64,000 nucleotides of DNA from Marinobacter bohaiensis (GTDB lineage: Bacteria; Pseudomonadota; Gammaproteobacteria; Pseudomonadales; Oleiphilaceae): the NCBI RefSeq assembly GCF_003258515.1, contig NZ_QGEH01000001.1, positions 248,001 to 312,000 on the forward strand. The letters are read 5' to 3'. Within the stretch, counting starts at the first letter, position 1, and every line of letters begins with the position of its first letter. The position numbers and the translations under genes are program-made. The notes below the pieces were generated by a model. The model saw only the letters and a program-made list of their open reading frames with translations. It ran no database searches and was not told the origin of the DNA. This document shows positions 1 through 64,000 of this stretch, in pieces.

Positions 1-1
1 C

Positions 2-2605
2 ACGCTACCGGAAGCCGATGGCTGGTTTGTGTCCCATCCCAACGGGGCCATCAACAACGGCGACGGCACCTGGCTGATCCCGGCGACCGGCCTGACCTCG
101 ACCAGTGCCGTGGATGCCGCCGCCGAACTGCTGGCCGGCGCCACCCTGGTGAGCGACCACAGCACCTCGGGTGCGGTGGAGGTGCTGATCGAGGCGCGGG
201 TGATCGACACCAGCGTGGGCGATGACGCGGACATCATCCGCGATACGCTCCAGGTGGATTTCCAGACCGGCGGCAGTGCCGGCTCCGCCGACGCGGTGGA
301 TACGGTTCAGGATTCCATTATCGATGGCCTGGAAAACGAGACCGTCGATACCGACGGCCACCTCAACACCGGTGCGGCCGGCGACGCCAACGACGTGGTC
401 AGTTTCCGCATCGATGCCGCCGATGTGCCCTACGGCGGCGCTATCAGCGGGGACGACGTGATCGTCCGCTACGCCGACGACGGCACCACGCCGATCGAGT
501 ACCTGTTCACCAACGCGAGCCTTGGCAGCCTGCAGATTGTCGGTATCGATGGGGATTTTGCCGGTGCCACGTCGATGACGGTCAACAAGATCTCGACCGA
601 TCCCCTGGGGGACACGGTGGTCACCCAGGAAGATCTCGCCATCGAGATTGGCCCGGTAGTGGACGACGTGGCGTCGCTGGGCACGTACGAACTGCTGGAA
701 GACACGCCCCAGCGGCTGAACATCGATCTGGATACGCTGGTGGGGGATCGCAGCACCGAGGCCGCCGAGGGCATTGAAACGGTCACCGAACTGCATTTCA
801 TCGGTCCGGTGGACGGTTCGTTCCTGGATCCGGACGGACTGCTCACCAGCGACGGCTCCGGCGGCTACATCCTCAGCGATCCGAGCCGTATCTCCGATAT
901 CTTCTATGTGCCGCCGGAGAACAAACACGGCAGTGTCCAGCTCGATTTCGAACTCACGATCCGCGATGAAACCACCGGCCTGACCCTGGGCAGCCTGGAG
1001 AACCCGGCGGAAGACACTGTCCAGTCCAGCGTGACGTTCGACATCCGGGCGGTCACCGACGAGGCACCGGTCACTGCCGACACCGTCATCGGCGACGAGG
1101 ACAGCGACATCGCCCTGACCGGCCTGAGCGTGACGGACGTGGACGACGACGGCTCGGAATCCCTGTCGATGGAAATCTCCGGTGTGCCCAGCGGCGCGGT
1201 CCTTTTCTGGGACAGCGGCAGCGGTCTGGTGCAGCTCTCCCAGGCCGGACCGGACGGGAACGGCGGCACTGTCTGGACCTTCGCCGCGGACCAGATCGAC
1301 GACCTGGTGCTGCGCCCGCCCCGGGATTTCGCCGGCGATATCGACCTGACCCTGACGTCCATTTCGGCGGAACGCTCGACCGGCGAGGTGGTGACCAGCT
1401 CGGCGGACTTCACCGTGGGCGTCAATCCGGTGGCCGATCCGGTAGCGTTCTACCGCGATAATGACGACAGCGTGAGCGCCAGCGAGGGCGACCCCATCAC
1501 CATCGGCCTCTATGCCCAGACTCAGGAGGCGGTCGATCCCAACGAGACCCTGGTGGTCACCTTCCGCATTACCGAACCGGCGCCCGACGGCCTGATCGGT
1601 ATCCGCTCGCCGGACGGCAAGGTGGGGCTGTTCCAGTCCCAGGGCGGTGAGCTCGTGGCGCGGGTGGTCACCACAGCGGCGCAGATTGCCACGATGCAAC
1701 TGCTGACCAGCGAACACGCCTACGGCGATTTCGACATCAGCATTGAAGTGGGGGCGGTGGATTCAGCGGTGGTGCTGGGTGACACCGTCACCGCGGAAAC
1801 CGCCGATGGCAGCACCCTGCAGGACACCGTCTCGGTCAGCATCGAGCCGGAGCCGACGCCGCCGCTGATCACGCTGGATGGCGACCAGATCGTCGCGGCA
1901 GACACGGTCATTCCGTTGGGCATCACCCTGGAAACCATCAACCCGGCGCCGGGGGAGACCAGCGATATCGTAGTGTCCGGGTTGCCGGACGGCATCACCC
2001 TCAGTGCGGGGACCCGGTCCGGATCGGACTGGATCGTCGACGCGGCGGATGTCGAGGGTCTGAGCATCACCAACGCCAATCCGGGGGATGCCTATTCCCT
2101 GCGCTTCGAGCCGCGTTCGACCCTCGATGGTGAGACCGTCACAGGAGCGTTCGGTGCCATCGATATCGTTGTGGCCGCGACCACCGGCGACAACACGCTC
2201 ATCGGCACCGCCGGCAACGACGTCATCATCGGTGGCGACGGGAACGACACGCTGACCGGCAATGGCGGCGCCGACACCTTTCTGTTCCGGTCGGTCGACG
2301 CCGGAGCGGCCGGGTCGCCGGCGGCGGATAGCATTACCGATTTCAGCGTCAGCGATGACGCGGTCAACCTGTCGGACCTGGCCGCCGGCCTGAGCACCGG
2401 CGCCGAGGTGGACACCGTGGTGGACCTCGAGGAAAGCGGTGGCACCACCACCCTGGAAGTGGATCTGGGATCCGGCAACGTCCAGACCATCGCCCTGGAT
2501 GGCGTCAGCAAGGACGATCTCTACGGGGCGTCCAGCTCCGGCGTGTCGGACGCCGACATCCTGCAGAAGATGCTGGATGACCAGACGCTGCTGACGGGAG
2601 GCTGA
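2..2605 (+). CDS. RTX-type giant adhesin, C-terminal part (5' truncated)
   Basis: Large cell-surface or biofilm adhesin of the LapA/BapA kind, exported by the type I system encoded just downstream. The reading frame is open to the left edge (codons before the GTG at 29 continue in frame), so only the last 867 residues are visible. Most of this is Asp/Gly/Thr-rich tandem Ig- or cadherin-like beta-sandwich sequence with almost no Lys or Cys. About 130 residues from the end there is a short run of glycine-rich RTX nonapeptides (GTAGNDVIIGGDGNDTLTGN), then GADTFLF and a DxITDF segment, the typical type I secretion C-terminal signal. The stop lies 3 bases before the start of the ABC transporter, consistent with one operon. 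The LapG cleavage region, if any, would be at the missing N-terminus. Family call is firm; ligand unknown. Confidence 0.88.
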   Translation, partial: TLPEADGWFVSHPNGAINNGDGTWLIPATGLTSTSAVDAAAELLAGATLVSDHSTSGAVEVLIEARVIDTSVGDDADIIRDTLQVDFQTGGSAGSADAVDTVQDSIIDGLENETVDTDGHLNTGAAGDANDVVSFRIDAADVPYGGAISGDDVIVRYADDGTTPIEYLFTNASLGSLQIVGIDGDFAGATSMTVNKISTDPLGDTVVTQEDLAIEIGPVVDDVASLGTYELLEDTPQRLNIDLDTLVGDRSTEAAEGIETVTELHFIGPVDGSFLDPDGLLTSDGSGGYILSDPSRISDIFYVPPENKHGSVQLDFELTIRDETTGLTLGSLENPAEDTVQSSVTFDIRAVTDEAPVTADTVIGDEDSDIALTGLSVTDVDDDGSESLSMEISGVPSGAVLFWDSGSGLVQLSQAGPDGNGGTVWTFAADQIDDLVLRPPRDFAGDIDLTLTSISAERSTGEVVTSSADFTVGVNPVADPVAFYRDNDDSVSASEGDPITIGLYAQTQEAVDPNETLVVTFRITEPAPDGLIGIRSPDGKVGLFQSQGGELVARVVTTAAQIATMQLLTSEHAYGDFDISIEVGAVDSAVVLGDTVTAETADGSTLQDTVSVSIEPEPTPPLITLDGDQIVAADTVIPLGITLETINPAPGETSDIVVSGLPDGITLSAGTRSGSDWIVDAADVEGLSITNANPGDAYSLRFEPRSTLDGETVTGAFGAIDIVVAATTGDNTLIGTAGNDVIIGGDGNDTLTGNGGADTFLFRSVDAGAAGSPAADSITDFSVSDDAVNLSDLAAGLSTGAEVDTVVDLEESGGTTTLEVDLGSGNVQTIALDGVSKDDLYGASSSGVSDADILQKMLDDQTLLTGG

Positions 2606-2608
2606 CCC

Positions 2609-4792
2609 ATGAGTCCACCGACCGCCGCCATCCAGCCGGAATCGTCCCGCCAGCGCCTCACGCCGGCCGAACAGTGGGCCGGCCTGCTGCGTTACCTGTG
2701 CCAGCACTTCCAGCGCCCGGCGATACCCGGCGCGGAGCTGCGGGAGCTGGATCAGGAGGAGCAGCTGTCGCTGAATTCGCCGGCGCCGCTGGCCCTGGCG
2801 CGCCGCTTCGGCATTGAGCTGGAACCGGGGCGTTTCCGGGCCAGGGAACAGGCTGACGTCAACCTTTTGCCGGTTCTGGTGATCCACAACGAGCAACTGA
2901 GCCTGGTGGAGTCAGTCGACGGCGACCAGGCGATCCTCTGCCCGCTGGGCAATGAACGGCTGCGCTTTCATGCGCCTCTGGCGTCGTTGACGGGGCCGTG
3001 TCTGGTGGCCTCGGCGGGGAGCCCGTCCGACGCCCGCGCTGAGGACCTGATTCCGCGCAAGGAGCGGCACTGGTTGCTGCAGGCCCTGTGGCAGGCGCGC
3101 CCCTGGTACCGCGACCTGCTGTTTGCCTCGCTGATGGTCAACGTACTGGCGCTGCTGGTGCCGCTGTTCACCATGAACGTGTACGACCGGGTGGTGCCCA
3201 ACCAGGCCATGGACACCTTGTGGGTGCTGGCCTCCGGAGTGACCCTGGCGCTGTTTTTCGACTGGCTGCTGCGCAACGCCCGGGCGGAGATCACCGATAT
3301 GGCCGGGCGACGCATCGATGTGTCCGTGTCCGGCCAGCTCTATCGCAAGGTGCTGGGCATGAAACTGTCCCAGCGCCCCAAGTCCGCCGGCGCCTTCGCC
3401 CGTCAGTTGCAGGACGTGGACAGCGTGCGCGAGTTCCTGACCTCCGCCACGCTGGTGGCGCTGGTGGATCTGCCGTTCACGCTGATGTTCCTGGCGTTGA
3501 TCGCCTGGCTTGGCGGGCCCATGGTGCTGGTGCCGATGGTCGCGCTGGCGGTGCTGGTGACGGCTGCCCTGATCGCTCGCCCCAGGATGGCAGCCGCGAT
3601 TACCGAAACCGGCCGGCTGTCCTCCCAGCGCCAGGCGCAGCTGATTGAAACCCTGCAGACCTTGCCGGACCTCAAACAGACCAACCAGGAAGATCGCCTG
3701 TCCCGGCGCTGGCAGCAACTGGTCGGCGAGCTGGCGGACCAGGGCATCCGCTCCCGCGGCGTCACCGCGTCGCTGTCTCACCTGATGATGCTCAGTCAGT
3801 ACCTGGTGACCGTGGCGCTGCTGGTGATGGGGGTGATGCGCATCTCCGAAGGCCTGCTCAGCATGGGCGGACTCATCGCCATCGTCATGCTCAGCGGGCG
3901 CGCGGCCCAGTCCATGGGGCAGGTGGCTGTGTTGCTGCTGCGCTACACCCAGACCCGTTCGGCCATCACCGGGCTGGACACGATCATGGCGATGGAGCAG
4001 GAGAACCAGCAGCACAGTGTCACCGAACTGGCCTTTGCCGGTGCCATCCGTACCGACGCCTGCAGCTTCCACTACCCGGAGCAGAACGAAGCGGCGCTGG
4101 AGGCCTTGTCACTGCAGCTCAAGCCGGGGGAGCGGGTCGCGATTGTCGGTAATTGCGGCTCCGGCAAGTCCACCCTGCTGTCGCTGCTGGCCGGCCAGCA
4201 CGAGCCCAGTCGGGGGCTGGTCTATTACGACGACGTGGAGCGATCCCGCTGGCCCCTGGCGCATCTGCGCGAACACATCGGCTGGCTGCCCCAGTCGCCG
4301 CTGCTGCAGTGGGGCACGGTGCTGGAAAACATCACCTGTGGCCAGCCGGTCACCGATGAGACCGACCTGCGCCGGCTGATCGTCGACCTGGGCATCGACC
4401 GCTTCATGGCGCAACTGGGCAACGGCCTGCAGTCCCAGGTGGGCGAGGGCGGTCAGGCCCTGTCCGGCGGCCAGCGGCAACTGGTGGCGCTGGCCCGGGC
4501 GATGGCGCGCGATCCCCTGTGGCTGCTGCTGGACGAACCCACCAGCGCCATGGATGACGCCATGCAGCAACGGGTGGCGGCGACGCTGGCGGGCCTGCCC
4601 CAGACCCGCGGATTCGTGATCGCCACCCATCGCCAGGGGCTGTTGAAACTCTGCGACCGGGTGCTGGTGATGGATCAGGGGCGCGTCGTGCTCGACCAGC
4701 CCCGCGCCGACTTCGAGCAGCGTTCCCGGGTCCGCAGCAAGACCGCAGCACGGCGCAAGGTGACCGTGCGGTCGCGGGCGGAGGGCTCATGA
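2609..4792 (+). CDS. Type I secretion ABC transporter (LapB-like)
   Basis: Inner-membrane ATPase/permease that energises export of the adjacent adhesin, 727 residues, the usual size. Domain order: residues 1-135 a C39-like domain that lacks the catalytic Cys (the segment reads QHFQRP), so it should bind rather than cleave substrate as in HlyB/LapB; about 155-440 an ABC exporter membrane domain with [12 protein letters not shown] and related LapB/HlyB-type segments; about 470-727 the nucleotide-binding domain with Walker [10 protein letters not shown] (514-522), signature LSGGQ (618-622) and Walker B LLLDEPTS (D642, E643). The start follows the adhesin stop directly, and the end overlaps the next start in ATGA, indicating translational coupling. 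Confidence 0.93.
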
Positions 4793-6087
4793 GCACGTCC
4801 GGCTACTGGCAACAGCTCCGGCGCGCCTACGGCGCCCGCAAGGTGATCTGGCTGATTGGCGCGTTGGTGATCAGCAGCATCGCCTGGTCGGCGTTTGCCG
4901 CCATCGACGAGGTGGTAAAGGGCCAGGGCAAGCTCGTGCCCTCGGCTTCGGTGCAGCGGGTGCAGAGCCTGGATGGCGGCATCCTGCGCCAGCTCCACGT
5001 GCGGGAGGGCCAGACCGTGGAAAAAGGCCAACTGCTGGTCACCCTGGATGAAACCCGAGCGCGGGCCAGCTACGCCGAAGCGCTGGCGCGGGAGAATGCG
5101 CTGGAGGCCCGCCGCAACCGGCTGCTGCTGGAGCTGGAGGCGGTCGCGGGCGGCGGGTTTGAGAGCACGCCGCTGACAGACGCCTCGCTGGAAAAACTGG
5201 GCGGCGAAGCGGCCGGCTATCGCGCCAACCTGGCGCAGTTGCAGGGCCGCATCAACAGCGCCCGCGAAAAAATCGTCCAGCAGCGCCGGGGCTACTCCGA
5301 GGCCCTGCAGAAAAGCCAGACCCTGAAACGCTCGCTGGCGCTGCTCCGGGACGAGATCGAAATTACCGCCGATGCCGTCGATCAGGGTGCCCTGAGCGCG
5401 GCCGAGTTGCGCAAGCTCAAGCGCGACCGGGTCAGTCTCGAGGGCCAGATCGAAGCGCTGGATTATGAGATCGGGCGGCTCGAGTCCACCATCGCCGAGG
5501 CGGAACAGGCGCGCGGTTCACTGTTCCAGGAATTCCGCGCCCGGGCCCAGTCTGACCTGTCCGACACCACCGCCGAGCTGGCGCGGGTGCGTGAGCAACT
5601 GGCCGGCCTCAACAGCCAGCTTCAGCAGACCCGTCTATACGCCGGCATGGCGGGCACCGTGAAAGCCATCGACGTCACCTCCATCGGCGGCGTGATCCGC
5701 CCCGGCGAAACCATCCTGGACATCGTACCCGAGGGCGATCAGCTGTTTGTGGAGACCCGCATCGCGCCCCGGGACATTGCCCATATCCACGAGGGCGACG
5801 ATGCCATCATCAAGCTCAGCGCCTACGACTTCGTGATCTACGGCGGCATTCGCGGACGCGTGGAGCACATCAGCCCCGACGCGCTGACCAACGAAGACGA
5901 CGAATCCTACTACCTCGCCCATGTGGTTGGCGACTCCGGCGACTGGGGCGCTGCAAGCTGGCAGGGGAAGCCGCTGATCCCCGGCATGCAGGCACAGGTG
6001 GACATCCTGGCGGGTAAAAAAACCATCCTCCAATACTGGCTGAAGCCGTTGCTGCGTGCGCAGGCTGAGGCAATGCGAGAACCCTGA
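4789..6087 (+). CDS. HlyD-family membrane fusion protein (LapC-like)
   Basis: Periplasmic adaptor linking the ABC transporter to the outer-membrane channel. 432 residues: cytoplasmic N-terminus, one membrane helix at about 18-40 ([20 protein letters not shown]), a lipoyl/barrel segment ([20 protein letters not shown]), a long Ala/Glu/Arg-rich coiled coil at about 85-280, then the second lipoyl half and beta-barrel ([30 protein letters not shown]). The start codon overlaps the stop of the ABC gene in ATGA. The C-terminus ends 12 bases before the likely start of the TolC-like gene. Typical length and architecture for type I adaptor proteins. Confidence 0.93.
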
Positions 6088-6099
6088 TTGAGGTACTTC

Positions 6100-7431
6100 A
6101 TGAGAGTGAGACGTCACACCGTAAGGAGTGCAGTGTTGATGTTCGCCTGCAGCCTGGCAGGGGCGGCCGGCGCCCAGACGCTGGAGGAAGCGGTTGCGGC
6201 GGCCGTTGACAGCAACCCGGGGTTGGGCGAGCGTTTCGCGCGCTACCGCTCGGTGCTGGAGGATCGCGAAGCGGTCACGTCAGAGTATCTGCCCCAGGTC
6301 AGTGTGCGGGCCGGCATCGGGCCGGAGCATACGGAATACAGCTCGGGGCAGCTGATCGACGAGGACCTGACCCGCAGCGAGGCCAGCCTGAGCGTCTCCC
6401 AATTGCTGTTCAACGGCTTCGAGACCAGTGCCAACAGCGACCGGCTGGAATACGAAGCGGATGCGGAACGCCTGCAGCTGCTCGCCGAAGCCGAGGATCT
6501 GGCCCTGGCCACCAGCCAGGTCTACCTGGATGTGCGCAAGGCCGAAGAGCTGGTCGAACTGACCGAGCGCCACGTGCGCGGCCACCTGGAGATCCTCGAC
6601 GACGTGCGTAACCTGGCCTCGCGCGGTTACGCCAACGAAGCCGACATCGCCCAGGTCAGCGCCCGCCTGGCCAACGCCCGCGCCTCGCTGGTGGCGGCCA
6701 ACAACAACTACCAGGATGCCCGGGCGCGCTTCCTGCGGCTGGTGGACCAGGCCCCGGTGAATCTGAAGGATCCGGTTACCGACGACACCCTGTTGCCGGA
6801 CACCGTCACCCAGGCCATCGACTGGGCGCGGCAGACCCATCCCCAACTGCAGGCCGCCTTTGCCGATATCCGCGCCGCGAAAGAAGAAGTGGAGGCCAGC
6901 CAGTCGGGCTACTACCCACGCCTGAGCCTGGAAGGCTACGCCACCACCGGCGAGGACATCGGCGGCTTCGAGGGCCGTGAGGAGGATTACCGGTTGATGC
7001 TGGTCATGGAATACGACCTCTACAACGGCGGGCGCGACAAGGCACGGTCCCGATCCTCCAACTGGCGCTACAACGAGGCCCTGGCGGTGCGCGAGCGAAC
7101 CGAGAAAGATCTGGTCGAGGGGACTCGACTGTCGTGGAATGCGTACCAGGCCCTGAATGACCAGCGCGCCCTGGTTCAGCAAAGCGTGGACGCCTCGACC
7201 CTGGCGGAGACCGCCTACATCACCCAGTTCCGACTGGGCAAGCGTTCCCTGCTGGATCTGCTCAACGCCAAAGTGGAGGTGTTCATCGCCCGGCGCACCT
7301 ACATCAACACCCGCTATGACCAGCTCCAGGCCCGCTACCGCGTACTGAACGCCACCGGACGCCTGGGCTACGCCCTGCGCCTGAACTATCCGGACGAATG
7401 GGATGAAGCCAACCGGGAGGACAGCGAATGA
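6100..7431 (+). CDS. TolC-family outer membrane efflux protein (LapE-like)
   Basis: Outer-membrane exit duct of the type I system. I place the start at the ATG at 6100, because TTGAGG lies 6 bases upstream and the protein then opens with a clean signal peptide (positive MRVRRHTVR, hydrophobic core, AGA-AGAQ cleavage region). An in-frame TTG at 6088 would add four residues. About 443 residues with the two OEP repeats of TolC proteins: QTLEEAVAAAVDSNPGL at the mature N-terminus, SQLLFNGFETS and the parallel MEYDLYNGGRDKARS in the second half, each followed by coil-forming sequence. The end overlaps the following lipoprotein start (ATGA). Function is assigned mainly from operon context and family. 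Confidence 0.9.
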   Translation: MRVRRHTVRSAVLMFACSLAGAAGAQTLEEAVAAAVDSNPGLGERFARYRSVLEDREAVTSEYLPQVSVRAGIGPEHTEYSSGQLIDEDLTRSEASLSVSQLLFNGFETSANSDRLEYEADAERLQLLAEAEDLALATSQVYLDVRKAEELVELTERHVRGHLEILDDVRNLASRGYANEADIAQVSARLANARASLVAANNNYQDARARFLRLVDQAPVNLKDPVTDDTLLPDTVTQAIDWARQTHPQLQAAFADIRAAKEEVEASQSGYYPRLSLEGYATTGEDIGGFEGREEDYRLMLVMEYDLYNGGRDKARSRSSNWRYNEALAVRERTEKDLVEGTRLSWNAYQALNDQRALVQQSVDASTLAETAYITQFRLGKRSLLDLLNAKVEVFIARRTYINTRYDQLQARYRVLNATGRLGYALRLNYPDEWDEANREDSE

Positions 7432-8030
7432 ACCATCCATTGCCAGTTGTTCTGTTGGCGGGGTTACTGCTGGCGGGCTGCCAGTCGGCCCACGTGGAGG
7501 AGGGCTACAGCCGTACCCAACTGCTGGATATCCGTGACCTGGACGGTGACGGCGTGGTCAACGTCCGGGACCTCTGCGGCGACACACCGACCACCAGCGA
7601 AGTGGGTGTGGACGGCTGTGCCGAGTGGACCCTGGAGTCGCGCCACCGGGATTTCGTGTTCCGTTTCGATTTCGACAGGCAGACTCTGCGCGAGGACCAG
7701 ATTCCGGTGCTGACCGAGGTGCTGCAGATGTTACGGGCGCATCCACAGGCCCGCATCGTGCTGGTGGGAGACACCAGCAGCGAAGGCACGGACGATTACA
7801 ACCACCGGTTGGGCCAGCGCCGTGCAAACACCATCGTCAATGCCCTGGTGGGGCGAGGCATGGACCGAAGCCGGGTGGTGGATATGGTCTACGACGACCC
7901 GGCGCTGACGAACATCATGCAGCAACGTCAGCGGCGTACCATCGTCCGGGTGTTCTACCCTCAGCTTGAATCGATTCCCAAATGGACCATCTACACCACC
8001 GAGAACCAGCGGCAGGAGGCTTCCCAATGA
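7428..8030 (+). CDS. OmpA-family lipoprotein
   Basis: 200 residues. Signal peptide with lipobox LLLAGC and lipidated Cys at residue 18, then a short Asp-rich segment resembling a thrombospondin type 3 calcium loop (DLDGDGVVNVRDLC), then an OmpA-like peptidoglycan-binding domain from about residue 75 (FRFDFDRQTLREDQIPVL, later VLVGDTSSEGTDDYNHRLGQ, which is the segment that contacts diaminopimelate). The Gly/Asp/His residues expected around the NxxLSxxRA-like helix are partly changed (NHRLGQRRANTIVNAL), still recognisable. It overlaps the TolC-like gene by 4 bases and the next small gene by 4 bases, so it is part of the adhesin operon. It may anchor the secretion duct or adhesin near the cell wall; that role is inference. 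Confidence 0.88.
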   Translation: MNHPLPVVLLAGLLLAGCQSAHVEEGYSRTQLLDIRDLDGDGVVNVRDLCGDTPTTSEVGVDGCAEWTLESRHRDFVFRFDFDRQTLREDQIPVLTEVLQMLRAHPQARIVLVGDTSSEGTDDYNHRLGQRRANTIVNALVGRGMDRSRVVDMVYDDPALTNIMQQRQRRTIVRVFYPQLESIPKWTIYTTENQRQEASQ

Positions 8031-8542
8031 AATACGGACTGATCCTTTGGGCCGTCCTGGCGAGCCAGGTGGCGCAGGCCGACGAGCCGCTGCTGGATCT
8101 GCTGGCGGAGCAGCCACTCAAGGTGTCTCCGGATCCGGCGGTCCTGATCCTGGGCGGCGCTGATGCGGCCCTGTCCCAGGGGCCCTGGTCAGAAGGGGAT
8201 GTGCTCGCCTTCAGTCAGGCCCACGGCTACCGGCCAACCGTGCTGCCCCTGACTCATGTGGCGGCCAGGGAAACGGCGGACGGCGAGGCCGCTGAAGAAG
8301 ACTCTGACCAGGCGAATTTCTACCGCGCCGACCCGCAGGTGGCCTACTACCTCTACGTCAACCTGCCGCCCGAGGCCGGCGGACGCGAGCGTCTGGCGCC
8401 GGCGCTGGGCGACTTGCTGGAGCCGGCGTTCCAGAACAGGCTTGCGGATCGGGGCTTCGCCACCTTGCCGGAGGTGTACCGGCAGCTCTGGCGGGTGCGT
8501 CTGGGGCAGCAGCCTCCGCGCTATGACAACGGTTATCTGTGA
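8027..8542 (+). CDS. Small exported protein of the adhesin operon, unknown function
   Basis: 171 residues; I start it at the ATG at 8027, which overlaps the preceding stop (ATGA) and has AGGAGG at 8014-8019. A longer frame from 7982 would lack a leader. The N-terminus is a short signal peptide (MKYGLILWAVLASQVAQA followed by DEP), so the product is periplasmic or secreted. No domain is recognised. Visible features are an acidic stretch near residues 85-95 (DGEAAEEDSDQ) and a conserved-looking NLPPEAGGRERLAPALGDLL segment. As last gene of the operon it may be an accessory of adhesin export; this rests on position only. Confidence 0.7.
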   Translation: MKYGLILWAVLASQVAQADEPLLDLLAEQPLKVSPDPAVLILGGADAALSQGPWSEGDVLAFSQAHGYRPTVLPLTHVAARETADGEAAEEDSDQANFYRADPQVAYYLYVNLPPEAGGRERLAPALGDLLEPAFQNRLADRGFATLPEVYRQLWRVRLGQQPPRYDNGYL

Positions 8543-9085
8543 ATCCGTGGATGCATGCCCGGCAATGGCGTCGGGCGACGTCGCAGTAGGAGGGCGCAAG
8601 TACCTGCCTGTCTTCAGGTTACAGGGCGGGCAGCGTGGTCATAAGGATAGTGGTTTTCCAGCTTTTCCGAATCCCCTTCGGAGTTAAATCTTCCTTACGC
8701 AAACTTCATGGCTTTGTAGTCTGATCTTCATGGCAAACGGTGCATGCTTTTGGGGCGCACAGGACGGGCGTTTGCGCCTTTTTGCGCCGTTTTACATTTG
8801 CAGTGTGACCACAATGCATACATTGACCGTTTCGTCGACGGTCGCGCACCGTAAAAGGCCCGTGCCGACAACTCACGGAATGTAAGCCCCGGCGACGCCC
8901 GGTGTGCGGATCAGGGTCCGCGCCTGGCTCGCTGGTCTGAATTATGCAGCGTTCGCTTGAGGACCTTCGAATCGGTGCTGTACGGGCTGCCTGTCCATCC
9001 TGGGAAGTGATGACTGGCGGTATAGACAGACCGGGATTGTGGTAGTTCCTGGAGTGCAGGCCATAAAACGCATGGAGAGGATTTT
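8543..9085. other. Intergenic region between adhesin and exopolysaccharide operons
   Basis: 543 bases without a convincing gene. It is locally richer in A and T from about 8660 to 8860, and the exopolysaccharide promoter is expected there because the first gene starts at 9086. I looked for a JUMPstart/ops element (GGCGGTAG type), a c-di-GMP riboswitch and an intrinsic terminator for the upstream operon and did not see a persuasive one. A ribosome-binding site GGAGAGG lies 6 bases before the ATG at 9086. Confidence 0.5.
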
Positions 9086-10543
9086 ATGGGTGGGCACCAT
9101 CTGAAAGATGCCACGCCTCACAGTGTGGTTAGGGAAGGGCAGTCGCCAGTGATTCGACTGCATCAGTCCCGCATTCTTGCGCTGTTCCGCGCATTCGACT
9201 GCTTCGTCATCCTGTTTATGCTCTGGGGTGTACTGAACGTGGTGGGTGTGCCGCTGGACAACGGTTACACCTTCCTGGGTGTGCTCTCAATCATCCTGTT
9301 CGGGTTCTTCGCCGAGAGCAACGAGGTTTATTACCTGTGGCGCGGCCTGTCCACGCCCAAGCTGGCCTCCCGGCTGCTGGCGGCCTGGGCGGCCACCGCC
9401 CTGGTGACCTTTACCGTGGCGCTGCTGGTGGGTCTGGTGAAGTCCGTGGACCACAGCGCCGTCCTGACCTGGATTGCGGTGACGCCGGTTGCGATGGTGT
9501 TCCTGCACTGGGCGCGTCGTGAGTTCCTGTCGCTGTACCGCGGCCAGCGCACCCAGCCGCGCCGTGTGGCGGTGGCCGGTGCCAATCGTCTGGGATCGCG
9601 TCTGGTGGAATCCATGGAAGGGATTCCCTGGATGGGCTACCAGGTGACCGGCTATTACGACGACCGTGCTCCGGCCAAGGACATGGCGCGTCGTCTGGAG
9701 GGTGAGGAGATCAACGTGTGCGGCGGCTTCGACCAACTGTTCGAGGACGCCCGCGACGGCAAGATCGACATCATCTTCGTCACCCTGCCGATGAAGGCCG
9801 AAGACCGCATCCGCGAGATGGTTGATCGCCTGGCGGATACCACTGCCTCGGTCTACCTGATTCCGGATGTGTTCAGCTTCAACCTGGTCCATTCCCGGCT
9901 GACCGGCATCCAGGGCATTCCCGCCCTGAGCATCTACGACACCCCGCTGGTGGATCATGGCTGGAGCAAGCGCCTGGAGGATGTGTTGCTGTCCCTGGCG
10001 ATCCTCACGCTGATCGCGATTCCCATGCTGATCATCGCCGCTGGCGTGAAACTGTCCTCGCCGGGACCGGTGTTCTTCAAGCAGACCCGTTACGGGATGC
10101 GTGGCGAGAAGATCAAGGTGTGGAAATTCCGCTCCATGAGCGTTTGCGAGGACGGCCCGGACGTGCCCCAGGCGCAGAAGGAGGATCCGCGCATCACCCC
10201 GTTCGGCGGCTTCCTGCGCCGTACCTCCCTCGACGAGCTGCCGCAGTTCTTCAACGTGCTGGGTGGCACCATGTCGATCGTCGGCCCGCGTCCCCACGCG
10301 GTGGCTCACAACGAGTTCTACCGTGGCCAGATCCAGGGCTACATGCTGCGCCACAAGGTCAAGCCGGGCATCACCGGTCTGGCCCAGATCAACGGTTTCC
10401 GCGGTGAGACCGACACGATGGACCTGATGACTGGGCGCATTGATTACGACCTTGAATACATTCGCAACTGGTCGCTGTGGCTCGATCTGAAGATTGTCTG
10501 GTTCACGATCTTCCGCGGCTTCGTTGGTCAACAGGCCTATTGA
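9086..10543 (+). CDS. Undecaprenyl-phosphate sugar phosphotransferase (WcaJ/PssZ-like)
   Basis: Initiating enzyme of exopolysaccharide synthesis: transfers a hexose-1-phosphate (commonly glucose or galactose) from UDP-sugar to undecaprenyl phosphate at the inner membrane. 485 residues. About 30-150 hold four membrane helices; about 150-290 a CoA-binding/Rossmann-like central domain (RRVAVAGANRLGSRLVESM); helix 5 at about 305-330; then the bacterial sugar transferase domain with KQTRYGMRGEKIKVWKFRSM, RRTSLDELPQFFNVLGG, MSIVGPRPHAVAHN and KVKPGITGLAQINGFRGET. These are the signature motifs of the polyprenyl phosphate hexose-1-phosphate transferase family. Sugar specificity cannot be read. First gene of the plus-strand polysaccharide operon. 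Confidence 0.94.
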   Translation: MGGHHLKDATPHSVVREGQSPVIRLHQSRILALFRAFDCFVILFMLWGVLNVVGVPLDNGYTFLGVLSIILFGFFAESNEVYYLWRGLSTPKLASRLLAAWAATALVTFTVALLVGLVKSVDHSAVLTWIAVTPVAMVFLHWARREFLSLYRGQRTQPRRVAVAGANRLGSRLVESMEGIPWMGYQVTGYYDDRAPAKDMARRLEGEEINVCGGFDQLFEDARDGKIDIIFVTLPMKAEDRIREMVDRLADTTASVYLIPDVFSFNLVHSRLTGIQGIPALSIYDTPLVDHGWSKRLEDVLLSLAILTLIAIPMLIIAAGVKLSSPGPVFFKQTRYGMRGEKIKVWKFRSMSVCEDGPDVPQAQKEDPRITPFGGFLRRTSLDELPQFFNVLGGTMSIVGPRPHAVAHNEFYRGQIQGYMLRHKVKPGITGLAQINGFRGETDTMDLMTGRIDYDLEYIRNWSLWLDLKIVWFTIFRGFVGQQAY

Positions 10544-10563
10544 CGGGCCAGGGTATCGATAAC

Positions 10564-11040
10564 GTGTCTTCTTCACTGAGCATTTCCCGAATCCTCGTGC
10601 TGTGCGTCGGCAATATCTGCCGCAGCCCCATGGCTGAGGTGCTGCTGCGCGAAGGGTTCCGACGCCGCGGAGCGGGCCGGGTCCAGATCCGTTCAGCGGG
10701 TATTTCCACGATCGACGGACGCGAGCCGGATACCAACGCGCGTCGGGTCCTGCAGGTCAACGGCCTGGAATCCCAGGGTCTGCACAGCCAGCGGGTGCAG
10801 TCGGAAATGATCGCCTGGGCCGAGTTGATCCTGGTGATGGAAGACTTCCAGAAACAGTACATCGAGAGCGAGTTCCCCGAGGCGCGCGGCAAGGTGTTCC
10901 TGATTGGCCATTGGCGCAAGGCCCAGGTTCCCGACCCCTACCAGGGCGATTACTCGCTGTTTGAAGCGTCCTATCAGCTCCTGAGCCAGTGCTCGGAGGA
11001 CTGGGTCAGCCGCCTGTCACAAGCGCTGGCCGACGCCTGA
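10564..11040 (+). CDS. Low-molecular-weight protein tyrosine phosphatase (Wzb-like)
   Basis: Cytoplasmic phosphatase expected to dephosphorylate the tyrosine cluster of the kinase encoded two genes downstream. I start it at GTG 10564 (CAGGGT upstream), giving 158 residues, since earlier in-frame codons overlap the sugar transferase gene and encode no family sequence. The P-loop is CVGNICRSP with nucleophile C14 and R20 (CX5R followed by S), and the general-acid loop is VPDPYQGD with D124. Both are canonical. Position between the initiating transferase and wza-like gene is the usual wzb position in Wzy-dependent clusters. Confidence 0.92.
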
Positions 11041-11089
11041 TTGGACGCTCGCCGAAGCCGGATTTCACGATTGGATTAGGAAAAAGTGT

Positions 11090-12244
11090 ATGTTGCCACC
11101 ACGTTGGAAAAATGGGCGATTGCTGGGACTGGCCGGTGTGGCCCTGGTGTTGCAGGGATGCGCCGTCGCCCCGGGCATGGAGATGTCTGGCACGGGCGTA
11201 CCCGATGAGGTCACGCTGAAGGGTGAAGACACCGGACAGGGGCCGGTCCAGGTCAAAGTGCATCCGATCACGGCCAACCTGATTGCGGCCATGCGCTCCC
11301 AGACACCGCAATCGCTCGGTGAGGTGCCGGATGGCTCCGCCGACCCGGCGAGCTACGCCTATGAGGTCGGTCCGGGCGATATCCTGTCGATCACCGTCTG
11401 GGAACATCCGGAACTGACCATCCCGGCCGGCTCCTTCCGCTCCGCCGAGCAGGCCGGCAACCTGGTGGACAGTGACGGCTACATCTTCTTCCCCTACGCA
11501 GGTCGTCTTCAGGTCGCGGGCAAGACCACCGAGGAGATTCGCGAAGCCCTCACGCTGGCGCTCGATCCCTTCATCGAGAACATCCAGCTGGACGTGCGCG
11601 TGATTTCCTTCCGCAGTCAGCGGGTCTACGTGGTGGGCGAAGTCGACACCCCGGGCGTGCAGGCCATCGATGACGTGCCGCCGACCCTGCTGGAGATGGT
11701 CAACCGTGCAGGCGGCTTCACCGACCTGGCGGATCGCAGGGACGTGACGCTCAGTCGTGACGGCCAGACCTACCGGGTCAACCTGCAGGCGCTGTATGAA
11801 GACGCGCGCAAGCCCCCCGAGTTCATGCTCCAGAACGGCGACGTGGTCAATATTCCTGACATCAAGAACGATAAGGTCTTTGTCGTGGGCGAGGTGGTCG
11901 AACCCGGCGACATCCAGATGGAGAACAACCGCAAGACGCTGGCCCAGGCGCTCAGCGAAGCCGGCGGCGTGAATCCGGCGACATCGGATCCGGGGCAGAT
12001 CTTCGTTCTGCGCGGCGCTGGTGTCGACGGGGAGCCGGAGATCTTCCACCTGGATGCCAGCTCCGTGGACGCCATGCTGCTGGCGGATCGCTTCCCCTTG
12101 CAGGAGCGCGACCTGGTCTATGTGGAAACCGCCGGCATCGTGCGCTGGAACCGCGTGATCGGCAACCTGGTGAACACGGTCAACGTGCTTGAATCGACCA
12201 GTAACACCAGTTACCCGCTTTTCAATAACCGGCAAAGCAACTAG
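11090..12244 (+). CDS. Polysaccharide export outer-membrane lipoprotein (Wza-like)
   Basis: Forms the outer-membrane channel for the exopolysaccharide. 384 residues; AGGA lies 8 bases before the ATG. Lipobox VLQGC with Cys24. The Poly_export domain begins near residue 84 ([20 protein letters not shown]), followed by SLBB-type beta-grasp repeats ([15 protein letters not shown] and [15 protein letters not shown]) and a C-terminal amphipathic helix region ([16 protein letters not shown]) corresponding to the membrane-spanning helix of Wza. Length matches Wza (about 379). It lies between phosphatase and tyrosine kinase genes, the conserved wzb/wza/wzc neighbourhood. Confidence 0.94.
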
Positions 12245-12256
12245 GCAGGGATAGCG

Positions 12257-14521
12257 ATGCAGAACTCGGATAACTACACCTCGGAGCGTCCGGGAATGGC
12301 GGGGCAGGCCGCGCCTGCCGCCATGCCGCATGTCCAGCAGGACCCACTGGGCGAGGAGTCGGTCAAGCTGGGGGATTACTTTGCGATCCTGATGGAGCGC
12401 AAATGGCTGATCGTCCTGATTACGGCCCTGGTGACCCTGGGCGGGGTCGGCTACGCGCTGACCGCGCCGCCGGTCTACCAGACCGATGCGTTGCTGCAGA
12501 TCGAGCAGCAGAAACCGATTGGGTTGCGCCAATTGGGCGGCGATCCGGCGTCGATGCTGACCCAGGAGCCGCCCATCGTCGCCGATGTGGAAATCCTGCG
12601 CTCGCGCATGGTGCTCGGTGACGCCGTCCGCAATCTGGGGCTGGAATACAGCGCCTCGCCACGCCACCTGCCGGTGATCGGCGCCACCTTCGCCCGCCGG
12701 TTTGAGCGGGATAACGAGGGTCTGGCGGACCCCATGTTCGGCTTCAACGAGTACGCCTGGGGCGGCGAGTCCATCCAGCTCGATAACCTGGAAGTGCCCC
12801 AGTCGCTGCTCAACAAGCCGCTTACCGTGGTCGCCGGCCAGGAAGGCCAGTACCAGGTGAAGGATGCCGAGGGTCGTCTGTTGCTGACCGGTCAGGTGGG
12901 CCAGGTGAGCGAGACGGCGTTCGACGGCGGCCAGCCGCTGAAAGTGATGATTTCCGAGCTGGTGGCCCGTCCCGGCACCCAGTTCAACATGGAGCGGGTG
13001 TCGCCGCTGGAAGCCATCAAGCACGTCGAAGGCAACTTTTCGGTTAGTGAGCGTAGCAAGAATTCCGGCATTCTCGGGTTGTCCCTGACCGACACCGATC
13101 CGGCGCAGGCCAGCCGCATCCTGAACGAGGTTGCCCAGGTTTACGTCCAGCAGAACATCGCCCGCAACTCCGCCGAGGCCCAGCAATCCCTTGAATTCCT
13201 CGAGCACCAGTTGCCGGAGCTCAAGGAAAAGCTGACCGCCGCCGAGGAAGCCTACAACGACTACCGTATCGAGTACGGCTCGGTGAACCTGGACGAAGAA
13301 ACCAAGGTCATGCTCGATACCGCCGTCAAGGTGGATCAGGAACTGCTGCAGCTGCAGCAGAAATGGGACGAGCTGCGTCAACGCTTCAAGCCCGACCATC
13401 CGACCATGATTGCGATCAGCCAGAAGATCAATCGACTGGAATCGCGCAAGGCGGAGCTCGACCAGCAGTCCGAGAGTCTCCCCAAGGCCCAGCAGAAGCT
13501 GCTGCGTCTGAGTCAGGATGTGGAGGTCAACAAGGCGCTCTACACCAAGCTAATGTCCACCGCACAAGAGCTGCGGGTGGCCAAGGCGGGTACCGTCGGG
13601 AACGTCCGCATCATCGATGACGCGGTGCCGATGAATGTGCCCGTTGCGCCCAACCGTAAGCTGATTGTCCTGGTGGCCGGCATGGCCGGTGTCTTCTTCG
13701 GCATTCTGGTGGTGCTGGTGCTGCGCGCCCTGCGTGGCGGCGTCGAGGATCCGGACGAGATCGAGCGCAACCTGGGGCTGCCGGTCTACGCCACGGTGAT
13801 CCACAGTGATCGCCAGGCCAAGATGAGCCGCAGCAAGGCCTCGCGCAAATCGCGGATACTGGCGGACGTGGCGCCGGACGACAAGGCGGTGGAGAGTCTG
13901 CGCAGCCTGCGTACCACGCTGCACTTCTCCCTGCTGGGCGCCAAGAACAACCTGATCATGCTGACCGGTCCCAGCCCGCAGATCGGTAAGAGTTTCGTGA
14001 CCGTGAATCTGGGGGCGGTACTGGCCCAGAGCGGCAAGCGCATCCTCATTATCGATGCCGATATCCGCAAGGGCCGTATGCACCAGACGCTGGGCATGCG
14101 TCGTGACCAGGGTGTCACGGAAATGATCACCCGCGGCGGCTCGCCCATGAGCTACGTGCGCAAGACCACGATCCCGGGCTTGCACCTGCTCAGCGGTGGC
14201 CAGCTGCCGCCCAACCCGGCGGAGCTGCTGCTGCACGAGTCCTTCGGCCGCAAGGTGCTGGAACTGGCCGAGCACTTCGACTACGTGCTGATCGATGCGC
14301 CGCCGATCCTGGCGGTGACCGACGCGGCCATCATCGGCCGCCTGGCGGGCACCAGCCTGATGGTGGTCAAGGACCGCACCCATCCGATGCGCGAGCTGGA
14401 GCAGTCCTCCAAACAGCTCCAGCAGGCCGGCGTCACCGTCAACGGCGTGGTCTTCAACGACGTGCAACTGCATCGCCAGAACCAGCAGCGCGGCAACTAC
14501 GTGTACCAGTACAAGTATTGA
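12257..14521 (+). CDS. Polysaccharide co-polymerase tyrosine autokinase (Wzc-like)
   Basis: Inner-membrane chain-length regulator and BY-kinase of the export complex. 754 residues. Wzz domain with first membrane helix at about 50-70 (WLIVLITALVTLGGVGYAL), large periplasmic coil-rich part, GNVR-type segment, second helix at about 473-495 (LIVLVAGMAGVFFGILVVLV), then the kinase: Walker A GPSPQIGKS (571-579, K578), Walker A-prime ILIIDADIRKG, Walker B VLIDAPPIL. The C-terminus ends in a tyrosine cluster (NYVYQYKY), the usual autophosphorylation tail. Starts 12 bases after the wza-like stop. Complete by length and motifs. Confidence 0.95.
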   Translation: MQNSDNYTSERPGMAGQAAPAAMPHVQQDPLGEESVKLGDYFAILMERKWLIVLITALVTLGGVGYALTAPPVYQTDALLQIEQQKPIGLRQLGGDPASMLTQEPPIVADVEILRSRMVLGDAVRNLGLEYSASPRHLPVIGATFARRFERDNEGLADPMFGFNEYAWGGESIQLDNLEVPQSLLNKPLTVVAGQEGQYQVKDAEGRLLLTGQVGQVSETAFDGGQPLKVMISELVARPGTQFNMERVSPLEAIKHVEGNFSVSERSKNSGILGLSLTDTDPAQASRILNEVAQVYVQQNIARNSAEAQQSLEFLEHQLPELKEKLTAAEEAYNDYRIEYGSVNLDEETKVMLDTAVKVDQELLQLQQKWDELRQRFKPDHPTMIAISQKINRLESRKAELDQQSESLPKAQQKLLRLSQDVEVNKALYTKLMSTAQELRVAKAGTVGNVRIIDDAVPMNVPVAPNRKLIVLVAGMAGVFFGILVVLVLRALRGGVEDPDEIERNLGLPVYATVIHSDRQAKMSRSKASRKSRILADVAPDDKAVESLRSLRTTLHFSLLGAKNNLIMLTGPSPQIGKSFVTVNLGAVLAQSGKRILIIDADIRKGRMHQTLGMRRDQGVTEMITRGGSPMSYVRKTTIPGLHLLSGGQLPPNPAELLLHESFGRKVLELAEHFDYVLIDAPPILAVTDAAIIGRLAGTSLMVVKDRTHPMRELEQSSKQLQQAGVTVNGVVFNDVQLHRQNQQRGNYVYQYKY

Positions 14522-14548
14522 TGTCCCGTCTGCTGCGCCCTTGGGGAG

Positions 14549-14582
14549 CGCCTGAACGCTTTGGTGGCAAGGCGTTCAGGCG
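14549..14582 (+). other. Perfect 11-bp hairpin between wzc-like and polymerase genes
   Basis: CGCCTGAACGC at 14549-14559 pairs exactly with GCGTTCAGGCG at 14572-14582 around a 12-base loop. No T-run follows, so it does not look like a full intrinsic terminator. It may stabilise or partly attenuate the operon transcript between the export genes and the assembly genes. Sequence is certain; the role is inferred. Confidence 0.5.
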
Positions 14583-14615
14583 GTCAGTCGAGCAACGAAC
14601 GAGCCTGCCCAGCCC

Positions 14616-15974
14616 ATGTCAATGACCACGGTCGCCAGTTCCTACAACGCACAGCGGATGTCTCCGCGTCGCCGCCTGCTGATCCAGCGGGCGCGCGACG
14701 GCATGGTGCTGTTCTTCGTCTTCATGACGATCCTGGAAAGCGTCAAGATTGATATCGGCCGTCTGGCGAACCTCAAGCCCTTCATCATTGTGATCCTGGC
14801 GCTGGCGTTTCACTACGGCATCATGGTGAAGCGGTTTCGCTGGCGGCCCGAGTTCAATGTGTTCGTGGCCTGGTGGCTCAGCCTGTTCATCCCGGCGCTG
14901 GGCGGCACCATCATCTCGATGCACCACTTCATCGTCATCGCCCTGGGGCAGCTGCTGTTGCTGGGTTATCTGACGCTGACCTACACCTACCTCTACGATC
15001 GCGAAAACGGGGTCATCAAGGTACTCAACGCGCACATCCTGGTGGGCATGTTCTGCGCGGGGCTCTCGTTCCTGCAGATCGTGGGCTATTTCGGGGGCAT
15101 CAACCTGGGGGTGTCCCACGCGCACACGGTGGGCTTCCCGCGGGCGGAGTCGATCTTCACCGAAACCGACTGGCACGCCATGTACATGGGTTATGTCGGT
15201 CTGTTGCTGACCGTGTGCGGCAAACACCTGATCCGCGAGAAACTGCATTACCAGCTGGCCCTGGGGGCGACGCTGATGTCGCTGATCCTGTCGTTCGGGC
15301 GTACCGCGACCTTCGCCTACATCGGTTGTCTGGGAATCTTCCTGCTGGTGCGTCGGCGCTTCGGGATCATCGCGGTGGGCGGCGCCCTGGTGTTCATGCT
15401 GATGCTGTGCATCCAGCTCAAGGCACCGTTCATCCCCGACTCGCTGGTCCAGCGCTTCAACGTGGTGTCGACCATCGAGGACAGCAGTACAGACTCGGGG
15501 GCGCTGGACTCGCGCCTGTTCGCCCTGGAGATGACCTGGTACTTCGTGCAGCAGGAGCCCTTCTGGGGCAACGGCGCCGGCAGCATTCAGGAGTTGGTGG
15601 ACCGCATCGATCTGCGTGAGCAGTACGCCAGCGGGGGCATCATGAACGCCGGGCGTGGGGGTACCAATCTGTTCCTCACCAGCCTGTTCGACTCCGGCAT
15701 CCTGGGCCTGCTGGTGGTCATCGCGGTGCTGACCGTGCTGTTCCGAACGGCCCTGCGCAGCTACCGCATCACCCGACGGGCGCGAATGGCGCCGCAGCGG
15801 GATATTGCCCTGTTCCTGGTGCTGGGGCTGGTCTATTTCATCGTGAACTGCATGTCCAACAACTTCATCCGCTACCCGCTGGTGTGGCTGCACTTCGTGA
15901 TGATTTTCCTCTATCACCGACAATTGCTCGAAACTTTCCGGGGAGGCGCCCATGCGAATCCTGCATTACGTTAG
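14616..15974 (+). CDS. O-antigen ligase/polymerase-like membrane protein (Wzy candidate)
   Basis: 452 residues, almost entirely hydrophobic helices (about 10-12 predicted by eye), with a long periplasmic loop at about 270-335 (after CIQLKAPFIPDSLVQRF) typical of the Wzy_C/WaaL fold. In Wzy-dependent clusters a protein like this polymerises undecaprenyl-linked repeat units at the periplasmic face. Ligase and polymerase cannot be told apart by sequence alone, but context (Wza, Wzc, flippase, no LPS core genes) favours the polymerase. No strong ribosome-binding site is visible before the ATG at 14616, and a second ATG is at 14622. The 3' end overlaps the next gene by 23 bases. Confidence 0.83.
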   Translation: MSMTTVASSYNAQRMSPRRRLLIQRARDGMVLFFVFMTILESVKIDIGRLANLKPFIIVILALAFHYGIMVKRFRWRPEFNVFVAWWLSLFIPALGGTIISMHHFIVIALGQLLLLGYLTLTYTYLYDRENGVIKVLNAHILVGMFCAGLSFLQIVGYFGGINLGVSHAHTVGFPRAESIFTETDWHAMYMGYVGLLLTVCGKHLIREKLHYQLALGATLMSLILSFGRTATFAYIGCLGIFLLVRRRFGIIAVGGALVFMLMLCIQLKAPFIPDSLVQRFNVVSTIEDSSTDSGALDSRLFALEMTWYFVQQEPFWGNGAGSIQELVDRIDLREQYASGGIMNAGRGGTNLFLTSLFDSGILGLLVVIAVLTVLFRTALRSYRITRRARMAPQRDIALFLVLGLVYFIVNCMSNNFIRYPLVWLHFVMIFLYHRQLLETFRGGAHANPALR

Positions 15975-17049
15975 GCAGTTCCATCCGTCCGTGGGCGGTA
16001 TCCAGGACGTGGTGCTGCAGATTGCCAGGCGCCAGATCGCCGCCGGCCACGAGGTGGAAGTGCTCACCCTTAACCGCACCTTTGGCAGCGACGAGATCCT
16101 GCCGGAGACGGACGAGATCGACGGCATTCGCATCACCCGTGTCCCGTTCCGGGGCATTCGCCAGTACCCGTTGGTGAAGCTGGATCTGGACACGGTCAAT
16201 CGCTTCGACGTGTTCCACATCCACTGCGTCGATTCCATGCTGGACAAGTTGATCTTCCTGCGCCGGCGCATCCGGGGTGCGGTGTTCCTGACCACCCACG
16301 GGCTGTACTTCCATACCGAGAAGTTTGCCCGCATCAAGCGTTTCTTCTACCGCTTCGTCACGCCCCGGGCACTGGCCCGGGTGGACCGGGTGTTCGCCTG
16401 CAGCCGCAACGACTACGAGCTGATCGGGCGCATCATTCCGGATCCCGAGCGCCTGATGCTGGTGGAGAACGGCGTGGCGCTGGACAAGTTCCTGCCGGCG
16501 GCGGACGCCGAACGCAGTGGTGACATGGTCTACATCGGCCGCATGGCCGGGCACAAGAACGTGGAGGCGCTGATCGACCGCTTCCTGGAGCTGGACGACG
16601 ACGGCCGTCGCCTGCACCTGGTGGGCCGCGACTTCGACGGCACCCTGCCGCGCCTGCAGGCGCGCAACCTGCCCGAGCGCGTGGTGTTCCACGGCAGTAT
16701 TTCCACCGCCGAGATCGCGGCCTTGGCGGCGCGCTGTCGTTACTTCGTCAGCGCCTCGTCGTTCGAGGGCTTCGGCCTGTCGGCGGTGGAGGCCATGGGC
16801 GCCGGCCTGATCCCCATCCTCAACGACATCCCGCCGTTCCGCGAGCTGGTCGACAATCATGGCGGCCACCTGATCGACTTCGGCGAGCCGGGCAGTCTGG
16901 CGGCGGTCCTGCGGGAGACCGCTGAAGCACCGGCGCTCGACGATCTGGGGCGGCGCCTGCAGGCCAGCGTGAGCCAGTATTCCTGGGACGAAAAAGTACG
17001 CGCCATTCTCAACCAGTACCAGCAGTGCCTCGCCCGAGCAGCATCATAG
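15952..17049 (+). CDS. GT4-family glycosyltransferase
   Basis: 365 residues; GGGGAGG lies 5 bases before the ATG. GT-B fold: N-terminal half starts MRILHYVRQFHPSVGGIQDV with the glycine-rich loop, and the C-terminal half has LVENGVALDKF, MVYIGRMAGHKNVEALI and the EX7E sugar-nucleotide motif in SSFEGFGLSAVEAMGAGLIP. It probably adds one sugar of the repeat unit on the cytoplasmic side, using a nucleotide-sugar donor with retention of configuration. Donor and acceptor unknown. Overlaps the polymerase gene by 23 bases and ends 8 bases before the Alg14-like gene. Confidence 0.9.
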   Translation: MRILHYVRQFHPSVGGIQDVVLQIARRQIAAGHEVEVLTLNRTFGSDEILPETDEIDGIRITRVPFRGIRQYPLVKLDLDTVNRFDVFHIHCVDSMLDKLIFLRRRIRGAVFLTTHGLYFHTEKFARIKRFFYRFVTPRALARVDRVFACSRNDYELIGRIIPDPERLMLVENGVALDKFLPAADAERSGDMVYIGRMAGHKNVEALIDRFLELDDDGRRLHLVGRDFDGTLPRLQARNLPERVVFHGSISTAEIAALAARCRYFVSASSFEGFGLSAVEAMGAGLIPILNDIPPFRELVDNHGGHLIDFGEPGSLAAVLRETAEAPALDDLGRRLQASVSQYSWDEKVRAILNQYQQCLARAAS

Positions 17050-17057
17050 GAATCGTT

Positions 17058-17564
17058 ATGACCACAGCCGAGCCCGTTCACGAACGCACCGCCAAACAGT
17101 CGCCCCGGCACGTCATGCTGGCGGCGTCCTTCGGCGGCCACTGGAAACAGCTGATGGTGATCGACCGTCTGCTGGACGGCGACAGCCGGCGCCTGAGCTA
17201 CGTGTCCACCTCGCCGGAGATACCGCCCGAGGCGGCCGGTGCCGACTATTACCGGGTCACCGACTGCAACGCCGGTGAGCGCCTCAATGCCCTGCGTTGC
17301 CTGGGCGGCAGCCTGCGCCTGATGCTGCGTCTGCGTCCCGATCTGCTGATCACCACCGGCGCCTTACCCGGTCTGCTGTTGGCGCTGGCCGCCAAGCTGA
17401 CCGGCACCCGGGTCATCTGGATCGACAGCGTCGCCAACGCCGAAGAACTGTCCAGTTCCGGGCGCATGGCGGCGCGTTTCGTGGATCTGTGCTGCACCCA
17501 GTGGCCGCATCTGGCGAACGACGACAGCAACAAGGGCCCGGTGTACCTGGGCAGTGTTCTTTAG
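17058..17564 (+). CDS. Alg14/PssD-like glycosyltransferase subunit
   Basis: 168 residues from the ATG at 17058 (ATAGGAA just upstream; earlier in-frame codons lie inside the previous gene). The opening HVMLAASFGGHWKQLMVI carries the GGH loop of Alg14-like proteins. The next gene is the matching Alg13/PssE-like partner. In yeast and in rhizobial Pss systems two such halves form one active GT-B glycosyltransferase: the Alg14 half anchors and binds acceptor and the Alg13 half binds UDP-sugar. The later segment LLITTGALPGLLLALAAKLTG is the hydrophobic Alg14-type helix region. Confidence 0.86.
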   Translation: MTTAEPVHERTAKQSPRHVMLAASFGGHWKQLMVIDRLLDGDSRRLSYVSTSPEIPPEAAGADYYRVTDCNAGERLNALRCLGGSLRLMLRLRPDLLITTGALPGLLLALAAKLTGTRVIWIDSVANAEELSSSGRMAARFVDLCCTQWPHLANDDSNKGPVYLGSVL

Positions 17565-17603
17565 GGCCTGGACGACAGGACCCGGATTTTAGGAGCCGGC
17601 ATT

Positions 17604-18107
17604 TTGATTTTTCTGACCGTAGGCACACAACTGGCGTTCGACCGGCTGGTCCGCAGCCTGGATGAATGGATCGGGCCGGACCACACCTACCCGGCCTTTG
17701 CCCAGATCGGCCGGGGCGAGTACCTGCCGCGCCACATCAGCTACGAACGCTACCTGGAGCCGGAGAGCTACCAGAAATACCTGGACGCCGCCCAGGTGGT
17801 GGTGGGCCATTGCGGCATCGGGACCATCCTGTCCTGCAACGACCGCGGGATTCCGGTGGTGGTGGTGCCGCGTCGCTACGACCTGAACGAACACCGCAAT
17901 GATCACCAGATCGCCACAGCCCGCCAGGTGGAGGCCCGCGGCCTGGCCCAGGTGGTCTATGACGAAAGGGAACTGGGCGGAATACTGCGCCAGGTGCTTG
18001 AGGGCAACGAGACGCCCCGCGCCGAACACGCCGAGCGGGAACGGCTGGCGCAGAACCTGAACCGGGTGGTGAACCGGGTTCTCGGCACAGCGGGAGAGCT
18101 GCCATGA
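17604..18107 (+). CDS. Alg13/PssE-like glycosyltransferase subunit (GT28 C-terminal)
   Basis: 167 residues, starting at a TTG at 17604 with AGGAG 8 bases upstream; no ATG fits. The opening IFLTVGTQLAFDRLVRSLDEW is the classic N-terminus of Alg13/EpsF-like catalytic subunits, and the donor-binding part includes VVVGHCGIGTILSCNDRGIPVVVVPR and LNEHRNDHQIATA. Works with the preceding Alg14-like protein as a split glycosyltransferase for the exopolysaccharide repeat. The end overlaps the next GT4 start in ATGA, indicating coupling. Confidence 0.88.
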   Translation: MIFLTVGTQLAFDRLVRSLDEWIGPDHTYPAFAQIGRGEYLPRHISYERYLEPESYQKYLDAAQVVVGHCGIGTILSCNDRGIPVVVVPRRYDLNEHRNDHQIATARQVEARGLAQVVYDERELGGILRQVLEGNETPRAEHAERERLAQNLNRVVNRVLGTAGELP

Positions 18108-19327
18108 AGATACTGATCGTGAACACCTTCTACACGCCGATCCAGGTGGGCGGCGCGGAACTGTCCGTGCAGCAGTTGGCCGAGGGCTTCGCCGCCCGGG
18201 GCCACACCGTCGGCGTACTGACCCTGTCCCGGGACGGCGTGGGCGACCGCGAGGAGATCAACGGCGTGACCGTGATCCGCGTGCCCAGCTACAACCACCA
18301 CATCCCGCTGATCAGCCAGGGCTCGCTGACCGAACGCACCCGCTGGCACCTGATCGACGTGTTCCAGGGCGGTGACGCCGACAAGTACGTGGACCTGTCC
18401 GAGTTCGACGTGATCCACACCAACAACCTGCTGGGGTTTTCCACCCAGTTCTGGAAGACCATTCGCCAGCAGAAGCGCGACGACGCGGTGATGGTCCACA
18501 ATATCCGCGATTTCTACCTGCGCTGCCAGCGCTCCAACCGCTACCGCAACGGGACCACCTGCCAGAAGACCTGCACCGGTTGTCTGCCCGCCGAGGTGAC
18601 CCGGCGTCGTCACAGCGAGTGTGTGGACGCGGCGGTGGGCGTGTCCGACTACATGCTGCAGCATCATCTGGAGGCGGGCTTCTTCCCGAATGCCCGGCGC
18701 ACCGCTGCGATCCACAACCGGCCCGGCGACCACCTGCAGTTTCCACGCGCCGAGCGCCAGCACGGCGATCCGATCCGCGTCGGCTTCATCGGCCGGGTGG
18801 CGGAGAACAAGGGCACCTTCATCCTGGCCGAAGCCTTCCGCAAGCTGGCGCGCCGGGACATGACCCTGGACATCGCCGGTACAGGCAGCGACGCCGACGT
18901 GGCCCGGCTGCAGGACATCATTGCCGGCGACGAGCGCATCACCTATCTGGGCAAGACCCAACCGGCGGACTTCTATCCGCGCATGGATGTCATGGTGATG
19001 CCCTCCACCTGGGAAGAACCGCTGTCGCGGGTGGTCAGCGAAAGCCTGCTGAACGGCATCCCGGTACTGGCCTGTAACCTGGGCGGGCAGCCGGAGATGG
19101 TGCGCCACGAACAGGATGGCCTGGTGTTCACGCCGACGGTGGCGAACATTCACGACGCCCTGGCTGGTTTGACCCGCGAACGTCTGGCGGAGCTGACCCG
19201 TAACGCGCGGCTGCGATCGCCGGATATGCTGGCCGCCAACGTGATCGACCAGTACCTCAACCTGTTCGGGGCACTGCTTGAGGAGCAGTCCGCCGCGAAG
19301 TCGAACGACAGGGCGGTGGGCCTGTGA
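18104..19327 (+). CDS. GT4-family glycosyltransferase
   Basis: 407 residues. MKILIVNTFYTPIQVGGAEL gives the GT-B N-terminal glycine loop. The C-terminal half has RVGFIGRVAENKGTFILAEA, a LDIAGTGSDADV strand and the EX7E motif in TWEEPLSRVVSESLLNGIPV. A cluster of cysteines near residues 147-163 (TTCQKTCTGCL) between the two halves is unusual for the family and could bind metal. Translationally coupled to the Alg13-like gene. Donor and linkage unknown. Confidence 0.9.
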   Translation: MKILIVNTFYTPIQVGGAELSVQQLAEGFAARGHTVGVLTLSRDGVGDREEINGVTVIRVPSYNHHIPLISQGSLTERTRWHLIDVFQGGDADKYVDLSEFDVIHTNNLLGFSTQFWKTIRQQKRDDAVMVHNIRDFYLRCQRSNRYRNGTTCQKTCTGCLPAEVTRRRHSECVDAAVGVSDYMLQHHLEAGFFPNARRTAAIHNRPGDHLQFPRAERQHGDPIRVGFIGRVAENKGTFILAEAFRKLARRDMTLDIAGTGSDADVARLQDIIAGDERITYLGKTQPADFYPRMDVMVMPSTWEEPLSRVVSESLLNGIPVLACNLGGQPEMVRHEQDGLVFTPTVANIHDALAGLTRERLAELTRNARLRSPDMLAANVIDQYLNLFGALLEEQSAAKSNDRAVGL

Positions 19328-19355
19328 TGCAACTGGAACCGCAGGAGGGCGTGGC

Positions 19356-20420
19356 GTGGCCGAAATAACGAATACCCTGTCCGGTGGGCTGGCCGACGGC
19401 TCGTCCGGTGTCATCTCCGGCGCCAAGGCGGGACGCCGGACCGACCTGAACGTGGAAACCCTGCGCGGCCTGGCCTGTCTCCTGCTCGTTGGCTTCCACG
19501 TGGTTGGCGGCAAGCCCTACACCGGTTTGCGGGTGGAAGACCCGGACTCCATCTACCGGCTGGTGACCGACGCGCTGGCCTATCTGCGCATGCCTCTGTT
19601 CACCTTCCTGTCCGGCTACGTCTACGCCATGCGTCCGTTCAGCGGCGGCGCTGGCCGTTTCATGCAGGGCAAGGTGCGCCGCCTGCTGGTGCCCATGCTG
19701 GTGGTGGGCACCCTGTTTGCCATCCTCAAGAGCGTGGCGCCCGGCACCAACACCCCGATGGCGCTGGAGGATTTCCTGACACTGCACATCGTCCCGGTCG
19801 AGCATTTCTGGTACGTGGAGTCCCTGTTCTGGATCTTCCTGCTGGTGATGCTGCTGGAGATGGGCGGTCTGTTGTCCACGGGAAGGCGCTTCATTGCCGT
19901 TATGGCGATTGGCTGTGTTATTCACGTGCTGTACCAGAAGCCGCCGATCTATCTGGGCTTTGCCGGTGCCATCTACCTGATCCCCTTCTTTCTGTTCGGG
20001 GCGGCCTGCAACCGTTTTCGCGAGACTCTGTTCCGGCCGACGGTGCTGTGGCCGGCTGGTTTGTTGTTCGTGCTCTGCGGCACCTGGGCTCTGATGGGCG
20101 TGGCCGGACTGACCGCGCGGGTGCCGGACCAGTCGGTACCGGCGTTGGTGATTGGCTGTTGCAGCGGCCTGTTCCTGCTGGCGTCCCAGTGGAAGGTGCG
20201 CTGGCTGGTCTTCATCGGCGGCTTTTCCTACAGCATCTATATCTACCACGTGTTTGCCGCGGCGCCGTCGCGGATCATCCTTGAAAAACTGGGGGTGACC
20301 GACACCTTCCTGCTGCTCGTCGTCGGCCTGGTGTGCGGCATCGTGGCACCGATCATCGTCGACCGGGTGGCGTCCCGCTATGGCTGGAGTCGACTGGTGC
20401 TGCTGGGAAAACGCCGCTGA
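19356..20420 (+). CDS. Membrane acyltransferase (acyltransferase 3 family)
   Basis: 354 residues from the GTG at 19356, which has GCAGGAGG 7 bases upstream; a longer frame from 19278 would overlap the previous gene. Acyltransferase_3/OafA-like integral membrane protein: VETLRGLACLLLVGFHVVGG carries the family R and H residues (RGLA, FHV), then about ten hydrophobic helices, and near the end SYSIYIYHVFAA. Likely transfers acetyl or another acyl group to a sugar of the exopolysaccharide. Last gene of the plus-strand polysaccharide operon. Confidence 0.88.
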   Translation: MAEITNTLSGGLADGSSGVISGAKAGRRTDLNVETLRGLACLLLVGFHVVGGKPYTGLRVEDPDSIYRLVTDALAYLRMPLFTFLSGYVYAMRPFSGGAGRFMQGKVRRLLVPMLVVGTLFAILKSVAPGTNTPMALEDFLTLHIVPVEHFWYVESLFWIFLLVMLLEMGGLLSTGRRFIAVMAIGCVIHVLYQKPPIYLGFAGAIYLIPFFLFGAACNRFRETLFRPTVLWPAGLLFVLCGTWALMGVAGLTARVPDQSVPALVIGCCSGLFLLASQWKVRWLVFIGGFSYSIYIYHVFAAAPSRIILEKLGVTDTFLLLVVGLVCGIVAPIIVDRVASRYGWSRLVLLGKRR

Positions 20421-20429
20421 TGCCGGCGT

Positions 20430-20457
20430 AGCCGCCTCCGCGAGTGCGGGGGCGGCT
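20430..20457. terminator. Hairpin between convergent polysaccharide operons
   Basis: A 12-bp stem, AGCCGCCTCCGC paired with GCGGGGGCGGCT (one G-T pair), with loop GAGT, lies 10 bases after the acyltransferase stop and 23 bases beyond the end of the opposing GT4 gene. It is placed where a shared terminator would be, but no T-run follows on either strand, so termination is inferred from position. Confidence 0.45.
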
Positions 20458-20479
20458 CACAGGATGTGGTGAGTGCGGC

Positions 20480-21679
20480 TCAGGACGCCGCGTCGGGGAG
20501 GGGCGAAGGGCTGGCCGCGCTGTCCGGCACGACGCCCAGACTGTCCAGAATATCAGCCCAGCGCTGCCCCACCGCCTCTTCCGAGAACCCGCCGATAAAG
20601 CGTTGGACGCTCTGTTCGTCCGGGCTCTGGTAGTGCTCGCGACTGGCCGAGATCACTGTTGCCAGCGCCTCCGCATCCCCCGCCTCAAAGAAACGGAAAC
20701 CGTTGCTATCGGCCTGCGCCATGGGGCCGTAAATCTCCGCCAGGGCACCGTAATCGGATGAGATCACCGGCAGGCCGCTGGCCAGGGCTTCCATGATGGC
20801 GATGCAGAAGCTCTCCTCCGCGCCGGTCTGGGGATCGACGTGGGAGGGCTGTACGTAGACGTGGCTGTTGTAGAGCAGGGTGCGGATGCCGTCGCGGCTG
20901 AGGCCGGCGTGCAGCGTGACCCGGTCGGCCAGGCTGTGTACGCCGATGAAAGACTGCAGCCGTGCCTCGGTGGGACCGAAGCCGACCAGGTCCAGGGTCA
21001 CGTCGACCCCTTTGTCGCGCAACAGGCGCACCGCCTCAAGCAGCGTGGCCTGGTCCTTGAACCCTTCAAACCGGCCGATGCAGGCCAGCCGCAGCGGCCC
21101 GCCGTCGTACTGGCGCGGACGCCACGGGAAAAAGTTCTGGTTGACGTAGTTGCGCACCACCCGCACCTGGGAGGGCGCCAGTTTCAGGGTGGTGGCCACC
21201 TGGTTGGCAAAGTGCTGGCTGGGAAAGGTAAAGATCCGCTCGGACCCGGCGCTCAGTTTTTCCATGGCGCGGCGGAATTCCCGGTGCTGGTGCAGGGCCA
21301 CATTGCCGTCGTAGCCGTGCATGGACGTGATCACCGGCACCCGTGCCCGCAGGAAATTGGTCGCCGACATGCCGAACTGCGCCTGCACCGCGGCCACCCC
21401 GCGGGTGGGCTGGGCGATGGCCGTCGTCGCCACCTCGAATTCCCGGTACTGGCGCAGCAGCTTGGATTCGATTCGCGTCAGGGTTTGGGCCCAGCCGCCG
21501 CTCTCCCGGCCCGGCACAACGTGCACTTCCAGCCCCGGCAGTTCCCGGTCCGGCGTGTCCAGCAGGCGCGAGGTCACCAGCCGGCAATCGTAGCCCTGGC
21601 GCATCAGGCTGCGCAGGTGCAGGAAAATGTATTCCTCATTGATCCGGGAATAGGCCGGCACGGCGTGCAGTAACGTCAT
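20480..21679 (-). CDS. GT4-family glycosyltransferase
   Basis: 399 residues. Retaining GT-B transferase: N-terminal MTLLHAVPAYSRINEEYIF, MSATNFLRARVPVITSMHGYD, then RLACIGRFEGFKDQATLLEA, LDLVGFGPTEARLQSF and the EX7E motif in GAEESFCIAIMEALASGLPV. The EESFCIAIME arrangement resembles colanic/amylovoran-type GT4 enzymes. Its start overlaps the flippase stop (ATGA at 21676-21679). It is the last gene of the minus-strand polysaccharide operon and converges on the acyltransferase gene. Confidence 0.9.
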   Translation of the reverse strand: MTLLHAVPAYSRINEEYIFLHLRSLMRQGYDCRLVTSRLLDTPDRELPGLEVHVVPGRESGGWAQTLTRIESKLLRQYREFEVATTAIAQPTRGVAAVQAQFGMSATNFLRARVPVITSMHGYDGNVALHQHREFRRAMEKLSAGSERIFTFPSQHFANQVATTLKLAPSQVRVVRNYVNQNFFPWRPRQYDGGPLRLACIGRFEGFKDQATLLEAVRLLRDKGVDVTLDLVGFGPTEARLQSFIGVHSLADRVTLHAGLSRDGIRTLLYNSHVYVQPSHVDPQTGAEESFCIAIMEALASGLPVISSDYGALAEIYGPMAQADSNGFRFFEAGDAEALATVISASREHYQSPDEQSVQRFIGGFSEEAVGQRWADILDSLGVVPDSAASPSPLPDAAS

Positions 21680-22965
21680 GTGGAGCCTCGCGGTTGGCGG
21701 GAATGGGGCCCGAAGTACATTCGGGCGAGGCAGATCAGCAGTTTGAGCAGCGAGCCGGCGATCATCGAGTAGATGAAGATCTCCAGGCTGGATTCGCGCA
21801 CCGCCCAGATGGAGCCGGACACGAACAGCAGGGTGCCGGCCAGTTGGGCGCGAACCTGGACCCGGTTGTGCCCGGTCAGCAGCAGTGGCTGGATCACCAG
21901 CCAGGCCACCGATGCGAGAATCACGTTGAGCAGCAGCAGCGACGTAATGTGGGCAACGCCGCTGAAGTCCTTGCCGAACACCAGGGCTACCGGGTATTCC
22001 AGCACCACCAGGCAGATGGGCCAGAGCACCAGCCCGAGCCCGAAATAGATCAGCGTCCAGCGGCTGAAGGTGCGGCGCATCTCGGCTTCATCCTGGGCGT
22101 TGACCCGGGCGATGATCACATTGGTGACGTTACCCACCAGCTGGCGGGCGGACATGGCCAGTGTCACCGACACCGCGTAGATGCCCATCTCGCTGGTGGT
22201 GGCGATGAGCGACACCAGGATCTTGTCCAGGTGTTGTTGCAGCAGGCCCATCAGGTCGGACTGCCAGAAACGCAGGGAGTAGCGCCGGTTTTCCCGGGGC
22301 AGCCCGGGCTGGCGCTCGATCTGCTGGGTGCGGAACAGGCGCCGCAGGGCCCAACTGATAAACAGGATCTCGGCCAGCCGGCAGACAATCTGGAACCCCA
22401 GCAGGATCTCCGGGCTGCCGATGTCGAGCAGAAAGGCGCAACCCAGCAGCAGCCCGTTGAGCAGCGGCAGGATGAACTTGGCCACGTCGGGGATGATGAA
22501 GCGACGGTCGATGGCGGCCAGCGCCTGCAGGTAGGTGGCGGCGGTGAACGACACGGTGCCGGCCAGGGTCAGGATCACGATGGCGGTGTTGAGGCTGGTG
22601 TACTTGGGCTCGATGTAGAACGGGAAAATCAGGCACCAGATCACCGCGAAAACCGTGGCGGCGGCCGCGCCGATGGCAAGGTGCACCGCCGCGGCCTGGC
22701 GCTGCTCGCGTTTGCCCAGGTAGATTGCCAGCCGGTGCAGCCCGAGGTTGCAACCCAGCGGTGCAAAGTACATCGGCAGGAACAGCAGGAACAGATGGCC
22801 TCGCCCCTCCACACCCAGGATGCGCGCCACCAGGGCGGCGTTGAGCGTGGAGATCACCACGATCAGGACGTTGACCGAACTGCTGCGCAGCATCAGGCCG
22901 ATCAGGGAACGGCCGCCGGACGCGGCCTTGTTTTCGGCGGTCGTCGCGTTCGGCTCGTTGCTCAT
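21676..22965 (-). CDS. Polysaccharide repeat-unit flippase (Wzx-like, MOP superfamily)
   Basis: About 429 residues starting at the ATG at 22965, which overlaps the pyruvyl transferase stop (ATGA); a longer frame to 23082 would run into that gene. Twelve or more hydrophobic helices, beginning LMLRSSSVNVLIVVISTLNAALVARIL and including FAPLGCNLGLHRLAIYLG and VSVTLAMSARQLVGNV, as in oligosaccharide flippases. Moves lipid-linked repeat units across the inner membrane for the Wzy-like polymerase of the opposite operon. Family fit is good, with the usual low sequence conservation of Wzx proteins. Confidence 0.88.
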   Translation of the reverse strand: MSNEPNATTAENKAASGGRSLIGLMLRSSSVNVLIVVISTLNAALVARILGVEGRGHLFLLFLPMYFAPLGCNLGLHRLAIYLGKREQRQAAAVHLAIGAAAATVFAVIWCLIFPFYIEPKYTSLNTAIVILTLAGTVSFTAATYLQALAAIDRRFIIPDVAKFILPLLNGLLLGCAFLLDIGSPEILLGFQIVCRLAEILFISWALRRLFRTQQIERQPGLPRENRRYSLRFWQSDLMGLLQQHLDKILVSLIATTSEMGIYAVSVTLAMSARQLVGNVTNVIIARVNAQDEAEMRRTFSRWTLIYFGLGLVLWPICLVVLEYPVALVFGKDFSGVAHITSLLLLNVILASVAWLVIQPLLLTGHNRVQVRAQLAGTLLFVSGSIWAVRESSLEIFIYSMIAGSLLKLLICLARMYFGPHSRQPRGST

Positions 22966-23873
22966 GTCCAGATCACGTTGTCGAACCGGCCGGCGATGGA
23001 ATTCTCGTAGACCGATCGGCACTTGTGATAGCTGCCGCCACTGAAATAGACCGTCTTGCCCAGTCGCGCCGCCGCGATGCACACGTGCAGGCGATCGGTG
23101 TAGACGATGTCGAACTGGTCGATGTAGTTGACGAAATCCCGCGCCGATTCGCGGATGCGTTCGATCGAGGTCTGGCCATAGTCGAACGCCACCGAGGCGT
23201 CGCAGTTATCGTCGGGAATCGGCTGGCCGGCGCTTTCCCGGTCGGTGCGATAGAGGTGTCCGGCGCGGGTGCCGGAGCGGCTCAGGCGACGGCGCAGCCA
23301 GCCCCCCAGCAGTCGCAGCTTGGCCTCGGCGTACTTGCGCCGGCCCAGGCCGGTCACGCGGAAGGTGCCGAACAGCTCGCGCAGCCATACCAGCGGCAGG
23401 TGGCGCACCCGAAAGGCGCTCATATCGCCATAGAAGACCATGTCGTCGCACAGGTAGGTCTGCGCGCTGACCTGGTTGCTGACGTAATCGAAAGAGGGCT
23501 TTTCCCGGCAGAAAATCAGGGTGCTGTCCGGCAGTTCGCGCAGCAGCGGTTCGTGACCGGCGATGGTGTGCGGCAGCACCACCAGGCGCTGGAAGGCGTC
23601 CTTGAAGCGGTGCAGCAGTTGCGCTACGTCGTCGTAGAGCGGGACCAGGTTGCCACCGCCCGCCACCAGCAGGGTGCGGTTGGCGGCGGATTCCCCCACC
23701 GGCGCACCGGGCAGGGCCAGGTTCACCTTCAGGCCCAGCTTCTCCAGTGTGCTCAGCGAACTCATGGTGATGAGGTGGTCGCCGGCGTTGCCCGGGAAGC
23801 TGGCCAGCGTCAGCGTCGACGCTCCGAACTCCCGCTGCATGATGGATTCAAAATCGTGCTGATCGAGCTTCAT
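22962..23873 (-). CDS. Polysaccharide pyruvyl transferase family protein
   Basis: 303 residues. LTLASFPGNAGDHLITMSSLSTLEKLGLKV is the N-terminal FPGNxGD-type segment, LLVAGGGNLVPLYDD is the GGGN loop, RLVVLPHTIAGHEPL follows, and the C-terminal DIVYTDRLHVCIAAARLGKTV carries the conserved TDRLH motif. Such enzymes transfer pyruvate from phosphoenolpyruvate onto a sugar as a ketal, giving an acidic polymer (as WcaK, CsaB and ExoV do). Overlaps both neighbours (26 bases with the upstream GT2 gene and 4 with the flippase gene). The substrate sugar is unknown. Confidence 0.88.
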   Translation of the reverse strand: MKLDQHDFESIMQREFGASTLTLASFPGNAGDHLITMSSLSTLEKLGLKVNLALPGAPVGESAANRTLLVAGGGNLVPLYDDVAQLLHRFKDAFQRLVVLPHTIAGHEPLLRELPDSTLIFCREKPSFDYVSNQVSAQTYLCDDMVFYGDMSAFRVRHLPLVWLRELFGTFRVTGLGRRKYAEAKLRLLGGWLRRRLSRSGTRAGHLYRTDRESAGQPIPDDNCDASVAFDYGQTSIERIRESARDFVNYIDQFDIVYTDRLHVCIAAARLGKTVYFSGGSYHKCRSVYENSIAGRFDNVIWT

Positions 23874-24852
23874 CCCTGAGATTCCGTTGAAAGTACGAGG
23901 TCGGTCCGTAGATCACGCTGAGCGCCGCCTTCTTCAGACCGCTGACGAGATCGTGGTTGGGAAACAGGCGCCAGGCGCGGGTGCTCTGGTTGAGCTGGCG
24001 CAGACGCTGCTGGCACTCCTTGAGGTCCGCGCCTTGCGCCTCTTTCACGGCCTTGCGATAGACGTGGTAGCCGTACCAGCCCAGCGCCTCGCGGAAGTGA
24101 TTGTCGCGGGTTTCGCGGCGCAGGTAGTGCAGGTCCAGGAAGATCTGGATCAGGCTGTCGACCCGCTCCCGGGCCTTGTCCGGATTCACCGCCTGAGTGA
24201 TCGATCCGGAGCGCTGGCGGTACAGGTAGGGCGCCTGCTCCAGGGCGACGAAGCGGTCCGCCTCCTGCAGCAGCTGCGGCGTGTGCAGCATGTCCTCGTG
24301 CAGCAGGTTGGGTTCGAAACGCAGGCCGGACTGGACCAGCAGCGAACGCCGGTACACGTAGGTCCAGGCGGTGGTGGCGATGTGGAACGCCTTCACGCCT
24401 TCGCGGAAAAACTGGCGACCCGAGATCAGGCCCAGTTGCAGCGGCGTATGGCGTCCCGGCAGCTCGGTGCCGGCTTCGTCGACTTCCTGGAAACCGAAGT
24501 GCACGCAGTCCAGCGCCTGCTGTTTCAGCGTGGCGACGATGCTGTCGATGGCGCCCGGGGCGATCATGTCGTCGCCGTCGATGAACCAGATGAACTCACC
24601 GGTCGAATGCTCGAAGCCGGTGTTGCGGGCCGCGGACAGACCGCCGTTGACCTGGGTGACGACGCGCATTCGCTCGGGAAAACGCTCGGCGAGGGCCGTC
24701 AGGCGTTCGCCGGTGTCATCGGTGGAGCCGTCGTCCACGGCAATGAGCTCGAAAGGAATGTGGGTGTCCTGCTCGACAATCGACAGGATGCAGTCGTCGA
24801 TGAAGTCTGAAATGTTATACGCCGCAACAACGATACTCAGGTCCATGTTCAC
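23848..24852 (-). CDS. GT2-family glycosyltransferase
   Basis: 334 residues. GT-A fold: LSIVVAAYNISDFIDDCILSI, IAVDDGSTDDTGERL, NGGLSAARNTGFEHSTGEF and the metal-binding FIDGDDMI (DxD-like). The C-terminal half (about 190-334) has no motif I recognise. Starts at 24852; an in-frame ATG six bases later (24846) is also possible. First gene of the minus-strand polysaccharide operon, so its promoter should lie within 24853-25129. Confidence 0.9.
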   Translation of the reverse strand: MNMDLSIVVAAYNISDFIDDCILSIVEQDTHIPFELIAVDDGSTDDTGERLTALAERFPERMRVVTQVNGGLSAARNTGFEHSTGEFIWFIDGDDMIAPGAIDSIVATLKQQALDCVHFGFQEVDEAGTELPGRHTPLQLGLISGRQFFREGVKAFHIATTAWTYVYRRSLLVQSGLRFEPNLLHEDMLHTPQLLQEADRFVALEQAPYLYRQRSGSITQAVNPDKARERVDSLIQIFLDLHYLRRETRDNHFREALGWYGYHVYRKAVKEAQGADLKECQQRLRQLNQSTRAWRLFPNHDLVSGLKKAALSVIYGPTSYFQRNLRDEARSARF

Positions 24853-25129
24853 GTCCTTGCCTTGGAGCTGTTGTGGAAAGCGTAGGCAAAGGCTGCCCGC
24901 TCCCCTCGTTGGCGAATGGGGCCAGGGATTCCCGGCATGGTTATTCGATGCAATTGTCAGGCCGCGATGTTACTGCGTGACGACAGCCTGCTGCTTCTGA
25001 TCTCCCGCAAAAACGCCGGAGCGCGGGGCCCCGTGGGGAGTCACGGACGCTCGTGGATGCGCCGCGATGGGGCGCGCTGACCGTCCGATAATGGCAACCC
25101 AGTCTAAAGCATCCACCGCTGGAGTTGAG
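24853..25129. other. Intergenic region upstream of the minus-strand polysaccharide operon
   Basis: 277 bases without a supported gene. It must contain the promoter of the GT2-led operon and the end of the helicase transcript. No clear intrinsic terminator or operator was seen. Confidence 0.45.
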
Positions 25130-27415
25130 TTACATCCGCGCAAGGCTGTCTTCATGTTCCGGCGTGTCGTCATCGGCGAACCACCAGTCCGGCAGCAGGC
25201 GTCGAATGGCCGGTTGGGCGAAGCGGTCGTCGATCAGCCAGAGGGTGCCGGTGTCTTGCGGCGTGCGGATGACGCGCCCGGCGGCCTGGGTCACTTTCTG
25301 CAGGCCCGGGTAGAGGTAGGTGTAGTCGTAGCCGGCGCCGAAACGGGCGTCCAGCCGCTGGCGCAGGACGTCGTGCCAGGGATCGAACGGCGGCAGGCCT
25401 ACGGTGGCGACGAAGGCGCCGATCAGGCGGGTGCCGGGCAGGTCGATGCCTTCGCCGAAGGCGCCACCCAACACCGCAAATCCGACCCCCTGACCGTCCT
25501 CGGTGAAACGCTCGACGAACCCGGCCCGCTCCGCCTGGCTCATGCCGCCGTGCTGGTGCCAGACGGGAATATCCGGCGCCTCGCGCTGCAGCCGCGCGCG
25601 GACCGCCTCCAGGTAGGTGAAGCTGCTGAAGTAGGCCAGGTAATTGCCGGGCTGGCGCCGGTACTGGCTGGCGATCAGCGCGGCAATCGGCCCCAGGGAC
25701 GCCTCGCGGTGAGCGCGCCGGGTGCTGATGCGGTCGGCGAAGTGGATCTGCAACTGGCCACTGTGGAAGGGGCTGGGCACGGACTGCCAGGCCGTCTCCG
25801 GCGGCAGGCCTAGCAGGTCGCGGTGGTAAATTCCCGGCGACAGGGTGGCGGAGAACAGCAGGCTGCTGTCGGCGGCTTCGAAGCGCGGCCTGAGAAAGTC
25901 CGCCGGCACCAGGTTCTGGATTGCCAGTTCGGCCCGGCCGCGCCCGCCGCGGCGGTATTCGCACAGGGAGTGGTCGCCGAAGGATTCCGCCAGGCGGCTG
26001 AAGGCAAGGCAGTCGAACATCAGCTCCTGCAGGGTCAGGTCCGGCGGGTGGTCGGTGAGGTAATCGGTGATCGCCGAGACCAGCCCGTTGAGCCCGCCCA
26101 GCAGCGCTTTGGGCAGTGTGTCCAGAAACACGGGCCGGTCATCGTCGCTGCCGTACTCGCGGGCCAGCGTCTGCCATTGCCGGGCCAGCCGGTTGATGGG
26201 GCCTTTCAGGCTGGCCGGGGCCTGCTTCCTGGCCTGCAGCAGCCGCGACTGACGCAACGATACCGAATACATGCCCCGGGCGCGGTCGATCAGGTTGTGG
26301 GCTTCGTCGACCAGCAGGCTGACGCGCCAGTCGTTCTGCCGGGTCAGGCCATGCAGCAGGGCGTGCTGGTCGAATATCCGGTTGACGTCCGCCACCACCA
26401 CATCGCTCCAGCGGGCCATCTCCTGGGCCAGGAAATAGGGACACAGACCGTGCTCGGCGGCGATGTCGCGCAGCGCTTCCCGGGTCAACGGGCCGGTGTG
26501 GTCGACCGCGGCCTGGCGGGCGGCGGGCAGGCGGTCGAAAAAGCCCCGGGCCAGCGGGCAATCCTCGCCGTGGCAGGCCTTGTCCGGGTGTTCGCAGGCG
26601 TGGTCCTTGGCGCTCAGTTCGAGGATGCGCAGGGGCACGGCGCCGTCCTGGGCGTCGGCCAGCCGTTGCAGGCCGTCCAGCGCCAGATCGCGGCCGGGAT
26701 TGCGGGTGGTCAGGTAGAACAGACGATCCTGCCCGGCCCGGGGCAGCGCCATCAGGGCCGGATAGAGCGTGCCCAGGGTCTTGCCCAGACCGGTCGGCGC
26801 CTGCAACAGCAACGAGCGCTGGCGCAGGCTGTTGCGGTAGACCGTCTCCGCCAGGGGACGCTGGCCGCGCCGGAAATCCGGGAAGGGAAAGCGCAGGTTG
26901 GCGAGGGCAGCATCCCGCTCGCGCCGGTGCGCCGCTTCCTGCTGGGCCCAGGCGCGGTAGGCCTGGCACAGGTCGGTCAGCTCCTGCCACAGGCTGTCGG
27001 CGCTGGCGGATTCGCGCACCACGGTTTCCCGGTCGCGGCCGATGTCGTAGTAGACCAGAGCCAGTTCCACGCTGTCCCGGCCGCTGGCCTGGCAGTGCAG
27101 GGCGCCGTAGGCCCGCAGTTGCGCCCGGTGCAGGGCGCGCTGATCCGGCGACAGGCGTTCCAGATCGCCGCGATGGGTCTTGATCTCCTCCAGCCGGTTG
27201 GCCAGCGGCTCGTAGCCGTCGGCGCGCCCGCGCAGGGACAGACCCGCGCACTCGCCGCTCAGCGGGACTTCCGCCTGGTATTGCGGCCCGCGCCGGGCCT
27301 GGACCCGGGCGTGTCCGGCGATGCCGTCCTCGGCGGACGGTGCCGGGGTGTAGCGGTGATCCAGGTCGCCCCGCCGGGCGGCGAACTCGCACAAGGTTCT
27401 GACGGCTACCTGCAT
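25130..27415 (-). CDS. DinG/Rad3-type ATP-dependent DNA helicase
   Basis: 761 residues from the ATG at 27415 (GGAGG 7 bases upstream, overlapping the nuclease stop by 10 bases). An N-terminal segment of about 150 residues (VRTLCEFAARRGDLDHRY, later LRGRADGYEPLANRLEEIKTHRGDLERL) resembles a PD-(D/E)XK-like domain seen in this subfamily. The superfamily 2 helicase core follows: LLQAPTGLGKTLGTLYPALM (Walker A), four cysteines in the iron-sulfur region (CEHPDKACHGEDCPL and a later Cys), DEAH box LLVDEAHNLIDRA, and motif VI QAAGRVIRTPQDTG. Fe-S 5'-3' helicase of the XPD/DinG class. It is paired with a VRR-NUC nuclease, which suggests work on damaged or branched DNA. Confidence 0.9.
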   Translation of the reverse strand: MQVAVRTLCEFAARRGDLDHRYTPAPSAEDGIAGHARVQARRGPQYQAEVPLSGECAGLSLRGRADGYEPLANRLEEIKTHRGDLERLSPDQRALHRAQLRAYGALHCQASGRDSVELALVYYDIGRDRETVVRESASADSLWQELTDLCQAYRAWAQQEAAHRRERDAALANLRFPFPDFRRGQRPLAETVYRNSLRQRSLLLQAPTGLGKTLGTLYPALMALPRAGQDRLFYLTTRNPGRDLALDGLQRLADAQDGAVPLRILELSAKDHACEHPDKACHGEDCPLARGFFDRLPAARQAAVDHTGPLTREALRDIAAEHGLCPYFLAQEMARWSDVVVADVNRIFDQHALLHGLTRQNDWRVSLLVDEAHNLIDRARGMYSVSLRQSRLLQARKQAPASLKGPINRLARQWQTLAREYGSDDDRPVFLDTLPKALLGGLNGLVSAITDYLTDHPPDLTLQELMFDCLAFSRLAESFGDHSLCEYRRGGRGRAELAIQNLVPADFLRPRFEAADSSLLFSATLSPGIYHRDLLGLPPETAWQSVPSPFHSGQLQIHFADRISTRRAHREASLGPIAALIASQYRRQPGNYLAYFSSFTYLEAVRARLQREAPDIPVWHQHGGMSQAERAGFVERFTEDGQGVGFAVLGGAFGEGIDLPGTRLIGAFVATVGLPPFDPWHDVLRQRLDARFGAGYDYTYLYPGLQKVTQAAGRVIRTPQDTGTLWLIDDRFAQPAIRRLLPDWWFADDDTPEHEDSLARM

Positions 27416-29085
27416 TCGTCCGCCTCCGACCAGCGCACGTAGCACACCGAGACCGGGAGGCCGTGTTCCAGGCAGAACTCCAGCCAGCGGATCTGGTGGT
27501 CCTGCAGGCGGTCGCCCGGGCCTTTCACCTCAATCATCTCGTAGGTGGCGTCGTACGGCACGAACCGGATCAGGTCGGGCAGGCCGCTGCGGTGTTCGCG
27601 CAGGTCCCGCAACAGGCGCTGGAACAGCAACTTCAGGTGCGCGGCCGGGATGCACGCCAGGGCCATCTCCAGCACCGGTTCCGTCAGCACCGGCCAGTGC
27701 ACGAAGGCGGACGAGAGGCCTTGCTTGGCACGCCAGTTGTCACGGATGCGGTCCTTGTAGTTACCGCCGTCGAGCGCGGCCAGGCAATCGTCGAACAGGG
27801 CCTGGCGGCGCTGCACGAAATCTTCCCGGTGCAGGTCCGCCGGCGCCAGGTGGAACGGGTGAAAAAAAGCGCCGGGCAGCGGGGCGAACAGCGCTGGCCA
27901 GCACAGCAGGCCGAACAGGCCGTTGATCAGGGTGTTCTCCACGTAGCAGACCGGCGCCCGCTCCTGGCTGAGATGCTCCAGGGCGGCCCACTCCACCGAC
28001 ATCGCCTCGGGCTTTGGCAGCACCAGCGTCTGCTCCGGAATCGGCGGCCGCCGGGGGGCCAGCGGTGGCGTCTGGTCGAGCTTTCTGGCCAGTCGTTTGA
28101 GCAGGCGCTCGAGGCCCCGGGCTTCGCCGTCGCCGCGCGGGTCGTCGACGGCGTCACGCGCAACGGCCCAGGCGTCCTCCGGCCGCTTGAGCCGTTCCAG
28201 CAATCGCAGTTGTCGCAGCCGCGCCTCGCGATGCCCGCTCTCGCCCCAGGCCCGCAGGGCCAGCTCGACTTCGCCGCTGCGGTCGGCCTGGCGTCCCAGC
28301 TCCATCAGCAGTCGCCCGCGCCGGCTCTCCAGCCAGGGGTTGGCGTTGCGCGGCGGAATGTCCGGCCAGATGGCGGCGGGCGGCTCGCCGGCTTCCAGGC
28401 GGTCGCGGCAGGCCTGCATGGCCAGGTAGCGGTCCACGTCGTCGCGGCTCTGGAACGCCCGGGAATCGGGCGTGAACGGCACCGTCTCATAGCGGTGATG
28501 GCCCAGTTCCACCAGCACGAAGTCCGGCCAGCTCTGGCGTAGGTTTCCGAAAAACATCAGGCGGATACGATCGAACAGCGCCATGTGGTGCAGGGCCACG
28601 AGGCGATCGTCGGTCTGCGGCCACCAGTGCGAGAAACGCCGTGGTTCCGGCGTCAGTTCCCGGCAATGGGCGAGCATGGCCTTCTTGCTGGCGGAGCGGG
28701 GCAGGGGGCTCTCGGCCAGCCAGGTGCCCAGGGCGTTGCGGCACTCGGCGACGGTCAGGGCGTCGAACAGCGCTTCGATGTCCAGCTCCGGGTCGTCTTC
28801 CACCCAGCCGGCTGCGGCCAGCACGTCCAGCGCCTCATCCACCGGGGCGCCCAGTTCGGGGTAGTTGAGCTTGCTCTGGCGGAAGCGTTCGCCGCTGCGC
28901 ATCACCAGCCGCACCAGCAGGGCGCGGGCCGGCTGGGGCAGGTCGAGCAGGCGGTCGATGAGGGCGCGCTCGTCGGACGTGAGCAGGTCACCGTGGTGTT
29001 CGCGCACCCAGCGCACCACGGTCTCGAAGTTCTTCAGGTAGTAGAGCGGATCATCCAGCGATGCGGTGGCGATGGGACGGTTCAT
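27406..29085 (-). CDS. VRR-NUC domain nuclease (bacterial FAN1-like)
   Basis: 559 residues. The first 450 are helical, with a SAP-like and TPR-like make-up as in FAN1 orthologues (YLKNFETVVRWVREHHGDLL at the start). The C-terminal VRR-NUC domain carries the PD-(D/E)XK residues GLPDLIRF and EMIEVKGPGDRLQDHQIRWL, followed by VSVCYVRW. FAN1-type enzymes are structure-selective 5' flap and interstrand-crosslink nucleases. The helicase gene begins inside its last codons, so the two are probably made together. Confidence 0.92.
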   Translation of the reverse strand: MNRPIATASLDDPLYYLKNFETVVRWVREHHGDLLTSDERALIDRLLDLPQPARALLVRLVMRSGERFRQSKLNYPELGAPVDEALDVLAAAGWVEDDPELDIEALFDALTVAECRNALGTWLAESPLPRSASKKAMLAHCRELTPEPRRFSHWWPQTDDRLVALHHMALFDRIRLMFFGNLRQSWPDFVLVELGHHRYETVPFTPDSRAFQSRDDVDRYLAMQACRDRLEAGEPPAAIWPDIPPRNANPWLESRRGRLLMELGRQADRSGEVELALRAWGESGHREARLRQLRLLERLKRPEDAWAVARDAVDDPRGDGEARGLERLLKRLARKLDQTPPLAPRRPPIPEQTLVLPKPEAMSVEWAALEHLSQERAPVCYVENTLINGLFGLLCWPALFAPLPGAFFHPFHLAPADLHREDFVQRRQALFDDCLAALDGGNYKDRIRDNWRAKQGLSSAFVHWPVLTEPVLEMALACIPAAHLKLLFQRLLRDLREHRSGLPDLIRFVPYDATYEMIEVKGPGDRLQDHQIRWLEFCLEHGLPVSVCYVRWSEADECR

Positions 29086-29353
29086 GACGCTCCGACAGGT
29101 TGGTTCCGGGCGGACAGTTTAAAGCCTGGGGCGGATGTGTCCCAGTGTTCACCGCCGGGTACAAGCGCGACGTCACCGTGCCGCGTTGATGAAATGAAAC
29201 GGCTCAGGACTGGATGCTCCAGCCAGAAGCGAATGGACAGCCTTGCCTGCGCCGCCGCTTTGGCGGTGCTCTCGGGTACAACGGATGGCGTAACCCATCG
29301 CCTTCCTGTACGGTGCGCGACCCTTTCCATTCCTCAAGTATTCAAATTTCCCT

Positions 29354-30922
29354 ATGTCTAATTCTTCGAATGTCGCCCTGGAACAGGCGCAATCCCGTTC
29401 CAATCGACTGGGCGACCCGCTGGTGGCGGCCCTGACCATGACGTTTATCGTCGCTTTCGTGGCCCTGTCCCTGGTGGATTCCGAAACCATGACCGCCTGG
29501 ATCGGCGCCGGCTTTGCCTGGACCGCCAAAACCATGGGCAGCTTCTTCCAGCTGCTGTTGCTGCTGACCTTCTTCATTGCCCTGGGCGTGGCCTTCACCC
29601 GCAGCGGCGAGGCGCGCATCGGTAACCGGTCAACGCCGGAAATCGGCACCTTCCGCTGGTTGTCGATGATCCTGTGTACCCTGCTGGCCGGAGGCGGCGT
29701 GTTCTTTGCCGCCGGCGAGCCGATCTATCACTTCGTGGTGTCGCCGCCGTCGTTCAGCGCGGAAGCGGCGACGGCCGATGCCGTGGCGCCGGCGCTGGCG
29801 CAATCGTTCATGCACTGGGGCTTCCTGGCCTGGGCGGTGCTGGGTTCGCTGACCGCGCTGGTGCTGGCCTACGCCCACTACGGTCAGGGCAAGCCGCTGC
29901 AGCCGCGCACCCTGCTGTATCCGGTGTTTGGCGAGAAAGCCGTCAGCGGCTGGCTGGGCAGCGTGATCGACGCGGTCTGTGTGATTGCGGTGGTGGCCGG
30001 TACGGTCGGCCCGATCGGCTTCCTGGCCACCCAGATGAGCTTCGGCCTGCATGAACTGTTCGGCCTGCCGGACGGTTTCGGCACCCAGCTGGTGATCCTC
30101 GCGATCCTGGCGGCGGTTTACATGACTTCCGCCCTGACCGGCCTGCACAAGGGTATCCAGCTGCTGAGCCGGTTCAACGTGGTGCTGGCGCTGATCATCG
30201 CCGGCCTGATCGTCGTCTTCGGCCCGACCCTGTTCCTGGTGGACACCTACCTGCAGTCCATGGGCGAGTACGTGTCGTCCTTCTTCACCATGGCCACGCA
30301 GACCTCCCAGACCGCACCGGCCTGGTGGATGAAGTGGTGGACGGTGTTCTTCTTCGCCTGGTTCATCGGCTACACGCCGCTGATGGCGATCTTCGTGGCG
30401 CGCATTTCCCGCGGCCGCACCGTGCGCCAGATGGTGCTGTGCGTGTCGGTGCTGGCGCCGATTGCCACCACCATCTGGTTCACCCTGCTGGGCGGTACCG
30501 GCATCTACCACCAGCTGGCCGGCACCTTCGACCTGACCGAGGCGCTGAACAGCTTCCAGTTCGATGTGGCGACCCTCACCGTGGCCCAGGCCTTGCCGGG
30601 CGGCTCGTTCATGGCGGCGGCGATCCTGCTGCTGACCACCATTTTCGTCGCCACCACCGGCGACTCCATGAGCTACGCCATCGCCATGGTCGGCGCCGGC
30701 CACGACGAACCCAGCCCGGGCACGCGGGTGTTCTGGGGCGGCGCGATGTCCGTGATGGCGGCGATGCTGCTGTACATGGGCGCCGGCCAGATCGGCGTGT
30801 TGCAGCAGTTCATCGTGCTCACGGCGATTCCCGTGTCCCTGGTGATCCTGCCGTCCCTGTGGACCGGCCCCAAGGCCGCGGCTGCCATGGCAAGGCAGCA
30901 GGGGATTCTCGGCTCGGACTGA
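29354..30922 (+). CDS. BCCT-family osmolyte/betaine-type transporter
   Basis: 522 residues, twelve hydrophobic helices. Family landmarks: GGGVFFAAGEPIYHFVVSPP (helix 3), the TVGPIGFLATQMSFG region, WWTVFFFAWFIGYTPLMAIF followed by ARISRGRTVRQ (helix 8), and FVATTGDSMSYAIAM near helix 10. BCCT carriers take up betaine, choline, carnitine, DMSP or ectoine with sodium or protons. The helix 3 GMGIG motif is replaced by AGGGVFF, and two aromatic-box tryptophans are Phe and Tyr, so the substrate may not be glycine betaine. No good ribosome-binding site precedes the ATG at 29354. Monocistronic, followed by a clear terminator. Confidence 0.9.
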   Translation: MSNSSNVALEQAQSRSNRLGDPLVAALTMTFIVAFVALSLVDSETMTAWIGAGFAWTAKTMGSFFQLLLLLTFFIALGVAFTRSGEARIGNRSTPEIGTFRWLSMILCTLLAGGGVFFAAGEPIYHFVVSPPSFSAEAATADAVAPALAQSFMHWGFLAWAVLGSLTALVLAYAHYGQGKPLQPRTLLYPVFGEKAVSGWLGSVIDAVCVIAVVAGTVGPIGFLATQMSFGLHELFGLPDGFGTQLVILAILAAVYMTSALTGLHKGIQLLSRFNVVLALIIAGLIVVFGPTLFLVDTYLQSMGEYVSSFFTMATQTSQTAPAWWMKWWTVFFFAWFIGYTPLMAIFVARISRGRTVRQMVLCVSVLAPIATTIWFTLLGGTGIYHQLAGTFDLTEALNSFQFDVATLTVAQALPGGSFMAAAILLLTTIFVATTGDSMSYAIAMVGAGHDEPSPGTRVFWGGAMSVMAAMLLYMGAGQIGVLQQFIVLTAIPVSLVILPSLWTGPKAAAAMARQQGILGSD

Positions 30923-30927
30923 GTATG

Positions 30928-30955
30928 AAAAAGCCGCCCGATGGGCGGCTTTTTT
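30928..30955. terminator. Bidirectional intrinsic terminator
   Basis: AAAAAGCCGCCC at 30928-30939 and GGGCGGCTTTTT at 30943-30954 form a strong GC stem with a three-base loop and a T-run on both strands, six bases past the BCCT stop and between convergent genes (BCCT plus, AGCS minus). Confidence 0.9.
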
Positions 30956-30980
30956 GTGGGCGTGAGTTCGACTTGGCCGA

Positions 30981-32393
30981 TCAGCGCCAGATGGTGTGGT
31001 CGATCTTCTCGGCCAGTTCCGGATACTCCTGCGCCTTGAAGTGCGGCACCTTGCCGTCCTTGCGTTGGGCCAGGTAATCCTTGGTCAGTTTCACTACCGT
31101 GCCGGAGAGAAGGACGATGGCGATCAGGTTGATGGTGGCCATCAGGCCCATGGACGCGTCGGCGGCGTTGAATACCGTGATCACCGCCTCGTAACTGCCC
31201 CAGACCACCATGCCCAGCGCCGCCAGGCGCAGCAGGGTCAATCCCAGCGTACTGCCGCCCCCGAGGTAGATCAGGGCGTTCTCGGCGTAGGTGTAGTTGG
31301 CGACGATGGAGGTGAAGGCGAAGAACAGGATCGCGATGGCGATGAAGTAGGCGCCGAAGGCACCGAAGTGCACTTGCAGCGCGTCCTGGGTCAGCTTGGT
31401 ACCGGTAATGCCGGAACCCGGTTCGAGGACGCCGGACAGCAGGATCATCACCGCGGTGGCCGTGCACACGATCAGGGTGTCGATGAATACACCGAAGGCC
31501 TGCACCAGACCCTGGGAAGACGGGTGATGCGGGGCCGGTGTGGCGGTGGCGGCGATGTTCGGCGCCGAGCCCATGCCCGCTTCGTTGGAGAACAGCCCCC
31601 GCTTGATGCCGTTGAGCATGGCCGCGGTCACCGAACCGGCGACGCCGCCGGCGGCCTCGGAAATACCGAAAGCGCTCTTGACGATGGTGGCCAGCACACC
31701 CGGCACTTCGGTGATGTTCATGGCGATGACCACCAGCGCCGCCAGCACGTACAGTCCCGCCATAAACGGCACCACGAATTCGGCGAAACGCACGATCGAG
31801 CGCAGCCCGCCGAAGATGACGATGCCGGCGAAAAAGGCCACGGCGACCCCCACCCAGAGCTTGGGGATGTGGAAAGCGCCCTGCATGGCGTCGGCGATGG
31901 AGTTGGCCTGCACCGCGTTGAACACCAGCCCGAAGGACAGGATCAGGCACACCGCGAAGATGCCACCGGCCCAGGGCGCCTTGAGCCCCTTGGCCATGTA
32001 AACAGCTGGCCCGCCGCGATACTGACCCTTGCCGTCGCGCACCTTGTAGAGCTGGGCCAGGGTGCTCTCGGCGTAGCCGGTGGCCATGCCGACCAGCGCC
32101 ACCATCCACATCCAGAAGATGGCGCCGGCGCCGCCGAGGTACAGCGCCACGGCGACACCCGCCAGGTTGCCGGTGCCGACCCGCGACGCCAGGCTGGTGC
32201 ACAGGGCCTGGAACGGCGAGATACCGTGCACGTCGCTTTCGCGGGAGCCGCGGATGGCGCGGATCATTTCGTTGAAGTGACGGAACTGCAGCAGTCCCAG
32301 CCGGAGGGTAAAGAACACGCCCACGGCCAGCAGACCGTAGACGAGCACGTAGCCCCAGAGTATGGAATTCAGGAAGTCGACAATGGCTGTCAT
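30981..32393 (-). CDS. Sodium:alanine/glycine symporter (AGCS family)
   Basis: 470 residues starting at the ATG at 32393 (GGGGAC 6 bases upstream). Earlier in-frame codons add an unlikely basic leader. Motifs of the family: LRLGLLQFRHFNEMIRAI, SRVGTGNLAGVAVALYLGGAGAIFWMW, GYAESTLAQLYKVRDGKGQY, RGGPAVYMAKGL and FSNEAGMGSAPNIAATATP. Imports alanine, glycine or a related small amino acid with sodium. Shares a terminator with the BCCT gene; adjacent genes do not define its substrate further. Confidence 0.92.
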   Translation of the reverse strand: MTAIVDFLNSILWGYVLVYGLLAVGVFFTLRLGLLQFRHFNEMIRAIRGSRESDVHGISPFQALCTSLASRVGTGNLAGVAVALYLGGAGAIFWMWMVALVGMATGYAESTLAQLYKVRDGKGQYRGGPAVYMAKGLKAPWAGGIFAVCLILSFGLVFNAVQANSIADAMQGAFHIPKLWVGVAVAFFAGIVIFGGLRSIVRFAEFVVPFMAGLYVLAALVVIAMNITEVPGVLATIVKSAFGISEAAGGVAGSVTAAMLNGIKRGLFSNEAGMGSAPNIAATATPAPHHPSSQGLVQAFGVFIDTLIVCTATAVMILLSGVLEPGSGITGTKLTQDALQVHFGAFGAYFIAIAILFFAFTSIVANYTYAENALIYLGGGSTLGLTLLRLAALGMVVWGSYEAVITVFNAADASMGLMATINLIAIVLLSGTVVKLTKDYLAQRKDGKVPHFKAQEYPELAEKIDHTIWR

Positions 32394-32619
32394 GAAAGGT
32401 CCCCAGCGGCGGTGCCGCGATCCGGTGAAAAAGGCCAACCCGGCGGAGCGGGTCGAAAAAGCGCGCGAGTCTAACACTCACCTCAGGATTTCGCCGATAG
32501 ACGATCGTGGGCTACATCAAGACCCGACAGGGGATGGGAAAAGAATCGCGTCCATCCTGGACAAACTATCCGAGGTACTGCGAATGTCTTTCGTTTCAGG
32601 ATAGACAAAACCGGTGAGG

Positions 32620-33027
32620 ATGATGACATCAGAGCATGACTTCGGCGGCAATGACCGCGTTCGTCCCCATCGCGTGGCGGTGTACGGCACGCTCAAGCGC
32701 GGCGGCAGCAATCACCGCTACCTGCGCGGCGCCCGGTTTCTGGGTCGAACGCGGCTACAGAGCATTGCCCTGTACGATCTGGGCGCCTATCCCGGCGCGC
32801 GGCTGGAGGCCTCCGCAGGCGTGGAGGTGGAAGTCTACGCGTTAAATGACGCCGGCCTGCGCCGGGTCGACTGGCTGGAGGAATACCGGCCCGAGGCTCC
32901 GGCGCACGGCACCTACGACCGGCGCTGGCTGGCAACGCCTCTCGGCTCCGCCTGGGTCTACCTGTACAACCCTCCGGTGAGAGGCCGGCGGCGCATTACC
33001 CGGGGCGGCTGGTCCGCCCGCCGCTAG
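32620..33027 (+). CDS. Gamma-glutamylcyclotransferase-like protein (AIG2/YtfP family)
   Basis: About 135 residues. VAVYGTLKRGGSNHRYLRGARFLG is the family opening (YGTLxxG binding loop), YPGARLEASAGVEVEVYALND follows, and DWLEEYRPE carries the usual acidic residue. GGCT-fold proteins of this size act on gamma-glutamyl amines or peptides, but many bacterial members have no assigned substrate. The start is uncertain: ATGs at 32620 and 32623 and a GTG at 32614 are all in frame, and GGTGAGG overlaps them. Its stop overlaps the stop of the opposing DUF805 gene inside the palindrome CTAG. Confidence 0.85.
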   Translation: MMTSEHDFGGNDRVRPHRVAVYGTLKRGGSNHRYLRGARFLGRTRLQSIALYDLGAYPGARLEASAGVEVEVYALNDAGLRRVDWLEEYRPEAPAHGTYDRRWLATPLGSAWVYLYNPPVRGRRRITRGGWSARR

Positions 33028-33365
33028 GCGCCCGCCAGTGCTGGTCCGTAGCGGTTTTCCCCTTCGCCCGGGCGTGCCAGCATCAGCGCCAGCACGATCC
33101 AGCCAATCACGATCACGAACATCAACAACTGCCACCAGCCGGAGCGACCGATGTCGTGCAGGCGACGGGCGCCCAGGCTGATACTCGGGACCAGAACGAC
33201 CACGCTGAACACGGTCGAGAGAATGAACGAGCCCATGGCCAGATCGATCACGTTGGCGGCCAGGGATATCAGGAAATAGACCAGGAAAAACATCCAGTAC
33301 TGGCGCCGGGTGGCGCGGCCGGAAAAATCGGCGTAGCGGCGGAAACCGTCGATGAATTCGTCCAT
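33024..33365 (-). CDS. DUF805 family small membrane protein
   Basis: 113 residues. The opening FRRYADFSGRATRRQYWMFFLVYFLI is the DUF805 signature (F-x-GRATRxxYW), with four hydrophobic helices and GARRLHDIGRSGWWQLL in the middle. Inner-membrane protein of unknown function, common in proteobacteria. Convergent with the GGCT gene, sharing a 4-base stop overlap. Confidence 0.9.
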   Translation of the reverse strand: MDEFIDGFRRYADFSGRATRRQYWMFFLVYFLISLAANVIDLAMGSFILSTVFSVVVLVPSISLGARRLHDIGRSGWWQLLMFVIVIGWIVLALMLARPGEGENRYGPALAGA

Positions 33366-33461
33366 CGGTGCCTCTATTCAGGTGAACAACATTCAGGCAG
33401 TGAAGACGAAGCCTATCAGCCGGTCGGAGCCTCGTCCGGCCGGGACTGGATCGAGATCATG

Positions 33462-34280
33462 TCAGCGCGGGAAGCGGGTGGCGTCGCGGTGCGTGGGCAA
33501 CTCGAACCGGGCGCGGGCGATGTCGGTGCGGCGCAGGGTGGCGTGGATCAACTGCTCGCCGTCCTCCGCGGCCGCCAGGATCTGACCGCGTGCACCGACG
33601 ATACGCGAGCCGCCCCAGAAGTGGCTTTCGCCCTCCGGCCCGTAGCGATTCGCCATCACGATGGGCGTGCCGTAGGTCATGGCGTAGAAACTCAGGTTCA
33701 GGGCCCAGTTGTCCTCGTTGGAGAAGGACTCGCTGACGATGCCGGAGGCCGAATTGATCGGCGCGCACAGCAGCGACGGCCGCTGCATCATCGCCTCGTG
33801 CACCAGCCCCGGATGCCAGAGGTCGGCGCAGATCAGGTAGCTGGCGGGCCAGCCTTCCACCACCGGGCACAGGGTGGTGGCGTCGGCGGGGGAGAACCAT
33901 TTGCCTTCCTCCAGGCCGCCATAGGTGGGCAGGTTGATCTTGCGGTGGACCGCCTGGACCTCCCCGTGCTGCAGGATGGCCAGGGCGTTGTAGTACTCGC
34001 CCGGGCTGACTTCTTCCACGAAACCCACCACCGTCTGCATCTCGCCCGCGGCCCGCGCCAGCTCCAGGAGATGAGCGTCCGTCGCGGGCATGGCCACGTC
34101 CACCACCCTCTGGCGCAGGCTGTAGCCGGTCAGCGACAGTTCCGGAAAAACCAGCAGTTCCAGGCCAGCGGCGCGGCCCTGTTCAATCAGACGCTGGTGG
34201 GTGTCGAGGTTCCGGGCCACGTCGCCCAGGACGCTGTTGATCTGGGCGGCGCCGACGTGCAGGGCGTCCTGGTGGTGCAT
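33462..34280 (-). CDS. Carbon-nitrogen hydrolase (nitrilase superfamily amidase)
   Basis: 272 residues from the ATG at 34280 with GGAG 7 bases upstream. The triad is in place: Glu47 in VFPELSLTGY, Lys114 in VHRKINLPTY and nucleophile Cys151 in LICADLWHP. Such enzymes hydrolyse amides, carbamoyl amino acids or nitriles. The substrate is not readable; the YGGLEEGKWFSPAD region is like that of N-carbamoyl or short-chain amide hydrolases. It lies at the end of a minus-strand run headed by the osmolyte ABC importer, separated from the MmgE/PrpD gene by a 198-base gap with a small inverted-repeat element, so co-transcription is possible but not certain. Confidence 0.88.
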   Translation of the reverse strand: MHHQDALHVGAAQINSVLGDVARNLDTHQRLIEQGRAAGLELLVFPELSLTGYSLRQRVVDVAMPATDAHLLELARAAGEMQTVVGFVEEVSPGEYYNALAILQHGEVQAVHRKINLPTYGGLEEGKWFSPADATTLCPVVEGWPASYLICADLWHPGLVHEAMMQRPSLLCAPINSASGIVSESFSNEDNWALNLSFYAMTYGTPIVMANRYGPEGESHFWGGSRIVGARGQILAAAEDGEQLIHATLRRTDIARARFELPTHRDATRFPR

Positions 34281-34309
34281 AATGGGTCTCCGGCAATGCT
34301 CGTATATTG

Positions 34310-34388
34310 GGAGCCGCTGAAAAAGTCGATTTTGCGGCGAATCGCGGCGTCGCGCTTCATCCACAGCCTGAATTTTTTCAGAGGCTCC
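34310..34388. repeat. 79-bp miniature inverted-repeat element
   Basis: The ends GGAGCCGCTGAAAAA (34310-34324) and TTTTTCAGAGGCTCC (34374-34388) are inverted copies matching at 14 of 15 positions. The inside is 49 bases with no coding capacity. Resembles the ends of IS5/IS1182-type insertion sequences, hence a possible MITE. No convincing target duplication is visible. Located in the gap between the MmgE/PrpD and nitrilase genes, where it could also fold in the transcript. Confidence 0.5.
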
Positions 34389-34478
34389 TCAGGCGCGATG
34401 ATGCCAGTCAAAGTGAAGCAGGTTAAGGAATCATTCCGGGGATTTTTCAGGACAATGTAGCCGAAGCGAGCGCTCCAT

Positions 34479-35807
34479 TCAGGCGGTTCCCGCCTCCCCG
34501 GGGACAACCAGCTTATCCAGCAAATCCGTCACCGGTCGCTCGTCCAGCGTGTCGATCACCGTTTCCAGTTCCGCCGTGGCCTCGGCGCCCAGCACGGGGC
34601 TGACCAGGGCGCGGTACTTGGTGCGGATCTCCTCGTCGCTCAGCGGCGTGTGCGGATCACCGCGGGCTTCCATGGCGTCGCTGTGCCAGGCACGGCCATC
34701 GTCCAGCACCAGCATGGCGTGGGCCCAGCGGCGAGCCGGGAAGGCCTCGTTGAAGGCGTCCGACTCGGTGATGACCACCCGTTGGGCCAGTCGGGTGATC
34801 AGTGGGTCGCCCAACGCGCGGGTGACGCTGTCCGTATCGACGGTGCCCCGCACCAGCGCGCAGGCGACCGACCAGGGCAGGCTGTACTGGGCCTGCTCGG
34901 TATCCGCCGGTGCCCGGGTGTGGAGTCGTTTGGCCTCGTGAAAGGTCTCGATCTCGATGCACGCGATCCGCGCCGGGTCGATGCCCTGCGGGCGGATCGA
35001 CAGTGCCGCTTCCACGGCTGGCTGCGCCCAGCGGCAGACCGGGTAGGCCTTGAAGTACTGCTCGTAGAGGTACCAGCGTTCGCCGAGATCCGCCCAGATG
35101 GGCGCCAGCGCCGGATCGGTGACCGTCAGCGTGGGCGCGCCGCTGAAGCCGTCGGCGGCCAGCAGCGCGGCGGACACCCCGGCCAGGGCGCCCCAGCCGG
35201 AGCCGTCCTTGAGCATGGTGGGGTGGTCGATGCAGCGCATCATCTGGCTGCGCGGGCCGTAGAACTCGGCGATGCCCAGCGCGTGGTGCAGGGTGTCGCG
35301 ATCCGAACCCAGCAGGCGCGAGCAGACCGCCGCCACGGCCAGCCCGTTCCAGGCCCCGGAGGTGTGGTAGTCGTCCGCCGATACGTGCAGGGCGATGCCG
35401 GCGCGGGTCGCCACTTCGTAACCCAGCACCAGCAGGCCCAGGAACGCGCGCCCGGACAGGGCGTTGACCTCCGGCAGCGCGAGCAGGCCCGGCAGCACCG
35501 CCACGCCCACGTGCCCCTTGGTCAGCACCTGGCCGTCATGGGCGTCCAGGGCGTCGATCAGCCAGGCGCCGTGCAATGCCACACCGGCCGGGGAGGCCCG
35601 GCCGTCGGCGAACAGCAGCGGGCGGTCGCCGCCGTACTGGCTCAGTGTGAAGCGACGCGCCTTGTCCGCCAGGGGTGTCGCGGTGGCACCGGCGGCCACG
35701 CCGACGAGGTCGAGCAGGCAGCGCTTGGCGTGGGCCATCGCGTCCGGGTCCAACTGGTCCGGGGTGAAGGACTGGATCCAGTCGAGGGGCTGCAGGTTGG
35801 AGGTCAT
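34479..35807 (-). CDS. MmgE/PrpD family protein
   Basis: 442 residues, normal for the family. Opening DPDAMAHAKRCLLDLVGVAAGA, then ALHGAWLIDALDAHDGQ, TKGHVGVAVLPGLLAL, GYEVATRAGIALH and YFKAYPVCRWAQPAVEAAL, all matching PrpD/MmgE landmarks (including the YKxYPxCR-like segment). Known members are 2-methylcitrate dehydratase and cis-aconitate decarboxylase; others have unknown hydratase, decarboxylase or isomerase roles. There are no methylcitrate-cycle genes nearby. It sits directly after the ABC importer genes, so it more likely acts on a solute taken up by that importer. Confidence 0.88.
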   Translation of the reverse strand: MTSNLQPLDWIQSFTPDQLDPDAMAHAKRCLLDLVGVAAGATATPLADKARRFTLSQYGGDRPLLFADGRASPAGVALHGAWLIDALDAHDGQVLTKGHVGVAVLPGLLALPEVNALSGRAFLGLLVLGYEVATRAGIALHVSADDYHTSGAWNGLAVAAVCSRLLGSDRDTLHHALGIAEFYGPRSQMMRCIDHPTMLKDGSGWGALAGVSAALLAADGFSGAPTLTVTDPALAPIWADLGERWYLYEQYFKAYPVCRWAQPAVEAALSIRPQGIDPARIACIEIETFHEAKRLHTRAPADTEQAQYSLPWSVACALVRGTVDTDSVTRALGDPLITRLAQRVVITESDAFNEAFPARRWAHAMLVLDDGRAWHSDAMEARGDPHTPLSDEEIRTKYRALVSPVLGAEATAELETVIDTLDERPVTDLLDKLVVPGEAGTA

Positions 35808-35871
35808 GGGACGATCCGGAGGGGCGGGAAAGTGGATGCCGGGCCTGGTGCGGCCCGGCGAGCGGGATGGA

Positions 35872-36753
35872 TTACAGCAGGTTGTTCTCTTTCAGGAACG
35901 ACTCGGCCACCTTCTCGATGGTTTGCTTCTCCACGTCGACCTGGGCGTTCAGGCCGGCCATGGTGTCGTCGTTCAGCAGGGCGGACAGCTGGTTCATTTG
36001 CGCCGCCAGTTCCGGATTGGCGTCCAGCGTCTCCTGACGCACGACCGGGGTCAGCGCGTAGGCCGGGAAGTAACCCTTGTCGTCTTCCAGCACGCGGAAA
36101 TTGAACGCCTGGATGCGGCCGTCGGTGGCGAATACCAGGCCGACTTCCACCTGGCCGTCACGCAGGGCCGGGTAGACGAGGCCGGAATCCATGCGCTTGA
36201 TCTGCGGGCGCGCAAAGCGGAAATCGTATTCCTGCTGCAGGGGGCGCAGGCCGTCTTCGCGGGCGTAGAACTCGGCGTTGCAGGCGAAGGTCAGGTCGTC
36301 GCCGTCGTTCACGGCGGCGGCCAGGTCGCTGATGGTCTCGATGCCGCGCTCGGCCGCGTCGTCTTCACGCATGGCCAGGGCATAGGTGTTGTTCGCGTCG
36401 GAGGGCTCCAGCCACACCAGGTCTTTCTCGCCGTCCAGTTCCTTGACGGTACTGTAGGTCTCTTCCGGGGACAGGCGCTCGGTGATGTCGTTGTAGTTGA
36501 TCAGCGAGGTGCCGGTGTATTCCCAATAAAGGTCGATCTGGCCGTTTTCCTGGGCCTGGCGCAGCACGGCGGAGCCCATGCCGGCGCGTTTGTCGACGTC
36601 GTAGCCCAGGCCGTCCAGATACTGGGCGGTCATGCTCGCCAGCACTTGTTGCTCGGTGAAGTTCTTGCCGCCCACCACGACGTCGTCGGCGGCGGCCACG
36701 GTGGATGCCGCGGCCAGGACCATGGCCATTACGGGTTTGATGAATCGTTTCAT
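35872..36753 (-). CDS. Osmolyte ABC importer substrate-binding protein (OpuCC/OsmF-like)
   Basis: 293 residues with a signal peptide (MKRFIKPVMAMVLAAASTVAAA) and no lipobox, so free in the periplasm. OpuAC-type domain: VVVGGKNFTEQQVLASMTAQYL, YWEYTGTSLINYN, DANNTYALAMRE, RFARPQIKRMDSGLVYPALRDGQVEVGLVFATDGRI. The YWEYTGT and GxVFxTDGRI segments are family hallmarks for quaternary-amine binding. Part of a four-gene transporter; the ligand (betaine, choline, carnitine, DMSP or another) cannot be named. Confidence 0.9.
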   Translation of the reverse strand: MKRFIKPVMAMVLAAASTVAAADDVVVGGKNFTEQQVLASMTAQYLDGLGYDVDKRAGMGSAVLRQAQENGQIDLYWEYTGTSLINYNDITERLSPEETYSTVKELDGEKDLVWLEPSDANNTYALAMREDDAAERGIETISDLAAAVNDGDDLTFACNAEFYAREDGLRPLQQEYDFRFARPQIKRMDSGLVYPALRDGQVEVGLVFATDGRIQAFNFRVLEDDKGYFPAYALTPVVRQETLDANPELAAQMNQLSALLNDDTMAGLNAQVDVEKQTIEKVAESFLKENNLL

Positions 36754-36832
36754 GAGCCTTGCCTCTTCTGTGTTTTTTGATGTGTCCGGCAGCGCCGGAT
36801 GGGTTCTGGATGCGTTTTCGGTTCGGTTTGCC

Positions 36833-37564
36833 TCAGGCGCGGGACGGGTTCACTTCCCGCGGTACGATCAGGAACGCCGCCAGGGCGACCAGCGCGTCCA
36901 CCACAATCGCGAGCAGCGCCGTGGGGATGGCCCCGGCCAGCATCATCACCGGGTCGTACAGGTCGATGCCGGTGAAGATCAGTTCGCCCAGACCGCCGGC
37001 GCCGATCAGGAACGCCAGCGGTACGGTGCCCACGTTCAGGGTCAGCGCGGTGCGAATGCCGGCGAAAATGACGTAGAGGGCGTTGGGCAGCTCCACCTTG
37101 ATCAGCCGCTGCAGCGGCGACATGCCGATGCCCGCGGCGGCCTCGATCAGCGCCGGCGACACGTCCTTGAGGCCGGCGTAGGTGTTGCGGGTGATCGGCA
37201 GCAGGGTGGCCACGAACAGGCCGAACACCGCCGGCAGCGTGCCGATGCCCAGGAAACTCATGGACAGCGCCAGCACCGCCAGGGTGGGGATGGTGGTGCC
37301 CACGTTCAGGCCCTGCATCAGGGTTTCGGCGTAGCGGTCCATGGCCGGGCGCGACAGCACGATGCCCAGCGGAATGGCGATCAGGATGGCCAGACCGCCG
37401 GAGATGGCCGTCAGCCACAGGTGCTGCTTGGCCAGGTATTCCACGTCCGGCAGGTAATAGAGGAAGTCATCCAGCACACCGCTGGACTGGGCCCAGACGC
37501 CGGCGGCGAAGATGGCGACCAGCAGCGCGAACCGGCCGATGCCCTTGAAGTACTGTATCGGCAT
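36833..37564 (-). CDS. Osmolyte ABC importer permease
   Basis: 243 residues, six or seven membrane helices and the binding-protein-dependent transport loop SPALIEAAAGIGMSPLQRLIKVELPNAL (EAA motif EAAAGIGMSPLQRL). YLAKQHLWLTAISGGLAILIAIPLGIVLSR is typical of OpuCB/OpuCD/YehW permeases. Lies 3 bases after the ATPase gene stop, so it is co-translated with it. Pairs with the second permease upstream in the operon. Confidence 0.92.
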   Translation of the reverse strand: MPIQYFKGIGRFALLVAIFAAGVWAQSSGVLDDFLYYLPDVEYLAKQHLWLTAISGGLAILIAIPLGIVLSRPAMDRYAETLMQGLNVGTTIPTLAVLALSMSFLGIGTLPAVFGLFVATLLPITRNTYAGLKDVSPALIEAAAGIGMSPLQRLIKVELPNALYVIFAGIRTALTLNVGTVPLAFLIGAGGLGELIFTGIDLYDPVMMLAGAIPTALLAIVVDALVALAAFLIVPREVNPSRA

Positions 37565-37567
37565 GGA

Positions 37568-38752
37568 TTACTCCCCCGCCTGGTTCGCTTCCGGGGCGAT
37601 GCCGGCTTCCGCCCCGGCGGTCGGCGCGCCGGCCAGCGAGCGGTAACGTGAGCCCAGGTGGCGGGTGATGGCGCGCTGGGTGATCTGGCCGCACAGGCGG
37701 CCTTCGGCGTTGACGCAGGGCATCCATGTCATGTCGTGGGCGAACATCAGGGAGGCGACCTTGCGCAGGTCGTCGTCCAGTCCGACCACGGTGTGGATGC
37801 TCTCGTAGTGATCGCGGCAATAGCCCTGGGTGGTGCGCGCCAGGGCCTTGTCGATCAGGCCGATGGGCTGGTGCTTGTCGTTCACCATCACCACGCAGTT
37901 GAGGTAGCCGTGCTCCTCGATGCGCTTGTAGGCGGTCTCCAGGGTGTCGTCCGGGCGCACGTAGCCGATTTTCTCGCTGGCCAGCTCGTGGACCTTGACC
38001 AGGTTGAGGCGCTTCAGGGCCCGGTCCTCGCCCAGGAAGGACTCGACGAACTCGTTCTTGGGGGCGGCCAGCAGCTCGTCCGGTTCGGAGTACTGCACCA
38101 GTTTGCCGGTACGGAAAATGGCGATGCGATCGCCCATCTTGATGGCTTCGTCGATGTCGTGGCTGACGAACATGATGGTTTTCTTGAGCTCTTTCTGCAT
38201 GGCCAGGAACTCGTCCTGGATCACCGCCCGGTTGATCGGGTCGATGGCGCCGAACGGCTCGTCCATCAGCATCACGGGGGGATCCGCCGCCAGCGCCCGG
38301 GCCACGCCCACGCGCTGCTGCTGCCCGCCGGACAGCTCGCTGGGGTAGCGCTTGAGGAAGGTGGAGGCGTCCAGGGCGATCATGTCCATCATTTCGCGGG
38401 CGCGCTTGAGGAAGCGGGCCTTGTCCCAGCCCAGCAGCTTGGGCACAACCGTGATGTTTTCCTCGATGGTCATGTTGGGAAACAGGCCGATCTGCTGGAT
38501 CACGTAGCCGATGTTGCGGCGCAGCTCCTGGGTGTTCAGGTCGCTGGTGTCCTCGCCGTTGATCAGCACCCGCCCGGAGGTGGACGGCACGATGCGGTTG
38601 ATCATCTTCAGGGTGGTGGTCTTACCGCAGCCCGACGGGCCCAGCAGCACGCAGATTTCCCCCTTCGGCACCGTCATGTTGATGTGGTCGGCAGCGGTGA
38701 CCGGACCTTTCGGGGTTTCGAAAATCTTGGTCAGGTTCTCGAGTTGAATCAT
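37568..38752 (-). CDS. Osmolyte ABC importer ATPase with CBS domains (OpuCA/ProV-like)
   Basis: 394 residues. NBD with Walker A GPSGCGKTT, Q-loop YVIQQIGLFPNMT, signature LSGGQQQRVGVARALAADP, Walker B VMLMDEPFGAIDPI and switch His in FVSHDIDEA. The C-terminal 120 residues form a CBS pair (YVRPDDTLETAYKRIEEHGYLNCVVMV and VVGLDDDLRKVASLMFAHDMTWMPCV), which in OpuA/OpuC sense ionic strength or cyclic di-AMP. This points to osmotically regulated uptake. Second gene of the transport operon. Confidence 0.94.
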   Translation of the reverse strand: MIQLENLTKIFETPKGPVTAADHINMTVPKGEICVLLGPSGCGKTTTLKMINRIVPSTSGRVLINGEDTSDLNTQELRRNIGYVIQQIGLFPNMTIEENITVVPKLLGWDKARFLKRAREMMDMIALDASTFLKRYPSELSGGQQQRVGVARALAADPPVMLMDEPFGAIDPINRAVIQDEFLAMQKELKKTIMFVSHDIDEAIKMGDRIAIFRTGKLVQYSEPDELLAAPKNEFVESFLGEDRALKRLNLVKVHELASEKIGYVRPDDTLETAYKRIEEHGYLNCVVMVNDKHQPIGLIDKALARTTQGYCRDHYESIHTVVGLDDDLRKVASLMFAHDMTWMPCVNAEGRLCGQITQRAITRHLGSRYRSLAGAPTAGAEAGIAPEANQAGE

Positions 38753-38789
38753 CGAATAATCCTTGGTCGGTAAAGCGGGGCCGAACGGT

Positions 38790-39455
38790 TCAGACGGCGG
38801 ACGTGGCAGCGCCCATGCCTTTCGGGGTGAGGCGCTTCTGGATGGCCAGCAGGCCGTAGTCGGCGATGATCGCCAGCAGGCTCACCGCGACCGCGCCCAC
38901 AATGAGCTGGCGCGGGTCGGACTGGGAAATGCCGCGGCTGATAAAGGTGCCCAGGCCGCCAGCGCCGATATAGGCGGCGATGGCCATGACGCCGATGTTG
39001 AGCACCACGGCGGTGCGGACGCCGGCCATGATGACCGGTACGGCCAGCGGGATTTCCACCATGCGCAGGCGCTGGTTGCCGCTCATGCCGATGCCCCGGG
39101 CCGCTTCGCGCAGGGCCGGGTCGACGTTGTTAATGGCGGTGTAGGTGTTGCGGATGATCGGCAGCTGCGAGTAGAGCAGTACCGCGATCACCGCCGGCAC
39201 GTAACCGATGCCGTGGCCGATCATCGACAGCACCGGAATCATGATGCCGAACAGGGCAATCGACGGGATGGTCACGATGATCGACGCCACGTAGAGGACA
39301 TACCGGGCGATGCGCTCGTTCTTGGTGATGGCGATGCCGATGGGCACGCCGGTCACGGTCGCCAGGCCCACGGCCACGAACACCAGGGCGATGTGCTCGA
39401 GCGTCCGGGTTGTCAGCAGCCCCATATTGTCGAGCGCGTACTGGATCAGTTCCAC
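38790..39455 (-). CDS. Osmolyte ABC importer permease (first gene of operon)
   Basis: About 221 residues, taking the GTG at 39455, which has AGGAG 9 bases upstream; a frame extending to 39536 would add a hydrophilic, unlike-family leader. Six helices and the EAA loop DPALREAARGIGMSGNQRLRMVEIPLAV, then VLNIGVMAIAAYIGAGGLGTFI, as in OpuCB-type permeases. Ends 37 bases before the ATPase start. Heads a minus-strand run of permease, ATPase, permease, binding protein, MmgE/PrpD and nitrilase genes. Confidence 0.9.
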   Translation of the reverse strand: MELIQYALDNMGLLTTRTLEHIALVFVAVGLATVTGVPIGIAITKNERIARYVLYVASIIVTIPSIALFGIMIPVLSMIGHGIGYVPAVIAVLLYSQLPIIRNTYTAINNVDPALREAARGIGMSGNQRLRMVEIPLAVPVIMAGVRTAVVLNIGVMAIAAYIGAGGLGTFISRGISQSDPRQLIVGAVAVSLLAIIADYGLLAIQKRLTPKGMGAATSAV

Positions 39456-39782
39456 CAGATCGGTCTCCTGCAGTCTCGGGTAATCAGCGGGCGAAGCCCC
39501 TTCAGTATAGAACGGGCGGCCAGAGTATCCGGGCACGGCGTGACGCGTCGGTTGTGCCCGGCGGAAAGCTTTTTACCCTAACAAAAGCGTCGCGTTAATA
39601 CAGGCGATAGTTATTAGTAATTGAAATAAATCTGATTGCAGGATCGAATCTGTTTTCTCGCTTTCGACGGATAAATCGATTTAAAACATGTATTTGATGG
39701 ATGTTTTGCCGTCGGGCCAGAAATCGCCCATCGCTTAATTATTTTGAGATGCTATAACGGATTCGTTTAGTGGGCGAAGCAA
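39456..39782. promoter_or_regulatory. AT-rich promoter region of the osmolyte importer operon
   Basis: 327 bases between the importer operon and the end of the LysR gene. From about 39580 to 39770 it is strikingly AT-rich for this genome (for example the stretch around GCGTTAATACAGGCG and GATAAATCGATTTAAAAC), which suggests the promoter and perhaps binding sites for a nucleoid or osmotic regulator. No individual box is assigned. Confidence 0.5.
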
Positions 39783-40640
39783 TCAGGCCGTGTCCTCCGC
39801 CTGGTGCACGACGCTGGTCAGGGTGTCGCAGAAGGCCTCGTAGGCCTCGCTGGAATGGGCCGGCGAGCGGTGGATCTCCACCTCCACGAGCCCCAGGTCC
39901 GGCAGTGCCGCCGATTCCGGCGCCACCACACAGCCTTCCGGCACGCTGCGGGGCGTCTTGATGGTCATCGCCAGCCCCGACTGCACCGGCAGGTTGACGC
40001 CGGTCGGTGAGTAGCTGGTATAGCGCACGTTCCAGCGGAAGCCGGCGCGACCCAGGGCCGCCACCGCGTGGGCGCGGAAGATGCAGCCCTCCGGGTTCAG
40101 GGCCAGGGGCAGCACGTCCCAGTCGTCCAGGGTCTTGCCCCGGGCCAGGGTCCAGACCAGCGGTTCGGTGGCGATGAACTGGCCGGTGCGGGTGGGGGAG
40201 TGGCGGATCGCCAGCACCACGTCGAGCAATCCTTCCTGGAACAGATCCACCAGCCGTGAGCTCACACCGCAGGTCAGCTCCAGGCGCACGGTCGGGTACT
40301 GCCGCGCGAACTGGTCGAGGAATTCCGGCAGGTACGCCATCGCCTGCTCCTCGGTGATCCCCAGGCGAATCAGCTCCCCCTGGCGGTCGGCGCCCATCTC
40401 CTGGCGGGCCTCATCTTCCAGCTTCAGCATGTGCCGCGCGTAGGGCAGCAGGCGGCTGCCGGCGGGCGTCAGGGCGACGCTGCGGCGGGTGCGTTGCAGC
40501 AGGGTTTCCCCCATCTGATCTTCCAGGCGTTTGATCTGGAGGCTGACGGCGGACTGGGTGCGGTGGAGGACTTTGGCGGCGGCGCTGAAGCCCTGACTTT
40601 CCGCGACGGCGACGAAGGTTCTGAGCAGTTGGGTATCCAT
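39783..40640 (-). CDS. LysR-family transcriptional regulator
   Basis: 285 residues. The N-terminal winged helix is textbook: LLRTFVAVAESQGFSAAAKVLHRTQSAVSLQIKRLEDQMGETLLQRTRRSVALTPAG spans about residues 4-60. The effector domain begins near 90 (LIRLGITEEQAMAYLPEFL). It is divergent from the dioxygenase operon across a 104-base gap with an AT-rich palindrome, so it most likely controls that operon. It could also act on the importer operon downstream of it. Effector unknown, presumably the imported solute or a breakdown product. Confidence 0.92.
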   Translation of the reverse strand: MDTQLLRTFVAVAESQGFSAAAKVLHRTQSAVSLQIKRLEDQMGETLLQRTRRSVALTPAGSRLLPYARHMLKLEDEARQEMGADRQGELIRLGITEEQAMAYLPEFLDQFARQYPTVRLELTCGVSSRLVDLFQEGLLDVVLAIRHSPTRTGQFIATEPLVWTLARGKTLDDWDVLPLALNPEGCIFRAHAVAALGRAGFRWNVRYTSYSPTGVNLPVQSGLAMTIKTPRSVPEGCVVAPESAALPDLGLVEVEIHRSPAHSSEAYEAFCDTLTSVVHQAEDTA

Positions 40641-40644
40641 TCAC

Positions 40645-40663
40645 TTATTTTAAGTTGAAATAA
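40645..40663. promoter_or_regulatory. Candidate LysR operator
   Basis: TTATTT at 40645-40650 and AAATAA at 40658-40663 form a dyad around TAAGTTG in the short divergent gap between the LysR gene and the dioxygenase operon, compatible with the T-N11-A rule for LysR sites. A second AT-rich stretch (GTTAAAGATTAATTTC) follows and may hold the -35/-10 region. Confidence 0.5.
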
Positions 40664-40744
40664 AACAGATGTTAAAGATTAATTTCACTAATTTCTGGGA
40701 GGGCCATAGGGTAAAAAGACGTTTCCAACACCAAGGAGTTTCAC

Positions 40745-41626
40745 GTGCAAGCCGAAGCAATCAGTGCGGTGTCGTCACCGCTTGATGCCCTGATCGATAC
40801 CGACCGCTACCCCATCCGCAATCTGGATTCCGAGGCCGGGCAGGCCCTGCTGGCCCGCTGCCACGCCCAACTGGCCGACGATGGCTGTGTGGTACTCGAC
40901 GGCTTTGTACGCCAGCAAGCCCTGGACCGCCTGGAGCGGGAAACCGAGCGCCTGTCGCCGGATGCCCACTACAACCAGACCGAGACCAACCCGTACAACT
41001 GCGATGCCGACCCGTCCCTGCCGGACTCGCACCCGAAGAATCGGTTCGACGACCGCACCAACGGCTTCGTGGCCGGCGATCGCATCGACCAGGAAACCAT
41101 CGTCCGCCAGGTCTACCAGGACCCGGATTTCCAGAGCTTCATCGCGTCGGTGGTGGGCATGAAGGCAATCCACCAGTACGCCGACCCGCTGGCGGACCTG
41201 GTGATCAACGTGCTGCGCGAAGGCTGCCAGCATCCGTGGCACTACGACACCAACGAATTCATCGTCACCATGATGACCCGCCAGTCCCACGGTGGTGGCC
41301 AGTTCCAGTATGCGCCGGGCATTCGCAGCCAGGCCGGCGAGAACTACGACGCCGTCGAGCAGGTGCTGGACGGCGACCACCGCACCGTCAAGAAGCTGGA
41401 TCTCCAGCCCGGCGACCTGCAGGTGTTCTTCGGCCGCTACTCCCTGCACCGGGTCACGCCGGTGGAAGGCGAGAAAGAGCGCCACACCGTGATCTTCGCC
41501 TACGCCAAGGAGCCCGGTTTCATCGGCCGCCCGGAACGGGCCCAGCGTATCTTCGGCCGTATGGCGCCGATTCACGAACAGTTGCTGGAACAGGGCCTGA
41601 CCCGCAGCGACAACCTGGCCGACTGA
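40745..41626 (+). CDS. Fe(II)/2-oxoglutarate-dependent oxygenase (ArpA/BesD-like)
   Basis: 293 residues, GTG start with AAGGAG 6 bases upstream. Facial triad: H166 and D168 in PWHYDTNEF and distal H235 in YSLHRVTPVEG; R246 in ERHTVIFAY would bind 2-oxoglutarate. The HxD form predicts a hydroxylase or desaturase. Halogenases of the related BesD/HalD group replace the Asp with Gly, which is not so here. Related enzymes act on free amino acids. The MTRQSHGGGQFQYAPGIRS region between metal residues should form part of the substrate pocket. First gene of a three-gene operon (18 bases to the next), divergent from LysR. Substrate unknown; a zwitterionic osmolyte or amino acid is a reasonable guess from context. 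Confidence 0.85.
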   Translation: MQAEAISAVSSPLDALIDTDRYPIRNLDSEAGQALLARCHAQLADDGCVVLDGFVRQQALDRLERETERLSPDAHYNQTETNPYNCDADPSLPDSHPKNRFDDRTNGFVAGDRIDQETIVRQVYQDPDFQSFIASVVGMKAIHQYADPLADLVINVLREGCQHPWHYDTNEFIVTMMTRQSHGGGQFQYAPGIRSQAGENYDAVEQVLDGDHRTVKKLDLQPGDLQVFFGRYSLHRVTPVEGEKERHTVIFAYAKEPGFIGRPERAQRIFGRMAPIHEQLLEQGLTRSDNLAD

Positions 41627-41644
41627 TCCGCAGGAGATTGATCC

Positions 41645-42919
41645 ATGAGTATCGTAGAAACCCAGCCGCTGACGGATAACGAGCCGGATTCGATTCCGGT
41701 GGTGCCGTCGGCGCCGGTCGCCAACGGCGACAGCATCCCCACCGCGTTCGACCCGAAACAGCTCCGGGCCGGTCGCCTGGCGCGCCTGCGCACCATGATG
41801 CGCGAGCAGGGCTACGCCGCGGTGATCCTGTTTGATCCGTACAACCAGCGCTACGCCACCGGCTCACGCAACATGTTCGGCTACTTCCTGCGTAATTCCA
41901 CGCGCTACATCTATGTGCCGCTGGAAGGCCCGGTGATCCTGTTCGAATACCCGGGCAGCGCCCACGTCTCCATGGGCCTGGAGACCATCGACGAGTCCCG
42001 GACCTCACAGGTGGTGTGGTCGGCGGTGAACCAGCGCGACGGCCTGTCCAGCGACCCGTTCGGTGTGGAGATCGCCGAGCTGGTGGCCGAGCACGGCCGC
42101 GGCAACCGCAAGGTGGGGCTGGACCGCTGCGCCCTGAACCTGGCGCGCTCCCTGGAAGCCCAGGGCCTCGAAGTGTTCGACTGCATGCAGGATATCCTGC
42201 ACTGCCGCCGCATCAAGACGCCGGAAGAGATCGCCTGTCTGGCCCAGTCCATGGCCGGCAGCGAGGCCGCCGTGGCGCGGGTGGAAGCGGCGATCCGGCC
42301 GGGCATCACCGAGAACGAGCTGTTCGCCGAACTCTATGGCGAAGTGATCCGCCAGGGTGGCGAGTTCATCGAGACCCGGCTGCTGAACTCCGGCCCGCGC
42401 ACCAACCCCTGGTTCAACGAGGCCAGCGACCGGGTGATCCGCCCGGGCGAACTGGTGGCGCTGGACACCGACACCATCGGTATCCACGGCTACTACTCCG
42501 ACTTCTCCCGCACCTTCCACGTGGGCCCGGGCAAGCCTACCGGCTACCAGAAGTCGCTCTACCGCATGGCCTACGAGCAGGTGCACCACAACATGGACCT
42601 GCTGGGCCCGGGGGTGGAATACCGCGAGATCGCCGAGAAGGCCTGGAAGATCCCCGAACGCTTCCTGAATCGCCGCTACCCCAGCATCATCCACGGCGTC
42701 GGCATGCACGGCGAAACCCCGCTGGTGGCGCACCACATGGACTTCGACCGCTTCTCCAAGGACGGCGTCCTGGAGCCGGGCATGGTGGTGTCCGTGGAGA
42801 GCTACATCGGCGAGGAAGGCCAGCAGGACGGCGTCAAGCTGGAGGAAGAGGTGGTCATCACCGAGACCGGTTACCAGAAGCTGTCCCGCTACCCATTCAG
42901 CGAAGCCCTGCTGGGCTGA
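41645..42919 (+). CDS. M24-family metalloenzyme, DddP-like
   Basis: 424 residues of the creatinase/prolidase fold. Many segments match DddP-type DMSP lyases as I remember them: VILFDPYNQRYATGSRNM, GGEFIETRLLNSGPRTNPWF, LDTDTIG, YSDFSRTFHVG, IIHGVGMHGETPLV and LEPGMVVSVESYIGE. Metal ligand candidates D274, D276, D286, H350, E385 and E400 have the same spacing as D295, D297, D307, H371, E406 and E421 in Ruegeria DddP. The DddP catalytic base D377 corresponds to G356 here. So the fold and metal site are kept but the lyase base is gone, and the activity may be hydrolysis or cleavage of another substrate. Ordinary Xaa-Pro peptidase is the less specific alternative. Middle gene of the operon. Confidence 0.8.
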   Translation: MSIVETQPLTDNEPDSIPVVPSAPVANGDSIPTAFDPKQLRAGRLARLRTMMREQGYAAVILFDPYNQRYATGSRNMFGYFLRNSTRYIYVPLEGPVILFEYPGSAHVSMGLETIDESRTSQVVWSAVNQRDGLSSDPFGVEIAELVAEHGRGNRKVGLDRCALNLARSLEAQGLEVFDCMQDILHCRRIKTPEEIACLAQSMAGSEAAVARVEAAIRPGITENELFAELYGEVIRQGGEFIETRLLNSGPRTNPWFNEASDRVIRPGELVALDTDTIGIHGYYSDFSRTFHVGPGKPTGYQKSLYRMAYEQVHHNMDLLGPGVEYREIAEKAWKIPERFLNRRYPSIIHGVGMHGETPLVAHHMDFDRFSKDGVLEPGMVVSVESYIGEEGQQDGVKLEEEVVITETGYQKLSRYPFSEALLG

Positions 42920-42938
42920 TCGACACAGGAAAGCACCC

Positions 42939-44432
42939 ATGACGAACGTATCCCATCGCATCGCCGGTGAGCCGGTCAGCACGCCGGCCACCCTCGATGT
43001 CTTCAACCCGGCCGACGGTCAGGTGATCCGCCAGGTGGCCCTGGCCGATACCGATCTGGTCAACGACGTGATCCGCATCGCCCGCGAGGCCCAGCCGGCC
43101 TGGCAGGCCACGCCGCCGGCCAGACGCGCCCAGGTGATGTTTCGCTTCAAGGCCCTGCTGGAGCGCGACGCCGCGGAGATCGCCCGGCTGATCAGCGAAG
43201 AACACGGCAAGACCCTCGACGACGCCCTGGGCGAGCTGCGCCGCGGCATCGAGAACGTTGAATACGCCTGCGGCGTGCCGGAGTTGCTGAAAGGCGACTA
43301 CTCCCACGACGCCGGCCCGCGCATCGACAGCTTCTCCAACCACCAGCCGGTGGGCGTGGTGGCGGGCATCACCCCGTTCAACTTCCCGGCCATGGTGCCG
43401 CTGTGGATGTTCCCCATGGCCATCGCCTGCGGCAACAGCTTTATCCTCAAACCGTCCGAGCAGGTGCCGTCGACGGCGGTGAAGATGGCGGACCTGCTGC
43501 AGGAAGCCGGCCTGCCGGAAGGCGTGTTCAATGTCGTCCACGGGCAGCGCGAAGTGGTCGAGCAGCTGATCGACGCGCCCGACGTACGCGCCCTGAGCTT
43601 CGTGGGGTCCACGCCGGTCGCCCGGGCTCTCTACGAGGGCGGCACCCGCAACGGCAAGCGCGTCCAGGCCCTGGGCGGCGCCAAGAACCACGCCGTGGTG
43701 CTGCCGGACGCCAACCTGGACAACGCCGCCAACGCCCTGATCGGCGCCGCCTACGGCAGTGCCGGCGAACGCTGCATGGCGATTTCCGTGGCGGTCTGCG
43801 TGGGCGATGAAACCGCCGACGCGCTGGTGGACAAGGTCGTCGCACGGGCTCGTGACCTGAACGTTGGCCCGGGCACCGAGGACGGCATGGATATGGGTCC
43901 GCTGATCAACGCCGGCCACCGGGACAAGGTGTTCGCTTACCTGAACGCGGGCGTGGAGGCCGGCGCCGAGCTGGTGCTGGACGGCCGCGAGCACCCCATG
44001 GTGAGCCACTCCGACGGTTACTACCTCGGCCCCACGCTGTTCGACCGGGTCAAGGCGGACATGAGCATCTACACCGATGAGATCTTCGGCCCGGTGCTCT
44101 GCGTGGTGCGGGTCAGCAGCCTGGATGAGGCCATCCGGCTGATCAACGCCCACCGCTACGGCAACGGCACCTGCGTGTTCACCCAGAGCGGCGAAGCCGG
44201 CCGGGTGTTTGCCGACGCCATCGAAGTGGGCATGGTGGGCATCAACGTCCCGCTGCCGGTGCCGGCGGCCTACCACAGCTTCGGCGGCTGGAAGGAATCC
44301 CTGTTCGGCGACCTGCACGCCTACGGGCCCGACTCGGTGCGTTTCTACACCCGCCGCAAGGCCGTCACCCAGCGCTGGCCCTCCAGCGAGCATACCGACG
44401 TGGTGCGCCTCACCTTCCCGGCCAGTTCCTGA
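42939..44432 (+). CDS. (Methyl)malonate-semialdehyde dehydrogenase, CoA-acylating (MmsA/DddC-like)
   Basis: 497 residues. Aldehyde dehydrogenase fold with MMSDH features: GVVAGITPFNFPAMVPLWMFPMA, ALSFVGSTPVA, and the active site GSAGERCMAISVAVCVG with the catalytic Cys in ERCM. Near the end GMVGINVPLPVPAAYHSFGGWKESLFGD is the MMSDH hallmark (GINVPIPVP). Converts methylmalonate semialdehyde to propionyl-CoA or malonate semialdehyde to acetyl-CoA with NAD and CoA. No valine-degradation or inositol genes are nearby, so here it probably finishes the pathway begun by the oxygenase and the M24 enzyme. DddC of DMSP catabolism is in the same family. 19 bases after the M24 stop. Confidence 0.93.
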   Translation: MTNVSHRIAGEPVSTPATLDVFNPADGQVIRQVALADTDLVNDVIRIAREAQPAWQATPPARRAQVMFRFKALLERDAAEIARLISEEHGKTLDDALGELRRGIENVEYACGVPELLKGDYSHDAGPRIDSFSNHQPVGVVAGITPFNFPAMVPLWMFPMAIACGNSFILKPSEQVPSTAVKMADLLQEAGLPEGVFNVVHGQREVVEQLIDAPDVRALSFVGSTPVARALYEGGTRNGKRVQALGGAKNHAVVLPDANLDNAANALIGAAYGSAGERCMAISVAVCVGDETADALVDKVVARARDLNVGPGTEDGMDMGPLINAGHRDKVFAYLNAGVEAGAELVLDGREHPMVSHSDGYYLGPTLFDRVKADMSIYTDEIFGPVLCVVRVSSLDEAIRLINAHRYGNGTCVFTQSGEAGRVFADAIEVGMVGINVPLPVPAAYHSFGGWKESLFGDLHAYGPDSVRFYTRRKAVTQRWPSSEHTDVVRLTFPASS

Positions 44433-44450
44433 TGGCCGCAGCCGGCGGCC

Positions 44451-45455
44451 TTAATTGGCGGCCGGTTCGCTTTTCTCTCCGGCCGGCTCGTCCGTCACCG
44501 CGACGAGTCGGCCGCCCCGTTCCAGCCGATAGCGATCAAAATCCCGCGCCAGCCTGAGGTTACCGGAATAGAACCGCCGGGCCTCTTGCTCGATCTCATC
44601 GATCAGCGGCGCCGACGGGTGGTTGAACTGGTAGCGCGAACTGAAGTGGGTCAGCACCAGGTTAGGCAGCCCCACCGCCTCGGCGAAGCGCGCCACCTGC
44701 TGCGCCGAGCTGTGTTGTGGCTTGGGGCCGACGTGGTCGGACACCGCCTGGGTGTAGGTGGACTCGTGGATCAGCACCTGGGCGCCGCCACAGGCCTCGC
44801 GCAGGCATTCCGGCGTGTCGTTGTCGCCGCCCACCACGACGCGCCGCGGCGTGCGGTGGATGGCGGTGTAGTCGTCGCTGCGCAACACCCGCCCGTCGTC
44901 CAGGGTGACGTCCCGTCCCCGCTGCAGCTCGCCCCAGCTGGGGCCGGCCTCGATGCCGTCCGCCCGCAGTCTGTCCGTCAGCAACTGGCGCTCCAGATGC
45001 CTTTCCGTGAAGACGTAGGCCACCGTCGGCACCCGGTGGGAGAGGGCGGCGGTGGTCACGTGGACGTGCCCGTCCTGCCACTGGAAACCGTCGGCGTGGA
45101 CCTCGATGAACTCGATGTCGTAGCCCAGGTGGGAGTCGGTGGCGGCCAGGGCGGTCTCCACATAGGCCTTGATTGGCCCCGGCGCGATCAGTGGCAGCGG
45201 CTCGGTGCGCCCGGCCATGGAGGCGCTGGCCAGCAGCCCCGGCAGCCCGAAGCTGTGGTCCCCGTGCACGTGGGTGATGAAGATGGCCCGCAGCTGCACC
45301 AGGCTGTGGTGGGTGCGCTGCAACTGGTGCTGGGTGCCTTCGCCGCAATCGACCAGATACCAGCCCTTGGGCCCGCCGTGCTGGAGGGCCAGGCCGGTGA
45401 CGTTGCGCTGACGGGTGGGGGTGCCGGCGGAGGTGCCCAGAAAGGTGAACTGCAT
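44451..45455 (-). CDS. rnz: Ribonuclease Z (tRNA 3'-end processing endonuclease)
   Basis: 334 residues from the ATG at 45455; the open frame runs on upstream but there opposes the RNase J gene and is not coding. Opening MQFTFLGTSAGTPTRQRNV is the RNase Z start, VDCGEGTQHQL follows, and the metallo-beta-lactamase motif is H62-x-H64-x-D66-H67 in FITHVHGDHSFGLPG. LIHESTYTQAV and LTHFSSRYQF supply later metal ligands. Matures tRNA 3' ends. Divergent from the RNase J-like gene with 132 bases between. Confidence 0.93.
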   Translation of the reverse strand: MQFTFLGTSAGTPTRQRNVTGLALQHGGPKGWYLVDCGEGTQHQLQRTHHSLVQLRAIFITHVHGDHSFGLPGLLASASMAGRTEPLPLIAPGPIKAYVETALAATDSHLGYDIEFIEVHADGFQWQDGHVHVTTAALSHRVPTVAYVFTERHLERQLLTDRLRADGIEAGPSWGELQRGRDVTLDDGRVLRSDDYTAIHRTPRRVVVGGDNDTPECLREACGGAQVLIHESTYTQAVSDHVGPKPQHSSAQQVARFAEAVGLPNLVLTHFSSRYQFNHPSAPLIDEIEQEARRFYSGNLRLARDFDRYRLERGGRLVAVTDEPAGEKSEPAAN

Positions 45456-45587
45456 GCTCGATCCGTGGTCCGTGGATTCACCTGCATCATGGGGTAAATC
45501 GCCATCCGCGACCAGTGGCGGCGGACGTGGTCTGTCCCGAGACGTTACACTGGCGGCATTCCATTTCCGGACAACGGCGACCCAGGC

Positions 45588-46970
45588 ATGACTCCCGACC
45601 ACAACGACCTCTGGTTCCTCCCACTGGGCGGCACCGGCGAAATCGGCATGAACCTCAACCTCTATGGCCACGACGGCCAGTGGCTGATGGTGGACTGCGG
45701 GGTGACCTTTCCCCGGCCGGGCCGGGTGATCGCCGACGGCACCGTGCACGGGCGTGGCGAGCCGCCGGTGCAGATGGCCGACCCCGCCTTCATCGCCGAC
45801 CGCCGCGACCGGCTCGCCGGGCTGATCATCACCCACGCCCACGAGGACCACATCGGCGCCGTGCCGTATCTGTGGCCGCTGCTGCAATGCCCGGTCTACA
45901 CCAGCCGCTTCACCGCCGAGATCCTGCGCCGCAAACTGGCGGAGTTCGACCTGCTGCACCGGGTGCCGATCCACGTGGTGGACGTGGACGAGCGCCGCAC
46001 CATCGGCCCGTTCGACGTGCAGTGGCTGGCCCTGACCCATTCCATCCCCGACCCCAACGCCCTGATGATCCGCACCCCGGCGGGCAACCTGTTCCACAGC
46101 GGCGACTGGAAGCTGGACGAGGAACCGCTGGTGGGCCACGGCTACACGCCGGGCACCTTCCAGGCGCTGGCGGAGGAGGGCGTGGCCGCCATGGTGTGCG
46201 ACTCCACCAACGCCACGGTGGCGGGGCATTCCATGTCCGAATCGGCGTTGGAAAAGGGCCTGCTGGCCGCCACACAGGACGCGCCGGGCCGCGTCATCGT
46301 CGCCTGCTTCGGCAGCAACATCGCCCGCCTGCACACCCTCGCCAACGTCGCCCGTGCCACCGGCCGCTACATGGGCCTGCTGGGGCGCTCGCTGATCAAC
46401 ATGAGCGGCGCCGCCAAAGCCGCCGGTGTCTGGAACGCCGACGACCACCTCATCAACCCCGCCCACCTGGGTTACCTGCCCCGGGAAGAAGTGCTGGCCG
46501 TCGCCACCGGCAGCCAGGGCGAACCCCGCACCGCCCTGCGCCGCATGGCCACAGGCTCGCACCCCGACGTGGAGCTGGAACCCGGCGACCGCGTCATCTT
46601 CAGCGCCCGCGCCATCCCCGGCAACGAAGACGCCATCGAGGCCCTGATCGCCAGTCTTAAAGAGCAGGGCGTCGAAGTGATCACCGCCGAAGCCGCCGAC
46701 CTCCCCATCCACGCCTCCGGCCACCCGGCCCAGGACGAACTGCGCGCCATGTACCAGTGGGTCCAGCCGGACGTTGCCATCCCCGTTCACGGCGAAGCCG
46801 AACACATGGACGTCCACGCCGGGCTGGCGCGGGATTGCGGCGTGCCCAAGTCCCTGCTGGGGCGCAACGGCGACCTGTTCATGATTCGCCCCGTGCCGGG
46901 GATGCGGCGGCAGGTGGCTGAGGTTGGTCGGTTGGGTTGGGAGAGAGGGGAGCTGGTGAGGGTGGTTTGA
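45588..46970 (+). CDS. RNase J-like metallo-beta-lactamase/beta-CASP hydrolase
   Basis: 460 residues. WFLPLGGTGEIGMNLNLYG opens as in RNase J, with HxHxDH at H83-x-H85-x-D87-H88 (IITHAHEDHIGAVP), LAHSIPD-type LALTHSIPDPNALMI, CDSTNATVAGHSMSE and the beta-CASP region VIFSARAIPGNEDAIEALI with IHASGHPAQDEL and IPVHGEAEHMDVHAGLA. About 90-100 residues shorter than Bacillus RNase J (around 555), lacking the C-terminal dimerisation domain. Gammaproteobacteria mostly rely on RNase E, so this short form may be an exonuclease of narrower scope. Confidence 0.87.
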   Translation: MTPDHNDLWFLPLGGTGEIGMNLNLYGHDGQWLMVDCGVTFPRPGRVIADGTVHGRGEPPVQMADPAFIADRRDRLAGLIITHAHEDHIGAVPYLWPLLQCPVYTSRFTAEILRRKLAEFDLLHRVPIHVVDVDERRTIGPFDVQWLALTHSIPDPNALMIRTPAGNLFHSGDWKLDEEPLVGHGYTPGTFQALAEEGVAAMVCDSTNATVAGHSMSESALEKGLLAATQDAPGRVIVACFGSNIARLHTLANVARATGRYMGLLGRSLINMSGAAKAAGVWNADDHLINPAHLGYLPREEVLAVATGSQGEPRTALRRMATGSHPDVELEPGDRVIFSARAIPGNEDAIEALIASLKEQGVEVITAEAADLPIHASGHPAQDELRAMYQWVQPDVAIPVHGEAEHMDVHAGLARDCGVPKSLLGRNGDLFMIRPVPGMRRQVAEVGRLGWERGELVRVV

Positions 46971-47242
46971 GTGGCCCGGTGGTCGTCAGGCGAGGCGTAC
47001 TGACTGCGCTGCCCGCCTGCCCTCAGCTCTGCGTGTTAATACCGGTATATCGGAATCACAAAAAGAAGACGTCAAACGAATACATGGCGCCAACGGCGAC
47101 AAGGCGCTAGGGTGTTGTTTAAACGGAATTAACGACCGTGGCAAGACTGACTGTAGGGTAACATTTTCGAGAGCACACTTTTATTCGATATTGTGGAACG
47201 CGGTCTAATCACTGTTAACTGTAATACGCGGGAAATCCGAAC
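46971..47242. other. AT-richer junction leading into the cassette region
   Basis: 272 bases with no supported gene. The base composition drops sharply from about 47040 on. It contains a weak dyad at 47071-47124 (see repeat entry). The short ORF after it starts at 47243 without a strong ribosome-binding site. Confidence 0.5.
47071..47124 (+). repeat. Possible degenerate attC-like dyad
   Basis: GTCAAACGAATACATGGCGCC at one side and GGCGCTAGGGTGTTGTTTAAAC at the other form an imperfect inverted repeat around AACGGCGACAA with attC-like ends, but the right core reads GTTTAAAC instead of GTTRRRY and the left has one mismatch. It would mark the left border of the first cassette. Confidence 0.3.
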
Positions 47243-47557
47243 ATGGAAAAACTTAAAAAGCTTTGCCTCATCTTGGGAGCAGGCGCAATAGCATTCGTAA
47301 TATTCGCTCTGATGTTGTTCGGGTTGTCCTTTCTCGCAGATTATCTAAAAACCAATGTTGGCCAGGAGCCTTGGTTGTTCGTAGATTCTTTCCTCAAGCC
47401 TATCGCTCTAGTTTTTGTAGGTAGTTGGTTGTGGCTTGCAGGGAAATTCTTAAATAAATCCAAACCAATAAAATATGGCCTCTATTTGCTTATACTTTGG
47501 GTGGTTGTCGCTGTGGTTCCATATTTTCTGTCATTTCTGGTTACACCCAATGGTTAG
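47243..47557 (+). CDS. Small membrane protein, probable cassette gene
   Basis: 104 residues, markedly AT-richer codon use than the flanking chromosome (for example AAA, ATA and TTA codons are common). Three hydrophobic helices at about 11-31, 49-69 and 76-97 (LCLILGAGAIAFVIFALMLF, SFLKPIALVFVGSWLWLAGK, YGLYLLILWVVVAVVPYFLS). No family recognised. Its stop lies 9 bases before an attC-like site, the standard cassette arrangement of one small ORF followed by attC. Confidence is moderate because only length, membrane pattern and context support it. Confidence 0.6.
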   Translation: MEKLKKLCLILGAGAIAFVIFALMLFGLSFLADYLKTNVGQEPWLFVDSFLKPIALVFVGSWLWLAGKFLNKSKPIKYGLYLLILWVVVAVVPYFLSFLVTPNG

Positions 47558-47565
47558 GCATTCAC

Positions 47566-47625
47566 GGTTAACAAGGCTAGCAAAGGGACGCTCCTTGCGT
47601 CGCGCCCCTTCTGGCAACGTTGAGG
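47566..47625 (+). repeat. attC-like recombination site 1, interrupted by a MITE
   Basis: GGTTAACAAGGCTAGCAAAGGG on the left and CCCCTTCTGGCAACGTT on the right form the imperfect dyad typical of integron attC sites. The right core is broken: CAACGTT is followed by an inserted element, and GTTAGGC, the expected core, reappears at 47789-47795. Joining the flanks gives GGCAACGTTAGGC, a perfect GTTRRRY end. Confidence 0.62.
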
Positions 47626-47788
47626 CTGTAGAAAAAGGTCAGAAGATATTTCTGGTCCGGAGTTGATCAGTAAACGAGCTAAAAATAGCGACTATTTTTA
47701 AAATCTGGAACACTCAACATCGAAAATAAATCCAGATTTTACGTAGGAGCACCATCGTAAAAAGGGGCGAGGGTTTTTCTACAGCCTC
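47622..47788. mobile_element. 167-bp MITE with 15-bp terminal inverted repeats, inserted in attC
   Basis: Begins GAGGCTGTAGAAAAA (47622-47636) and ends with its exact inverted copy TTTTTCTACAGCCTC (47774-47788). No ORF inside. It is flanked by GTT on the left (47619-47621) and GTT on the right (47789-47791), consistent with a 3-bp target duplication. The termini resemble IS5/IS1182-type ends. A 38-base left-end fragment is repeated at 48661, also exactly after CAGCGTT of another attC-like site. Confidence 0.68.
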
Positions 47789-47808
47789 GTTAGGCACTTG
47801 AGACAGTC

Positions 47809-48219
47809 ATGAACTTTGAAACTTACAGGAAAATCCATGACGACCTCATGGGAGAGCATCAGGAGAAGTATGATTCGTTTACTCGGTTGATGCTCGGTCT
47901 GTCAGTAACTTTGGTCAGCCTTGTTGTTGGCCTTCGTAGCGGTGACGCTGGTGACTTAGACTTCCTACTAAAATTGGGCCTCGTCCTCCATTCTGTTTCT
48001 ATCTTGGTTGGAATTTGGCTTCAATACATTGTAATGGCCCAGCCGCTAACTGACCTCAAGAAAATATATAAACTGGCCCAAGGCGTCCGAAATGGAGAGC
48101 GAGAAAATCCGGGCTGGGTAAATCGGCCTCCAAGCAAAAAGCAAGTTATCTGCTTTTATGCCCAGATTAGTACTTTCGTCGCTGCTTTTTTTATAGTTGT
48201 TTTGAGCATAGTGCTATGA
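47809..48219 (+). CDS. Small membrane protein, probable cassette gene
   Basis: 136 residues. Hydrophilic N-terminus (MNFETYRKIHDDLMGEHQEK), then hydrophobic helices at about 26-42, 50-74 and 115-135. The ATG follows the attC core GTTAGGC (47789-47795) by 13 bases, and the stop precedes the next attC-like site by 3 bases, so the gene fits an integron cassette closely. AT-rich compared with the chromosome. No family recognised. Confidence 0.65.
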   Translation: MNFETYRKIHDDLMGEHQEKYDSFTRLMLGLSVTLVSLVVGLRSGDAGDLDFLLKLGLVLHSVSILVGIWLQYIVMAQPLTDLKKIYKLAQGVRNGERENPGWVNRPPSKKQVICFYAQISTFVAAFFIVVLSIVL

Positions 48220-48222
48220 GGT

Positions 48223-48306
48223 GTCTAACCAGTGCAGGCACGGCGACGCCCATTACATTGCGCCTTCGGCTCCATTCCAAGGGCGCTCATGCAGCAAGCG
48301 TGAAAC
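48223..48306 (+). repeat. attC-like recombination site 2
   Basis: The left core GTCTAAC (48223-48229) matches RYYYAAC exactly and the right core GTGAAAC (48300-48306) differs from GTTRRRY at one base. Between them, AGTGCAGGCACGGCGACGCCC and GGGCGCTCATGCAGCAAGC form an imperfect inverted repeat around a variable centre. 84 bases, within the usual attC size range. Sits between two small ORFs. Confidence 0.62.
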
Positions 48307-48315
48307 GGAAAGGCT

Positions 48316-48612
48316 ATGGAATACGACGTTCTCAAAGAGCTAGTCACCGAGCAGATGAAAATCGCCGAGGAAGCGGGTGATATCGTCATAGTCACGCCAG
48401 CAGCATCGGGTCTCATCAAGCGGATTTGCGATGGTATCTATCCATATCTTGAAGGCTCAATGAGCCAAGATGAAATGAGTGGAGTGGTTGGAGTTCTCCG
48501 TGAGATTTTATACGGCACCAACTTCTATGACTCCGAGATGGAGCAAACCCGGGTGGGTGTACCGCGTGAAGTCTTGGAAAACTATCTTAGCAAGCTGCCG
48601 CCACCCGTTTAA
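48316..48612 (+). CDS. Small soluble protein, probable cassette gene
   Basis: 98 residues, no membrane helix: MEYDVLKELVTEQMKIAEEA, then a mixed helical sequence ending in a proline-rich tail (LPPPV). Starts 9 bases after attC-like site 2 and its stop TAA lies inside the left core GTTTAAC of attC-like site 3, the compact arrangement seen in cassettes. No family recognised; an immunity, antitoxin or regulatory role cannot be judged. Confidence 0.62.
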   Translation: MEYDVLKELVTEQMKIAEEAGDIVIVTPAASGLIKRICDGIYPYLEGSMSQDEMSGVVGVLREILYGTNFYDSEMEQTRVGVPREVLENYLSKLPPPV

Positions 48613-48660
48613 CAATGCCCATCACCTGACGCCAAGCGTGGCGCCGGTGTGCTCAGCGTT
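48607..48660 (+). repeat. attC-like recombination site 3, truncated by a MITE fragment
   Basis: The left core GTTTAAC (48607-48613) fits RYYYAAC exactly. TGCCCATCACCTGACGCC and GGCGCCGGTGTGCTCAGCG form the inverted arms, and the right end CAGCGTT stops at 48660, where GAGGCTGTAGAAAAA of a MITE begins. The RRRY part of the core is therefore missing. Confidence 0.6.
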
Positions 48661-48698
48661 GAGGCTGTAGAAAAAGGTCAGAAGATTTTCTGGTCCGG
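48661..48698. mobile_element. Left-end fragment of the attC-associated MITE
   Basis: 38 bases matching the left end of the 47622-47788 element except for one deleted base (GAAGATTTTCTGG instead of GAAGATATTTCTGG). The match stops at GGTCCGG; the right terminal repeat is absent here. Confidence 0.65.
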
Positions 48699-48732
48699 CA
48701 TGGCAGGTCGGGGTCACACAGGCCGGAAGGCC

Positions 48733-48747
48733 GGGGTCAAGTCTTGC
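48733..48747. repeat. Solo left end of GGGGTCAAGTCTTGC repeat
   Basis: GGGGTCAAGTCTTGC followed by CTTTGCCC matches the left terminus of the 80-bp element at 49253. With the right terminus at 49318-49332 it would bracket the 111-residue ORF as a roughly 600-base unit. Confidence 0.55.
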
Positions 48748-48850
48748 CTTTGCCCTTTCCGAATTCGCCTCTCAAGGTTTTGTACAAGACCCAGTGACAA
48801 TCGTATTTTAAGTAGCTTCCCCCTTAATTCTCCCCATTTTTCGGAGACAA

Positions 48851-49186
48851 ATGAACGTGCTGGACCCGTTTGTAAGACTGCTGGGAAAAGGCTGGAACGG
48901 CCTGATATGGAAGCTCATGCCCTTCCTTCTTGCCGGCGCCGGCTATTGGTTTCTCGGGCCTACGGAAAAGACCTTGATCGCCACGGTGTTCTTCGGGGCG
49001 CTCACCGTGATGTTCGCCGGGATCATCATTGAAGGGTTGAAAGTCGGTTACTTTGGACTGGGAACCCCGATCGCTTTCAGGCACCGGCAGCCCGTGAAAT
49101 ACTGGATCCAGATGGGGGGTGCCATCATTGTTGCTGTCGTCTCCCTGGTTTGCGCGGTCTTTCTGGGGCTTTCGTCTGGCGGCTAG
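48851..49186 (+). CDS. Small membrane protein, unknown
   Basis: 111 residues, GGAG just before the ATG. Three hydrophobic helices: about 17-35 (LIWKLMPFLLAGAGYWFLG), 42-63 (TLIATVFFGALTVMFAGIII) and 90-108 (GGAIIVAVVSLVCAVFLGLS), with a short basic loop before the last. Base composition is nearer the chromosome than the cassette genes. Lies between two copies of the GGGGTCAAGTCTTGC terminus, so it may have moved as cargo. No family recognised. Confidence 0.6.
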   Translation: MNVLDPFVRLLGKGWNGLIWKLMPFLLAGAGYWFLGPTEKTLIATVFFGALTVMFAGIIIEGLKVGYFGLGTPIAFRHRQPVKYWIQMGGAIIVAVVSLVCAVFLGLSSGG

Positions 49187-49252
49187 ACCGGCGGTGGCGA
49201 GGCTACCCGCCCCTGGGGAGCGCTCCAAGGGCCGACCCATGTTAGGAAGGTC

Positions 49253-49332
49253 GGGGTCAAGTCTTGCCTTTTGCCCTTGTCTCATTTTTACGTTTACGCA
49301 ATCGCATAGAGAAAAACGCAAGACTTGACCCC
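49253..49332. repeat. 80-bp palindromic-ended REP/MITE element
   Basis: GGGGTCAAGTCTTGC (49253-49267) and GCAAGACTTGACCCC (49318-49332) are perfect 15-base inverted repeats around 50 non-coding bases. I recall the GGGGTCAAGTCT end as a recurrent motif near REP-associated tyrosine transposases in marine gammaproteobacteria. No transposase is in the window. Confidence 0.72.
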
Positions 49333-49491
49333 GCGCGCCTTGCTCGCCCGCCCGGTGGACATCGAGGATGTGCGCGCCCCGGGTGAGCAGGCATAATCAG
49401 AGCTCGCACCGGATGTTGGGCAGACCGCGTCGCGCGATTGGCGCGGCAGTGACGTCCGGCCCTGATGTGCACACGGTAGAAGATTCCGATT

Positions 49492-49875
49492 ATGGCGGTT
49501 ACCCCAGCTAAGATGTTGGCCATTGCATTCCTCAGCCTGATAGCCGGCTGCTCCACCGTCCCGTCCGGGGCCGGGGTGACCGGGTTCACGGAAACCGGGC
49601 AGGCGTCGTACTACGCGGATAAGTTCCAGGACCGGAAGACGGCCAGCGGTGTCCGGTACAAGCACGAGCTGCTGACCGCCGCCCACAAAACCCTGCCGTT
49701 TGGTTCCACGGTCAAAGTCACCAACACGCAGAACGGCAAGAGCGTCGTTGTCGAGATCAACGATCGCGGGCCGTTCGTGGCCGGTCGCATTATCGATCTC
49801 TCAAAGTCCGCTTTCCGGCAGATAGGGAACACGTCGGCGGGCGTGATCAATGTGCGAATTGAAGTGCTGGATTAG
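49492..49875 (+). CDS. RlpA-like septal/peptidoglycan lipoprotein, short form
   Basis: 127 residues. Lipobox LSLIAGC with Cys20, then one double-psi beta-barrel domain: GQASYYADKFQDRKTASG, ELLTAAHKTLPFGSTVKVTN, and the motif EINDRGPFVAGRIIDLSKSAF with the catalytic-type Asp and DRGPF. RlpA proteins are lytic transglycosylases acting on peptidoglycan lacking stem peptides. This one lacks the C-terminal SPOR domain, so septal targeting is not expected. Directly downstream of the repeat-rich region. Confidence 0.87.
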   Translation: MAVTPAKMLAIAFLSLIAGCSTVPSGAGVTGFTETGQASYYADKFQDRKTASGVRYKHELLTAAHKTLPFGSTVKVTNTQNGKSVVVEINDRGPFVAGRIIDLSKSAFRQIGNTSAGVINVRIEVLD

Positions 49876-49920
49876 TACCTGAAATGGCGCAACAGCCACT
49901 TTCAAGACAGCCCGTCCTGC

Positions 49921-51387
49921 TCACCCCAACGCCCGCTCCCTCTTGGCCCCGGCACTCGCCTTCAACCGATCAATGCACGTCCGGAACGTCCGGCTGACCA
50001 GGGTCTGGTCCCGGATCATGGCCATTTGCGGCCAGGTGGCCTGTTCGCCCAGGCGGATGTACATGTCCAGGTCGGCATCGCTGGGGTTGGACAGCACCTT
50101 GCGGTACAGCAGCGGGCGGAAGGGGAACTGGATGTTGATGTCCCCCAGGTAGGACTGGGTGGCCATGGCGTGGGCCTGTTCGATGTAGGGGCGCAGGCCG
50201 GACTTGGAGCCCAGGTTGCGGGTCAGTTCCAGCATCGAGGCCACCTGGGCGTGGACGAATGTGCCCGCCGCCTGGCGCACCGATGCGGTCAGGCCGCGGT
50301 CGTGATGATGGCTGATGAACGGCAGCACGTGCGGGTTGGCCTGGCTGACGATGGTCTTGTTCACGTTGTGCAGGCGCGCCATGCGCATGGCCGGCAGGTC
50401 GCCCTGGAGGCTGCCGTCGATCCAGGTCTCGGTGGGCATGTAGGGGCTTTCGCAGGATTCACCGGCGGGGTCGCGGGCGCTCAGGGTGACCGGCGGGTAG
50501 ATGCCGGGAATGGCGCACGACGCCAGCACGGCCGAGTCGATCATCACATCCGGCGAGGCCAGTTCGTTGAGCAGCCGCGGCTTCTGCCGGGTGCGCGTGG
50601 GCGAGACCGAGATGTTCAGGGTGCGGCCGCTGTGCTCGTAGGCTTCGCGGAAACTGTAGCGGCCCACGTTGGTGCGGATGTGGGTCAGCAGCTGCTGCGC
50701 GTCCATGGCGTGGCCCTGACGCCACATGCGCGCCGGGGGCAGCCAGCGCAGGGCGTCGCGGTGGACCCGTTCCGGCTGGGTGAAGAACTCGGCCAGTTCG
50801 GTCTGGTTGCGCGAGCAGATCGACGCCGCCAGGATGGCGCCCATGCTGGAGCCGGCGATCACGTGGGGCAGCAGATTCTGGGACCAGAGCGCGCGGGTGA
50901 CGCCGAAATGGTAGATGCCGAAGGCCGCGCCGCCGCTGAGCATCAGGGCGGTGTGGCCGAACACCCGCTCGGCCTCGCGGAACAGGTTGAGCTTCTGTTC
51001 GTCGGTCGCGCCCGGCAGCGGGTGATCGCAGATGTAGAGCATCGACTGCTCCACTTCGTCGAGGAAGCGGGAAACCAGATGCTTGGTGCCGGTGCGGGCG
51101 ACGCTGTAGAGATCCGGATTGGAGAGTTCCCCCAGGTGCCGGTAGAGGCTTTCCTGCAGGGTGCGGATCAGTGCCGTGGGATCGCCGGCCTCGCGTTGCC
51201 GGCGGAGATCGTCGGCGTGCTCGCGCACCAGTGCGGTGTGCAGCATGCGCGTGTCGTCACGCTCGCGCCAGGCGAGTTTGCCTTCCAGATCGTCGAGCTT
51301 CTCGGCGGCGTCGAACCATTCGTCGTAGCTCGTCGCCGAGTCGAGAGCCTGTTGCAGCTGTTTGCGGGCTCGGGCTTTGCGTCTCAT
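49921..51387 (-). CDS. Patatin-like phospholipase with DUF3336 N-terminus
   Basis: 488 residues from the ATG at 51387; the frame continues upstream but that segment is Cys/His-rich and unlike the family. N-terminal DUF3336-type helices (about 1-130: YDEWFDAAEKLDDLEGKLAWRE), then the patatin core: oxyanion loop LSGGAAFGIYHFGVTRAL (about 151-167), nucleophile Ser181 in GSSMG, and the second catalytic residue in WIDGSLQGDLP. Serine lipase or lysophospholipase of the SDP1/TGL group. C-terminal half includes VSQANPHVLPFI. Cellular substrate unknown. Confidence 0.9.
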   Translation of the reverse strand: MRRKARARKQLQQALDSATSYDEWFDAAEKLDDLEGKLAWRERDDTRMLHTALVREHADDLRRQREAGDPTALIRTLQESLYRHLGELSNPDLYSVARTGTKHLVSRFLDEVEQSMLYICDHPLPGATDEQKLNLFREAERVFGHTALMLSGGAAFGIYHFGVTRALWSQNLLPHVIAGSSMGAILAASICSRNQTELAEFFTQPERVHRDALRWLPPARMWRQGHAMDAQQLLTHIRTNVGRYSFREAYEHSGRTLNISVSPTRTRQKPRLLNELASPDVMIDSAVLASCAIPGIYPPVTLSARDPAGESCESPYMPTETWIDGSLQGDLPAMRMARLHNVNKTIVSQANPHVLPFISHHHDRGLTASVRQAAGTFVHAQVASMLELTRNLGSKSGLRPYIEQAHAMATQSYLGDINIQFPFRPLLYRKVLSNPSDADLDMYIRLGEQATWPQMAMIRDQTLVSRTFRTCIDRLKASAGAKRERALG

Positions 51388-51454
51388 GGGCCTTACCTTA
51401 GCGCAGCAAACGGGACGTTGTGAGTCACAGAGTGTGGTGTGACTGGATTGTAAC

Positions 51455-52450
51455 CTATCCGGTGTGTTCGCGATGGACCCGCAGGCTGGCGCCAAACGAA
51501 CGTTCGGCCCCCGGCACCAGGCGGATGGCCCTGGCCAGCTCCGGTCGGTTAAAGGCGTCGGGCATGAATTCGTTGGGCTCGATGGCCAGTCCCGACGGCT
51601 GATCCGCCGGCAGGCTGTGGCCCGTGTAGACCTGTACCACGCCCCGGTCCTGGGTCAACGTCAGGCTCCGCCCGTCCGACCCGGTCAGCGTGCTGACCAG
51701 TCCGCCGTTGCCGTTCGGGCCCCAGTAGCAGTCGTCCAGACGGCTCTGCGCCAGAGCCCGGCCCGGCGCGCAGAAATCGTGCTCGGTGCCGCGCACGTGC
51801 TGGTAGGCGTCGTTGCCCGGCAGCGGGATCAGGCGGGCGTCGCTGACGATGCGCTCGGTGTGGGGCAGGGTCAGGCGGCAGTCCGCCAGCGCCTGGCCCG
51901 GCAACCGCAGGTACGGGTGCCAGCCCAGCCCGAGCGGCGCGTCGCTCTCGCCGTCGTTGCGGGCGGTCAGCGTCAGGCGGAGCCCGTCGGCGCTCAGCTC
52001 GAAGCGGACGCTGAGGTGCACGTGGAACGGGTAGCCCGGCTGCTCGGCGGACCGCAGGGTGTCGCAGGTCAGTTCCACGGCGATCCGGTCGGCGCCCGGC
52101 TCGATCCGGCCCGCCTGCCAGACCGCGTCCATCACCAGGCCGTGCAGGCTATTGCCGTCGTCATCCCGCTTGGCGAACTGATGCTCGGCGCCGTCGAACA
52201 CATAGCGTCCGTCGGCGAGGCGGTTGCTGTAGGGCGCCAGGATCGCCGAGCGCGCGCCCGTGAGGGCGGCGAAGTCGTCCGGCGTGGCGTAGCCGCTGAC
52301 GACCGAATCCAGGCCGGTCTCCGGCAGGCTCAGGGACAACAGCGTGGCGCCGCGCAGGGCGATCTCGGCCCGGGGCGTGCCGCCCGGGCCCTGCAGGATC
52401 AGTGTCGGGTAGGGGCCGAAGCGGCCTTCCGTGGCGGTGTAAGTGGTCAA
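51455..52450 (-). CDS. Aldose 1-epimerase (mutarotase) family protein
   Basis: 331 residues. Galactose-mutarotase fold: VVSGYATPDDFAALTGARSAILAPYSNRLADGRY, SLHGLVMDAVWQ (catalytic His), LGWHPYLRLPG, and LVSTLTGSDGRSLTLTQDRGVVQVYTGHSLPADQPSGLAIEPNEFMPDAF with the final Glu near EPNEF. Equilibrates alpha and beta anomers of galactose or a similar aldose before oxidation. It is the last gene of the galactose operon on the minus strand, 61 bases after the aldolase gene. Confidence 0.88.
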   Translation of the reverse strand: MTTYTATEGRFGPYPTLILQGPGGTPRAEIALRGATLLSLSLPETGLDSVVSGYATPDDFAALTGARSAILAPYSNRLADGRYVFDGAEHQFAKRDDDGNSLHGLVMDAVWQAGRIEPGADRIAVELTCDTLRSAEQPGYPFHVHLSVRFELSADGLRLTLTARNDGESDAPLGLGWHPYLRLPGQALADCRLTLPHTERIVSDARLIPLPGNDAYQHVRGTEHDFCAPGRALAQSRLDDCYWGPNGNGGLVSTLTGSDGRSLTLTQDRGVVQVYTGHSLPADQPSGLAIEPNEFMPDAFNRPELARAIRLVPGAERSFGASLRVHREHTG

Positions 52451-52511
52451 AGCCGGGCTCTCTTTCTGGTCACTTTAGGCAGACGCGCAGGGGCGTTTGA
52501 TGCGAAGGCGG

Positions 52512-53147
52512 TCAGTCGGGAATGCCACGCCAGGCGGCCACGTAGGCGTCGGCGGCCCGGCGCACGGTGGCGGCGTCCTGGCCGGCCTTGTACAGGCCGG
52601 AGCCCAGCCCGAAGCCGCGCGCGCCGGCTTTGGCGAAGTCCGCCAGGTTATCGGCGCTGACACCGCCGGTGGGGGCGATGACGAGGTCTGGCGGCAGTAC
52701 CGACCGCATCGCCTTGATGCCCTCCGGACCCACCAGGTTGGCGGGGAAGATCTTGAGCGCCTGGGCGCCGGCCTTGAGGGCACTGAAGGCTTCGGTCGGG
52801 GTCATCACGCCCGGGAACACGTCCATACCCGCTTCGACGCCGGCGCGGATCACCTCGGCGTCGGCGTGGGGCATCACCTGCAGGCGGGCGCCGATGCGCT
52901 TGAGTTCGGCCACGTCCCCGGTCGTGGTGACGGTGCCGGCGCCGATCAGCGCCCGGTCGCCGAAGCGTTCCACCAGTCGCGCGATGGTGTCGAACGGCTG
53001 CGGCGAGTTCAGGGGCACTTCGATCAGCCGGAAGCCGGCGTCGATCAGTTCGCTGACGATGGCGTCCGCCTCGTCCGGCCGGATGCCGCGCAGGATCGCG
53101 ATCAGCGGCATTTCCTCAAGGTAACGCATGCAGTCTTGGCTGGGCAT
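52512..53147 (-). CDS. dgoA: 2-dehydro-3-deoxy-6-phosphogalactonate aldolase
   Basis: 211 residues from the ATG at 53147; a longer frame overlaps the kinase gene. KDPG/KDPGal aldolase TIM barrel: PLIAILRGI (Arg20), catalytic Glu43 in LIEVPLNSP, IGAGTVT, and the Schiff-base Lys132 in ALKIFPANLVGP, then PTGGVSADN. The LIAILRGI opening and LNSPQP are typical of DgoA rather than Eda. Splits KDPGal to pyruvate and glyceraldehyde 3-phosphate. 25 bases downstream of the kinase gene. Confidence 0.93.
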   Translation of the reverse strand: MPSQDCMRYLEEMPLIAILRGIRPDEADAIVSELIDAGFRLIEVPLNSPQPFDTIARLVERFGDRALIGAGTVTTTGDVAELKRIGARLQVMPHADAEVIRAGVEAGMDVFPGVMTPTEAFSALKAGAQALKIFPANLVGPEGIKAMRSVLPPDLVIAPTGGVSADNLADFAKAGARGFGLGSGLYKAGQDAATVRRAADAYVAAWRGIPD

Positions 53148-53172
53148 GATGCAGTCTCGATGTCGGTAAACG

Positions 53173-54111
53173 TTAGAGCGCCGCGTGACGGGCCAGGTGG
53201 TGCAGGCCCCGCACGGCGGCGGTGTCGCCGTCGATCGTCCGGGTGGCGAAACCACGGGCGTCGAGGGCGCGGGCGTACAGGTCGTTCAGGATGCCGTTGC
53301 CGATCAGCGTGACCGGGGCGGCGGGCGTCAGGGCGTCGGTCATGGCGCGCACCTCGTCGCCGATCAGCAGGCCGGAGAGGTAGGCTCCGGCGCGGTCGGC
53401 GGGCAGGTCGCCCAGCAGCACTTCGGTGCGGGCGCTGAACAGGTGGTGCAGCAGGCCGCCGGGCCGGTCGGCCTGGGCCAGCCCCCGGTCGAACGCGGCA
53501 TTATCGGTGCCGCCGTCGGCCGCGAAGCGCTTGAGCAGCGTGTGGCCGCGCAGGGCGGAAAAGGCGTCGCCGGTCATGGCGGTGCTGAAGCCGCGCACCT
53601 GACGGCCGGCCAGGGTGACCCACTTGGAGTGAGTGCCCGGCAGGCAGACGATGCGCTCGCCCGGGGTGTCGCCGTCGTCCAGCGCCCCCAGGATCTGGAT
53701 TTCCTCGCCGCGCATCACGTCCGGGTTGTCCGCCACCGATCGGCCGCTGAGGCCGGGCACGATGTAGGCGGCGCGGCCCAGGCCCAGGTCGTCCACCCGC
53801 ACCAGGGCGTTGACGATGTCGTCCACGCTGGCGGGGCACGGCAGGTAGGGCACTTCGCGCAGGCCGTCGGCGCTGCCCACCATGCCGGCCATCAGCAGCG
53901 GGACTTCCGGCAGGTCGGCCAGCCAGTGGCCGAGTAGTTCGTCCAGCGCGGTGCCGAATCCGTCCCGCTCGACGTGGAGGATGCCGCGCGCCGCCTGGGC
54001 GCGATCCAACACCGCGCCGTCGGCGTCCAGCAGCGAGGCGCGGAAATTGGTGGTGCCCCAGTCGACGGCGATCAGGCGCGCGGTCTGTGTCGTTTTCGGA
54101 TCGGCGGTCAT
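53173..54111 (-). CDS. dgoK: 2-dehydro-3-deoxygalactonokinase
   Basis: 312 residues from the ATG at 54111, overlapping the dehydrogenase stop (ATGA). LIAVDWGTTNFRASLLDADG is the DgoK/ASKHA phosphate loop, LMAGMVGSADGLREVPYLPCPA and LPGTHSKWV are DgoK signatures (PGTHSKWV is nearly invariant), with GFSTAMTGDAFSAL following. Phosphorylates KDGal to the 6-phosphate. Catalytic and neighbouring genes agree on galactonate catabolism. Confidence 0.94.
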   Translation of the reverse strand: MTADPKTTQTARLIAVDWGTTNFRASLLDADGAVLDRAQAARGILHVERDGFGTALDELLGHWLADLPEVPLLMAGMVGSADGLREVPYLPCPASVDDIVNALVRVDDLGLGRAAYIVPGLSGRSVADNPDVMRGEEIQILGALDDGDTPGERIVCLPGTHSKWVTLAGRQVRGFSTAMTGDAFSALRGHTLLKRFAADGGTDNAAFDRGLAQADRPGGLLHHLFSARTEVLLGDLPADRAGAYLSGLLIGDEVRAMTDALTPAAPVTLIGNGILNDLYARALDARGFATRTIDGDTAAVRGLHHLARHAAL

Positions 54112-54872
54112 AACCGCCCTCCGTCGATGATGTGGCTCTGGCCGGTGATCAGTGCGCTGTCGTCGGCGGCCAGGAACAGCGCCAGTCGCGCCACGTCCGC
54201 CGGGTCGATCTTGCGCTTGAGGGCCTGCTGCTGCATCAGCTCCTGCTCGGCCTCGTCGGTCAGCCACAGGTCGATCTGGCGGTCGGTCATGACCCAGCCG
54301 GGCAGCAGGGCGTTGACGCGGATGTTCTCCGGCCCCAGTTCCCGCGCCAGGCCTTTGGTCAAACCGACGATGCCGGCTTTCGCGGTGACGTAGCCGGGGT
54401 AGCCGTCCAGCCCCAGCAGGTAGCTGTTGGAACTCATGTTGATGATGCTGCCGCCGCCGGCGTCGCGCATGGCCTCGCGCACCGCCTGGCTGGAGAAGAA
54501 GTGCGGGCGCAGGTTGACCGCCATGCCCTGGTCCCAGTCCTCCGGGGACAGGTCTTCCAGCTTGTGGCGGTCGTCCCGGGCGGCGTTGTTGATCAGCACG
54601 CGTACCGGGCCAAAGGCGTCGGTGACCCGGGCGATGGCGCCACGCAGGGCGTCGATGTCGCGGATGTCACAGGGCACGAACAGCGGCGGCGTGGCGCTGT
54701 TGGCCAGGCACTCGCTCAGGGCCCGCCCGGCGCTCTCGTCGATGTCGAGGAAGCCGACGCGGGCACCCTGGCCGGCGAAGGCGTCCACCAGTGCGGCGCC
54801 GATGCCGGTGGCGCCGCCGATGACCAGCACCGTGCGCTCACGCAGGCTGGGGTAGTGGGCGAACTCGGCCAT
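54108..54872 (-). CDS. SDR-family sugar dehydrogenase (candidate D-galactose 1-dehydrogenase)
   Basis: 254 residues. Classical short-chain dehydrogenase: TVLVIGGATGIGAALVDAFAG (TGxxxGIG variant with GGATGIG), INNAAR, SIINMSSNS (catalytic Ser), and the YPGYVTAKAG active site (YxxxK). VRVLINN and LLPGWVMTD are typical. In this operon it is the expected NAD(P)-dependent oxidiser of galactose to galactono-lactone. L-arabinose or fucose dehydrogenase activity would also be compatible. Lies 1 base from the dehydratase stop and overlaps DgoK. Confidence 0.85.
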   Translation of the reverse strand: MAEFAHYPSLRERTVLVIGGATGIGAALVDAFAGQGARVGFLDIDESAGRALSECLANSATPPLFVPCDIRDIDALRGAIARVTDAFGPVRVLINNAARDDRHKLEDLSPEDWDQGMAVNLRPHFFSSQAVREAMRDAGGGSIINMSSNSYLLGLDGYPGYVTAKAGIVGLTKGLARELGPENIRVNALLPGWVMTDRQIDLWLTDEAEQELMQQQALKRKIDPADVARLALFLAADDSALITGQSHIIDGGRL

Positions 54873-54873
54873 C

Positions 54874-56601
54874 TCAGTGGGACTCCCGCGTCACCACGTG
54901 ACCGCTGCTGCCCTTGAGGAAGTCCAGATCCGCGCCTTCGTCGGCCTGCAGCACGTGATCGATGTAGAGGCGGTAGTAGCCGCGCTTGTGGGGCGATTCC
55001 GGCGCTTCCCACGCCTGCTGACGGCGGGCCAGTTCCTCGTCGGAGATGTCCAGGTGCAGCTTGCGCGCCTCCACGTCCATCTCGATCCAGTCGCCGTTCT
55101 CCACCAGCGCCAGCGGGCCGCCTTCGTTGGCTTCGGGCGAGATGTGCAGCACCACGGTGCCGAACGCGGTACCGCTCATGCGGGCGTCGGACAGGCGCAC
55201 CATGTCGGTGACGCCTTTCTCCAGCACCTTGGGCGGCAGCGGCATGTTGCCCACTTCCGGCATGCCCGGGTAACCCTTCGGGCCGCAGCCCTTGAGCACG
55301 AGGATGGAGTTTTCATCCACCTCAAGGTTGGGGTCGTCGATGCGCGCCTTGAAGTCTTCGATGGTCTCGAACACCACCGCCTGGCCGCGATGCTTGAGCA
55401 GGCCTTCGCTGGCGGCGGACGGTTTGATGATGGCGCCCTGCGGGCACAGGTTGCCTTTCAGCACGGCGATGCCGGCGGCCGGGCGCACCGGGTTGTCCAT
55501 CGGGCGGATGACGTCGTCGTTGAAGCATTCCACCTGGTCCAGCGCCTCGCCGATGTGCTTGCCGGTGATGCTGGGGGCGTCCAGGTGCAGCTGGTCGGCC
55601 AGGCGCTGCAGGACGACCGGCAGGCCGCCGTTGTAGTGGAAGTCTTCCATCAGGTATTTACCCGACGGCATCAGGTTGACCAGCAGCGGCACCTCGCGGC
55701 CCAGGCGGTCGAAGTCTTCCAGGTCCAGGTCGATGCCCAGGCGACCGGCGATGGCCAGCAGGTGCACCACGGCGTTGGTGGAGCCGCCGATGGCCGCGTT
55801 CACCTTGATGGCGTTCTCGAAGGCTTCGCGGGTCAGCACTTTGGAGATGGTCAGGTCCTCGTGGACCATTTCCACCATGCGCATGCCGGTGAGATGCGCC
55901 AGCACCTTGCGGCGCGCGTCGACGGCCGGGATGGACGCGTTCAGCGGCAGGGCCATGCCCATGGCTTCCATCAGCGAGGCCATGGTGGAGGCGGTCCCCA
56001 TGGTCATGCAGGTGCCCGGGCTGCGCGACATACAGCCTTCGGCGTTGAGGAACTCCGGCAGGCTCATGGAGCCGGCGCGGACCTGCTCGCTGAACTTCCA
56101 CACGTCGGTGCCGGAGCCGATGTCCTGGCCGCGGTACTTGCCGCTCAGCATCGGGCCGGAGGAAATCACGCTGGTGGGTAGGTCGACGCTGGCTGCGCCC
56201 ATCACCTGGCCCGGGGTGGTCTTGTCACAGCCGCCCAGCAGGACCACGCCGTCCAGCGGGTTGGCGCGGATGGATTCCTCCACGTCCATGCTCAGCAGGT
56301 TGCGGAACAGCATGGCGGTGGGGCGCATCTGGGTCTCGCCCAGGGACATGGCCGGGAACTCGAGCGGCACGCCGCCGGCTTCCCAGACGCCTTTCTTGAC
56401 GTGCTCGGCGATGTCGCGCAGGTGGGCGTTGCACGGGGTGATTTCCGACCAGGTGTTGCAGATGCCGATGATTGGCCGGCCATCGAAGGCGTGATCCGGC
56501 AGGCCCTGGCTCTTCATCCAGCTGCGGTGGATAAAGCCGTCGCGGTCGTGCTTGCCGTACCACTGCTGGCTGCGCAGCTTGCGGTCTTTGCTGTTACTCA
56601 C
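54874..56601 (-). CDS. IlvD/Edd-family sugar-acid dehydratase (galactonate/arabinonate type)
   Basis: 575 residues. Iron-sulfur dehydratase with likely cluster ligands Cys57 (ITPCNAHL), Cys125 (GGCDKTTP) and Cys198 (SPGTCMTMGTAS); AIGGSTNAVVHL and SDARMSGTAFGTVVLHISPEA are further signatures. Closest in feel to arabinonate/galactonate dehydratases, not IlvD proper. Removes water from D-galactonate to give 2-keto-3-deoxygalactonate. This replaces the enolase-superfamily DgoD found in E. coli. First gene of the minus-strand galactose operon, with IclR-type operator repeats upstream. Confidence 0.92.
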   Translation of the reverse strand: MSNSKDRKLRSQQWYGKHDRDGFIHRSWMKSQGLPDHAFDGRPIIGICNTWSEITPCNAHLRDIAEHVKKGVWEAGGVPLEFPAMSLGETQMRPTAMLFRNLLSMDVEESIRANPLDGVVLLGGCDKTTPGQVMGAASVDLPTSVISSGPMLSGKYRGQDIGSGTDVWKFSEQVRAGSMSLPEFLNAEGCMSRSPGTCMTMGTASTMASLMEAMGMALPLNASIPAVDARRKVLAHLTGMRMVEMVHEDLTISKVLTREAFENAIKVNAAIGGSTNAVVHLLAIAGRLGIDLDLEDFDRLGREVPLLVNLMPSGKYLMEDFHYNGGLPVVLQRLADQLHLDAPSITGKHIGEALDQVECFNDDVIRPMDNPVRPAAGIAVLKGNLCPQGAIIKPSAASEGLLKHRGQAVVFETIEDFKARIDDPNLEVDENSILVLKGCGPKGYPGMPEVGNMPLPPKVLEKGVTDMVRLSDARMSGTAFGTVVLHISPEANEGGPLALVENGDWIEMDVEARKLHLDISDEELARRQQAWEAPESPHKRGYYRLYIDHVLQADEGADLDFLKGSSGHVVTRESH

Positions 56602-56760
56602 TTGGTCTCTCCCGAAGTTCTATCGATAGCCTTTGCTCATCGCCGTCATAGGTCATCATGGATCGGTGCCGTTCCCGGGCGTCGATAGGGCGATGGTTTC
56701 CAGTCGTTGAGCGTGCGTTATGCCCAGATGGAGGAAAGGGCGGGGTTTATATTGCTCTAA

Positions 56761-56786
56761 GTTCCAAATAGTGGAACTTGTGTTCC
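56761..56786. promoter_or_regulatory. Palindromic operator near the catabolic operon
   Basis: GTTCCAAATAGTGGAAC (56761-56777) is a perfect GTTCCA/TGGAAC dyad with a 5-base centre, followed by a further TGTTCCAT half-site at 56780-56787. The form fits IclR-family operators (TGGAA/TTCCA arms). It lies about 160 bases before the dehydratase start, in the position of a promoter operator. Confidence 0.72.
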
Positions 56787-56904
56787 ATATGAGGGATAGT
56801 GTTAAATTCGCGCCCGGTTCGTGTCAAGCCGTACGCTCTTCGTACAGGTCATTTGACGAACGAGGACGGTGCTTGACCCGCTCGCTTGAGCAGGTCCATA
56901 TTAC

Positions 56905-56930
56905 GGAACTTCGTTTCCCGGATGTGGAAC
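56905..56930. promoter_or_regulatory. Second operator cluster near the IclR gene
   Basis: GGAACTTCGTTTCC (56905-56918) is an imperfect dyad with the same arms, and TGGAAC follows at 56925-56930. The regulator start is 33 bases further on, so this is a likely autoregulatory site. Confidence 0.6.
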
Positions 56931-56962
56931 GTGGTTTTATTTTTCGGTAAGGGTGGTGACCC

Positions 56963-57754
56963 ATGTCATCGATCGACAAGGCCATTCAGGTGCTGGAGGC
57001 TGTCTGCGACAGTCCGGAGCCAGTCCGGTTTACGGACCTGGTGGCGCGTCTGCAATTGCCCAAGTCCACCGCCCACCGCCTGCTGGCCACCCTGGTCGAT
57101 CAGGGCATGGTGCGTTACGACACCGGCGATCAGCGTTATTCGCCCGGCTACCGTCTGCTGAGCCTGGCCCAGCGCACCTGGGAAGGCCTGGAAATTCCGC
57201 GCGCGGCCCGCGAATCCATGCAGCGCCTGCTGCACGAAGCGGCCGAGACCGTGCACCTGGCGGTGGTCGACGGTCACGAGATCATCTACATCGACAAGCT
57301 GGAGAGCCCCAAGACCATTCGCCTGTACTCGGCGGTGGGCAAGCGTGGGCCGATGTACTGCACCGGGGTGGGCAAGGCGATCCTGGCGTTCCTGCCGCCG
57401 GAGCAGCAGGACGAGGTGATCGCCCATACCGAGTTCGTCCGCCACACCGTCCACACCATTGCCGATGAGACCGCCCTGCGCCAGGCGCTGGCGGACATCC
57501 GCGCCCACGGCTGCGCCTTCGATATGGAAGAACACGAAGAAGGCATTCGCTGTGTGGCGGCCCCGATCTTCAACTTCCGCGGCGACGTGGTGGCGGGTAT
57601 CAGCATCACCTCGGTCGCGTCGCGGATGCCCACCAACCGCCTGCAGGATCTCCAGCCCCTGTTGCTGGACGTGGCCCGCACCATCTCACGCGAGCTGGGT
57701 TACCTGCAGCCGGCGGATCACGATTGGCGTACCAGCGAGGAGGCACCGCGATGA
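56963..57754 (+). CDS. IclR-family transcriptional regulator of galactose catabolism
   Basis: 263 residues. N-terminal winged helix (KAIQVLEAVCDSPEPVRFTDLVARLQLPKSTAHRLLATL, about 6-44), then the effector domain with YCTGVGKAILAFLPPEQQDEV, FDMEEHEEGIRCVAAPIFNFRGDVVAGISI and the C-terminal helix ending. Members bind the sugar acid or keto-deoxy acid of their pathway. GGTGG before the ATG. The lactonase start overlaps its stop (ATGA), so regulator and lactonase are made together; the symporter follows in the same direction. Confidence 0.93.
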   Translation: MSSIDKAIQVLEAVCDSPEPVRFTDLVARLQLPKSTAHRLLATLVDQGMVRYDTGDQRYSPGYRLLSLAQRTWEGLEIPRAARESMQRLLHEAAETVHLAVVDGHEIIYIDKLESPKTIRLYSAVGKRGPMYCTGVGKAILAFLPPEQQDEVIAHTEFVRHTVHTIADETALRQALADIRAHGCAFDMEEHEEGIRCVAAPIFNFRGDVVAGISITSVASRMPTNRLQDLQPLLLDVARTISRELGYLQPADHDWRTSEEAPR

Positions 57755-58668
57755 CCGAGTCAGCACCGAATTCTCAATCGCTTGATTTTAAACCGCTTCT
57801 GGAAGACCGTTTCGCCCTCGGCGAGGGGCCGCACTGGGACGCCGAACGCGGCGAACTGCTTTGGGTCGACATCGTCGGGCGTAAGGCCTTTGCCCACGTG
57901 CCGGCCAGCGGCGAGACGCGACACTGGTCGTTCGACGACACCGTCAGCGCCATCGCGCCGCGCGGCAACGGGCACTACGTGGTGGCCGCCGGCCGCGGCG
58001 TCTACGACCTGGACCCGCAGGACGGCCGTCTCACCGCCATCGCCGAACCTTCCGAAGAACCCGCCGAAAACCGCACCAACGAATCCCGCGTCGATCCCCG
58101 AGGCCGTTTCTGGATGGCCAGCATGCAGCAGAACATCGGCCCCAACGGCGAGCATATTCCCGTGCGCCAGAGCAGTGGCCTGCTGTGGTGCATCGACACG
58201 GACGGCAGCGTGCGGCAGGTGGCATCCGGCATCGGCATCAGCAACAGCCTGGTGTGGAGCCCGGATGAGACCCGCATGTACTTCGCCGACACGCTCAAGG
58301 GTGTGATCTGGCAGTACGACTGGGACGCCGACACCGGCGCCGCCAGCAACCGCCGGGTGTTTGCCGACACCGAGGGTTACGGCAATCCGGACGGCTCGGC
58401 CATGGACGAGGAAGGTTGCCTGTGGAGCGCCCGCTGGGGTGCCGGCTGCCTGATCCGTTACCGGCCGGATGGCGAAATCGACCGCATCGTCGAAGTGCCG
58501 GCGCGCTGCCCCAGCAGCTGCGTCTTCGGCGGTCCGGATCGCAAGACGCTCTACGTCACCACCGCCCATGCGGAACTGGACCCGTCGGAACGCGGGCCGT
58601 GCGACGGCGCGCTGCTGGTGGCGGAGACCGATGTGGTCGGCCAGAGGTGCTTCACCTTCAACGGCTGA
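57751..58668 (+). CDS. SMP-30/gluconolactonase-family lactonase (galactonolactonase candidate)
   Basis: 305 residues from the ATG at 57751 (GGAGG 8 bases upstream). Six-bladed propeller: FALGEGPHWDAERGELLWVD (metal Glu in GEGP), NRTNESRVDPRGRFWMASM (NxxxxD metal region), GISNSLVWSPDETRMYFADT and NPDGSAMDEEGCLWSARWGAG with the typical Asp metal ligand. Hydrolyses the sugar lactone made by the dehydrogenase to the free acid. Family specificity is broad, so galactonolactone is inferred from the operon. Confidence 0.9.
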   Translation: MTESAPNSQSLDFKPLLEDRFALGEGPHWDAERGELLWVDIVGRKAFAHVPASGETRHWSFDDTVSAIAPRGNGHYVVAAGRGVYDLDPQDGRLTAIAEPSEEPAENRTNESRVDPRGRFWMASMQQNIGPNGEHIPVRQSSGLLWCIDTDGSVRQVASGIGISNSLVWSPDETRMYFADTLKGVIWQYDWDADTGAASNRRVFADTEGYGNPDGSAMDEEGCLWSARWGAGCLIRYRPDGEIDRIVEVPARCPSSCVFGGPDRKTLYVTTAHAELDPSERGPCDGALLVAETDVVGQRCFTFNG

Positions 58669-58767
58669 CCATTCCAACACGCGACAGGACGGACCCATGC
58701 TGACCCAGGTAATGCGGCGTCGCGAATGAATTCACCCAACTGATGTTTCCAAGAACAAGGACAAGCT

Positions 58768-60363
58768 ATGCACGCACTCACCCTAATATCGTTCCTGTTT
58801 TTTACAGGGTTGGTGGCCCTGATTACCTGGGTGGTCACCCGGCGTGACGACCACGCCAGCACCCGTGGTTACTTCCTGGCCGGTCGCAGCCTGACCTTCC
58901 CGCTGATCGCCGGCTCCCTGCTGATGACCAACCTGTCCACCGAGCAGATGGTGGGTCTCAACGGCGCCGCCTTCACCGATGGCCTCAGTGTGATGGCCTG
59001 GGAGGTCGTCGCCGTTGTGGCCCTGGTGCTGCTGGCGCTGTTCTTCCTGCCGCGCTTCCTGCGCAGCGGGATCGCCACTGTGCCGCAGCTGCTGCGCATT
59101 CGTTTCGACGAAGGCACCCAGCTGATCTGTAACATCATCTTCCTGCTGGCCTACGCGGTGATCCTGCTGCCGATCATCCTGTACTCCGGCGCGGTGGGGC
59201 TGCAGGGCATGCTCGACCTGCAGGGGCTGACCGGTATCCAGTCCGACACCGTGCTGCTGTGGGGCACTGTCTGGATTGTCGGCATCATCGGTTCCGTCTA
59301 CGCCCTGTTCGGCGGTCTGCGCACGGTCGCCGTGTCCGACACCCTGAACGGTGTGGGTCTGCTGATCGGCGGTTTCGTGATCGTCTACTTCGGCCTGCAG
59401 GCGGTCAGTGACGGCTCCGGCATCCTGGCTGGCTGGGATATCCTCAAGGAAGCCAACCCGGACAAGCTGAACTCCATCGGTGGTGCCGAACAGCAGGTGC
59501 CGTTCGCCACGCTGTTCACCGGTGTGCTGCTGATCAACGTGTTCTACTGGACCACCAACCAGCAGATCATCCAGCGGACCTTCGCCGCCAAGAACCTGGC
59601 TGAGGGCCAGAAGGGCGTGCTGCTGACCGGTCTGTTCAAGCTGCTGGGCCCGCTGTACCTGGTGCTGCCGGGCATCATCGCCTACCACCTGTACGCCGGT
59701 GACGACATCCGCGCCGACGAAGCCTACGGCCACCTGGTGTTCAACGTGCTGCCGCCGTACCTGACCGGCTTCTTCGCCGCGGTCATGGTCGGTGCGATCC
59801 TGTCCTCCTTCAACTCGGCTCTGAACAGTACCACCACGCTGTTCAGTCTCGATCTGTACAAGGGTGTGATCAACAAGAACGCCACCGAGGAGCAGGTGGT
59901 CAAGGTCGGTAAGATCTTCGGTTGGATCATGGCCTTGGCGGCGATGATCATCGCGCCGCTGCTGGCGGGCCAGGAAAGCCTGTTCGGCTACCTGCAGAAG
60001 ATGAACGCCATGTACTTCATCCCGATCCTGGCCGTGGTGCTGGTCGGCCTGCTGACCAAGCGCGTCCCGGCCGTAGCGGCCAAGATTGCCCTGATCGGCG
60101 GCTGTGCGGTGATCGGTCTGGTCTACTTCGTGCCGCCGTTCACCGGCGTGCTGGACGTGGTCCACGACTTCCACTTCGTCGCCCTGGTCTTCGTGGCGCT
60201 GGTAGCCATCATGCTCCTGCTCGGCAAGCTCGCCCCGCGCGCGACCGCCTGGGTGCACGAAGACGCCGGCAAGGTCGACCTGACCCCATGGAAAGGCGCC
60301 GTCCCGGCCGGCATCGTGCTGGTGATCCTGGTGATCGCGATCTATCTGGCGTTTGCCGGTTAA
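58768..60363 (+). CDS. Sodium/sugar symporter (SSS family, SglT-like)
   Basis: 531 residues, about 14 hydrophobic helices. Markers of sugar-type SSS carriers: [33 protein letters not shown] (helix 1 with the sodium-site region), [45 protein letters not shown] and [21 protein letters not shown] (helix 8-9 sodium site with SxxNS). Imports galactose or a related sugar with sodium for the pathway encoded alongside. 99 bases after the lactonase gene, followed by a strong terminator. Confidence 0.92.
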
Positions 60364-60392
60364 GCGTTGACATAGCGCCCATGCCGTAAAGG

Positions 60393-60443
60393 GCGCCACC
60401 CGATGCGCCGGCTCAGGCCGGGTGTCGGGTGGCGCTTTTTTTT
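60393..60443 (+). terminator. Intrinsic terminator after the symporter gene
   Basis: GCGCCACCCGA (60393-60403) pairs exactly with TCGGGTGGCGC (60425-60435), followed by an eight-T run. The loop contains a smaller GCCGGCTCAGGCCGG arm. Placed 30 bases past the symporter stop. Confidence 0.92.
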
Positions 60444-60540
60444 GTCGGCTTGGTGCATGGGTTTGAGGTAACAATCTCTGCATTGATGCCCAACGCGCTT
60501 TGCATTAGTTTCCGTTCAGGTTTCTGACAACGCGTGATCC

Positions 60541-61365
60541 ATGGTCCGACTGCTGTATCTATCTGCCCCATTTCTCGCCTTCTTTCTGGTTGCGCCTTTC
60601 GCGAGCGCGGCCTGTCCTGAGCGGCCCCAGTCGGATTACGAGCAGGCCTTTTGCCAGATCAGGGCCAAGGGCGGCGGTGCGGCTTTGCCGACGTTCGAGG
60701 ACTTCCGCCGCAATACGCCGCAGGTCCAGGCGCTGCTGCTCAAGCGGCCCGCGGCGCGGTGGGGGGTTGCCTTGCCGGAGCCGGCGTCGCAGCCCGGTCC
60801 TGCGAGCGATACGGGAGCGCCGTCCGTGCCTTCGCGAGAGCCCGCCGAACCAGCAGCGCCCGAACCGCCGCAGGTGACTGAAAACGCGTCGGGGCTGTCG
60901 GCCTGCGATCTGGAGATGGACACCGTTCGCTGCTCCGACGGTCTCTTCCGACTGGCGGTGAACCAGCCGAACGGCGCCCTGGCGCCGGGTGTTCTGGACG
61001 CCAACAATCGCCTGGGGCTGAGCCCGTTCCGCGGCGACGCCGGCGACGAGGCGGCGGTGCGCGCCTACCTGTCCGACGCCTACGACCGCTACATCGCCAA
61101 GATGCTGGAGATTGGCCTGGGCGGGGCGACCATGAGCTTCACCCGCTTCTACAACAGTTTCCACCGTCACCGGGCCGAAGGCGTCGACTTCGCCCAGCGC
61201 ATGGAAGACACCTTCCGCTATCTCAAACAGGACAAACGCAACCTGGCCGTGGACGCACGATTGGCGGAAGGCTTTCCCGCGTCGATGGAGAACTGCGCCC
61301 GGTCGGGTGAGGCGGTGATCGTGTGCGACAATGTGGCAACCAATTGGGTTTACGTCCGGGACTGA
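60541..61365 (+). CDS. Exported protein of unknown function
   Basis: 274 residues with a signal peptide (LLYLSAPFLAFFLVAPFASA, then ACPERP) and no lipobox. A Pro/Ala/Glu-rich linker at about 78-115 joins a small N-terminal part to a C-terminal domain of about 160 residues containing six or so Cys (SACDLEMDTVRCSDG, ENCARSGEAVIVCDN), likely disulfide-bonded in the periplasm. No family recognised. It ends 5 bases before the TOPRIM gene, so they are probably co-transcribed, though an exported protein beside a DNA-acting pair is odd. Its own promoter would lie just after the terminator. Confidence 0.7.
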   Translation: MVRLLYLSAPFLAFFLVAPFASAACPERPQSDYEQAFCQIRAKGGGAALPTFEDFRRNTPQVQALLLKRPAARWGVALPEPASQPGPASDTGAPSVPSREPAEPAAPEPPQVTENASGLSACDLEMDTVRCSDGLFRLAVNQPNGALAPGVLDANNRLGLSPFRGDAGDEAAVRAYLSDAYDRYIAKMLEIGLGGATMSFTRFYNSFHRHRAEGVDFAQRMEDTFRYLKQDKRNLAVDARLAEGFPASMENCARSGEAVIVCDNVATNWVYVRD

Positions 61366-61370
61366 ACGGC

Positions 61371-62168
61371 ATGAGTTCGGCATTGGAGAAATACCTGGCC
61401 GCCATTCGCGAGGGCCGACCGATCAACTTCGAGGCGTTCCGCAAACTGTTGCCCGCAAGCATCGCCGGTCGCTGGTCCCGCCACTTCGATGTGGAACGGG
61501 TCTCGCAGCAGCGTTGGCGAGTGCGCATGGTCGACACGTCGGTTGCCGCCGAGCTGGAGCAGTTGGCCCGGGTTCCCGGCACGCGGCGCGAAGCGGCGTT
61601 GCAGGGCGATTCCCACCGCCGGGAAACGGCAACGGCCTTCGTTCTGGTTTACCATGAGGCGCTGATCGATCCGCGGCCGGATGTGGTGTGCCTGAACGCC
61701 GGACGCTGTCACCTGGGCTTCGCGCCCAAGGCGACCGCGCTGGTGGTGGAGAACGAGGACAATTTCGCCCAGGCCCGCCAGATGCTGGCGTTCGCCGCAA
61801 GCTGCCTGGGCGAGCCCCTGGCGCTGGATTGCTGCGACGTGGTCCTGGGCGGTGGCAACCGCGTTCTGCGGGCGCCGGTGATGGATTGGCTGGCGGGCTA
61901 CGACCGCGTTCTCTGCGCTTTCGATTACGACCTGGGCGGTCTGAAGATGTTTCAGGCGCTGCGGGAACGGCTGGGCGATCGCGCCCACTTTCTGCAGCCG
62001 CCGGACTGGACGCCCTATCACGCCGGGTTCTGCAAGACGCCGGGCTCGCCGCAGCGGTTAATCGAGGCCATCGAGCGCGCCGGCGCACTGGGTTTCACCG
62101 ATCTGGCCGAGCGTTTCCGCGAGACCCGGCAATTCATGGAACAGGAGATCATTCTGGATGAGCACTGA
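61371..62168 (+). CDS. TOPRIM-domain protein, JetD-like
   Basis: 265 residues from the ATG at 61371. N-terminal 100 residues are helical with RW-rich basic segments (GRWSRHFDVERVSQQRWRVR). The C-terminal half has a TOPRIM-like arrangement: Glu127 in ALVVENEDNF, then D185 and D187 in CAFDYDLGGLKMFQAL. That is the E, DxD pattern of JetD-type (DUF2220-like) nucleases that partner condensin-like ATPases in Wadjet systems. The SMC-like gene begins inside its last codons (11-base overlap). Shorter than known JetD proteins (near 380-400), with the TOPRIM part at the C-terminus. Assignment by motif only. Confidence 0.72.
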   Translation: MSSALEKYLAAIREGRPINFEAFRKLLPASIAGRWSRHFDVERVSQQRWRVRMVDTSVAAELEQLARVPGTRREAALQGDSHRRETATAFVLVYHEALIDPRPDVVCLNAGRCHLGFAPKATALVVENEDNFAQARQMLAFAASCLGEPLALDCCDVVLGGGNRVLRAPVMDWLAGYDRVLCAFDYDLGGLKMFQALRERLGDRAHFLQPPDWTPYHAGFCKTPGSPQRLIEAIERAGALGFTDLAERFRETRQFMEQEIILDEH

Positions 62169-64000
62169 GGGAGCGCCCAACGCCGAGGCGCAGGCGTATT
62201 TCCGTTTCGGCATCCGCCGTCTGGTGCTGGTGGACTCTGCGGGCTTCTGTTACGTCGAGATTCCCCTGAACCAGCACGCCCTGCTGCTGGGCAGCGGCAA
62301 CCTGGGCAAGTCGAGCCTGCTGAACTCCCTGCGCCTGTTCCTGCTGCCGGAAAACAACTTCCGCAACAGCAAGAACAAGTTCGCCTTCCGCAACGCCAGC
62401 GCCGGCAGCTTCTACACCAACGAGGAAAGCTACCAGCACTACTTCCCCAGCCAGTCCAGCTTCCTGATCATGGAAGTGGAGAGCCCGTCCGGCACCCACT
62501 GCCAGGTGCTCTACCGGGACCAGAGCAGCCAGCTCAGCTACGGCCGGATCTTCGTGCCGGTCGCTTACGACCAGCTGCGCGGCCTGTTCTGGCGCTGCGA
62601 CGAGGACGACGCCGACGGCATTGGCCAGGCGGTGGAGGGGCTGACCGTGGCCCGGGTGACCGAGGCGCTGAAGACGCTGTCCCGGGAGACGACGGTCAGC
62701 AGCGACCCCACCAGGCTCAAGCACATCCTCTACAGCAGCGACCTGATGTCGCCGGACGCGGTGCGCTACTCGGTGCTGCCGCTGGCGGACCCGGACGAGC
62801 GCAAGATCCAGTCCCTGCGCACGCTGATCCTGCTGCTGTTCGAAATGAAGGCGGACGACAAGGCCATGGCCCACGCGGTGGCCAGCATCATCGAGGCGGA
62901 CAAGAAATTCGCCGACGACGCCTTCGAGCTGGACATCGACCAGTTCCTCGACCGCCACGACCAGCTCAAAAGCCGCCAGGAACATTTGACCCGCGTGGAA
63001 AGCGCGCGGCCCCAGTTCGATAAATTGCAGAGTGCGTTCGAGCGCTACCAGACCCTGACCCGCACCCAGCACGATTTCGCCGCCTTCCGCGACGGTCTGG
63101 CCGCGGCGTTGGCGGAGATCGGCCAGCAGCGTCAGCAGGCGGACCGCGAGCGGGACGAGCTGCAGGGCGCGCAGAAACAGTCCCAGAAGCAGCTCAACAG
63201 CCTGAAAACCGAGCAGAACCGGCTGGAAGGGGAGATCAAGGCGCAGACCTCCGTTCTCGACAAGGCGGAGAAGGTCCAGAAGGACGGCGAACTGCTGGTG
63301 TCCCGCTACGGCGACCTGACCGCCGATGAGATCCAGGCCACCCTGAACGAGGCGATGGAAGACAGCCAGGCCCAGCTCAATGCGCTCAACAGCGCCGCCC
63401 AGGCGGAACAGCGCAAGGCCCAGCTCACCCGTACCATCGACCAGCTGGACGCGGACCTCAAGGCCCTGGCCGAGCGCGAGCAGCGCGCCCAGTGGCAGCT
63501 GCAGAACCAACTCGACGACGACGTCATCGCGCCGCTGCGGGCGGTGAACCCGAAGCTGGTGTCGGCCAGCCCGGGGCAGGCGTTGGACGAGGATACCAAA
63601 GCCACCCTGGGCCGCATGGCCGAACTCTTCGCGCAGACCGACCGGGGATTCGACTGGTTCGACACCGCGTTCCCGGCCCGCGCGCCCCAGGCCGATGATT
63701 TCCCGGCCCAGCGCCACAAGCTCGAAGGCGAACTGAACGCCGCCCGCCGCCATCTGGCGGAACTGGACGACTCGGCCAGCGGCGGCCAGGACCGGCCCCA
63801 GCGCATCCAGCAGGCGGAGAAGGACATCGCCGCCACCCGCAAGGAACTGGACATTCTCAAGCGCCTGCCCAGCGCCGCCACCAACATCGAGGACGCCACC
63901 CAGGCCATCGACGAGGCCAACAGGGCCGTCGCCGCCCTGGAGGAGAAAGCCGCCATCGAACGCGAGCGGGTGGAAGCGGTCGGCACCAAGCTGGACAAGG
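62158..64000 (+). CDS. SMC/condensin-like ATPase, 3' truncated
   Basis: 614 residues visible, open to the window edge; start ATG at 62158 overlaps the TOPRIM gene. Head: FGIRRLVLVDSAGFCYVEIP, then Walker A GSGNLGKSS at 45-53, and a following domain up to about 260. From about 275 on it is a long, heptad-like Gln/Glu/Leu/Arg coil (QRQQADRERDELQGAQ, KAQLTRTIDQLDADLKALAE), broken near 460-520, then coil again. This is the layout of SMC, MukB and JetC proteins; the signature and Walker B should lie beyond the edge. The Walker A is divergent (GNLGKSS rather than GNGSGKS). Paired with a JetD-like gene, it suggests a DNA-loop-extruding defence or segregation module. Confidence 0.8.
   Translation, partial: MSTEGAPNAEAQAYFRFGIRRLVLVDSAGFCYVEIPLNQHALLLGSGNLGKSSLLNSLRLFLLPENNFRNSKNKFAFRNASAGSFYTNEESYQHYFPSQSSFLIMEVESPSGTHCQVLYRDQSSQLSYGRIFVPVAYDQLRGLFWRCDEDDADGIGQAVEGLTVARVTEALKTLSRETTVSSDPTRLKHILYSSDLMSPDAVRYSVLPLADPDERKIQSLRTLILLLFEMKADDKAMAHAVASIIEADKKFADDAFELDIDQFLDRHDQLKSRQEHLTRVESARPQFDKLQSAFERYQTLTRTQHDFAAFRDGLAAALAEIGQQRQQADRERDELQGAQKQSQKQLNSLKTEQNRLEGEIKAQTSVLDKAEKVQKDGELLVSRYGDLTADEIQATLNEAMEDSQAQLNALNSAAQAEQRKAQLTRTIDQLDADLKALAEREQRAQWQLQNQLDDDVIAPLRAVNPKLVSASPGQALDEDTKATLGRMAELFAQTDRGFDWFDTAFPARAPQADDFPAQRHKLEGELNAARRHLAELDDSASGGQDRPQRIQQAEKDIAATRKELDILKRLPSAATNIEDATQAIDEANRAVAALEEKAAIERERVEAVGTKLDK

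Follow-up and report, generated by a model that had tools for sequence, protein, structure and literature searches.

A gene for a TOPRIM protein overlaps the start of a gene for an SMC-like ATPase at the right-hand end of a 64,000-nt stretch of the 4.76-Mb Marinobacter bohaiensis genome (C1:248001-312000; hereafter, the window), where the ATPase gene runs off the edge. Does this pair open a Wadjet-like condensin operon whose other genes lie further right, or does it form a different, smaller SMC/TOPRIM system, the two options left by a first-pass annotation of the window? We extended the contig to the right (C1:309000-325000), which completed the SMC gene and added genes for proteins of 484 and 215 aa. 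These two proteins are the missing partners past position 64000, namely a kleisin candidate with a predicted MukF fold and an MksE family protein (PF21980), and the smaller system was thereby discarded. The locus is a complete operon of the MksBEFG/Wadjet group in the order mksG-mksB-mksF-mksE (G-B-F-E), in which each gene overlaps its neighbour head to tail. The closest named relatives, M. mangrovi and M. halodurans, share 88% and 87% SMC identity with it, respectively. The features are listed below in window coordinates, continued past 64000 as window equivalents.

60541-61365: conserved upstream gene, outside the system; 274 aa, likely signal peptide; in 6/6 genomes of the genus
61366..61370, + strand: 5-nt spacer from the conserved upstream gene to mksG; left cassette boundary
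61371..62168, + strand: mksG-like TOPRIM nuclease gene; 265 aa; JetD_C match, invariant residues, predicted fold
62143..62147, + strand: AGGAG, likely Shine-Dalgarno of mksB (putative role), within the mksG codons for the catalytic EQE
62158..64000, on to window-equivalent 65124, + strand: gene for an mksB-like SMC ATPase of 988 aa, truncated at the window edge
62290-62316, + strand: Walker A motif of mksB
window-equivalent 65114-66568 (L003 4115-5569), beyond the window: mksF-like kleisin gene; 484 aa; from predicted fold
window-equivalent 66555-67202 (L003 5556-6203), beyond the window: mksE gene; 215 aa; Pfam PF21980

The first-pass coordinates of the TOPRIM and SMC genes (61371-62168 and 62158 onward) were right, as was their overlap, which spans 11 nt at the ATG of mksB (62158). 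We found no Rfam family within the window and no promoter-like site ahead of mksG, and the fold at the 3' end was not special.

Components and likely mechanism

MksG matched Pfam JetD_C (E = 4.7e-5, over the cut-off). The best solved match of its predicted model (mean pLDDT 94.2) was Corynebacterium glutamicum MksG (8b7f; Z 14.0, 147 residues), with further matches to TopoVIA (Z 11.5), PA14 JetD (7til; Z 10.3) and Spo11 (Z 9.8). The predicted fold of this first protein is TOPRIM, of the MksG/TopoVIA kind, in keeping with the first-pass assignment; neither search pointed to a non-TOPRIM fold. The metal-binding residues E127, D185 and D187, which had been picked out earlier, are in place, and aligning 61 homologues left them invariant, together with N128 and the C-terminal E257, Q258 and E259 and, among others, G79, S81, H82 and G190. 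In its spacing, E257-Q-E259 corresponds to E349/E351, a pair in C. glutamicum MksG (PMC10123090). All fold alignments covered residues ~85 to 265, the only part that aligned to solved chains, and the N-terminal part had no Pfam match. Judged from the aligned ranges, the region preceding TOPRIM comprises ~84 residues (1-84), compared with 205-216 in solved JetD/MksG.

MksB (988 aa) carries the Walker A motif GSGNLGKSS at residues 45-53, where it had been annotated, and the full protein adds an ABC signature (GQSTST, 859) and a Walker B motif (VLDELASVD, 892); it also has the coiled coil. We considered an SMC pseudogene or a missing Walker B and rejected both, as all three ATPase motifs are intact. 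MksE matched PF21980 clearly (E = 4.9e-24; 86 bits vs. a cut-off of 27). The 484-aa protein had no convincing family match. For the model of an orthologue (92.6% identical), the eight best VIA-align rows were all MukF (Z 14.5-15.2), and Foldseek also ranked MukF first, but at E = 1.7e-3 and with a pLDDT of 77.5. We regard the 484-aa protein as a MukF-type kleisin, a model-based assignment of moderate strength.

Neither single-protein searches nor profiles A1-A3 gave a sequence match to solved JetC, MukB, JetA or JetD, so the transfer of mechanism rests on fold and motifs. In JetABCD and MksBEFG, the motor extrudes DNA and a TOPRIM dimer cuts fully extruded circles (PMC10586767, PMC10123090). 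By homology, the SMC ATPase, kleisin and MksE would form a dimeric motor able to load on DNA and extrude it as loops. A small circle would be extruded completely, and the stalled motor would present bent DNA, which a dimer of the TOPRIM nuclease would cut, removing plasmids (PMC10586767, PMC10123090).

Comparison with known systems

The four subunits, the TOPRIM half, the metal site and the C-terminal E-x-E liken the operon to C. glutamicum MksBEFG (Wadjet type I; PMC10123090, PMC7083940). However, profile searches of the solved chains of that system detected no sequence similarity, MksG is shorter (265 vs. ~370 aa), as is the SMC protein (988 vs. 1111 aa), and the gene order is mksG-B-F-E, whereas the reported mks order, stated as conserved, is mksFEBG (PMC10123090). 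With JetABCD (Wadjet I-III; e.g., P. aeruginosa PA14 and E. coli GF4-3), the operon shares the component set, the TOPRIM fold and the presumed mechanism. It differs in that the nuclease gene comes first and has been lost in 15/65 species, and the N-terminal part, which bears the controlling CAP domain in JetD, is far shorter in MksG. PADLOC JetA-D models also missed these proteins, giving no useful E-values (G, 0.06 with JetD1; F, none; B, 2e-4; E, 1.3e-4). The match to MksB lay in the coiled coil with several Wadjet types tied, and the four subunits did not together match any one of types I, II or III. Because PADLOC, a standard library of defence systems, misses the G-B-F-E family, such systems are undercounted.

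P. aeruginosa MksBEF, which has no nuclease (PMC7485682), is similar in its MksE family and in that the core is kept without MksG in some of our species; in contrast, mksG is present in most species here and intact in the window operon, and the order is B-F-E, not F-E-B. The likeness to MukBEF lies in the MukF-like kleisin fold. MksBEF was reportedly first described by Petrushenko in 2011.

Distribution and genomic sites

We gathered 80 named loci with an SMC alignment. The G-B-F-E order was conserved in essentially all complete ones, at SMC identities down to 25%, and six additional loci that we read also had it; the count is ~75 loci across Gammaproteobacteria. The difference from jetABCD noted in the first-pass annotation, with the TOPRIM gene first, is conserved. 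The genera included Marinobacter, Halomonas, Billgrantia, Thioalkalivibrio, Colwellia, Algicola, Methylophaga, Methylobacter, Cycloclasticus, Marinobacterium, Parendozoicomonas and Pseudomonas. In a phylum-wide sample, 7 of 398 genomes carried the G-B-F-E condensin, all of them Gammaproteobacteria, and in a survey of the family, 65 of 151 genomes had the condensin. Plasmid-borne copies were considered and rejected: mksG had no match there, and SMC had only two, both weak (23.6% and 31.9% identity).

The operon behaves as a discrete cassette: in two genomes of the same genus, fdsD-fdhD comes immediately after the conserved left gene and the operon is absent, and ~5.8 kb occupies exactly that junction in M. 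bohaiensis. Other sites in relatives lie between a chemoreceptor gene and other conserved genes (site A) and near genes for an FMN oxidoreductase and a short-chain dehydrogenase (site B). The first-pass annotation had proposed a survey of gene order and of defence-island neighbours; the order is conserved as above, but the flanking genes in the M. bohaiensis genome are metabolic with no defence island, so the context there gives a defence role no support. Unlike this neighbourhood, the site-B flanks of four loci (L069, L070, L071 and L085) are defence-like, comprising ResIII/DUF3427 helicases, a methyltransferase-HNH protein and an NOV_C protein. In the Methylophaga-type loci (L097, L108, L110 and L112), recC and recB-recD flank the operon, and a gene for a ParE toxin immediately precedes mksG; the RecBCD enzyme, whose locus hosts it, would degrade linearised DNA.

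Repeated loss of mksG

Across the 151 family genomes, mksG was adjacent to the condensin in 50 of 65 condensin species and absent at the operon in the other 15. In 11 relatives, no mksG was found anywhere in the genome, several of the surveyed genomes being drafts. At nine named Marinobacter loci, intact mksB-F-E genes had no mksG reading frame ahead of them, and B, F and E were full-length at the additional loci lacking mksG that we read. Separately, in L086 (M. similis), L095, L117 and L078, mksB or mksF is broken up among several reading frames, through either pseudogene formation or sequencing frameshifts.

On a tree of BFE (mksB, mksF and mksE), built with a quick method, the loss of mksG required 11 changes among 49 rows. 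The surviving stub comprises the last 23-140 nt of mksG, and its presence sets the direction of change as loss. The 3' breakpoints fall at ~10 places in the 783-nt gene (nt 644/647, 691, 695 twice, 720, 721, 732, 733, 735, 738, 741, 742 twice and 761). By these comparisons, mksG was deleted in place about ten separate times. In one case, both sides of the locus align with those of a sister genome that kept mksG (L082 vs. L058) around a clean ~690-bp gap. Replacement of mksG by another effector was also considered and rejected for L082 and L104, where the flanks align straight through to those of the sister.

Nearly all operons compared by eye, including nine without mksG, keep AGGAG ten bases ahead of the mksB ATG. 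The simplest reading is that the stub is retained because translation of mksB would need this piece. A 2025 survey has reported MksG loss in some members of the Wadjet group at a deep phylogenetic level (PMC7617805). The losses described here differ in occurring within one genus, many times, and with stubs and breakpoints, and the operon list of that survey may include these operons. Outside Marinobacter, a Parendozoicomonas haliclonae locus (L122:5491-6339 and 7652-7945) has an intact mksG followed by the remains of a second mksG before mksB, and nuclease turnover is thus found there too.

Selection on the condensin core

We estimated pairwise dN/dS by the Nei-Gojobori method. The pair L061-L205 has a common breakpoint and no mksG in either genome; dN/dS was 0.051, 0.051 and 0.045 for B, F and E, respectively, from ~494 synonymous and 121 nonsynonymous differences across the three genes. 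Values were similarly low in L082-L104 (0.05, 0.04 and 0.05), and somewhat higher in L051-L067 (0.125, 0.114 and 0.094), where synonymous sites are near saturation. In L058-L094, a pair that kept mksG, they were 0.044, 0.062 and 0.098. Pairs keeping mksG ranged from 0.03 to 0.17 for B, F and E and from 0.12 to 0.28 for mksG; by this measure, mksG evolves faster than BFE. Since dN/dS is low after mksG loss, the condensin is not relaxed; its three genes remain under strong purifying selection. We also examined an IFDR-like motif of MksE (F[DE]xILP) as a possible MksG contact that might decay after mksG loss; it was kept in Marinobacter with and without mksG and was absent from distant members.

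These values bear on whether operons without mksG are recent decay intermediates, with BFE itself being lost and without independent function. Some stubs are indeed young, such as those of L082/L104. However, the common breakpoint of L061-L205 is older than their split, yet dN/dS is ~0.05, which largely refutes decay for this pair; one of its two genomes (G423) is a single 3.7-Mb contig with no other mksG, and all motifs were intact in the operons without mksG that we checked. We therefore consider decay very improbable. Because the core is still under selection without mksG, BFE probably has a nuclease-independent role as well, which may be chromosome organisation or the silencing or compacting of circles; this points to a useful activity of the motor even where the cutter is gone.

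The same constraint could mean that BFE is mainly a chromosome condensin that works alongside Smc-ScpAB, in the manner of P. aeruginosa MksBEF, and that mksG encodes an accessory nuclease, topological or for repair, rather than mainly an anti-plasmid effector. Besides the equal constraint with and without mksG, this fits the few fixed chromosomal sites of the operon, the position between recC and recB-recD in Methylophaga-type loci and the separate canonical Smc (1176 aa) encoded in the same genome, as in P. aeruginosa. We nevertheless find it unlikely, as presence is patchy (65/151 in the family and 7/398 in the phylum), unlike that of a core chromosome factor, two congeners have an exact empty site, and the catalytic residues of mksG are invariant wherever the gene is kept.

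We favor instead, as likely, a system that extrudes loops and cuts plasmids, in which the nuclease can be detached and the condensin has a selected role of its own; the anti-plasmid activity is one that we infer. In such a system, mksG would be a detachable effector, repeatedly deleted and in some species retained solely away from the operon. What is new is the evolutionary separability of nuclease and motor; the motor would keep a selected role when the nuclease is gone, as it does in P. aeruginosa MksBEF and MukBEF. In a broader form, to which we give an even chance, the G-B-F-E condensin would be a natural halfway stage, with plasmid-cutting Wadjet/MksBEFG on one side and nuclease-free chromosomal MksBEF/MukBEF on the other: a core with its own selected function and a nuclease that is swappable, repeatedly lost and suppliable in trans from an orphan gene, with ~ten independent conversions comparable within one genus. 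For the relation of defence to housekeeping condensins, the nuclease-loss step is visible here many times and over short distances in a single genus, and the breakpoints, together with sister species that keep mksG, make the question of a motor without its cutter directly testable.

Orphan and exchanged mksG genes

Four standalone, full-length or near-full-length mksG genes were found among the 151 genomes, all in genomes whose condensin operon lacks mksG (4/15 vs. 0/136; Fisher's exact test, ~7e-5, uncorrected for kinship), and they trace to three events that are independent. M. excellens HL-55 is among the carriers of an orphan. By lineage, all four are site-B mksG genes, whereas the BFE genes of L082, L104 and L067 are at site A. 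Three of the four are intact with all catalytic residues; the fourth (L153) is frameshifted before EQE, which is lost in frame. In L151, fragments of mksB and mksF adjoin the orphan. These genomes are likely to have once carried two operons, of which one has left its nuclease and the other its motor.

The separate-locus mksG may act in trans on the remaining motor. Only this part of our interpretation is rivaled by the view that the orphans and the BFE operons without mksG are unrelated leftovers of two decayed operons with no cooperation, which we judge slightly less probable than even. The site-B origin of the orphans, which is not the lineage expected for site-A operons, the origin of the L151 orphan by BFE deletion in a second operon, and the frameshift in L153 all suit mere leftovers. 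Against them stand the intact catalytic residues of the other three orphans and the absence of any orphan from the 136 genomes without a G-less BFE.

Exchange of mksG within operons was indicated by synonymous distances, which were 0.05 for mksG vs. 0.52 for mksB in L056-L057 and 0.55 vs. 0.19 in L071-L072. In L058/L094 too, there is a strong difference between the mksG distance and the distances for B, F and E. This suggests that mksG alone was exchanged by recombination in these three pairs.

Marinobacter also has a second, diverged operon in the order F-E-B-G (L154:3396-8913 and L155:8404-13921), which coexists with G-B-F-E. Its TOPRIM protein (303 aa) matches Pfam DUF7281, and the operon follows a small gene pair that, by eye, resembles a PIN-type toxin-antitoxin.
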